Source: Chloroflexota bacterium
Lineage (GTDB): Bacteria > Chloroflexota > Limnocylindria > Limnocylindrales > CSP1-4
Direction of reading: 5' to 3'
Length of the DNA: 33,640 bases
Assembly (NCBI GenBank): GCA_029778235.1
Contig: JAKOQS010000168.1
Location: 71,690-105,329, forward strand
The first letter of the stretch is position 1, and each line of letters starts with the position of its first letter. The notes under the pieces are model-generated. The model was not told the DNA's origin. It saw only the letters and a program-made list of their open reading frames with translations, and did not search any database. Positions 1 to 33,640 of the stretch are shown in pieces. A program made the position numbers and the translations under genes.

Positions 1-1
1 C

Positions 2-385
2 ATGCAGAACACCGAGGACGGCGGCCTGATCATCGTGCCGGGCGACCGCGAGGACGTCGTCGGGGCTGCCGCGGCGCACGCCGCCGCCAGTCGCGTCCGT
101 GCCCTGGAAGAAGGTCGCGACCCACGTCGCGCCGGACCGGCCGGCCTGGTCCTGACGGGCGGCTACCGGCCCAACCTCTTCATCATCGACGAGGTCCGCC
201 GCGCCGACCTCTTCTGCTTCCTCGTCGAGCACGAGACCTACCGGGCCGCCTCGCGGATCCACGACCTGCTGGTCAAGACGCATCCCGCCGACACGGACAA
301 GATCGACGCGATCAAGGCGCTCGTGGCGGAACACCTCGACGTGGACCGCATCCTGGAGCGTTTCGCCGAGCCCTCCCCGGGCTGA
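2..385 (+). CDS. BioD-like / DRTGG-domain protein, C-terminal part (5' end outside window)
   Basis: Only the last 127 residues are visible; the frame is open to the left edge, so the ATG at position 2 is probably internal. The segment reads like the end of the DRTGG domain found in the N-terminal half of phosphotransacetylases and in stand-alone BioD-like P-loop proteins. Matching pieces are PGDREDVV near the start, GLVLTGGYRPN in the middle, LVEHETYRAASRIHDLLVK, and an ending of the type DTDKIDAIKALVAEHLDVD. The protein stops right after this domain, so no phosphate acetyltransferase catalytic domain follows. It is therefore more likely a regulatory or accessory P-loop protein than a Pta enzyme; the missing N-terminal half would decide. 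It converges on panC with 14 bp between the stop codons. Confidence 0.7.
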   Translation: MQNTEDGGLIIVPGDREDVVGAAAAHAAASRVRALEEGRDPRRAGPAGLVLTGGYRPNLFIIDEVRRADLFCFLVEHETYRAASRIHDLLVKTHPADTDKIDAIKALVAEHLDVDRILERFAEPSPG

Positions 386-403
386 GGCGCCGGCGTCGCT
401 CAG
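382..403. terminator. Short imperfect inverted repeat between convergent stops
   Basis: CTGAG (382-386) and CTCAG (399-403) can pair, with a further short GC pairing inside after a bulge. Each arm contains the stop codon of one gene (the DRTGG protein and panC). No U-tract; weak evidence. Confidence 0.2.
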
Positions 404-1266
404 GGTCTCCCGATCGTCTCCGCGTCGATGAGCCGCACGCCGCCGACGTCGGCGGCGAGCGAGAGCAGGAGCGGGCCGACCTGCGGGCCCTGGGCTTCCT
501 CCAGGATCTCGGGGTCCGCAACGCTCGCGTAGTCGAGCCGGGCTCGGGCCTCGGCGGCGACCACCGCGCGCATCGCGGCCCGGAGCGCGTCGGCCTCGGT
601 CGTCCCGGAACCGTGCAGGTCGCGCGCCGCGAGGAGCGCGCGGTGCAGCACCGTCGCCGCCGCGCGATCCGCGGGCGCCAGGCGGGCATTCCGGGAGCTC
701 ATCGCGAGCCCGTCCGGCTCGCGCACCGTGGGGCATCCGACGATCTCGCCCGGCAGCGCCAGGTCGCGCACGATCCGCCGGACGATCACCAGCTGTTGCG
801 CGTCCTTCTCGCCGAAGTACGCGCGATGCGGGGCGACGAGGCCGAGGAGGATGGCGACGACGGTGGCGACGCCCGAGAAGTGCCCCGGTCGCGAGGCGCC
901 CTCGAGGACACGGGCGATCGCGCCGGGATCGATGGTGGTCGACGACCCGTGCGGATAGACGGCCTCCACGTCCGGCACGAACGCCACGTCCACCCCGGCA
1001 TCGCGGGCGCGGTCGAGGTCGGCCGCCAGGTCGCGCGGGTACGCGGCAAGGTCCGTGGCGTCCTCGAACTGCGTCGGGTTGACGAAGATGGACATCACGA
1101 CGGTGGCGTTCTCGTCCCGCGCACGGCGAAGGAGCGAGACGTGGCCGTCGTGCAGCGCGCCCATCGTGGGCACGAAGCCCCGCGGGCCCGGCGTCCCGAC
1201 GAGGGCGTCGCGCAGCTCCGCGCGCGTCCGGGCGACGACCGGGCGCGTCCCGGCGTCGGCGGTCAC
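400..1266 (-). CDS. panC: Pantoate--beta-alanine ligase (pantothenate synthetase) PanC
   Basis: A 288-residue cytosolic enzyme that condenses pantoate with beta-alanine at the expense of ATP (to AMP and PPi), giving pantothenate. Family signatures are clear: PTMGALHDGHVSLL with the HxGH-type nucleotide motif near residue 35, IFVNPTQF for pantoate binding, FGEKDAQQ, and REPDGLAMSSRN with the KMSKS-like loop. Length matches the family (about 280-300). The start is a GTG whose last two bases overlap the panB stop (GTGA, 4 bp), the same arrangement as at the coaX/coaBC junction; an ATG further upstream would run deep into panB. It is the last gene of the coaX-coaBC-panB-panC operon. No panD (beta-alanine supply) is visible in the window. 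Confidence 0.95.
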   Translation of the reverse strand: MTADAGTRPVVARTRAELRDALVGTPGPRGFVPTMGALHDGHVSLLRRARDENATVVMSIFVNPTQFEDATDLAAYPRDLAADLDRARDAGVDVAFVPDVEAVYPHGSSTTIDPGAIARVLEGASRPGHFSGVATVVAILLGLVAPHRAYFGEKDAQQLVIVRRIVRDLALPGEIVGCPTVREPDGLAMSSRNARLAPADRAAATVLHRALLAARDLHGSGTTEADALRAAMRAVVAAEARARLDYASVADPEILEEAQGPQVGPLLLSLAADVGGVRLIDAETIGRP

Positions 1267-2198
1267 AGGTCGCGGTCGAGCGGCAGCGTGTCGTACGCGC
1301 CGGCCTCCAGGTCGGGCTGGTCGAGCGGCGATCGCCCGAGGACCTCCGCGTAGACCGACTCGTCCATGCGCACCGTCTCGGCCGCTCCCGGGAACGAGCC
1401 TTCGGCGACGTCGGAGGCGTAGGCGGCGAGCGCCTCCGCGATCGACTCGCGCAGGTGCAGGTACCGCCGGGCATGGCGCGGCAGGTGATCCACCGACAGG
1501 CCGAGGATGTCGGTGAAGAGCTGGATCTGGCCGGAGCACAGGGGCCCCGACCCGATGCCGATCGTCGGGATGCGCAGGCGGTCGGTGATCGCACCCGCCA
1601 GCTGCTCCGGGATCAGCTCGAGGACGATCGAGAACGCGCCGGCTTCGGCGACAGCCAGCGCATCGGCCAGCAGCGCCCGTGCCTGGTCCTTCGTCTTGCC
1701 CTGGACGCGGACCTTGCCGATGGCGTGGATCGCCTGCGGCGTGAGGCCGATGTGACCCATCACCGGGACGCCGTTGCGCACGAGGGCCTCGATGACCGGT
1801 GCGGTCCGCCGACCTCCCTCGACCTTGACCGCCTGGGCGCCGCCCTCCTGGAGGAACCGACGTGCGGCCGCGAGAGCGTCGTCCGGCGTCGGGTAGGTCA
1901 GGAAGGGCATGTCTCCGACCACGAGGGCTCGGCGCGCACCCCGCACGACCGCCCGCGTGTGGTGGATCATCTCGTCGAGCGAGACCCGGACCGTCGTCTC
2001 GTATCCGAGCACGACCTGGCCCAGCGAATCCCCGACGAGGATCAGCGGGATCCCGGCCTCGTCGGCCAGGCGAGCGCTCGGGTAGTCGTACGCCGTCACC
2101 GTGGGGATGCGCTGCCCCTCGGCATGCATCCGCGCGATGTCGGCCACCGTGGTCCGGACGACCCGCTCCGCACCCCCCGGTGTTCCCGTCGCGCTCAT
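1263..2198 (-). CDS. panB: 3-methyl-2-oxobutanoate hydroxymethyltransferase PanB
   Basis: Ketopantoate hydroxymethyltransferase transfers a hydroxymethyl group from 5,10-methylene-tetrahydrofolate to 2-oxoisovalerate, the first committed step to pantothenate. The 311-residue product has the TIM-barrel signatures: PTVTAYDYPSARLAD, LVGDSLGQVVLGY with the metal-binding Asp, VKVEGG, VMGHIGLTPQ, and IGIGSGPLCSGQI. It is longer than many PanB proteins (about 265-280) because of a C-terminal extension after residue 270 that shows no recognisable motif. The ATG overlaps the coaBC stop by 4 bp (ATGA) and panC begins inside its own stop, so the three products are probably translationally coupled. Reductase for ketopantoate (panE or ilvC) must lie elsewhere. 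Confidence 0.95.
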   Translation of the reverse strand: MSATGTPGGAERVVRTTVADIARMHAEGQRIPTVTAYDYPSARLADEAGIPLILVGDSLGQVVLGYETTVRVSLDEMIHHTRAVVRGARRALVVGDMPFLTYPTPDDALAAARRFLQEGGAQAVKVEGGRRTAPVIEALVRNGVPVMGHIGLTPQAIHAIGKVRVQGKTKDQARALLADALAVAEAGAFSIVLELIPEQLAGAITDRLRIPTIGIGSGPLCSGQIQLFTDILGLSVDHLPRHARRYLHLRESIAEALAAYASDVAEGSFPGAAETVRMDESVYAEVLGRSPLDQPDLEAGAYDTLPLDRDL

Positions 2199-3736
2199 AT
2201 CCCGTCGCCGCCTCCATGCTCGCCGGCGCCCGCCGGACCACCGTCAGTCTGCCCGCTGAGGCCCCGTGCGTCGAGCAGGTCGCGGACGGCATCCAGGATC
2301 CGGTCCGCCACCTCCCGCTTGGACATGAGGGGAAGGTCCTCACGCGATCCGTCCGCCGCGAGGATCGAGACCCGGTTCGTCTCCGTGCCGAACCCCGAGC
2401 CCGGCTCGGCGACGTCGTTGGCGACGAGAAGGTCCACGCCCTTGCGGCGCAACTTCGCGGGCGCGCGGTCGAGCGACCCCGTCTCCGCGGCGAACCCCAC
2501 GAGGACCGGCCGCCCGGATGCGCCGGTGCGGCCGCCCGCCGATCCTTCGGCCGCCGCGCGGGCCGCGACCTCGCCCGCGACCCCGGCCACCTCCGCGAGC
2601 ACGTCGGGCGTGGCCTCGAGCTCCAGCGTCATCGTGCCGGAGCGTTCCAGCTTGGCCTCGGCGACGCGCCGCGGTCGGAAGTCCGCGACCGCGGCCGCCA
2701 TGACCAGCGCATCGAAGCCGGGTGCGACGAGCATCGCCTGCACGTCCGTGCCCTCCCGGGGTGGGTCGAGCAGGTCGAGCAGGGCGTGACGCATGGCCTC
2801 GGCGGTCTCGGCCCGGACGATCCGGACTCCCTCGGGGGCCGCCGCGGCCGTCATCCCCGCGACCACCGTGACGTCGGCACCGCGATCGCGGGCGGCCTCG
2901 GCGACCGCGAACCCCATCTTCCCCGTGGACCGATTCCCGATGTAGCGGACGGGGTCGATGGGCTCGGCCGTCCCGCCGGCGGTCACGACGACGCGCCGTC
3001 CGAGGAGGTCCGCATCGCGCACGTCGCCGACCGTCGGCGGGAGCGCTGCCTGGCTGGGGGCGCGGACCGGTCGGTCGCCGATCGCCGCCACGATCGCGTC
3101 CACGATCTCGGGCAGCGGCGCGAGCCTCCCGGGCCCCGTCTGCCCGGACGCGAGCGGCCCGGCGTCGGGGCCGACGATCGCGTACCCGTACGAGCGGAGC
3201 CTGTCGGCGTTCGCCTGCGTGGCCGGGTGGGCCCACATGTCGCCGTCCATCGCCGGCGCGATCACGATCGGCGCCGACGTGGCGATGCACGTCGCGGTCA
3301 CCGTGTCGCTGGCGAGACCGGCGGCCATCGCCGCCATCCAGGCCGCCGTCGCCGGCGCCACGACGATCGCGTCGGCGGCGTCGGCCACGATGATGTGGCC
3401 GATGCGCCCGTCGGGCAGGAGGGCGAGCACGTCGTCGTCCACGCGGCGGCGCGACAGGGCCTCGAGAGCGAGCGGGGCGACGAAGCGCGATGCCCCGTTC
3501 GAGAGGATGCACTGGACCTCCGCCCCCTCGGCGCGGAGGAGGCGCAGGAGCTCGACCGCCTTGTACGCCGCGATCGAGCCGGTGACCCCGAGCCCGACGA
3601 AGCGACCCGCCAGGCGCCCGGCCGGGTCCGGCGCGGGACCCCGAGTCCCGGGCATCTGACCCGGCGCCGTCGGATGGCCGGGGGTCGCGCCCGGCGTCGT
3701 GGATCCGCCCGGGCCCGCGCGGTGCTGCGCGGTCAC
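2195..3736 (-). CDS. coaBC: Bifunctional phosphopantothenoylcysteine synthetase/decarboxylase CoaBC
   Basis: A 513-residue two-domain enzyme converting 4'-phosphopantothenate to 4'-phosphopantetheine. The flavin-dependent decarboxylase half (CoaC) starts at about residue 46 (GLGVTGSIAAYKAVELLR) and has His114 (GHIIVADAAD), APATAAW, PAMDGDMW and ASGQTGPGRL. The synthetase half (CoaB) starts near 245 (GRRVVVTAGGTAEPIDPVR) with NRSTGKMG, AAAVADFRP, GFAAETG and LLVANDV. Compared with the E. coli Dfp residues Asn125 and Cys158, this protein has Asp164 and Ser197. The GTG start overlaps the coaX stop by 4 bp; it adds a Pro/Gly/Ala-rich leader of about 45 residues. An ATG at 3655 is an alternative start giving a protein 27 residues shorter. 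Gly-rich C-terminal tail of about 20 residues. Confidence 0.95.
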   Translation of the reverse strand: MTAQHRAGPGGSTTPGATPGHPTAPGQMPGTRGPAPDPAGRLAGRFVGLGVTGSIAAYKAVELLRLLRAEGAEVQCILSNGASRFVAPLALEALSRRRVDDDVLALLPDGRIGHIIVADAADAIVVAPATAAWMAAMAAGLASDTVTATCIATSAPIVIAPAMDGDMWAHPATQANADRLRSYGYAIVGPDAGPLASGQTGPGRLAPLPEIVDAIVAAIGDRPVRAPSQAALPPTVGDVRDADLLGRRVVVTAGGTAEPIDPVRYIGNRSTGKMGFAVAEAARDRGADVTVVAGMTAAAAPEGVRIVRAETAEAMRHALLDLLDPPREGTDVQAMLVAPGFDALVMAAAVADFRPRRVAEAKLERSGTMTLELEATPDVLAEVAGVAGEVAARAAAEGSAGGRTGASGRPVLVGFAAETGSLDRAPAKLRRKGVDLLVANDVAEPGSGFGTETNRVSILAADGSREDLPLMSKREVADRILDAVRDLLDARGLSGQTDGGPAGAGEHGGGDGI

Positions 3737-4518
3737 GCAGGGATCTCCATGGCCAGGATCAGCAGCCCCCGGAGCGTGAGGTCGGGGTCGATCGCGTCCA
3801 CGCCCTCGATCCCCCGTGCCCACGGCGCTGCCGAGAGGCCCCCGGTGAGGATCGCCCGGATCGAGGCGGGGTCGCGGTCCGTCCCGGCAGCGAGCTCGGC
3901 CCGCGTGCGCGCGAGCAGCCCCGACGCGAGCGCCTGGTAGCCGATGACCGTCCCCGCCTGCATCGCCGTCGCCGTGTCCCGGCCGATGACGGTGGCCGGC
4001 TCCCGCAGATCGACCCGCGGAAGACGGGCCGTCCGCGCGGCGAGCGCCTCAAGGCCGATCTCCAGCCCGGGCGCGATCGCGCCGCCCACGTACGCCCCGT
4101 CGGGCGCGACCACGTCGAATGTCGTGGCGGTCCCGAAGTCCACGACGATCGCGGGCGCCCCGTGGAGGCGGACCGCCGCGAGCGCGTTGACGAGCCGGTC
4201 TGGGCCGACCTCCGAGGGCCGATCCACCCTGACCTCGACCGGGACGGTCGCAGTCGACGCCGCGAGGAGCGGCACCGCCCGTCGCAGCGCGAGGGTCGCC
4301 AGCGACGCGTCGAGGGACGGCACGACCGACGCCGCCACGATCCGGTCCACCTCGTCGATCGTCGCGCCGTCGAGATGCAGGAGCGCATCGAGAAGGATCT
4401 CCAGCTCGTCCGCCGTGGACGCGCGCCGCGTGCCGGCGCGCCGGACCGCCGCGAGCGCGCCCTCGCGCTCCGTGCCGACCGTGATGTTCGTGTTCCCGAC
4501 GTCGACGAGCAGGAGCAT
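3733..4518 (-). CDS. coaX: Type III pantothenate kinase CoaX
   Basis: The 261-residue product phosphorylates pantothenate, the first step of CoA synthesis proper. It belongs to the CoaX (type III) family, not CoaA or eukaryotic-type CoaW: the N-terminus MLLLVDVGNTNITVG is the phosphate-1 loop of the ASKHA fold, followed by GPDRLVNALAA, the central VVDFGTATTFDVV (phosphate-2) with YVGGAIAPG, and a C-terminal AILTGG. Type III kinases typically need a monovalent cation and are not feedback-inhibited by CoA (family knowledge). The ATG at 4518 starts directly at the conserved LLLVDVGNTN. A -10-like TACCAT ends only 6 nt upstream, suggesting a leaderless mRNA. First gene of the CoA operon, transcribed away from the gene at 4665. 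Confidence 0.95.
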   Translation of the reverse strand: MLLLVDVGNTNITVGTEREGALAAVRRAGTRRASTADELEILLDALLHLDGATIDEVDRIVAASVVPSLDASLATLALRRAVPLLAASTATVPVEVRVDRPSEVGPDRLVNALAAVRLHGAPAIVVDFGTATTFDVVAPDGAYVGGAIAPGLEIGLEALAARTARLPRVDLREPATVIGRDTATAMQAGTVIGYQALASGLLARTRAELAAGTDRDPASIRAILTGGLSAAPWARGIEGVDAIDPDLTLRGLLILAMEIPA

Positions 4519-4524
4519 GGCCCC

Positions 4525-4530
4525 ATGGTA
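4525..4530 (-). promoter_or_regulatory. -10 box of the coaX operon, abutting the start codon
   Basis: On the minus strand TACCAT is separated from the coaX ATG by 6 nt, so transcription starting 7 nt downstream would begin at the A of ATG (leaderless). No good -35 hexamer is seen 16-18 bp upstream. The same TACCAT hexamer appears before greA with a reasonable -35. Confidence 0.45.
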
Positions 4531-4593
4531 GACCGGCATGCCGCGCCGCCGTCCGGGATGCATCTTGGCCGTGTCGCCGGCCGTCCCTGCCGG

Positions 4594-4599
4594 TACCAT
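4594..4599 (+). promoter_or_regulatory. Possible -10 box for the gene at 4665
   Basis: A second TACCAT hexamer on the plus strand in the 146-bp divergent region, about 65 nt before the ATG at 4665. No convincing -35 is seen at the usual distance, so this is weak support. Confidence 0.25.
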
Positions 4600-4664
4600 C
4601 CGTCACGTCCGGCGCCGCCCGTCCCCGGGGGGCCCAGGACCGCGCGAGGAGGCCCGCCCCGCCG

Positions 4665-5078
4665 ATGTCCGCGAAGTTCTTCGTCAACGGCGGCATCGTC
4701 ACCGGTCGCGCGGACATGCTCAACCTCCTGCGTCCGCTCCTCAAGCAGACCGTGACGTACGCTTACCTGCGCGGGAGCGAGGTCGTCGCCAGCGGCACCG
4801 GCTGGATCGAACGGATCGTCATGGACGAGCCGGAGACCTCCACGTACTTCACGCCGCTCGTCGTCTGCATCAACGTGGACTCCTTCGAGCACCTCGAGTT
4901 CGACACGCGTGCCGATCAGCTGCTCTCCTACACGCTCGTCCAGGGCGACGAGCGCATCCGCATCGAGTTCGCGCCGCTCGACCGTCCGGCCGAGTCGGCC
5001 GCGAACAGGCAGTTGCGCCTGCCCGAGTCGGACTACGTCCAGATGGAGCTCACCGGGCTCGAGACGGACGAGGCCTGA
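4665..5078 (+). CDS. Hypothetical protein, 137 aa, family not recognised
   Basis: I do not recognise this family. The product is 137 residues, without signal peptide or membrane segment, and looks like a compact beta-rich domain: FFVNGGIVTGR, QTVTYAYLRGSEVVASGTGWIERI, PLVVCINVDSFEHLEFDT, LLSYTLVQGDERIRIEFAPL. It ends in an acidic segment. A strong Shine-Dalgarno match (GAGGAGG, 4646-4652) stands 12 nt before the ATG. Codon use is like its neighbours (G/C in third positions) and the frame is bounded by two well identified genes, so it is very likely real. It is divergent from the CoA operon and sits upstream of the M16 peptidase with a 196-bp gap, so neighbours do not predict its role. Confidence 0.8.
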   Translation: MSAKFFVNGGIVTGRADMLNLLRPLLKQTVTYAYLRGSEVVASGTGWIERIVMDEPETSTYFTPLVVCINVDSFEHLEFDTRADQLLSYTLVQGDERIRIEFAPLDRPAESAANRQLRLPESDYVQMELTGLETDEA

Positions 5079-5261
5079 CGCCGGGTCGTCGCCGGCCGCG
5101 CGGGAGAGAGCGCGCGGCGCGGGCGCGGGGAGGGGCGCGCGCCGGGGACGCGCGCCGAGAGGGAGCGGATCGGCGCGGCCGGGACTCCGCGCCGGGTCCG
5201 CCGCGGGTGAGGTCGCGGACGAGGAGGCCGGGAGCGCCTCGGCCGTGCTCGCCGTTTCCGG

Positions 5262-5267
5262 TACGCT
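5262..5267 (+). promoter_or_regulatory. -10 box abutting the M16 peptidase start
   Basis: TACGCT ends 7 nt before the ATG at 5275, which would place the transcription start on or beside the start codon. No clear -35. The rest of the 5079-5274 gap is extremely GC-rich, contains GA-rich runs, and shows no other feature I can support. Confidence 0.35.
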
Positions 5268-5274
5268 TCCGCCG

Positions 5275-6594
5275 ATGTACCAACGGACCGTGCTGCCGGA
5301 CGGGCTGCGCGTCATCACCGCACGCGCGCCGGGGGCCCGCTCGTTCGCGATCGCGGCGTTCGTGCTCGCGGGCGCGCGTCACGAGGGGCCCGGCGACGCC
5401 GGCATCGCCCATTTCATGGAGCACCTGACGTTCAAGGGGACGGCCGCGTACCCCAGCAGCCGCGCGCTCTCCGGGTGGATCGAGGGCGTCGGCGGCGGCT
5501 GTAACGCGGCGACCGACCGGGAATCCACGGTCTTCTGGGCGCGGGTCCCGGTCGCCGAGGCGGACCGTGCCGTGGGCGTCCTGGGCGAGCTCGTCGCGCG
5601 GCCGCTGCTCGACGCGGCCGAGATCGAGCGGGAGAAGGACGTCATCGTCGAGGAGATCCGCTCGTACGAGGACGACCCGTCGGAGTTCGCGGGGATCCTC
5701 TTCGACCGGGCGATGTTCGGCGACGGGCCCCTGGGCCGGGAGATCGCCGGCGACGAGGCGAGCGTCCGCGGCCTGACGCCGGACGCGATCCGTGCGTTCT
5801 GGCGTTCGCGCTACCGGCCCGAGCGGACGGTGGTGGCGGCGGTCGGGGACATCGACCACGCGGACGTCGCCCGCCGCGTGGCGTCCGCCTTCGCCTGGCC
5901 GGAGCCCACAGCCGGGAGCGCCGATGATCGGGGCGCCGGGCCGGCCGACCTCCCGCCGGTCGATCCCGCGCCGCCGCTCCCTGCGGGCGAACGGGTCCTC
6001 GTGGACCGACGCGACACGAGCCAGGTGCAGCTGACGCTCGGCGTGCCGGCGCTGCGCCGGGACCATCCCGACCAGTGGGTCCTCGAGCTGCTCAACGGGA
6101 TCATCGGCGAGGGGATGAGCAGCCGGCTCTTCCTCACGGTCCGCGAGGAGCGTGGGCTCGCGTACGACGTGGACTCGTACATCGTCGACTACGCCGATGC
6201 GGGGGCCTTCGTCGTCCGCGCCGGCGTGGACCCGGCGCGGCTCCGACGCGCGCTCCGGGCCATCCTCGACGAGCTCGCGCGCCTGCGCGAGGAGGACGTG
6301 CCCGCCGACGAGCTGCGGAAGGCGCAGGGGCACCTGTGCGGCCGGCTCGAGCTCCGCCTGGAGGAGACGCGACATCTCGCCTCCTGGCTCGGCGCCCAGG
6401 AGGCGCTCCACGAGCGCGTCCACACGCTCGAGGAGGCGGTCGCGGAGATCCGTGCGGTCGACGCGGCGGCGATCCGCCGGCTGGCCGGCGAGCTCTTCGC
6501 CGACGCCGGAATCCGGCTCGCCCTCGTCGCACCGAAGGGGTCCGCGCGAGGCATCGAGGCCGCGCTCGGCTTCGAAGGGAGGCGGCGTCCGTGA
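5275..6594 (+). CDS. M16 family zinc metallopeptidase
   Basis: A 439-residue insulinase/pitrilysin-family peptidase of the single-chain bacterial type (about 400-440 residues, two homologous halves). The inverted zinc motif HxxEH is present as HFMEH (His46, Glu49, His50), and the third zinc ligand Glu126 lies 75 residues further on in KDVIVEEI, which is the expected spacing. The second half carries the conserved VREERGLAYDVDSY, whose Arg and Tyr contact substrate in this family. No signal peptide is seen, so it probably acts in the cytoplasm. The ATG gives the usual family N-terminus (TVLPDGLRVITA). Its stop overlaps the GTG of the next gene by 4 bp, linking it to a TPR-like protein and ndk. 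The substrate cannot be inferred. Confidence 0.93.
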   Translation: MYQRTVLPDGLRVITARAPGARSFAIAAFVLAGARHEGPGDAGIAHFMEHLTFKGTAAYPSSRALSGWIEGVGGGCNAATDRESTVFWARVPVAEADRAVGVLGELVARPLLDAAEIEREKDVIVEEIRSYEDDPSEFAGILFDRAMFGDGPLGREIAGDEASVRGLTPDAIRAFWRSRYRPERTVVAAVGDIDHADVARRVASAFAWPEPTAGSADDRGAGPADLPPVDPAPPLPAGERVLVDRRDTSQVQLTLGVPALRRDHPDQWVLELLNGIIGEGMSSRLFLTVREERGLAYDVDSYIVDYADAGAFVVRAGVDPARLRRALRAILDELARLREEDVPADELRKAQGHLCGRLELRLEETRHLASWLGAQEALHERVHTLEEAVAEIRAVDAAAIRRLAGELFADAGIRLALVAPKGSARGIEAALGFEGRRRP

Positions 6595-7613
6595 CCACTC
6601 CCGGCCCGGCCGTCACGCCGACCGACGGGCGCGCCGATCGCCTGCGCCTCGCCCGCCTCCACCTGCGCACGGGCGCGGTCGCCCTCGCGCGCGTGGAGCT
6701 GGAGGCCGCGGCCGGGGCCGGTGAGCTCGACGACGCGGCACTGGCCGACATCGCGGAGGCCCGGTGGCGGACGGGAGACCTCGCCGGGGCGGGTGAGGCG
6801 GCCGCGGCTCATCTCGCGGCCGGCGGCGACGACCTGGCAGCCCTGGTCATCGCCGCCGAGGCCGCTGCCGCGCAGGGCGGCGCGGACGAAGCGGCCATGC
6901 TCGTCGACACGGTGATCCGCCGCGCGGGTCCGAGGCTCGCCGCGGTCGTCGCGGGGATCCCTCTCGGCGCCCCGTGGCCGCCCGGCGTAGACGTCGCGGC
7001 GCCGGAGCCGGAGCCGCGCCGGGACCTCGCCACCCTGGTGGAGTCCTCCGCCACGGCACCGATCGCACCGCTCGTTCCCATCGGTGCCGGGCGCGCGGTC
7101 GCCCGTGCGGTCGGAGGTCCCGTGGCGGCGACCCCCGAGGCGGCGGCCGCCGCGGATCCGCAGGCGGCGTACGCGGCAGGATCGGACGCGCTCGCGGCCG
7201 GCGACCGCGACGGCGCCGCGCTCCACCTCGCCGTGGCGCTCCGTCTCTCCCCGGCGCTCGCGCCGGCGATCCTCTCGACCGTCGGCGGGACACCCGGCCC
7301 GGCATACGACATGCTCCGCGGCGACGCGTTCCGCATCGTCGGCCACCAGTCCGACGCCCTGCGCTGTTACGCGGCCGCGGCCGTCGCGCTGTCCGAGCGC
7401 CGTGCGGCCGCCGCCGGAGTGGTGGGCCCCGTCGCAGGAGTGGTGGGCCCCACCGCCGTCGCCGACCCGGGCGGCGCCGACGTTGCCGGGAGCTTCGCCG
7501 ACGCGAGCGGCTCCGCCGGCGACGACCCACGAGCGTCGCTCGAGACCGGCGGCCCGTCGGATGTGAACACGTCGACCGCGACACGTGCCCAGCCATCGGA
7601 GGAGACATCGTGA
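6591..7613 (+). CDS. TPR-like hypothetical protein
   Basis: A 340-residue, very Ala-rich soluble protein. Residues from about 15 to 115 look like helical tetratricopeptide-type repeats (LRLARLHLRTGAVALARVEL, then DIAEARWRTGDLAGAGEAA, then a segment ending in AAAQGGADEAAML). A similar helical stretch lies in the second half (AAYAAGSDALAAGDRDGAAL). The last 80 residues are low complexity. There is no signal peptide, and I recognise no enzyme motif. The start is a GTG overlapping the peptidase stop, and its own stop overlaps the ndk GTG, so the three genes are probably translated together. A scaffold or protein-interaction role would fit the repeats but is only an inference. A 15-bp direct repeat with 21-bp period falls in the low-complexity part. 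Confidence 0.7.
   Translation: MTTPGPAVTPTDGRADRLRLARLHLRTGAVALARVELEAAAGAGELDDAALADIAEARWRTGDLAGAGEAAAAHLAAGGDDLAALVIAAEAAAAQGGADEAAMLVDTVIRRAGPRLAAVVAGIPLGAPWPPGVDVAAPEPEPRRDLATLVESSATAPIAPLVPIGAGRAVARAVGGPVAATPEAAAAADPQAAYAAGSDALAAGDRDGAALHLAVALRLSPALAPAILSTVGGTPGPAYDMLRGDAFRIVGHQSDALRCYAAAAVALSERRAAAAGVVGPVAGVVGPTAVADPGGADVAGSFADASGSAGDDPRASLETGGPSDVNTSTATRAQPSEETS
7416..7451 (+). repeat. Imperfect 21-bp in-frame tandem repeat
   Basis: The 15-mer ggagtggtgggcccc occurs at 7416-7430 and 7437-7451. It encodes two GVVGP units in the low-complexity tail of the TPR-like protein and probably arose by slippage. Confidence 0.7.
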
Positions 7614-8071
7614 CCGAGCGCACTCTCGTCCTCGTGAAGCCCGACGGCGTCCAGCGCCTGCTCGTCGGGCGCATCCTCGGGCGCTTCGAGGAGCGCGGCC
7701 TGAAGATCGTCGGGCTCAAGCTGGTCGCCGTCGATCGCGTGCTCGCAGAGGCCCACTACGCTGTCCACCGCGAGCGCCCGTTCTTCGAGGGTCTCGTCGC
7801 GTTCATCACGTCGAGCCCGCTCGTCGCGGTCGCGCTCGAGGGCCCCAACGCCATCGCCATGGTCCGCGCCATGGTCGGCGCCACGCGTCCGCACGAGGCC
7901 GTGCCCGGGACGATCCGCGGCGATCTCGCGATGGAGACGGCCCAGAACCTCGTGCACGCATCCGACGGGGCCGAGACCGCGGCGGCGGAGCTGGCGCTCT
8001 GGTTCGCACCCGGAGAGATCGTGGACTACGCGCGCGACGTTGACCGCTGGGTGCTCTCGCCGGCCGAGTAG
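7610..8071 (+). CDS. ndk: Nucleoside diphosphate kinase
   Basis: Ndk moves the gamma phosphate from ATP to other nucleoside diphosphates through a phospho-histidine. The 153-residue product begins RTLVLVKPDGVQR (Lys10), and has the ALEGPNAI segment, GTIRGDLA and the catalytic His116. The active-site motif usually written HGSDS is HASDG here: the Gly after His and the last Ser are changed, while His, Ser118 and Asp119 remain. The C-terminus ends with the usual LWF segment plus some 20 extra residues. The GTG start overlaps the previous stop by 4 bp; a Shine-Dalgarno-like GGAGGAGA (7598-7605) stands 4 nt upstream. It converges with the NuoN-like gene, 13 bp apart. Confidence 0.95.
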   Translation: MTERTLVLVKPDGVQRLLVGRILGRFEERGLKIVGLKLVAVDRVLAEAHYAVHRERPFFEGLVAFITSSPLVAVALEGPNAIAMVRAMVGATRPHEAVPGTIRGDLAMETAQNLVHASDGAETAAAELALWFAPGEIVDYARDVDRWVLSPAE

Positions 8072-8087
8072 CGCAGGTCGTGCGCTA
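8069..8087. terminator. Inverted repeat spanning both stop codons of a convergent pair
   Basis: TAGCGCA (8069-8075) and TGCGCTA (8081-8087) form a perfect 7-bp stem with a 5-nt loop. The left arm begins with the ndk TAG, and the right arm holds the TAG of the minus-strand NuoN-like gene. There is no U-tract, so a terminator role is only possible. Confidence 0.35.
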
Positions 8088-10925
8088 GGGCGCCGCGGTC
8101 CCACCCGGGCTCGCGGCACCCTCGCCAGGGGCTGCCGAGCCCTCCGAGGCGGATGGCGCCGTCGAACCGGGCTCGGGCGCCCCGGTCGGTCCGAGCGACG
8201 TCCCGGGATCCGGGGTCGCGCCGGGCGTCGCATCGGGTGCGTCCTGCCCGCCGGGTGCGACCGGCTCGCCACCCTGGTCGCCGGGAACGAAGACGTCGCC
8301 GCTTGGGGCCGGCGCCTGCGCGCGGGCCGCGTCCGACACCCCGAACGCGCCGGCCGCCGCCGCCAGCCCCATCACCGACAGGCCGAGCGCGAGCAGGGCC
8401 ACGACGAGCAGTCGATTCGCCTCCCAGGCGGCCCGGGCACGCCCTCGCGCGCCCGGGCCGCCGGACGCCACGGGCTCACGGGTCGGGCGCAGGGCGGCCG
8501 GGCGAGCGGCGCGCCGCGCCGGTGATGCGGTCGCGCGCTGCGGGTCTCGGTCGGACGGGACCGGCGCCGAGGCGTCGCTCCCGCCCTCGCCGGCCGGCTC
8601 CGCCGCGGATCCCGCTGCCCGGGGATCGGCCGGGCCCGAGCGCGGCATCCGGGTCGGGCCGGCACCGGGAGCCCCCGGGGTCGCGGGCGATCCCGGCGAC
8701 GCGCCGGAGCCGTCGTGGGTGGCGGGCGCTCCCGTGGAGCTCGGAGCCTGCGCGCCGCCTTCGGCCGAGGGCGGCGCGAGGCCCGCCCGCTCGAGCGCCT
8801 CGCGGGCCCAGGCCTGCGTGAGCTCCTTCGGGTCCCGTCGGAGCGGGTCGATGCGCGGCCCGCGGACCGACGGCGGGCGCTCCTCGGCCGCGCTCTCGCG
8901 GGGCCGGCGGGCCACGTCCGGCGCGGAGGTCGGCTCGTCGGTCGCCGCGGACGGGCCGGTGCCCGCAGCCGTGGACCGCGGCGCGGCCGGCGGACCGGGC
9001 GTGGGCGGCGGCGCGGCCGGCGACTCCCCCGGGGCCGATGGTCGGGTCCCCGCGGACCGTCGGAGGAAGGACGGCGTCAGGTCGTCGTCGGCGGCGGAGT
9101 CGGAGCCGGCAAGGGACGCGCCACGGTCCACGCCCCCGCCGCCGGGGGCCGTGGCGCGAGCGGACGCCGCGGGGGCGGCGGTCGTCGTCGGACCTTCGTC
9201 CGAGGTCGCCGTGCGGGCGGCATCGCCCCCATCGCTTGACGCTGCGAGGCCGTCGGGCCAGGCGGAAGCGACGTCCGATCCCGGATCCTCTGCTCCGGAT
9301 GGAACCGCGCCCAGGTCGGTCCCCGCCGCCGGGGGCGTCTCCTCGCCCGGGGTCATCCCCGTCTCGCCGGCCAGCAGGCCGGGATCCCCGCGCGACGCGA
9401 CGTCTTCTCCGGGCTCGCCCGTGTCGAGGTCGAGCGGCAGCGGCATCGCAGCGCGGAGCGCGCGTCGCTCACGTCGTACTCGCGCGGTCGCATCGCCCCC
9501 GGCGGGCCCATCGGTGGCCGGCGGCCGGCCTGCAGCCACGGACTCGCGCGAAGCCGCCGCCCCGCCGCCCGCCCCCACGTCGGGGCCGATCGCCACTTCG
9601 CCGGCGGCCGCCGACGCCCGGGCCCGGCCCCGATCGGACGCAGCACCGGCGGCCTCGACCCGAGCCCCTCGCGGCCAGACTCCCGGATAGGCAGCGACCA
9701 GCGGCGCGACTGGGCCGATGCCGACCCGGGCGAGCCGCCCGTAGTAGAGGAGCGACGCCAGGCCGCCGACGATCGCGAGAAACGCGAGGGGGGAGTCGAG
9801 CGAGAGCGTCGCGATCCGCGACCGCACGTCGAAGACCAGCAGGCCGGGGATCCCCACCGTCGCCGCCACGATGATCGCGAGCGTGACCGCGAGGAGCGGC
9901 GCCCGGCGGATCCAGCCGGAGATCTCCCCGATCCGGCTCGTGCCGAACGACGCCCGCATCGCCAGGGCCCAGCCGGCGAACGCGCTCTTGGTGACCACGT
10001 AGATCAGCAGCCAGGTCCGCGCGGGCTCCCACACGAGCGGGTCGAAGACCGCCAGGGCGAGGAGGACGAAGCCTGCGTCCTGGATGACCGAGTAACCCAC
10101 GACGTGCTCGATGTCGTCCTGGATCGTCGCAGCGAGGACGCCGAGCAGGAGGCAGAGAAGTCCGACGACGATGATCACGGCGCGCTCGGCGTCGAGCGGA
10201 AGCGCGGTGGTCGCGATGTTGCCGTCGATCCAGACCAGCGCCGCGCTCGCGAAGCCCGCGGGAGCGAGCGCGAGCAGGAGAGGGAGCGCGGCGGTCGGGG
10301 CGGAGCCGGTCACGCGCGCGACGCGCGTGTGGAACGGGATGGCGCCGACCCGCACGGCGACCGCGATGGCCATCGCGAGGTACGCGAGGCCCACCACCGT
10401 GACCGGCAGGTTGACGAGGCCCGACGGGCCCGAGACCAGGGCGGCGGCGACGAGCGCCAGCGCGCCGGTGACGGCCACCGCCCGGAGCTCCCGGGCCGCG
10501 GAGCGGACCCCCCGCGCGTCGACGGGCGTCGTGATCGCGACGAGGACGCCCGGCAGCCCGGCTGCGGCCGTCGCAGCGAGGCCGGCGACGGGGTCCGCGA
10601 GCGCGAGGCCGAGCGCCAGCGCACCGAGACCCAGGAGCATCGCGCTCGACAGGTTGCGCTGCCAGGCGTCGGCGGCCAGGGCCATCACGCACAGCGCGAG
10701 CGCGGCGACGCTGCCGAACACGATGAACAGGTGCATGAAGTCGGTCGCGACGAGCGCGCTCTCGCCCACGACGAGCCGGTCGCCCGGCGAGACGAGCAGC
10801 CCAGCGATGACGGCGACCGCCAGTCCCAGCAGCCCGATGGAGATCGAGATGGTCGGCCGGCGGCGCGTGAGGAGTCCGGCCGCGCCCGCGCCGAAGGTGA
10901 TCGCGAGGAACGCGAGGACGCTCAT
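8085..10925 (-). CDS. NuoN-like membrane protein with long disordered tail and extra C-terminal membrane segment
   Basis: The 946-residue product has three parts. Residues 1-400 are hydrophobic, with about 10-12 membrane segments, and resemble proton-conducting subunits of complex I and Mrp/hydrogenase-4 relatives: IPFHTRVARVTGSAP near 196, ATIQDDIEHVVGYSVIQDAG near 266, and ISGWIRRAPLLAVTLA near 335. Residues of about 420-835 are a Pro/Ala/Gly/Asp/Glu-rich low-complexity region, with one possible helical island (ELTQAWAREALERAGLAPP). A single membrane segment follows at about 837-862 (LLVVALLALGLSVMGLA), then a Pro/Gly-rich end. Key charges differ from classical pumps: no Glu in the fifth-helix region, Arg192 where Lys is usual before the PFH motif, and IEH where IKR is usual. 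ATG chosen at the start of the first membrane segment. Third gene after lepB. Confidence 0.8.
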   Translation of the reverse strand: MSVLAFLAITFGAGAAGLLTRRRPTISISIGLLGLAVAVIAGLLVSPGDRLVVGESALVATDFMHLFIVFGSVAALALCVMALAADAWQRNLSSAMLLGLGALALGLALADPVAGLAATAAAGLPGVLVAITTPVDARGVRSAARELRAVAVTGALALVAAALVSGPSGLVNLPVTVVGLAYLAMAIAVAVRVGAIPFHTRVARVTGSAPTAALPLLLALAPAGFASAALVWIDGNIATTALPLDAERAVIIVVGLLCLLLGVLAATIQDDIEHVVGYSVIQDAGFVLLALAVFDPLVWEPARTWLLIYVVTKSAFAGWALAMRASFGTSRIGEISGWIRRAPLLAVTLAIIVAATVGIPGLLVFDVRSRIATLSLDSPLAFLAIVGGLASLLYYGRLARVGIGPVAPLVAAYPGVWPRGARVEAAGAASDRGRARASAAAGEVAIGPDVGAGGGAAASRESVAAGRPPATDGPAGGDATARVRRERRALRAAMPLPLDLDTGEPGEDVASRGDPGLLAGETGMTPGEETPPAAGTDLGAVPSGAEDPGSDVASAWPDGLAASSDGGDAARTATSDEGPTTTAAPAASARATAPGGGGVDRGASLAGSDSAADDDLTPSFLRRSAGTRPSAPGESPAAPPPTPGPPAAPRSTAAGTGPSAATDEPTSAPDVARRPRESAAEERPPSVRGPRIDPLRRDPKELTQAWAREALERAGLAPPSAEGGAQAPSSTGAPATHDGSGASPGSPATPGAPGAGPTRMPRSGPADPRAAGSAAEPAGEGGSDASAPVPSDRDPQRATASPARRAARPAALRPTREPVASGGPGARGRARAAWEANRLLVVALLALGLSVMGLAAAAGAFGVSDAARAQAPAPSGDVFVPGDQGGEPVAPGGQDAPDATPGATPDPGTSLGPTGAPEPGSTAPSASEGSAAPGEGAASPGGTAAP

Positions 10926-10941
10926 CCGCCGCCCGCGGCGG

Positions 10942-11559
10942 TCACCGCTCGTCCTCCGGGCCCGGTGCGATCCCGACCTCGAGAGTGCCCGACACGGCGA
11001 AGGCGTTGATGGCGACGACCGCCGTCGCACCGGCGACGCCGATGGCCAGGATCCCGAGCGTCAGCTGCTCGAGCGGCGTCGGCGTCCCCGCGATCCCGAC
11101 CCGCAGGAGGGCTGCGCCGTCGAGGAGGAGGAGCAGGCCCATCCCCAGCCGGAACGCGTCCCGCGCGAAGACCACCGGCACGACCGCCAGGATGATCAGG
11201 GCGAACCCGGCGGCAAGCGCGGCGTCGGGTCCGGCCCGGTCGGTCTCCAGCAGGCTGGGCGCCAGCCCGATCGCGAACGCCGCGCCCGCGGCCATCGCCT
11301 CCGCCGGCCACCCGAGCGCGGTGCTGCCGGTCCGCGTATCCGTCTCGCGGACGGTCACCCAGAGCAGGAAACCCGCGAACAGCGCGGCCACGACGCGGAA
11401 GGCGAGCGCGATCGCGTCGGGGAGAGGATCCGCGATGACCGCGGCGGCGGCCGAGGCGAGAGTCAGGCCCACGATCCCGGCCCGCGCGTCGCGGGCCGAG
11501 ACGGCGAGGACGGCGCTCGCGACCACCACGATCGCCGCGCCGAACCCCAGCAGCTCCAT
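10942..11559 (-). CDS. HyfE/NuoK-like small membrane protein
   Basis: A 205-residue protein consisting almost entirely of about six hydrophobic segments. The second half, with LGMGLLLLLDGAALLRVG followed by TPTPLEQLTLGILAIGVA, is reminiscent of the NuoK/MrpC/hydrogenase-4 HyfE group, where a conserved LP.ALVLTAIVI-type motif occurs at this place. The first half is less recognisable. The start could be the ATG at 11559 (TGATG junction with lepB) or the GTG at 11562 (GTGA overlap). It lies 16 bp before the NuoN-like gene on the same strand, as expected for two membrane subunits of one complex. No NADH- or hydrogenase-type soluble subunits are nearby. Family placement is moderate; being a real membrane gene is near certain. 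Confidence 0.65.
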   Translation of the reverse strand: MELLGFGAAIVVVASAVLAVSARDARAGIVGLTLASAAAAVIADPLPDAIALAFRVVAALFAGFLLWVTVRETDTRTGSTALGWPAEAMAAGAAFAIGLAPSLLETDRAGPDAALAAGFALIILAVVPVVFARDAFRLGMGLLLLLDGAALLRVGIAGTPTPLEQLTLGILAIGVAGATAVVAINAFAVSGTLEVGIAPGPEDER

Positions 11560-12191
11560 CACGGCGCCGCCGAGCTCGCCTCCGGACTCCCGGGAGCCGG
11601 GCTCGATGCGCCGGCGCCGGGCGCGCCGGCGAGCTCCGGGTAGGTGGGCGTCGGGAGGACGCCGAAGGTGGACAGAGGGAAGTAGCGGAGCCAGGCGCGG
11701 CCGATCACCCGGTCGCGCGGGACCGGCCCGAAGACGCGCGAGTCCGCCGAGTCGGACCGGTGGTCACCCATCACGAAGAGCTGGCCCGGAGGGATCACCC
11801 AGGTGTCCTCGCCACCGGTCGCCACGGTCGGCTGACCGTCGTACAGGTACGGCTCCTGGAGCGCGATGCCGTTGATGTACACGAGTCCGTCGCGGATCTC
11901 GAGCCTGTCGCCCGGCTCGCCGATGATGCGCTTGATGTATGGGGTCCCGCGGCCGCCTGCCCAGTTGCTCGGCGGGTCGAAGATCACGATGTCGCCGCGC
12001 TTGTAGTCGTCGAACCGGGGCGTGAGCTTGTCGACGAGCACGTACTGGTCCGGCTCGAGCGTCCGCTCCATCGATACCTGCTCCACCCGGTACGGCTGCG
12101 CGACGAACGTCTGGATGACGAAGAAGATGATCAGGGTGAGGACGAGCGTCTCGACGATCTCGAAGAGGCACCCGAGGGGGCGTTTGCTCAC
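11559..12191 (-). CDS. lepB: Signal peptidase I
   Basis: A 210-residue membrane-anchored serine peptidase that removes signal peptides from secreted proteins. One transmembrane segment (about residues 14-30) precedes the catalytic domain. The Ser/Lys dyad is seen as Ser40 in VEQVSMERTL and Lys87 in TPYIKRIIGEPGD. The further signature GDHRSDSADSRVFGPV covers residues 142-157. The usual SMxPT has Arg in place of Pro (SMERT). The GTG start at 12191 gives a short cytoplasmic lead before the membrane helix; a -10 hexamer TATACT ends 9 nt upstream, so little or no leader is present. The C-terminus carries a 25-residue Ala/Pro/Ser tail. It heads the operon with the HyfE-like and NuoN-like genes. 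Confidence 0.95.
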   Translation of the reverse strand: MSKRPLGCLFEIVETLVLTLIIFFVIQTFVAQPYRVEQVSMERTLEPDQYVLVDKLTPRFDDYKRGDIVIFDPPSNWAGGRGTPYIKRIIGEPGDRLEIRDGLVYINGIALQEPYLYDGQPTVATGGEDTWVIPPGQLFVMGDHRSDSADSRVFGPVPRDRVIGRAWLRYFPLSTFGVLPTPTYPELAGAPGAGASSPAPGSPEASSAAP

Positions 12192-12200
12192 AAGTCCGGC

Positions 12201-12206
12201 AGTATA
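12201..12206 (-). promoter_or_regulatory. -10 box of lepB, close to its start codon
   Basis: TATACT on the minus strand, five of six bases matching the TATAAT consensus, ends 9 nt before the GTG. The -35 region is GC-only and shows no match. It lies in the 223-bp divergent region shared with the hppA promoter. Confidence 0.5.
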
Positions 12207-12263
12207 GGTGAGCGTACCCCCGCCCGCCCGGGCGGTACCCGCCCCGACGCCCCCTCGCGCGGT

Positions 12264-12293
12264 TTGACCCGGCCCACGGCCCGTCGATACACT
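12264..12293 (+). promoter_or_regulatory. hppA promoter
   Basis: TTGACC (12264-12269), an 18-bp spacer and TACACT (12288-12293) form a good housekeeping-type promoter. Transcription would start near 12300, leaving a leader of about 115 nt before hppA. I see no recognisable riboswitch in that leader. Confidence 0.65.
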
Positions 12294-12414
12294 CCCCTTG
12301 CCCCGCGTGAGCGCGCCGACATGTGTGCCGCGCGCGCGCCGGGCATCCCGCCGGCCACGGCCCGGAACGGCCAGCGGCGGCCCGCGCGCTCGTGAGGAGG
12401 GACCACGCCCGGCG

Positions 12415-14625
12415 ATGGACAGCAGCACGCTTCAGCTCATCATCCTGCCCGCGGGCATCATCGCGGTGCTCTTCGCGCTCTACCTCGCGCGCGACGTGCT
12501 CAGCCGCGACACAGGCACCAAGGCGATGCAGGACGTGGCGGCGACGATCCTCGAGGGCGCCGTCGCGTTCATCCGCCGCCAGTACACCACCATCGCGATC
12601 CTCGCCCTGCTCGGCGCCGTGGTCCTCACCGCGCTGATCTCGGTCGTCGAGACGAAGGAGGTCGCGGACACCGACATCTTCGGCGTCGAGCTCGGCATCC
12701 GGACGGGGATCGCGTTCCTCGTCGGCGCCGCGTGCTCGATGGCCTCCGGGATCATCGGGATGTACATCTCGGTGAAGGCCAACCTGCGCACGGCCTCGGC
12801 CGCGCAGCGCAGCGTCGTGGAGGCCGTCCAGGTCGCCATGCGCGGCGGCGCCGTCTCCGGGTTCCTCGTCGTCTCGCTCTCCCTCCTCGGCGTCTACGGC
12901 ATGTTCGCGGCCATGGGCGGCTTCACGACACCGGCCGTCGCCCCCTTCCTCATCGTCGGCTTCGGCTTCGGCGCCAGCTTCGTCGCGCTGTTCGCCCAGC
13001 TCGGCGGCGGGATCTATACGAAGGCGGCCGACGTGGGCTCCGACCTGGTCGGCAAGGTCGAGGCCGGGATCCCCGAGGACGACCCGCGCAACGCGGGCGT
13101 CATCGCGGACCTGGTCGGCGACAACGTGGGCGACTGCGCCGGCCGCGGTGCTGACCTCTTCGAGTCCACGGCCGCCGAGAACATCGGCGCGATGATCCTC
13201 GGCGTGGCGGTGTACGGGATCGCGCTCCGCCTGGGCTGGCCGAACCCCGAGGCGTGGATCTTCTTCCCGCTCGTCGTCCGGTCCTTCGGCCTCCTCGCCA
13301 CGATCCTCGCGATGTTCACCATCCGGGGCCGCGAGGACGCGGACCCGATGGGGATGCTCAACCGCGGGTACTGGGTGACGACGGCCCTCTCGGCGGTGGC
13401 CCTGCTCTTCGTCACGTTCGTGATGATGGGCAGCACCAACACCGACGGCGCCACCGGCTCCTACGACCTGCCGATCTGGGTCTTCTTCTTCCTCGCCGGC
13501 CTCGTGGGCCTCGCGACCTCGATCGCGTTCGTCTACATCACGCAGTACTACACGGCCGGCGCCTGGCGCCCGGTCAAGGAGATCGCCGAGGCCTCCAAGA
13601 CGGGCCCCGCGACCAACATCATCTCGGGCGTCGCGGTCGGCTTCGAGACCACCGCCGTCACTGCCGTCGTGATCGTCATCGCGCTCTTCGTGAGCCATTG
13701 GCTCGGCGAGCAGGCAGGGCTCGTCAACGAGGCCGGCGTGAACGTGGGCGGCGTCTTCGGCACGGCGGTCGCCACGATGGGCATGCTCATGACCACCGCG
13801 TACATCCTCGCGATGGACACCTTCGGGCCGATCACCGACAACGCCGGCGGCATCACCGAGTTCAGCCGGGCCGAGGCGCAGGCGCGCCAGATCACCGACC
13901 GACTGGACGCCGTCGGGAACACGACCAAGGCGCTGACCAAGGGCTACGCGATCGCATCCGCCTCGCTGGCCGCCTTCCTGCTGTTCTCGGCGTACATCGA
14001 CAAGGTCAACCTGATCCTGCTGCGGTCCGGTCGCGAGCTCATGACGTCGGTGAACCTCGCCGACATGAACGTCTTCCTGGCGGCGTTCATCGCGTCGATG
14101 ATCGTGTACTTCTTCAGCTCGCTGGCGATCCGCGCGGTGGGCAAGGCCGCGTCCGCGATCATCGTCGAGGTCCGCCGGCAGTTCCGCGAGATGCCCGGGA
14201 TCATGGACTACACGCAGAAGCCCGACTACGCGCGCGTGGTGGACATCACGACCCGCGCGGCGCTCCGCGAGATGATCCTCCCCGGCCTCGTCGCGGTGTT
14301 CACGCCCGTCATCGTGGGCATCCTCTTCGGCTACGAGGCCGTCGCGGGGTTCCTGATGATCGGCACGATCGCCGGCGTCCTCCTGGCCACGGTCCTCAAC
14401 AACGGCGGTGGCGCGTGGGACAACGCCAAGAAGTTCATCGAGTCCGGCCACCTCACGGACTCGGCCGGCAACGTGATCGGCAAGAAGACGGACGCGCACG
14501 CTGCGGCCGTCGTCGGCGACACCGTCGGCGATCCGTTCAAGGACACCGCCGGCCCGTCGCTCCACGTCCTGGTGAAGCTCTTCGCGACGATCACCCTGGT
14601 GCTCGCCCCGCTCTTCGTCCGCTAG
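12415..14625 (+). CDS. hppA: K+-independent proton-translocating membrane pyrophosphatase
   Basis: A 736-residue integral membrane protein that couples hydrolysis of pyrophosphate to proton export. The substrate site is intact: DVGSDLVGKVE from Asp206, then IPEDDPRN, IADLVGDNVGDCAG and, near the end, VGDTVGDPFKDTAGPS. The subclass determinant reads GNTTKALTKG with Lys505 and Thr508; K+-dependent enzymes have Ala and Gly at these two places, so this is the K+-independent, H+-pumping class (from published work on this family). An Arg (CAGRGAD) replaces the Met usual in CAGMAAD. The ATG was chosen because it begins the first membrane segment; GAGGAGGG lies about 14 nt upstream. It is divergent from lepB with its own promoter and followed by a strong hairpin. 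Confidence 0.97.
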   Translation: MDSSTLQLIILPAGIIAVLFALYLARDVLSRDTGTKAMQDVAATILEGAVAFIRRQYTTIAILALLGAVVLTALISVVETKEVADTDIFGVELGIRTGIAFLVGAACSMASGIIGMYISVKANLRTASAAQRSVVEAVQVAMRGGAVSGFLVVSLSLLGVYGMFAAMGGFTTPAVAPFLIVGFGFGASFVALFAQLGGGIYTKAADVGSDLVGKVEAGIPEDDPRNAGVIADLVGDNVGDCAGRGADLFESTAAENIGAMILGVAVYGIALRLGWPNPEAWIFFPLVVRSFGLLATILAMFTIRGREDADPMGMLNRGYWVTTALSAVALLFVTFVMMGSTNTDGATGSYDLPIWVFFFLAGLVGLATSIAFVYITQYYTAGAWRPVKEIAEASKTGPATNIISGVAVGFETTAVTAVVIVIALFVSHWLGEQAGLVNEAGVNVGGVFGTAVATMGMLMTTAYILAMDTFGPITDNAGGITEFSRAEAQARQITDRLDAVGNTTKALTKGYAIASASLAAFLLFSAYIDKVNLILLRSGRELMTSVNLADMNVFLAAFIASMIVYFFSSLAIRAVGKAASAIIVEVRRQFREMPGIMDYTQKPDYARVVDITTRAALREMILPGLVAVFTPVIVGILFGYEAVAGFLMIGTIAGVLLATVLNNGGGAWDNAKKFIESGHLTDSAGNVIGKKTDAHAAAVVGDTVGDPFKDTAGPSLHVLVKLFATITLVLAPLFVR

Positions 14626-14637
14626 CCCAGCCCACCC

Positions 14638-14666
14638 GAGCCCGGCCGTCGCCGACGGCCGGGCTC
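14638..14666 (+). terminator. Strong GC hairpin after hppA
   Basis: Arms GAGCCCGGCCGTCG (14638-14651) and CGACGGCCGGGCTC (14653-14666) are a perfect 14-bp inverted repeat, which would fold as a stem with a small loop. It starts 13 nt after the hppA stop and ends 19 nt before uppP. No U-tract follows, so it may be a U-less terminator or an mRNA-stabilising stem. Confidence 0.5.
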
Positions 14667-14685
14667 ACGCTTTCCGGGAGGCCGC

Positions 14686-15513
14686 ATGGACCTCGCCCTT
14701 CAGGCGCTCGTCATCGGGATCGTCCAGGGCCTCACCGAGTTCCTCCCGATCTCCAGCTCCGGGCACCTGATCGCGATCCCATACCTGCTGGGCTGGTCGG
14801 ATCCCTTCCTGGACTCGCTCCAGTTCACCGTCATGCTCCACCTCGGGACGCTCGCCGCCCTGGTCGTCTACTTCTGGCGCGACTGGGTGCGGCTGGTCCC
14901 GGCGGGCGTCGCCGTGCTCCGGGACCGGTCGTTCCGCGGCGATCCGGACCGCCGGCTGGCCTGGCTCATCCTCGCATCGACGATCCCCGCGGCCGTCGCC
15001 GGTCTCCTGTTCAACGACGTCATCGAGAACCAGATCCGGCAGGTGGGGCTGGTGGCCGTCGCCCTGGTCATCGGAGCCGGGATCATCTGGGTCGCCGACC
15101 GCTGGGGGGCCAAGGACCGGGACCTGGACCGGCTCGGGTTCCTCGGCGCGGTGGGCATCGGCGTCGCACAGGCGATCGCCCTCGTGCCGGGCGTGAGCCG
15201 GTCGGGGATCAGCATCTCCGCCGGGCTCTTCCTGGGCCTCACGCGGGAGGCGGCCGCGCGGTACAGCTTCCTGATGTCGGCACCGATCATCGCCGGGACC
15301 GGCGCGTACGAGACCGTCAAGCTCATCCGCGGGGAGACCCCGGTGGCGATCGAGTGGGCCCCGCTCGCGGTGGGGATGCTCGCCGCCTTCGTCACGGGCC
15401 TCGTGGCGATCGGCTTCCTCCTGCGGTGGCTGCGGACGCATCGCATGACCATCTTCGTCGCCTACCGGCTCGTGCTCGCCGCGATCATCGTCGTCGCGGC
15501 CCTCGCGCGATGA
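14686..15513 (+). CDS. uppP: Undecaprenyl-diphosphatase UppP (BacA)
   Basis: A 275-residue polytopic membrane enzyme that dephosphorylates undecaprenyl pyrophosphate, regenerating the lipid carrier for peptidoglycan and other wall polymers; it also gives bacitracin tolerance. The two family motifs are intact: QGLTEFLPISSSGHL at residues 14-28, with the catalytic Glu, Ser and His cluster, and PGVSRSGISI from residue 168 with its Arg. Length and about eight membrane segments match the family. GGGAGG (14676-14681) stands 4 nt before the ATG. It lies 60 bp behind hppA, separated by the hairpin at 14638-14666. Confidence 0.97.
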   Translation: MDLALQALVIGIVQGLTEFLPISSSGHLIAIPYLLGWSDPFLDSLQFTVMLHLGTLAALVVYFWRDWVRLVPAGVAVLRDRSFRGDPDRRLAWLILASTIPAAVAGLLFNDVIENQIRQVGLVAVALVIGAGIIWVADRWGAKDRDLDRLGFLGAVGIGVAQAIALVPGVSRSGISISAGLFLGLTREAAARYSFLMSAPIIAGTGAYETVKLIRGETPVAIEWAPLAVGMLAAFVTGLVAIGFLLRWLRTHRMTIFVAYRLVLAAIIVVAALAR

Positions 15514-15634
15514 GCCACTGCCGGGACGGCCGCCCCGACGCCTGCTCCGGCCGGCGGAGCCGTCGCGCGGGCCTCCGCACCGGCCATCTCGCGGGGCGCC
15601 CACGCCCGCGTGCTGGCTCCCGGAGACCGTCGCC

Positions 15635-16099
15635 GTGGAGGTGATGAAGCGGCTCCGGCAGCGGATGATCGCCGACCTCGTGGCTCAGCGCGACGTCCGG
15701 ACGCAGCAGGAGATCGCCACGGCGCTCCGCGAGCGCGGCTACCGCGTCACGCAGGCGACGATCAGCCGCGACGTCGCGGAGCTGGGGCTCGTGAAGGTCG
15801 TCCGCGACGGCGTCCACGTCTACGCGCTCCCCGCGCGCCCCTCGGAGGCGGACGTCACCGGCGAGGACCGTCTCCGCTCGCTCCTGCGCGAGCTGCCGGT
15901 GGAGGTAGGGGAGTCCGGCTCCATGGTCGTCGTCCGCACCCTGCCGGGCTCGGCGCACCCGATCGCGGCGGCCCTCGATCGCGCCCGGTGGCCAGGCGTC
16001 GTCGGCAGCGTGGCAGGAGACGACACGGTCTTCATCGCGTGCACGGACACGGCCGCCCGTCGCCGGGTACGCGCCCGGGTCGTCCGGCTCGCCGGGTAG
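15635..16099 (+). CDS. argR: Arginine repressor ArgR
   Basis: A 154-residue transcription regulator that binds ARG-box operators when arginine is present. The N-terminal winged helix has TQQEIATALRERGYRVTQ followed by ATISRDVAELGLVKV, the standard ArgR recognition helix. The C-terminal oligomerisation domain carries SVAGDDTVFIAC, whose two Asp residues bind arginine in the hexamer. A GTG at 15635 was chosen because GGAGA (15622-15626) stands 8 nt upstream; an ATG at 15644 would have its Shine-Dalgarno too close. No arginine biosynthesis genes lie in the window, so it acts at distant sites. The 121-bp gap before it (15514-15634) shows no feature I can support. Confidence 0.93.
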   Translation: MEVMKRLRQRMIADLVAQRDVRTQQEIATALRERGYRVTQATISRDVAELGLVKVVRDGVHVYALPARPSEADVTGEDRLRSLLRELPVEVGESGSMVVVRTLPGSAHPIAAALDRARWPGVVGSVAGDDTVFIACTDTAARRRVRARVVRLAG

Positions 16100-16147
16100 G
16101 CCGCCGGGCCGTCGCCCTCGCTGCGCCCAACCGCCGTGATCCGCGCT

Positions 16148-16176
16148 TTGCGTCGCGGGTCAGGTCCGGCTACCAT
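16148..16176 (+). promoter_or_regulatory. greA promoter
   Basis: TTGCGT (16148-16153), a 17-bp spacer and TACCAT (16171-16176) place a start near 16183 and a leader of about 106 nt before greA. It probably serves greA, lysK, serS and the GNAT gene together. Confidence 0.55.
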
Positions 16177-16288
16177 ACGCGGGCCGGACTCCCGGGCGCC
16201 GATGACGGCGCGCCCAGGGGTTCGTTCGCTGTCAGATGGACCCACGCACGGCCTCTGCCGGACGCCAGCCGCAAGGATCGACCGAGCC

Positions 16289-16753
16289 GTGAACAACAAG
16301 CCCACGTACGTCTCCCGCGAGGGCCTCGAGAAGCTCCGGGCGGAGCTCGACGAGATGATCGCCGTGAAGCGCCCCGAGGTCGCCGCTCGCATCAGCGAGG
16401 CGAAGGAGCACGGCGATCTCTCCGAGAACGCCGAGTACGAGGAGGCGAAGAACGAGCAGGCGTTCGTCGAGGGACGGATCGCCGAGCTCGAGCACAAGAT
16501 CAAGAGCGCGGTCATCATCGACGAGGAACGCTCCACGGATCACGTGAGCATCGGGGCCACCGTGGAGGTGGACTCCGACGACGGCCCCATCGCATTCACG
16601 ATCGTCGGCTCCACGGAGGCGCGCCCCGCCGACGGCCGCATCAGCAACGAGTCGCCCGTCGGGCGCGCACTGCTCGGCAGGAAGGTCGGAGAGAAGGTCG
16701 TCGTGAAGGTCCCAGCCGGCGACGTGGTGTACACGATCCGGTCGATCGGCTGA
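16289..16753 (+). CDS. greA: Transcription elongation factor GreA
   Basis: A 154-residue factor that enters the RNA polymerase secondary channel and stimulates cleavage of backtracked transcripts. The N-terminal coiled coil contains ARISEAKEHGDLSENAEYEE with the acidic tip (Asp and Glu in GDLSENAEY) needed for cleavage, followed by the FKBP-like C-terminal domain (SPVGRALLGRKVGEKV). Length matches GreA (about 158). The GTG start at 16289 gives the family N-terminus NNKPTYVSREGLEKL; AAGGA (16273-16277) stands 11 nt upstream. It is followed after 47 bp by a lysyl-tRNA synthetase, a gene pair common in bacteria. Confidence 0.95.
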   Translation: MNNKPTYVSREGLEKLRAELDEMIAVKRPEVAARISEAKEHGDLSENAEYEEAKNEQAFVEGRIAELEHKIKSAVIIDEERSTDHVSIGATVEVDSDDGPIAFTIVGSTEARPADGRISNESPVGRALLGRKVGEKVVVKVPAGDVVYTIRSIG

Positions 16754-16800
16754 CGCCGCCGACCCGGCCCCGGCGGGGCCGGAGAGGAGAGGACCCGCAC

Positions 16801-18453
16801 ATGTTCTGGGCCGACGAGCTCGCCGCCTCCGTCGACGGCCCGCAGGTCGTCAACGACTCCAAGACGCCGTCCGGGACGGTCCACGTCGGGAGCCTGCGCG
16901 GACCGGTGATCCTCGACGTCATCGTGCGCGCGCTGCGCGACCGCGGGGTCCCGACGACGCTGCTGTACGGCGTCGACGATCTCGACCCGATGGACGCCCA
17001 GGCGCTCCTCACGCCCGACGCGGTCGAGCGGGAGATGGGCCGCCCCCTGTCGCAGGTCCCGGACCCTGCCGGCGACTGCCACGCGTCGTACGCCCGCCAC
17101 TTCGCCGGCATCTTCATCGACACGTTCGCCGGGCTGGGGATCCACCCCGACCGCTACTACTGGATGAGCGACATCTACCCGACCGGGCGGATGGACGGCT
17201 TCATCCGGACGGCCCTGGAACGGACCGGGATCGTCCGTGACATCTACCTCCGCGTCAGCAACGTCCAGCGCGCCGAGGGATGGCTGCCCGTCCACGTCAT
17301 CTGCCCCGCGTGCGGCAAGGTGGGCACCACCATCGCGCGCGACTGGGACGGCGAGACGGTGGCCTACGCCTGTGAGCCGGACTACGTCACGTGGGCGCGG
17401 GGCTGCGGCGCCAGCGGCCGGATCTCGCCGTTCGGCGGCACGGCCAAGCTCCCCTGGAACCTCGAATGGGCGGCCCAGTGGAGCCTCTTCGGCGTGACGA
17501 TCGAGCCATGCGGGAAGGACCTCGCCACGGCCGGGGGCTCGCGCGATCGGTCGGACACGCTCGCCCGCGAGGTCTTCGAGCGCGAGCCGCCGATCAACGT
17601 CCCGTACGAGTTCCTCAACATCGGCGGCCGGAAGATGTCCACGTCCAAGGGCCGCGGCGCCGCGGCGCACCGGATGGCCGAGGCGGTCCCGCCCGAGACG
17701 CTGCGCCTCCTCTTCCTGCGGCCGCGCCCCAACCAGGCGATCGAGTTCGACCCGGAGGGGACGGACGCCATCCCGCGCCTCTTCGACGAGCTCGACCGGC
17801 TGGCCGCGGTGACGGCCGGACGCGAAGTCAAGGGCGAGCTGCCCCCGCATCCCGACCGGATCTTCGCGCTGACCGAGGTCGACCCGTCCCTCGACCACAG
17901 CGCGTCGGCGGCGGCCTTCAGGCCCGCGTTCTCGCACCTGGCGCTGCTGGCGCAGATCCCCGGCGTGGACGTCCGCGCCCGAGCCGCCACGGAGAAGGGG
18001 AGCCCGCTCACCGAGCGCGAGGAGGCGATCGTCGACGAGCGCCTGCGGGCCGCACGGGCATGGCTCGATGCATACGCGCCGGCCGACGCCGTCCTCTCCG
18101 TCCGGACCGACGGCGTCCCGTCGCTGGCGGCGTCTCTGCCGGCGGACCAGCGCGCCTTCCTCGGGGCGCTGGCGACCGCGGCGGAGGGGCTGGGAGGCGC
18201 GTCGGGCGATGCGTGGCAGGCCGCCATCTTCGAGGCGGCTCGCCTCGCCGCGATCCCCGCCGGCCGCGCGTTCGCCGCGGTCTACGCCGCGTTCCTCGAC
18301 CGCACCAACGGCCCGCGCGCGGGCTGGCTCCTCGCGGGGCTGGACCCCGGCTTCGTCGTCGCGCGGCTGCGGGCGGCCGCCACGGTGCCGGGCACGGAAG
18401 ATGGGGCGGGCGCCGGGACAGGAGGCGATGCAGGCGCGGGAGGGACGTCATGA
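16801..18453 (+). CDS. lysK: Class I lysyl-tRNA synthetase
   Basis: A 550-residue enzyme that charges tRNA-Lys. It is the class I (archaeal-type) form: the Rossmann-fold signatures are TPSGTVHVGSLRG, where HVGS (28-31) is the HIGH motif, and GGRKMSTSKG (KMSTS at 278-282). Class II motifs are absent. A cysteine cluster (CPACG at 168-172 and later Cys residues around 195-205) looks like a zinc-binding knuckle. The C-terminal half is helical, as in the anticodon-binding part of this family, ending in a Gly/Ala-rich tail. A Shine-Dalgarno GGAGAGGAGAGGA precedes the ATG. Its stop overlaps the serS ATG by 4 bp. Most bacteria use class II LysS; class I is known in spirochaetes and some other bacteria. 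Confidence 0.95.
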   Translation: MFWADELAASVDGPQVVNDSKTPSGTVHVGSLRGPVILDVIVRALRDRGVPTTLLYGVDDLDPMDAQALLTPDAVEREMGRPLSQVPDPAGDCHASYARHFAGIFIDTFAGLGIHPDRYYWMSDIYPTGRMDGFIRTALERTGIVRDIYLRVSNVQRAEGWLPVHVICPACGKVGTTIARDWDGETVAYACEPDYVTWARGCGASGRISPFGGTAKLPWNLEWAAQWSLFGVTIEPCGKDLATAGGSRDRSDTLAREVFEREPPINVPYEFLNIGGRKMSTSKGRGAAAHRMAEAVPPETLRLLFLRPRPNQAIEFDPEGTDAIPRLFDELDRLAAVTAGREVKGELPPHPDRIFALTEVDPSLDHSASAAAFRPAFSHLALLAQIPGVDVRARAATEKGSPLTEREEAIVDERLRAARAWLDAYAPADAVLSVRTDGVPSLAASLPADQRAFLGALATAAEGLGGASGDAWQAAIFEAARLAAIPAGRAFAAVYAAFLDRTNGPRAGWLLAGLDPGFVVARLRAAATVPGTEDGAGAGTGGDAGAGGTS

Positions 18454-19799
18454 GCGTCGGCCTCCAGCGCCTCCGTGCGGAGCCGGACGTCATCCGGCGG
18501 GGTGCGATCGACAAGGGCGAGGATCCCGCGATCGTGGACCTGGCCCTCGCGCTCGACGAGAGGCGCCGCGCGCTGCTCGCCGAGGGCGACCGCCTCAAGG
18601 GGGAGCGGAACGCCGCGTCGAAGCGCGTCGGCGAGGCCGTCCGCGGCGGCGCGGACCCCGACGGACCGGAGGTGTCCGAGCTCAGGGCGGCCTCGGTGGC
18701 GGTCGGCGACCGGATCTCGGCGCTGGACCTCGAGGTGGCGGGCGTCGAGGCGGAGCTCGAGGAGGCGATGCTCCGCATCCCCAACCCGGCGGACCCGGAC
18801 GTGCCGGTCGGGACCGCCGAGGACGACGTCACCGTGCGCACCTGGGGGGAGCTGCTGCCGCGCGTCGTCCCGCTCGCGGGCGAGGTCGGCGCGGACGCGG
18901 CGCCGGGCGGCGCGACGTGGGAGCGACTGCCGCACTGGGACGTGGCGGCTGGCCTGGGGATCTTCGAGCTGGAGCGCGGCGCCAAGATCGCGGGCTCCGG
19001 CTTCCCCGTCTACCGGGGCGCGGGGGCGGCCATGCAGCGCGCCCTCATCGACTTCTTCCTCCGCACCCACACCACGGAGAACGGCTTCACGGAGATCTGG
19101 CCGCCCGCGGTCGTGAACTCCGCCTCCGCACGTGGGACGGGGCAGATCCCCGACAAGGAGGATCAGATGTACGTCGTCACGCGCGACGACCTCTACCTGG
19201 TCCCCACGGCCGAGGTCCCGGTCACGAACCTCCACCGCGACGAGATCCTCGAGGCGTCGGACCTGCCGGTCCGGTACGCCGCCTACACGCCCTGCTTCCG
19301 CCGGGAGGCGGGCGCGGCCGGGAAGGACACCCGGGGGATCCTCCGCGTCCACCAGTTCGACAAGGTCGAGATGGTGCTCTTCGAGCGGCCCGAGGAGTCC
19401 GGCGACGCCCTCGAGTGGATGGTCGGCCGGGCCGAGGACCTCCTGCGGCGCCTGGGGCTCGCGTATCGCGTCCTGCTCATGGCCACGGGCGACATGGGGT
19501 TCGTCCAGGCGAAGAAGTACGACCTGGAGGTCTGGGCACCGGGCGTGGAGCGATGGCTGGAGGTCTCCTCCTGCTCCAACTTCCGCGACTACCAGGCCCG
19601 CCGGATGCAGATCCGATATCGCCCGGCCCCCGGCGCGAAGCCGGAGCTCGTGCACACCCTCAACGGGTCGGGGCTCGCGCTCGCGCGGGTGGTGGCTGCG
19701 ATCCTCGAGACGTACCAGCGGCCCGACGGATCCGTGGACGTGCCCGACGCGCTCCGCCCCTTCATGGGCATCGATCGGATCGCCGCTCCGGGCACGTGA
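18450..19799 (+). CDS. serS: Seryl-tRNA synthetase
   Basis: A 449-residue class II synthetase that charges tRNA-Ser. The N-terminal coiled-coil arm (about residues 25-100) is the one that grips the long variable arm of tRNA-Ser. The catalytic core has IPDKEDQMYVV, the serine-binding TAEVPVTNLH, motif 2 with CFRREAGAAGKDTRGILRVH, SSCSNFRDYQARR, and motif 3 LNGSGLALARVVAAILE. The ATG overlaps the lysK stop (ATGA), and the next gene starts inside the serS stop (GTGA), so it belongs to a greA-lysK-serS-GNAT transcription unit. A tRNA-Ser(UGA) gene lies about 1.45 kb downstream. Confidence 0.97.
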   Translation: MSVGLQRLRAEPDVIRRGAIDKGEDPAIVDLALALDERRRALLAEGDRLKGERNAASKRVGEAVRGGADPDGPEVSELRAASVAVGDRISALDLEVAGVEAELEEAMLRIPNPADPDVPVGTAEDDVTVRTWGELLPRVVPLAGEVGADAAPGGATWERLPHWDVAAGLGIFELERGAKIAGSGFPVYRGAGAAMQRALIDFFLRTHTTENGFTEIWPPAVVNSASARGTGQIPDKEDQMYVVTRDDLYLVPTAEVPVTNLHRDEILEASDLPVRYAAYTPCFRREAGAAGKDTRGILRVHQFDKVEMVLFERPEESGDALEWMVGRAEDLLRRLGLAYRVLLMATGDMGFVQAKKYDLEVWAPGVERWLEVSSCSNFRDYQARRMQIRYRPAPGAKPELVHTLNGSGLALARVVAAILETYQRPDGSVDVPDALRPFMGIDRIAAPGT

Positions 19800-20599
19800 C
19801 GGAGCACCCGACCGCGCTGCCGCACGCCGCGGGCACGCGCGCGGCGCGCGACGCGGGCGGCCTGCACCTGGTGACGCTCGCCGAGCGCCCGGACCTCGTG
19901 GACGCGCTTGACGACCACAACGGGGCGCCGTGGCCCGAGTTCATGCTCCACGACCCGGTCGTGAACGCGAACTGGCACCATCTCGAGGAGGAGTTCGCCG
20001 GATGGCAGCTCATGCTGCTCGAGCCCGACGGCCGGATCGCAGCGGCGGCGGCGTGCGCGCCGCTCGCGTGGGACGGGACGTCCGGGGGGCTCCCGGACGG
20101 ATGGGACGACCAGTTCACGCGGACGGTCGAGCAGATACGGTCGGGCGCGGCCACCGACACCCTCGGGGCGCTCCAGATCGTGGTGGCCGACCGATGGCGC
20201 GGTGCCGGGCTCGCGGGCCGCATGGTCGCGGCGATGATGTCCGCCGGTCGTGCCGCCGGCCACCGGGCGCTCATCGCGTGCGTGCGGCCGACCGACAAGC
20301 ACCGCTACCCGCTCGTCCCGATCGAGCGTTACGCCCGATGGACCCGCGCCGACGGCGAGCCGCTCGACGCCTGGATCCGCCTGCACGTGCGCCTCGGCGG
20401 CCGCATCGACCGCCCGGCACCCCGGTCGATGACGATGCGGGGCACGGTCGCCGACTGGGAGCGATGGACCGGCCTGACCTTCCCCGAGAGCGGCGAGTAC
20501 GTCGTGCCGTTCGCCACCCGGACCGTCTCGATCGATCGCGAGGCCGACACCGGGACGTACTTCGACGAGAACGTCTGGGTCGTCCACGACCTCTCTTGA
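19796..20599 (+). CDS. GNAT-family N-acetyltransferase-like protein
   Basis: A 267-residue soluble protein. The stretch ALQIVVADRWRGAGLAGRMV, near residues 122-141, matches the acetyl-CoA-binding loop of GNAT acetyltransferases (R/QxxGxG/A). It is longer than a minimal GNAT (about 150-180); the last 100 residues, with RYPLVPIERYARWTR, DAWIRLHVRLGG and a final NVWVVHDL, look like a family-specific extension. The substrate is unknown; a small-molecule or protein acetyltransferase is inferred from the fold alone. The GTG start overlaps the serS stop by 4 bp, which suggests co-translation with serS. Its own stop overlaps a candidate -35 of the next gene. Confidence 0.75.
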   Translation: MTEHPTALPHAAGTRAARDAGGLHLVTLAERPDLVDALDDHNGAPWPEFMLHDPVVNANWHHLEEEFAGWQLMLLEPDGRIAAAAACAPLAWDGTSGGLPDGWDDQFTRTVEQIRSGAATDTLGALQIVVADRWRGAGLAGRMVAAMMSAGRAAGHRALIACVRPTDKHRYPLVPIERYARWTRADGEPLDAWIRLHVRLGGRIDRPAPRSMTMRGTVADWERWTGLTFPESGEYVVPFATRTVSIDREADTGTYFDENVWVVHDLS

Positions 20600-20624
20600 C
20601 GGACGCGCCGGACAGGACCATGGT
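20596..20624 (+). promoter_or_regulatory. Candidate promoter of the flavodoxin gene
   Basis: TTGACG (20596-20601), overlapping the previous stop codon, is followed by a 17-bp spacer and CATGGT (20619-20624). The -35 is good and the -10 weak; a start near 20631 would leave a leader of about 50 nt. Confidence 0.35.
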
Positions 20625-20680
20625 TAGGGCGTCCGGCGGCGGCCGGCCGTGCGTCCCCCGATCGAAAGGGGCGAGATCGG

Positions 20681-21208
20681 GTGACGGGCCCGCGAGTGCT
20701 CGTCGCGTATGGGAGCCGCAACGGCTCCACGGCGGAGATCGCGCAGGCGATCGCCGCGCGTCTGCGCACCCGGGGCCTCGCGACGGACCTTCTCCCTGCC
20801 GGATCCGTGTGCGACATCGGCCACTATGACGCCGTGGTCGTGGGCTCCTGCGTCTACATGCTCCGCTGGCACCCTGACGTGGTCGCGTTCCTCCATGCGC
20901 ACGAGCGCGCGCTCGCCACCCGCGATGTGTGGCTCTTCCAGAGCGGCCCGCTCGACGATCTTGCGGAGACGCGGGACCGCCCGCTCTCGGTCCCCATCCA
21001 GCAGATCGCCGACCGGATCCGCATCCGCGAGCACGTGATCTTCGGCGGCCGCCTGGCGGACGGGGCGGCCGGGGCGCTCGAGAGCCTGTTCTCTCTCGGC
21101 GGCCTCGCGGGCGACCATCGCGAGTGGCCGCGCATCCTCGCCTGGACGGACGGCGTCGCGGCGCAGGTCGCCCAGCGGAGGGCAGTGCTGGTCCTCGTGC
21201 CTGCCTGA
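20681..21208 (+). CDS. Flavodoxin-domain protein
   Basis: A 175-residue protein of the flavodoxin fold. It opens VLVAYGSRNGSTAEIAQAI, where SRNGSTAE is the FMN phosphate-binding loop, followed by YDAVVVGSCVYMLRWHPDVV and VWLFQSGPL, pieces typical of the flavodoxin group that contains menaquinone-dependent protoporphyrinogen oxidase HemG-like proteins. No heme biosynthesis genes are near, so a HemG role is not supported. It is more cautiously called an electron-transfer flavodoxin or small flavin oxidoreductase. The GTG start follows an AAAGGGGCGAGA stretch (20665-20676) that can act as Shine-Dalgarno. It stands alone between the synthetase operon and tRNA-Ser. Confidence 0.8.
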   Translation: MTGPRVLVAYGSRNGSTAEIAQAIAARLRTRGLATDLLPAGSVCDIGHYDAVVVGSCVYMLRWHPDVVAFLHAHERALATRDVWLFQSGPLDDLAETRDRPLSVPIQQIADRIRIREHVIFGGRLADGAAGALESLFSLGGLAGDHREWPRILAWTDGVAAQVAQRRAVLVLVPA

Positions 21209-21231
21209 GGCCGGGGAGTCCGGGCGAGCGC

Positions 21232-21237
21232 TATCCT
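21232..21237 (+). promoter_or_regulatory. Possible -10 box of tRNA-Ser
   Basis: TATCCT ends 13 nt before the mature 5' end of the tRNA. No clear -35. Confidence 0.3.
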
Positions 21238-21250
21238 TCCCCGGGACCGC

Positions 21251-21336
21251 GGAGGGGTGCCGGAGCGGTTGATCGGAGCGGTCTTGAAAACCGCAAGCCT
21301 TCGGGCTCGTGGGTTCGAATCCCACCCCCTCCGCCA
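21251..21336 (+). tRNA. tRNA-Ser(UGA)
   Basis: A complete 86-nt tRNA with the 3' CCA encoded. The acceptor stem pairs GGAGGGG (21251-21257) with CCCCTCC (21326-21332), followed by discriminator G21333 and CCA. The anticodon arm is GCGGT/ACCGC around the loop CTTGAAA, so the anticodon is TGA (21285-21287), reading UCA and other UCN codons. A long variable arm (AAGCCTTCGGGCTC region) and the T arm GTGGG/CCCAC with loop TTCGAAT confirm a class II serine tRNA. It lies 42 nt after the flavodoxin stop. Confidence 0.97.
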
Positions 21337-21438
21337 CGGCCGGACGACCGGTCGGCATGGACGGCCGGCCCGGTCGAGCCGCGTCGCCACATCGGACAGA
21401 CCGTGGCCGAATGTCCCGGGCCGGATACGGAGCCGACC

Positions 21439-22269
21439 ATGATCCGTGAGATCGATCACGTGCTCATCGCCGCCGCGGACCCGGCAGCGGCCGCGGCCGA
21501 TCTCGGCGGCGCACTCGGACTCGCGTCCGCCGGCGGCGGGGTCCACGAGGCGATCGGCACCTGCAACGCCCTCCTGAACCTGGGCGGACCCTACCTGGAG
21601 CTCATCGGGCTGATGGACGCCGAGCACGGCACACGCGCCCGGGCTCTCGGGCACCCGATCGGGGCGGCCGTGGTGCGGGCGCTCGACTCGATCGCGGCAG
21701 GAGCCTGGAGCCGACGCGATCGCCCCGCGTCGGACTGCGCGTACGTGACCGTGGCGCTCCGCTCCGACGACGTCGCGGGCGACGTCGCGCGCCTCCGACG
21801 CCTCGCGCGGCCCCACGCCCTGTCGCTCTCCGAGGTCGTACGGCGCCGACCGGACGGCTCGACGATCCGATGGCCGGTGGCGTTCCCGGATCGCCTCGGC
21901 CCCGACCGACCGCCGTTCCTCATCGAGCACGCACCCGACGAGCCCGAGCGGGCGGCCCGGGTGCGGGGCGGCGGGCCGCGCCTGCACACGCTGGGACTCG
22001 TGGTGCCCGACCCCGCATCGATCGCGCGCGGATGGGACGCCGTCCTTGGGCTGGCCGGATGGACGAGGATGGCGGCGGGGACCGCCGTCGGCCCGGTCCT
22101 CACGCTTGCGGTGGGCGAGCATGTCGTCGCGCTCTCGGGCGGGGGCGGGCCCGCGAGGCCGACGACGTCCGCGACGCCGACGACGTCCGCGACCATCCGC
22201 CTCGTCGATCCAGCCGGCGGCAGGCAGCGCGTCGTCGAGCGCGGGGGCGTCGTCCTCGCCGTCGGCTGA
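21439..22269 (+). CDS. VOC-superfamily (glyoxalase-like) protein
   Basis: A 276-residue soluble protein that appears to contain two vicinal-oxygen-chelate modules. The first opens IREIDHVLIAAADPAAAAAD and continues with ALLNLGGPYLELIGLMD, where His and Glu are the kind of residues that bind metal in glyoxalase-like domains. The second begins near 175 with LHTLGLVVPDPASIARGW. The closest general type is the Glyoxalase_3-like domain found in proteins of unknown reaction, so no substrate is proposed. GGAG (21429-21432) stands 6 nt before the ATG. An in-frame duplication (PTTSAT twice) lies near the C-terminus. It converges on the AI-2E-family gene with 17 bp between stops. Confidence 0.75.
   Translation: MIREIDHVLIAAADPAAAAADLGGALGLASAGGGVHEAIGTCNALLNLGGPYLELIGLMDAEHGTRARALGHPIGAAVVRALDSIAAGAWSRRDRPASDCAYVTVALRSDDVAGDVARLRRLARPHALSLSEVVRRRPDGSTIRWPVAFPDRLGPDRPPFLIEHAPDEPERAARVRGGGPRLHTLGLVVPDPASIARGWDAVLGLAGWTRMAAGTAVGPVLTLAVGEHVVALSGGGGPARPTTSATPTTSATIRLVDPAGGRQRVVERGGVVLAVG
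22158..22193 (+). repeat. Perfect 18-bp in-frame tandem duplication in the VOC gene
   Basis: gccgacgacgtccgcgac is repeated at 22158-22175 and 22176-22193. It adds six residues (PTTSAT) in a loop region without breaking the frame. Confidence 0.85.
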
Positions 22270-22275
22270 CCGGGT

Positions 22276-22299
22276 GGCCGCGGGGGCTACGACGCGGCC
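22276..22299. terminator. Inverted repeat at the convergent junction after the VOC gene
   Basis: GGCCGCG (22276-22282) and CGCGGCC (22293-22299) form a 7-bp stem with a 10-nt loop that contains the stop codon of the minus-strand gene. No U-tract. Possible bidirectional terminator; chance occurrence is plausible at this GC content. Confidence 0.3.
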
Positions 22300-23477
22300 G
22301 AGGCCGCCGCCTGTGACGGGTCCACGCCGCCACCCACCTTCGCGGCCTCGCCGGGCGGCGGCGACGGAGCCGCGGCCTCCTCGGGCGACATCCCTGCCGA
22401 GCGCCGGAAGACGTAGCGGAACCCGTCGCGGGCCGCGGCGGCCAGAGGCATCGCGAGGACGGCGCCGAGCGGCCCGAGCAACGCGAGCATCGCGAGGATG
22501 AGGACGATGACGAGCGCCGGATGGAGGTCGAAGCGGCGCCCCTCGATCCGCGGCACGAGCACCTGGCCCTCGATGAACATGATCACGACGTAGAGCACGA
22601 GCACCGCGATGAAGGCAGCGGGGCTGAGGGTCGCGGCGAACACGAGCGCTGGGACCAGCGCGATGTAGGGGCCGAACGTGGGGATGAGCTCGGAGACGGC
22701 CGCCACCAACGCGAGGAACGCGGCGAAATCCGCGAGCCCGGGGTCCACGACGACGCTCAGGGCCATGAGCCCGATGAACGTGATCGCGCCGAGCCAGACC
22801 ATGAGGATCGCCTCGACGCGGATGTACGTCGCGAGGTTGTCCACCCCGATGCCGGTCAGCGTCACGACATCGGCGCGCCACCTCTCCGGGACGACCGCGC
22901 GGGCGCCGCGGCCCAGGCGCGGGAGATCCGCGAGCACGTAGAACATGAAGAACGGCAGGATCATGCCGAGCGAGACGATCGGCCCCACCAGGGCGAACAA
23001 CCCCTCGACGAGGGCGGCCAGGAGCGCTCCCACGTTGACGCTCGAGCTGGCGGCCTCCAGCTCTCGGAAGAGGTCGGCGACGGCGTCCTTGATGGGTCCG
23101 GGCAGGGCCGACGAGGCGACGCCGTCGCGGATCGACGCGAGGAAGGCGTTGATCGCCGAGATGAACTCCGGTCCCTGCTGGAGGACGGCCGTCACCACGA
23201 CGGTGGCGAACACGAGGGCCGCGAGCCCGAGCGCGATGAGCGCGAGCACCGACGCCACGCCGCGATTGAGCCCGCGCCGCGACAGCCACGTGACGAGGGG
23301 GTCGAGGACGAGGACGAGGATCAGCCCGATGACGAACTGCGCGAGCGTCGGCCCGGCGAGGTAGCCGAAGAGCAGCACTGCGATGACGCCCGCGGCCGCC
23401 ACGAGGGCCGGCCGGCTCGGCATCGTCATCGCCTGCCACCGATCGGGCAGGCCGAAGCCTGCGACGGGTCCGGTCAT
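22287..23477 (-). CDS. AI-2E family transporter (PerM-like membrane protein)
   Basis: A 396-residue polytopic membrane protein of the AI-2E/PerM (UPF0118) family. It has the typical layout: two N-terminal membrane helices (residues about 22-58), a long amphipathic middle region (about 95-150), then several membrane segments with ILPFFMFYVLAD, PTFGPYIALVPA, and the family hallmark FIEGQVLVPRIEGRRFDLHP. Members export autoinducer-2 in a few cases and Na+ or other solutes in others, so the name does not prove quorum signalling. A GGGAGGACGAG Shine-Dalgarno precedes the ATG at 23477. It follows the DUF2252 gene after 68 bp on the same strand and may be co-transcribed. The last 40 residues are low complexity. 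Confidence 0.9.
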   Translation of the reverse strand: MTGPVAGFGLPDRWQAMTMPSRPALVAAAGVIAVLLFGYLAGPTLAQFVIGLILVLVLDPLVTWLSRRGLNRGVASVLALIALGLAALVFATVVVTAVLQQGPEFISAINAFLASIRDGVASSALPGPIKDAVADLFRELEAASSSVNVGALLAALVEGLFALVGPIVSLGMILPFFMFYVLADLPRLGRGARAVVPERWRADVVTLTGIGVDNLATYIRVEAILMVWLGAITFIGLMALSVVVDPGLADFAAFLALVAAVSELIPTFGPYIALVPALVFAATLSPAAFIAVLVLYVVIMFIEGQVLVPRIEGRRFDLHPALVIVLILAMLALLGPLGAVLAMPLAAAARDGFRYVFRRSAGMSPEEAAAPSPPPGEAAKVGGGVDPSQAAASAAS

Positions 23478-23545
23478 CTCGTCCTCCCTCCCGCCACGTG
23501 AACTGGCAGCTCCTCCGGCGCGTGGGGTCCCCGCCATGCGCCGCA

Positions 23546-24994
23546 TCAAAGGGACCGCGCCGTGATCCGGCCGGAGCCGATCGCGGCGAGCAACGCCTCG
23601 TAGTCCGCGCGGTTCTGGTCCGCGTACGCAGCCGCGAAGTCGGCGACCGCCTCGTCGAACCGATCGCTGCCGCCCAGGTAGCCCGCGATCGCGATCCGGT
23701 CCCCGGAGCGGGCGTGCGCGCGAGCCAGCGCCTCGCCGCACAGCCAGACGTACAGGCCAAGGCCGCGACGGGACATCCGGGCGAGGTCGGCCGACCACTT
23801 CATGTCCGTGAGCTGGCGGACGTAGAAGTGGCGGCCGCTGCGCCCGCGGACGTGGCCCAGGAAGATGTCGCCGGTGGCCTGCATCAGCTGCTGGCCGTCC
23901 ACCACGCGCTGGCCCGGCGTCGCTTTCCGGCTCTTCGGCAGGTGATCCTCGAGCGCGGAGCGCCGCGCCTCCTTCAGCTGCAGGAAGAACGGGTCCGCGT
24001 CATCGCGGCCGGTGTAGAAGGCGACGAAGGCGGTCAGGCCCACGCTTCCCACGCCCACGACCTTATGGGCGACGTCCGCGAGCGTGTACCGCGCCAGGAT
24101 CGCCTGGTACGAACGCGGGAGCGATGGCGGGTACCGGGTGAGGATCTCCCGGACCGTCTCTTCGTGCTCCGGCGACAGCCGCGCGATCACCGGCGGCTCG
24201 TCGACGAAGCGCCGCGTGCCGTCCCGGACCTCCGTGAGCTTCTGCAGCGAGCGGAAGCGGTCGCGCTGACCCGCGTCGGCGATCATCTGCTGCACCTCGT
24301 CGCGCAGCGTCTCGTCGGGCATCGCGTCGCGGAGCTTCTCCACGTCGATCCGCGCGTACCACGCGCCGAGATTGGTCTGCTCCGCAAGGTCGCGCATGCG
24401 GTCGCGGTAGCCGCGGACGGCGGCCAGCGTCGCGCGACGCACGTACGACTCGGGGCGTCCGATCTCCCGCGTCGCGATCGTCACGCTCGCCGCGAGCCGC
24501 TTGACGTCCCACTCCCACGGTCCCGGCAGGGTCTCGTCGAAGTCGTTGACGTCGAAGACCAGTCGGCGGTCCGGCCCCGCGTACGCCCCGAAGTTCATGA
24601 GGTGGGCGTCGCCGCAGAGCTGGACCGTGAGCCCGCTGACCGGACTGTCGGCCAGGTCCGCCGCCATGATCGCCGCGGCCCCTCGGTAGAAGGCGAACGG
24701 CGACGCCGCCATCCTGCCGTACCGGATCGGGATGAGCTCGGGCACGCGCTCCTGCGCCTGTCGCTCGAGGATCTCGACCGGGTCCATCCGGTCCGTACGA
24801 GCGCGCCACTCTGCGTGGCTCGACCGCGGGGCCACGGCGCGCGCCGCCCGGCCACGGGCGACCCGCTCCGCGAGGGTGGTGGCCGCGGTCGAGGCGAGCG
24901 AGCCGGCCCCGTCGAGCGTGACGACAGCGGCACCCGGGCGTCGCCCGGCCCGCTCGCTCGCCTGGTCGGCCTTCGTCACGGGGTCCCGTGTCAT
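23546..24994 (-). CDS. DUF2252 family protein
   Basis: A 482-residue soluble protein of the DUF2252 family. Recognisable pieces are RYGRMAASPFAFYRG (91-105), CGDAHLMNFG (127-136), DVNDFDET (148-155) and WEWDVKRLAAS (160-170), followed by ARYTLADVAHKVVGVGSVG and a C-terminal YVRQLTDMKWSADL. The GDxHxxN and DxxD pattern recalls kinase-like phosphotransferases (APH fold), so ATP-dependent phosphotransfer is possible. The family has no firmly established function to my knowledge. The ATG overlaps the stop of the upstream membrane-protein gene by 4 bp (ATGA), which suggests a functional link to that protein. Confidence 0.88.
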   Translation of the reverse strand: MTRDPVTKADQASERAGRRPGAAVVTLDGAGSLASTAATTLAERVARGRAARAVAPRSSHAEWRARTDRMDPVEILERQAQERVPELIPIRYGRMAASPFAFYRGAAAIMAADLADSPVSGLTVQLCGDAHLMNFGAYAGPDRRLVFDVNDFDETLPGPWEWDVKRLAASVTIATREIGRPESYVRRATLAAVRGYRDRMRDLAEQTNLGAWYARIDVEKLRDAMPDETLRDEVQQMIADAGQRDRFRSLQKLTEVRDGTRRFVDEPPVIARLSPEHEETVREILTRYPPSLPRSYQAILARYTLADVAHKVVGVGSVGLTAFVAFYTGRDDADPFFLQLKEARRSALEDHLPKSRKATPGQRVVDGQQLMQATGDIFLGHVRGRSGRHFYVRQLTDMKWSADLARMSRRGLGLYVWLCGEALARAHARSGDRIAIAGYLGGSDRFDEAVADFAAAYADQNRADYEALLAAIGSGRITARSL

Positions 24995-26175
24995 GTGGTC
25001 ACCTCTCCGGGCCGGCGATCGCCGCCGCTCGCCATCTCCCTCAGCTCAGCGGTCGTCGGAAGGATCGACTCGCCCCGACGCGCACCCTTGAGGACGATCC
25101 AGGCGACGGGGATCGGCACGAACCAGTAGTAGATCCGGTAGAGGAAGACGCCCGCGGCGATCGCGGGATTCGCCGCGCCGCCGGCGAGGGCCGACAGCAG
25201 GGCGATGAACATGACCTCGGGGATCCCGGCGCCACCCGGCGCGATCGGCAGGATCATCACGACCATCACGACGCAGTACACGGCGATGATCCGGCTCGTC
25301 GGGACGGTCGCCTCGTCCACGCCCACCACCCGGAGCGCCGCGACCAGCACCACGATCCACGCCACCTGGGCGAGGAGCGCGAGGAGGATCCCGGCGAGGC
25401 CGCGCCGGCGGATGACTGCTCCGAGCTGGTCCCGGAAGTGCATGACCGACCGCTCGACGTGCGGGCCACCCTGACGGCCCACGAGGGCGAAGAGCCGGTC
25501 CGCGACCCGCTGGCCCGTCCGGCCGATCCACGATGCGATCCGCTCCGAGCGGACGATCGCGATGATGACGCCCATCACGAGCACGGCGATGCCCGCGCAG
25601 CCGAGCGCGAGCGCCCACGCGATCGTCGGCACCCGCTCGCCGAGCGCGCCCCCGGCCGCCAGGAGCACCAGCGCGCCGAGGGGCAGGCAGAGGATGCTCA
25701 GCGTGTTCGTGATGCCGTACAGGGCGATCCCGGACGTGGCCGCCACGTTCGTGATGCCCCACCCGCGCATGACCATCCACAGGACGCCCATGTTCCACGG
25801 GCCGAAAGGGATGCTCGAGCCGATCCCGGAGAGGATGAGCCAGGACCGCGTCCCCCGGAGGGCCGAGAGCCCCTCGACGAGCGCCATGAGCACGAGCCCC
25901 GCGAGGAACCATCCACCGAACCCGAGCGCGGTCATGAGGACGATCTGGGCGGGGTCGAGCTCGGCGAAGGCCGCGATGACCTCCGAGTAGTCGATCGACT
26001 GCGGGAGGATGACGCCGAACACCACGACGAGCATCGCCACGATGAAGCCGGCCCGCAGGATCGTCCCCCGGCGACCGGGCGACGCGGATGGCGCGCCCGT
26101 CGCAGCGACCGGTGCGTCCCGGGCGTCGCGCGGGCCGGGTGCCTCCGCCGCCTCCGGGGTGTGTTCGTCGGCCAT
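24991..26175 (-). CDS. Lysylphosphatidylglycerol synthase transmembrane-region family protein
   Basis: A 394-residue integral membrane protein with about eight helices, of the UPF0104/LPG_synthase_TM family (the flippase half of MprF). Support comes from SSIPFGPWNMGVLWMVMR, ITNTLSILCLPLGALVLL, ILPIAPGGAGIPEVMF and FLYRIYYWFVPIPVAWIVL, where the PGGxGxxE motif is the family hallmark. The lysyl-transferase domain of MprF is absent, so it should not lysinylate lipids; a lipid or lipid-linked substrate translocator is the usual guess. The N-terminal 38 residues are Ala/Pro-rich and cytosolic. GGGAGG stands 5 nt before the ATG. First gene of a minus-strand group with DUF2252 and the AI-2E-family transporter. 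Confidence 0.85.
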   Translation of the reverse strand: MADEHTPEAAEAPGPRDARDAPVAATGAPSASPGRRGTILRAGFIVAMLVVVFGVILPQSIDYSEVIAAFAELDPAQIVLMTALGFGGWFLAGLVLMALVEGLSALRGTRSWLILSGIGSSIPFGPWNMGVLWMVMRGWGITNVAATSGIALYGITNTLSILCLPLGALVLLAAGGALGERVPTIAWALALGCAGIAVLVMGVIIAIVRSERIASWIGRTGQRVADRLFALVGRQGGPHVERSVMHFRDQLGAVIRRRGLAGILLALLAQVAWIVVLVAALRVVGVDEATVPTSRIIAVYCVVMVVMILPIAPGGAGIPEVMFIALLSALAGGAANPAIAAGVFLYRIYYWFVPIPVAWIVLKGARRGESILPTTAELREMASGGDRRPGEVTT

Positions 26176-26219
26176 GCCGGCCTCCCTCGCCGATGCCGCG
26201 CGTCCCCGCGGTTCGCGAA

Positions 26220-26225
26220 AGGATA
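26220..26225 (-). promoter_or_regulatory. Possible -10 box for the 26175 gene group
   Basis: TATCCT on the minus strand, 44 nt before the ATG at 26175, in the 219-bp divergent region. No -35 match. I see no other supported site between 26176 and 26394. Confidence 0.3.
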
Positions 26226-26394
26226 GGGCCTCTGGCGGACCGGCCGCGCGTGCACCGGGACGATGGTCCCCGGCCGCATCGGACGTCCGGGCCGTGCCGC
26301 GACGTGGCACCGCGGTGCACGCTCGTGCGCGCGGAGGCTTTCTGTGCCACCCTTCGGGGCCGACGCCCCCGCATAGAGGACATCGCCCGTCAGC

Positions 26395-28218
26395 ATGCGC
26401 ACCCGATCCCGGCTCGTCGCCTCCGCGGTCGCCGCGGTCATGACAGCCACGATGCTCGCGACGTCGGCCCTCCCGGTCCGGGCGGCGAACAAGCCTCCCG
26501 TGCAGAAGGCTCAGCCGACGCAGCAGGACGCGTACGTCCCCGGCCGGGCGATCACCGTGAACACGGACGTGCTGTCCGCGTCGGGGATGCCGGCATGGGC
26601 GATCGACCAGTACCTCGCCGCACACACCCCGCTCCCGCCCCTCGGCACGGCGTTCCTCGCCGCCGAGCGGGACTACGGCGTGAACGCGATCGTGCTCGTC
26701 GCCATCGCGATGCACGAGTCCGGCTACGGCAGGTCGGAGATCGCCCGGATCAAGAAGAACCTCTTCGGCTACATGGCCTTCGACCGCGACCCGTTCAAGT
26801 GGGCCGCGACGTTCAGCACCTACGCCGAGGGCGTGGACGTCGTCGCACGGTACATCCGCGACGGGTACCTCGTCCCCGGAGGCAGCTTCTACACCGGATT
26901 CCGGACGCTGCGCTCGATGAACCTCGCGTACGCGTCATCGCCCGTCTGGCAGTACGGCGTGGTACGCCACGCGAACTGGCTCATCGACGAGGTGCCCACG
27001 CTCGCGATGCGCAAGCTGCGGTTCGGCGCGGTCCGGCTCCCGGACGCGATGCGCGCCGCGGCGGTCTCGGACATCGCGGTCCGGTGGACGGCGGTCAAGG
27101 GCGCGGGCATCCCGGCCGGCATCCGCTTCTCGACGAGGTGGACCCCCGTCTCGATCGTCGAGACGGCCGTCGCGCTGCCCCGCAGGCCCGCCGAGCCCGC
27201 GTGGAGCCGGGTCGCACGTGCCGCCTCGATCCCGGGCACGCTGACGCTCTCGGTGCGGGCGCCGGTGCAGCCGGGGCTCTGGCGCCTGGACCTCGATCCC
27301 CGCGACTCGGACGGCACGGAGCTGCCCGCGGCCGACCACCCGCGCATCGCCTCGTCGATGGTCCGGGTGTACGCGCGAAGCGAGGCGGTGCTCGCCCTGG
27401 GCCGCGGCGATGACGACACCCTCATCGCGACGGTCAGATCCTCCGGGCCGGGCACCATCCGGGCGGCGGCCGAGGAGCCGGTCCAGGAGCTGGAGGCGTG
27501 GGCGATCCCGCTCGACGACGCCGCACCCGCCGTGCGGCTCGCCTCGGTGCGGGTGGCCGACGCGATCGGACCGGCGGCGGTCCCGCTGAAGGTGCCCCTC
27601 AGGAAGGCGACCCTGCCCGCCCTCGTCGTCCTCCGACTGAACGGCTCCTCGGCGAGCAGGATCGTGCCGGCTGTCGTCCTCGTCCGGCGCAGCACCTCCG
27701 GCAAGGCGGTGGTCACGACACCGTGGATCGTGGATCCGCGCACGTCGCAGGTCGTGGGCCGGCCCGCCTCGGAGCCGGCGCCCGTGGACATCGTCGGGAC
27801 GGAGACGCCCGGGACCTTGGCCGTGCGCGTCTCCGCGAAGGCAGTGGACCTGATCGCCACGCCGCTCCCCGACGCGTCGCCCACGCCCGCTCCGTCGCCG
27901 ACGCCGTCGGGCGTCTTCGCCGCGGAGGCATCGCCCGGTGCCGCGTCGCCGTCGCCAGCGCCTTCCGCGGCCCCGTCCGAGCCCGCGGTGGAGATGAGCG
28001 GGAGCCGCGTCATCGTCCGGACGATCGCGGTCGGCGGGCCGGCTCGGCCCACGCTCGTCGGCCCGTACATCCCCGCCCACGCGACGGGCGCGCTGCAGCT
28101 CCCGATCGACGGCCTGGCGCCGGGCATCCGCCTGGTCGTCGCGTGGCTCCAGCCGGAGGGAGGGCAGCCGACCCCGTTCTGGGTCGGCTGGCTGGAGGTC
28201 CTCGGCGACCCGGAGTGA
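26395..28218 (+). CDS. Secreted glucosaminidase-domain protein
   Basis: A 607-residue exported protein. A classical signal peptide (Arg-rich start, hydrophobic core, PVRAA near residue 31) is followed by a glucosaminidase-type cell-wall hydrolase domain at about 80-200. It has AIVLVAIAMHESGYGRSEIA with the likely catalytic Glu108, then KKNLFGYMAFD and WAATFSTYAEGVDVVARYI, as in LytD-like enzymes that cut glycan strands. Residues of about 200-480 form beta-rich segments of unknown type. A Pro/Ser/Ala linker (about 497-530) precedes a final beta domain. AGAGGA lies 14 nt before the ATG, which is distant. The role inferred is peptidoglycan remodelling; no partner gene is evident. Confidence 0.8.
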   Translation: MRTRSRLVASAVAAVMTATMLATSALPVRAANKPPVQKAQPTQQDAYVPGRAITVNTDVLSASGMPAWAIDQYLAAHTPLPPLGTAFLAAERDYGVNAIVLVAIAMHESGYGRSEIARIKKNLFGYMAFDRDPFKWAATFSTYAEGVDVVARYIRDGYLVPGGSFYTGFRTLRSMNLAYASSPVWQYGVVRHANWLIDEVPTLAMRKLRFGAVRLPDAMRAAAVSDIAVRWTAVKGAGIPAGIRFSTRWTPVSIVETAVALPRRPAEPAWSRVARAASIPGTLTLSVRAPVQPGLWRLDLDPRDSDGTELPAADHPRIASSMVRVYARSEAVLALGRGDDDTLIATVRSSGPGTIRAAAEEPVQELEAWAIPLDDAAPAVRLASVRVADAIGPAAVPLKVPLRKATLPALVVLRLNGSSASRIVPAVVLVRRSTSGKAVVTTPWIVDPRTSQVVGRPASEPAPVDIVGTETPGTLAVRVSAKAVDLIATPLPDASPTPAPSPTPSGVFAAEASPGAASPSPAPSAAPSEPAVEMSGSRVIVRTIAVGGPARPTLVGPYIPAHATGALQLPIDGLAPGIRLVVAWLQPEGGQPTPFWVGWLEVLGDPE

Positions 28219-28303
28219 GCGTCGCGGCGACGATCGCCGCCCGCACGCCCGGCCCCCTCGGGCCCACCGCGTCCTCGCACCTCGCCCGGAGTCCCTCGCG
28301 CGT

Positions 28304-28333
28304 TTGACACGCCCGAGCCGGCGCCCATAGACT
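28304..28333 (+). promoter_or_regulatory. trp operon promoter
   Basis: A perfect -35 TTGACA (28304-28309), an 18-bp spacer and TAGACT (28328-28333). The start would fall near 28340, which leaves a leader of about 355 nt holding the T-box. This is the best sigma-70-type promoter in the window. Confidence 0.8.
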
Positions 28334-28339
28334 CCCGCC

Positions 28340-28651
28340 ACATCGCGAAGAACGGGCTGTGAACGGGACGAGTACCCGTCGCGGCGTCGGCAGAGAGACC
28401 CGGCGGCTGGTGGAAGCCGGGGCGACGACGGCGGCGAATGGACCCGGGAGCCTCCGGACCCAACGGACGGTGGTCGCACCGCCGCCCCAGTAGGCTCCGG
28501 CGCAGAGCGCCAGCGATAGAGGGCAGCGCCGATCGGACGGGGGCATCGCCGCCGGGCTCGTCGGTCACGGAGAGCGGCGTCGCAGGACGCCGAATGCGGG
28601 TGGCACCGCGGAGGGCACGGCCTTTCGTCCCGGAGGACGGAGGGCTTTTTT
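28340..28651 (+). promoter_or_regulatory. Tryptophan T-box riboswitch (leader of trpE)
   Basis: This leader fills the 477-bp gap between the glucosaminidase gene and trpE. It should bind uncharged tRNA-Trp and then prevent premature termination. Visible elements in order are: stem I with an AGAGAG bulge (28392-28397) and the distal GGTGGAAGCCGG segment (28409-28420); the specifier sequence GAATGGACC with UGG, the Trp codon, at 28439-28441; the AGTAGGCTCCGGCG segment following stem I (from 28489); stem III GGCGTC/GACGCC; and the T-box sequence GGGTGGCACCGCGG (28598-28611). The bulge reads UGGC, complementary to a tRNA end GCCA, as expected for bacterial tRNA-Trp with discriminator G. The stem I helix boundaries were not folded by computer. 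Confidence 0.93.
28620..28651 (+). terminator. T-box intrinsic terminator before trpE
   Basis: GCCTTTCGTCC (28620-28630), loop CGGA and GGACGGAGGGC (28635-28645) form an 11-bp stem with a few G-U pairs, followed directly by six T. The left arm includes the TTTCGTCC piece that would pair with the T-box sequence in the antiterminator form. It ends 44 nt before the trpE ATG. Confidence 0.92.
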
Positions 28652-28695
28652 CATGCGCCGTGCGTGCGGCGCCTGCAGGTCCGGAGGGATGGTCG

Positions 28696-30429
28696 ATGCC
28701 GGTCACGAACCCGCTCAGCCTCGCCGAGGTGCGCCGGCTCGCCGCGGGTGCGGACACCGTCCTCCTGCGGGCCGGACGCGACGCGGACCTCGAGACGCCG
28801 ATCGGCGCGTTCATGCGCCTCGACGACGGCGGCCCGGCCTATCTCCTTGAGAGCGTCGAGGGCGGCGAGCGTCTCGGCCGCTACAGCTTCTTCGGCGTGG
28901 GCCCGCGGCGGATCCTCACCGCGGACCTCGACGGTGCGCGGGTCCAGGCGCGGCCGGTGGAGGAGGCCCGGTGGGATGCCTCGCTGCCGGTGGAGAGCCT
29001 GCCGTCCGCCGACCCACTCGACGCGCTCCGGCGGTTCGTCCCCCGGCGCCGGGTCGAGCCCCTCGCCGGCATGCCCCGGTTCATCGGCGGTGCGGTCGGT
29101 GCGCTCGCGTACGACGCCGTCTCCGTCTTCGAGCCGACCGTCCCGCTGCCCGAGCGAGACCCCGTGGGCGTCCCGCTGGCGACCTTCCTCGAGTCCGACC
29201 TCGTCCTCGTCTTCGACCACCTCACGCACACCCTGTCGGCGATCGCGGCCCTGCACACCGAGGCGCCGCGGATCGAGGAGCGGTACCGCATCGCCGAGCG
29301 GGCGATCTGGGACGCCCTGGAGCGGACCGGCCGGCCTGTCGCGGCGGAGTCGTCCTTCCGTGGCCCCGAGGCGGAGGCGCCGGAGACGGCCGGCGGACCC
29401 CCCGGTGCTGCGGCGGGCGGCTCGGCGTCCACCGGCGACCGGGATCCGGACGCCGAGGCGGGCGAGGGTCGTGCGAGCCTCGGCCGGGCGGCATACGAGC
29501 ACGCGGTCGTCGTCGCCAAGGAGGCGATCGCATCGGGGGAGGCGATCCAGGTGGTCCTCGCCCGGCGCCAGACGGTCGACCTGCCGACGGGGCAGGACGG
29601 ACGACCCGTGGACGGCCTTGCCGTCTACCGGGCGCTCCGGCGCGTGAACCCGAGTCCGTACCTGTTCTTCGTGCGGACACCGTCGTTCGACGTCGTCGGC
29701 GCGAGCCCGGAGCTCCTCGTCCGCGTCACCGGTCGGAAGGTCGCCACGCACCCCATCGCCGGCACGCGGCGTCGCGGTGCCGACGACGCGGAGGACCGCC
29801 GGCTCGCGGAGGAGCTCCAGGCCGACCCCAAGGAGCGCGCCGAGCACGTCATGCTCGTGGACCTGGGCCGCAACGACCTCGGGCGCGTCGCGGAGCCCGG
29901 GAGCGTGGCCGTCACGAAGTACATGGAGGTCGAGCGGTACAGCCATGTCCTCCACCTCGTCAGCCATGTCGAGGCCAGGCTCGCGAACGGGCGCGACTCG
30001 CTCGACGCCCTGCGGAGCGTCTTCCCGGCCGGGACGCTCACCGGCGCGCCCAAGGTCCGCGCGATGCAGCTCATCGCGCGTGCCGAGGGGGAGCGCCGCG
30101 GGCTCTACGGCGGCGCGGTCGGGTACCTCGGATACGACGGGGACCTCGACACGGCGATCACCATCCGCAGCGCGGTCCTCACGAACGGGCTGGCGCACAT
30201 CCACGCCGGCGCGGGCATCGTGAAGGGGAGCGAGCCCGTGTCCGAGTTCCGCGAGACGGAGGCCAAGGCGGCCGCGATGCGGCGGGCCATCGAGGCCGCG
30301 GGAGCCGCCGCCGCGAACGTCGCCGCCACGACGACCGCCGAGACGGGGGCCGCAGCGGCGACCGCGACCCTCGGCGCCGACGGCGGCGCGGTCGCCGGGA
30401 GGGTCGCCGGCGGGGAGGCTGCGTCGTGA
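28696..30429 (+). CDS. trpE: Anthranilate synthase component I
   Basis: A 577-residue enzyme that makes anthranilate from chorismate, using ammonia supplied by TrpG. The allosteric tryptophan-binding LLES motif is present at residues 50-53 (PAYLLESVEGGERLGRYSF), so feedback inhibition is expected. The catalytic half carries IQVVLARRQ, NPSPYLFFV, HPIAGTRRRG, HVMLVDLGRNDLGRV, AGTLTGAPKVRAM and GAGIVKGSEP. Two low-complexity parts are unusual: a Gly/Ala/Asp/Glu-rich insert at about 215-258, between the two halves, and an Ala-rich tail from about 533. GGAGGG (28683-28688) stands 7 nt before the ATG. The stop overlaps the next GTG by 4 bp. Transcription is governed by the upstream T-box. Confidence 0.97.
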   Translation: MPVTNPLSLAEVRRLAAGADTVLLRAGRDADLETPIGAFMRLDDGGPAYLLESVEGGERLGRYSFFGVGPRRILTADLDGARVQARPVEEARWDASLPVESLPSADPLDALRRFVPRRRVEPLAGMPRFIGGAVGALAYDAVSVFEPTVPLPERDPVGVPLATFLESDLVLVFDHLTHTLSAIAALHTEAPRIEERYRIAERAIWDALERTGRPVAAESSFRGPEAEAPETAGGPPGAAAGGSASTGDRDPDAEAGEGRASLGRAAYEHAVVVAKEAIASGEAIQVVLARRQTVDLPTGQDGRPVDGLAVYRALRRVNPSPYLFFVRTPSFDVVGASPELLVRVTGRKVATHPIAGTRRRGADDAEDRRLAEELQADPKERAEHVMLVDLGRNDLGRVAEPGSVAVTKYMEVERYSHVLHLVSHVEARLANGRDSLDALRSVFPAGTLTGAPKVRAMQLIARAEGERRGLYGGAVGYLGYDGDLDTAITIRSAVLTNGLAHIHAGAGIVKGSEPVSEFRETEAKAAAMRRAIEAAGAAAANVAATTTAETGAAAATATLGADGGAVAGRVAGGEAAS

Positions 30430-32345
30430 TCCTCGTCATCGACAACTACGACTCGTTCACCTTCAACCTGGTGCAGGCGCTCCAGGCGGCGGGCGCGGAC
30501 GTGGTCGTCCTTCGCAACGATGCCATCGACCGGGCCGGGATCGAGGCGCTGGCCGACGACCCGGGAGCGAGCCTGCACGGCATGGTCATCTCGCCGGGTC
30601 CGGGAGACCCCGACGACGCCGGGGTCAGCGTGGAGGCCATCCGGGTCGCGGCGGAGCGGGGGATCCCGGCGCTGGGCGTCTGCCTCGGGATGCAGTCGAT
30701 GGGGGCCGCCTTCGGCGCCGCGATCGTGCGCGCGCCGACCCTCGTCCACGGCGAGGCCTCGCCCGTGACTCACGACGGCCGCGGCCTCCTCGCGGGGCTG
30801 TCGCCCGGGTTCATGGCGGCCCGCTACCACTCGCTCGCGGTGGACCCGGCGACGCTGCCTGCCGAGTTCGAGGTCAGCGCGACCGCGGAGGACGGGAGCG
30901 TGCTGATGGGGATGCGCCACCGGAGCCTCCCGCTGGAGGGCGTCCAGTTCCACCCAGAGTCCGTGCTCACCCCGGAGGGACCGCACCTGCTCGCGAACTT
31001 CCTCCGCCAGGCCGGCGAGGGCGAGGCATCCGTCCTCGACGCCGCCACGGGAACGTTCGCGACCCGCGGCCTCACGGACCCGGCGTCGGCCGAGGAGCCC
31101 GGCCCCCACGACCTGCCGGCCGGGCCGGAGCTGGCACCGGCGACCACGGCGGCGCCGGCGACCACGGCGGCGCCGGCGGCCGAGACCGCGGCGGCGGCCG
31201 AGGCGATCTCCCATGCACTCCATCGTGTCGTGGAGGGCGGGACGCTCTCGTTCGATGAGGCCCGCGCGGCCATGGGAGCGGTCATGGACGGTGCCGCGAC
31301 ACCGTCGCAGCTCGCGGCCCTCCTCGTCGCGCTCCGGATGCGCGGGGAGACCGTTGACGAGCTCGCCGGCTTCGCCGCGGCGATGCGGGACCGCGTCGTC
31401 CGCGTGGACGCGCCCCCGGGGACCGTGGACACGTGCGGCACCGGGGGCGACCGGAGCGGGACGTTCAACATCTCGACGACGGCCGCCCTCGTGGTCGCGG
31501 CGGCCGGCGTCCCGGTCGCCAAGCACGGGAACCGCGCGATCACCTCGCGCTCCGGCTCCACCGACGTCCTGGACGCCCTCGGCATCCGCATCGACCACGA
31601 CGCGGACTCGGCCGCGGCGGCGCTGCGGACGGACGGGTTCGCGTTCCTGTTCGCGCCCGCGTTCCATCCCGCGATGCGCCATGCCGGGCCCACCCGTCGC
31701 GAGATCGGGGTGCGGACGGCATTCAACCTCCTGGGTCCCCTCACGAACCCGGCCGGCGCGCGCCGCCAGGTGATCGGGGTGGGTGCCGCCGACGCGGCGC
31801 CGCGGCTCGCGGAGGTCGTGGCGAGACTGGGCACCGATCGCACGCTGCTCGTGCACGGCGCCGGGATCGACGAGATCCCGCTCGACGGGACCGGCGTGCT
31901 CTACGACGTGAGCATGGCGGGGGTCGCGCGCCGGCAGGTGGACGCGATCGCGCTGGCCGCGCTCGGCATCACTCCCGCGGCGACCGCCGACCTCGCCGGT
32001 GGCAGCCCGGAGGAGAACGCGGCACTCGTCGAGGCCGTCCTCGGCGGCGAGCGCGGCCCGCGCCGGGACGTGGTCCTCCTCAATGCCGCCGCGGCCCTGG
32101 TCGCGGCCGGGCGGGTCCCCGATCTCCGCGAGGGCGTCGGGCTGGCCGCCGCGACGATCGACGCAGGCCGCACGGCGGACCTGCTGGGTCGCCTGCGTGC
32201 AGCCCGCCGTGTCCACGAGGACGCCCGGGCCGTGGCCGCCGCCGACGCTGTCGCCGCCGGCGCGCCGAGCGGGGAAACGGCCGCCGGCCCCGCCCCCGCC
32301 AGCCTGTCCGCGCCGGCAGGCCCTTCGATCGGAGCGCCCCGGTGA
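30426..32345 (+). CDS. trpGD: Fused anthranilate synthase component II / anthranilate phosphoribosyltransferase (TrpG-TrpD)
   Basis: A 639-residue bifunctional protein in one uninterrupted frame. Residues 1-195 are the TrpG glutamine amidotransferase: IDNYDSFTFNLVQAL, ISPGPGDP, GVCLGMQ with nucleophile Cys86, and GVQFHPESVLTPEG with His176 and Glu178. A low-complexity linker (about 196-258, with a duplicated PATTAA) leads to TrpD, which transfers anthranilate to PRPP: DTCGTGGDRSGTFNIST (335-351), VAKHGNRAITSRSGSTDVL and TRREIGVRTAFNLLGPLTNP. The end is another Ala/Gly-rich tail. The GTG overlaps the trpE stop. A TrpG-TrpD fusion is known from enteric bacteria. No Shine-Dalgarno and start pair suggests a separate trpD. 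Confidence 0.95.
   Translation: MILVIDNYDSFTFNLVQALQAAGADVVVLRNDAIDRAGIEALADDPGASLHGMVISPGPGDPDDAGVSVEAIRVAAERGIPALGVCLGMQSMGAAFGAAIVRAPTLVHGEASPVTHDGRGLLAGLSPGFMAARYHSLAVDPATLPAEFEVSATAEDGSVLMGMRHRSLPLEGVQFHPESVLTPEGPHLLANFLRQAGEGEASVLDAATGTFATRGLTDPASAEEPGPHDLPAGPELAPATTAAPATTAAPAAETAAAAEAISHALHRVVEGGTLSFDEARAAMGAVMDGAATPSQLAALLVALRMRGETVDELAGFAAAMRDRVVRVDAPPGTVDTCGTGGDRSGTFNISTTAALVVAAAGVPVAKHGNRAITSRSGSTDVLDALGIRIDHDADSAAAALRTDGFAFLFAPAFHPAMRHAGPTRREIGVRTAFNLLGPLTNPAGARRQVIGVGAADAAPRLAEVVARLGTDRTLLVHGAGIDEIPLDGTGVLYDVSMAGVARRQVDAIALAALGITPAATADLAGGSPEENAALVEAVLGGERGPRRDVVLLNAAAALVAAGRVPDLREGVGLAAATIDAGRTADLLGRLRAARRVHEDARAVAAADAVAAGAPSGETAAGPAPASLSAPAGPSIGAPR
31137..31172 (+). repeat. Perfect 18-bp tandem duplication in the TrpG-TrpD linker
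   Basis: ccggcgaccacggcggcg occurs at 31137-31154 and 31155-31172, followed by a partial third copy. It encodes PATTAA repeats and only lengthens the interdomain linker. Confidence 0.85.
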
Positions 32346-33640
32346 CCGCGCGCGTCACCCCGCCGCGACCCCGACGCACGCCGGCCCGCCCGCCGGCGCA
32401 GGCCGCCTCCGCGAACGGCCGGCGGGATGTCGTCGCCGAGATCGCCGCACGCCGCGCGGCGGACATCGCGGCCGAGCTCGGCGACGCCCGCCTCCGCGAC
32501 CTCGTCCGCGCTGCGTCGGCGGCCCCCGCGCCCCGCCCCGTCGCGGAACGGCTCGCCGCCCCGGGGTGCCACGTCATCGCCGAGGTCAAGCGCCGCTCGC
32601 CGTCGGCGGGTGCGATCGCCGCGCCCGGTGACGACCCGGTCGCCCGCGCGCGTGCCTACGTCGCGGGCGGCGCCGCGATGGTCAGCGTCCTCTGCGAACC
32701 CAACTGGTTCGGCGGGTCCGTGGACGACCTCCGCGCGGTGCGTGCGGCGATCCCGGCACCCGTGCTCGCCAAGGAGTTCGTCGTGGACGAGCGGCAGATC
32801 CCGCTGCTCCGCGCCACAGGCGCCGACGCCGTGCTGCTGCTCGCCGTCCTGCACCCGGCCCGGCGCCTCGCCGCGCTCGTCCGCCTGGCGCGCGACCTCG
32901 GGCTGGAGCCCCTGGTCGAGGTGCATGGACCCCGCGAGATGGACCGGGCGCTCGCATCGGGCGCCCGCCTCATCGGCGTGAACAACCGCGATCTCCGCTC
33001 GCTCGCGGTGGACCCGGAGACGGCGTCCCGGCTCCGGACGCTCATCCCCGGGGACCGGATCGCCGTGGCCGAGTCCGGCGTCCGCGAGCCGGCGACGGTC
33101 GCCACGTGGCGCGCCCTCGGGTACGACGCCGCCCTCATCGGGGAGGCGCTCGTCCGCTCGGTGGATCCCGCGGCGACCGTGCGCGCATTCGTCGCCGCGG
33201 GTGCCGTCCCGATGGACCCGGGGGCGCAGGATCGCGCACCCTTCGTGAAGATCTGTGGGGTGACCGACGAGGAGGGCGCGCTCGCCGCCGTCCGTGCCGG
33301 CGCCGACGCGATCGGCCTCAACGTCGTCGCCGGGACGCCGCGCGCGCTCGCTCTGGCAGAGGCGGCACGCCTCGCCGCGACGGTCCGCGCCGCAGCACCC
33401 GCCCCGCCCGCGATCGTCCTCGTGACCGCGGACATCGCCCCCGACGAGCTCGCCGCGGCCGTCGCCGCGACCGACCCCGACGCGATCCAGCTCTGCGGCT
33501 CTGAGCCCTCGTCGGCGATCGCCACCGCGCCGCGCCCGGCCTGGCGAGTCGTCCACGTCGCGCCGGACGCCGACGATCCGGCTCCGGCCATCGCCGCCGC
33601 GCGCGCCGCGCTCGACGCCGGGGCATCCCGCGTCCTCGTG
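32342..33640 (+). CDS. trpCF: Fused indole-3-glycerol phosphate synthase / phosphoribosylanthranilate isomerase (TrpC-TrpF), 3' end outside window
   Basis: The frame is open from a GTG overlapping the trpGD stop (GTGA) to the right edge, 433 residues so far. Residues about 28-290 are TrpC, which closes the indole ring: AEVKRRSPSAG with Lys83, SVLCEPNWFGGS, LAKEFVVDERQI with Lys144, LVEVHG with Glu193, GVNNRDLRSL and AESGV. After a short linker TrpF begins at about 300 with PFVKICGVTDEEGALAAV, whose Cys305 is the general base of the isomerase, then GADAIGLNVVAGTPRAL. The usual VQLHG reads IQLCG here. The end of TrpF, including its catalytic Asp, lies beyond the window. Domain order TrpC then TrpF is the same as in E. 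coli. trpB and trpA are expected next. Confidence 0.93.
   Translation, partial: MTARVTPPRPRRTPARPPAQAASANGRRDVVAEIAARRAADIAAELGDARLRDLVRAASAAPAPRPVAERLAAPGCHVIAEVKRRSPSAGAIAAPGDDPVARARAYVAGGAAMVSVLCEPNWFGGSVDDLRAVRAAIPAPVLAKEFVVDERQIPLLRATGADAVLLLAVLHPARRLAALVRLARDLGLEPLVEVHGPREMDRALASGARLIGVNNRDLRSLAVDPETASRLRTLIPGDRIAVAESGVREPATVATWRALGYDAALIGEALVRSVDPAATVRAFVAAGAVPMDPGAQDRAPFVKICGVTDEEGALAAVRAGADAIGLNVVAGTPRALALAEAARLAATVRAAAPAPPAIVLVTADIAPDELAAAVAATDPDAIQLCGSEPSSAIATAPRPAWRVVHVAPDADDPAPAIAAARAALDAGASRVLV

Follow-up and report, generated by a model that had tools for sequence, protein, structure and literature searches.

A predicted tRNA-Trp-specific T-box ahead of trpE-trpGD-trpCF in an uncultivated Chloroflexota lineage

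Positions 28304–28695 of the window (the whole stretch of 33,640 nucleotides analysed here) almost certainly constitute a class I (transcriptional) T-box, specific for tRNA-Trp and located before trpE-trpGD-trpCF. We reached this reading because of (i) the matches to the T-box covariance model; (ii) the anatomy of the leader; (iii) covariation among orthologous leaders; (iv) the agreement of codon and discriminator; and (v) the trp genes that follow. The same evidence supports the proposal of the initial annotation, made from the DNA letters alone, that a transcription-attenuating tryptophan T-box precedes a trp operon, and it allows a firm prediction of how tryptophan synthesis is regulated in an uncultivated lineage of Chloroflexota.

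The layout is that of a textbook transcriptional T-box (Table 1). The TTGACA promoter of the initial annotation is present, with TAGACT 18 nt further on, and is the only promoter-like site between 28000 and 29000, where shuffled sequences gave 0.0; TTGAC and a TAGACT-like −10 element are kept at an equal position in nearly all orthologous leaders. The T-box sequence that had been read is present as well, and its 13-base core, GGGTGGNACCGCG, appears a single time on the plus strand of the window, as compared with 0.007 occurrences per Markov-shuffled window; the combination of GGGTGGNACCGCG with GAANNNACC 90–230 nt upstream was found in none of 300 shuffled windows. The terminator had been described as an 11-bp stem followed by six T: the hairpin and the run of six T are there, while the stem amounts to 12 bp when the terminal G-U is counted. 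One terminator was found, against 0.1 in shuffles. Stem II is provisionally assigned to 28453–28498, by analogy; its AGTA is conserved in the orthologues, and its arms vary in length.

Table 1. Features of the trp leader and of the adjoining genes (window coordinates)
Feature	Position	Strand	Basis
Upstream gene, weak peptidoglycan-hydrolase match	26395–28218	+	family search
Sigma-70-type promoter: TTGACA 28304–28309, 18-nt spacer, TAGACT 28328–28333	28304–28333	+	promoter-pattern search
Stem I with AGTA 28371–28374, AGAGA 28392–28396 and distal loop GGTGGAAG 28409–28416	28355–28452	+	RF00230 28356–28451
Specifier UGG (Trp) in GAA-UGG-ACC 28436–28444	28439–28441	+	inside RF00230 match; invariant in orthologues
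Predicted stem II region with AGTA 28489–28492	28453–28498	+	orthologue conservation; analogy with the L018 model alignment
Stem IIA/B equivalent: GGCGC-AGA-GCGCC, then AGCGATA	28499–28518	+	aligned to CG..CGUUA element in L018
Extra hairpin between IIA/B and stem III, not in the Rfam consensus	28529–28564	+	pairing in aligned leaders
Stem III, CGGCGTC/GACGCCG	28575–28592	+	sequence; inside second RF00230 match
Antiterminator with T-box GGGTGGCACCGCGG 28598–28611 and tRNA-pairing bulge UGGC 28601–28604	28597–28632	+	RF00230 28570–28632
Intrinsic terminator: 12-bp stem, 4-nt loop, T tract (hairpin 28619–28646)	28619–28651	+	terminator search, folding
Shine-Dalgarno GGAGGG, about 30 nt past the terminator T tract	28683–28688	+	sequence
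trpE	28696–30429	+	TIGR00564, E 1.7e-136 over 30–533
trpG-trpD fusion, overlaps trpE by GTGA	30426–32345	+	NF011201, E 2e-175
trpC-trpF fusion, truncated by contig end	32342–33640	+	TrpC, E 2e-71; TrpC/TrpF bifunctional model, E 3e-64

The Rfam covariance-model search with RF00230, which the initial annotation had proposed, gave two collinear matches on the same strand, at 28356–28451 (48.1 bits, E 1.3e-9) and 28570–28632 (27.3 bits, E 2.9e-4), both under the gathering score of 93 that is the curated cut-off for this family. Because each piece scores below that cut-off, an Rfam scan of the window at default threshold does not report the T-box. Between the two matches lies the long middle of the leader (the variable stem II, the IIA/B-like hairpin and the extra hairpin), and the low scores are probably due to the extra hairpin of this lineage together with the length and GC-richness of that middle. 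Orthologues from the same family match RF00230 over its full length with up to 82 bits, and in one of them (L018) the alignment covers the model from end to end and shows the equivalent extra sequence as an insertion. At E 0.001, no other RF00230 match was found anywhere in the window's draft genome. The model was matched in 152 of the 177 genomes of the class, with just four above the cut-off, and in 360 of 400 sampled Chloroflexota genomes; the Rfam cut-off overlooks T-boxes of GC-rich Chloroflexota. In one family of the same order with genomes of about 1 Mb (f2, G107–G120), none of the listed genomes matches RF00230, consistent with the loss of T-boxes in streamlined relatives.

Nearly all of the loci L033–L079 that reach upstream of trpE contain GGGTGG[CT]ACCGCG 75–206 nt before the gene. 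In an alignment of 36 orthologous trpE leaders, the window's included, the T-box core GGGTGG-ACCGCG is invariant, as is the specifier UGG (T99, G100 and G101 of the first row), which the initial annotation had correctly placed in the GAA-NNN-ACC context and which lies within the first RF00230 match. Since RNAalifold applied to the whole alignment mixed the antiterminator with long-range pairs, we counted pairing in the named T-box structure instead, and found 97.8% of its cells to be standard-paired. Two-sided changes occur in 72 cells, compared with 20.3 ± 5.4 in shuffles (0 of 500 reach 72) and with 1–14 when the partners are slid, and 11 of the 12 pairs that carry such changes belong to stem I. 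The antiterminator is paired in 100% of cells and almost invariant, the pairs of the helix equivalent to stem IIA/B are invariant, and the extra hairpin is paired in 97% of cells with zero two-sided changes; as the hairpins of the middle part are invariant or changed on one side, they are backed by conservation rather than by covariation. The terminator hairpin occupies an equal position in most orthologues, and it varies mainly by G-U/A-U exchange in the 3′ arm, because the antiterminator constrains the 5′ arm.

A compact, 172-nt trp T-box was observed in one relative (L072 at about 2402, on the same contig as L031:1501–1672), in which the T-box sequence follows the specifier by 49 nt; it keeps UGG, the T-box and the terminator hairpin but has lost the extra hairpin together with stem II and IIA/B. 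This form comes from a single MAG and may be an assembly error. We suggest only tentatively, and judge it somewhat improbable, that this lineage has a structural subtype of trp T-box, marked by the extra conserved hairpin, the altered IIA/B (GCGAUA) and, in one relative, the compact form; such a subtype, if real, could reveal how much variation the middle of a T-box tolerates without loss of function.

The initial annotation had named a tRNA-Trp with anticodon CCA and discriminator G as the expected partner, and ARAGORN identifies this tRNA in 12 genomes of the family, two of them from the same genus, with G73 and the 3′ end GCCA in every case. The UGGC bulge of the window pairs with this GCCA end without wobble; UGGU stands in its place in 46% of the Trp T-boxes of TBDB (PMC7778990). 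A tRNA-Trp gene was not found among the 44 tRNA genes of the window's own draft genome (3.7 Mb), using two patterns and RF00005. As this genome is 91% complete and the gene is present in relatives, we attribute the absence to an assembly gap: most likely the tRNA-Trp is lacking from the assembly and not from the organism.

Downstream of the leader, the trp genes overlap by GTGA at both junctions (trpE/trpGD and trpGD/trpCF), and the window ends where the contig ends. Two gene fusions, trpG-trpD and trpC-trpF, thus occur within one operon. Close relatives of trpE are from Chloroflexi MAGs, several of them named Candidatus Limnocylindrales, an order that NCBI places in the class Ca. Limnocylindria of the phylum Chloroflexota; these named relatives bear out the earlier assignment of the DNA to a Chloroflexota genome.

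By analogy with characterized members of the T-box family, which is also the ground on which tRNA binding, the sensing of charging and termination itself are predicted here, transcription would start near 28340 and the specifier UGG in stem I would pair with the anticodon CCA of tRNA-Trp. When uncharged, this tRNA is expected to pair through its GCCA 3′ end with the UGGC bulge and to stabilize the antiterminator (28597–28632), so that trpE-trpGD-trpCF would be transcribed; if it is charged with tryptophan, the antiterminator would remain unstabilized, the stronger terminator (28619–28646) would form and transcription would stop at the T tract. The 36-nt antiterminator folds with −15.6 kcal/mol and the terminator with −19.5 kcal/mol, the terminator being the default fold. 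Furthermore, one and the same segment serves as 3′ arm of the antiterminator and as 5′ arm of the terminator, and, as 14 bases (28619–28632) are shared, the two structures are mutually exclusive.

The T tract is broken in several orthologues (e.g., GTTTCGATTC), and in L039, L045 and L093 the terminator hairpin is short under an ungapped count, from which we infer that termination strength varies. The interrupted tracts, together with the existence of translational T-boxes in Actinobacteria (PMC7778990), would also fit a tRNA-Trp T-box of mainly translational action, in which an alternative fold would hide the trpE ribosome-binding site. We nevertheless consider this very unlikely for the window, in which a 12-bp hairpin is followed by six T, the Shine-Dalgarno sequence stands about 30 nt beyond the hairpin and outside both antiterminator and terminator, and stem I has its full length, whereas stem I of translational T-boxes tends to be shorter (PMC7778990). 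Among the orthologues, moreover, the distance from T-box to trpE ranges from 75 to 206 nt while the position of the hairpin is fixed.

Ribosome-mediated attenuation, in which a Trp-rich leader peptide would be translated, is a common control of trp operons in other bacteria. Here it was rejected, as the leader open reading frames hold at most one Trp codon each, and neither the T-box landmarks nor the covariation requires a ribosome; its probability appears negligible. The low covariance-model score in the window might, in turn, point to a decayed T-box that no longer works, yet all functional motifs are intact and are conserved in the lineage with compensatory changes, making decay extremely improbable. 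The transcriptional T-box therefore remains our reading of the leader.

Outside the window, a number of T-boxes of the class, about 300 nt in length, contain a tRNA gene: a complete tRNA-Ala(GGC) gene lies, on the same strand, inside stem III of a leucine T-box before leuS (in the class, L003:1501–1808, L007–L014, L016, L021, L023, L024, L026–L028, L209–L222, L224, L260 and L261; in other Chloroflexota families, L272–L279). In L003, a tRNA of 66.3 bits sits in the stem III loop of a T-box of 108.2 bits. ARAGORN detects a tRNA-Ala with anticodon GGC on the T-box strand in 31 leaders of the class, and two further embedded tRNA-Ala(GGC) genes (L260 and L261) were recognized by sequence reading. 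The specifier is CUC wherever it was parsed, and the bulge is UGGU in nearly all of these leaders and UGGC in L003. Behind the tRNA-bearing leaders we recognized, by reading, either leuS, a frame that we take to encode leucyl-tRNA synthetase, or an acetyltransferase-like gene followed by leuS. The acceptor stem of the embedded tRNA reads as retaining G3-U70, which is the alanine identity pair.

A first, loose tRNA-Ala pattern gave mostly chance matches and was replaced by an anticodon-plus-T-arm pattern, with which (divergent genes would escape it) each of eight near-complete genomes shows one credible tRNA-Ala(GGC), the embedded one; this is apparently the only such gene in these eight genomes. 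In the genome of the window, by contrast, tRNA-Ala(GGC) is free-standing. A T-arm-then-T-box pattern detects similar sequences in other families of Chloroflexota, and in all eight of those fetched tRNA-Ala(GGC) precedes the T-box sequence and a LeuS-like frame follows, with the T-box above the Rfam cut-off in four of the eight. On a simple reading, the leuS leader doubles as a tRNA precursor, and, since the tRNA precedes the terminator, it would be made whether or not leuS is transcribed. In the literature searched, with most subscription journals outside the search, we found no report of a tRNA gene inside a T-box. The embedded tRNA-Ala arrangement is stranger than the trp T-box of the window and, if confirmed, leuS T-boxes that carry a tRNA gene would matter more than it.

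The initial annotation implied that such an element is rare in Chloroflexota, a view that does not hold given the RF00230 matches in 360 of 400 genomes and two published reports: T-boxes of trpE and of a trpB-like gene were described in 2008 for Dehalococcoides, a Chloroflexi genus (PMC2494555), and Chloroflexi are listed among T-box-bearing groups in a comparative study (PMC3766115). In family f5 of the class, UGG-specifier T-boxes stand before a frame identified by eye as a trpB-type tryptophan synthase-like gene (L225 and L227), so that trp T-boxes of more than one kind occur in the class. The T-box of the window is a well-made, ordinary member of a family already known at trpE in this phylum, and its lineage-specific traits are modest. 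With the tryptophan type of RF00230 it shares stem I with specifier loop, AG-rich bulges and distal loop; stem II with AGUA, IIA/B, stem III, T-box antiterminator and terminator; and the UGG specifier and UGGC bulge for tRNA-Trp. It differs in being very GC-rich, in the extra conserved hairpin (28529–28564) between IIA/B and stem III, in having GCGAUA in place of the consensus CCGUUA, and in scoring under the Rfam cut-off. The Dehalococcoides T-boxes (PMC2494555), likened here by description, share phylum, amino acid and first gene with it and belong to a different lineage. The translational T-boxes of Actinobacteria are likewise tRNA-sensing leaders with a T-box sequence; in the window, however, the leader has an intrinsic terminator at its end, and the ribosome-binding site remains free.
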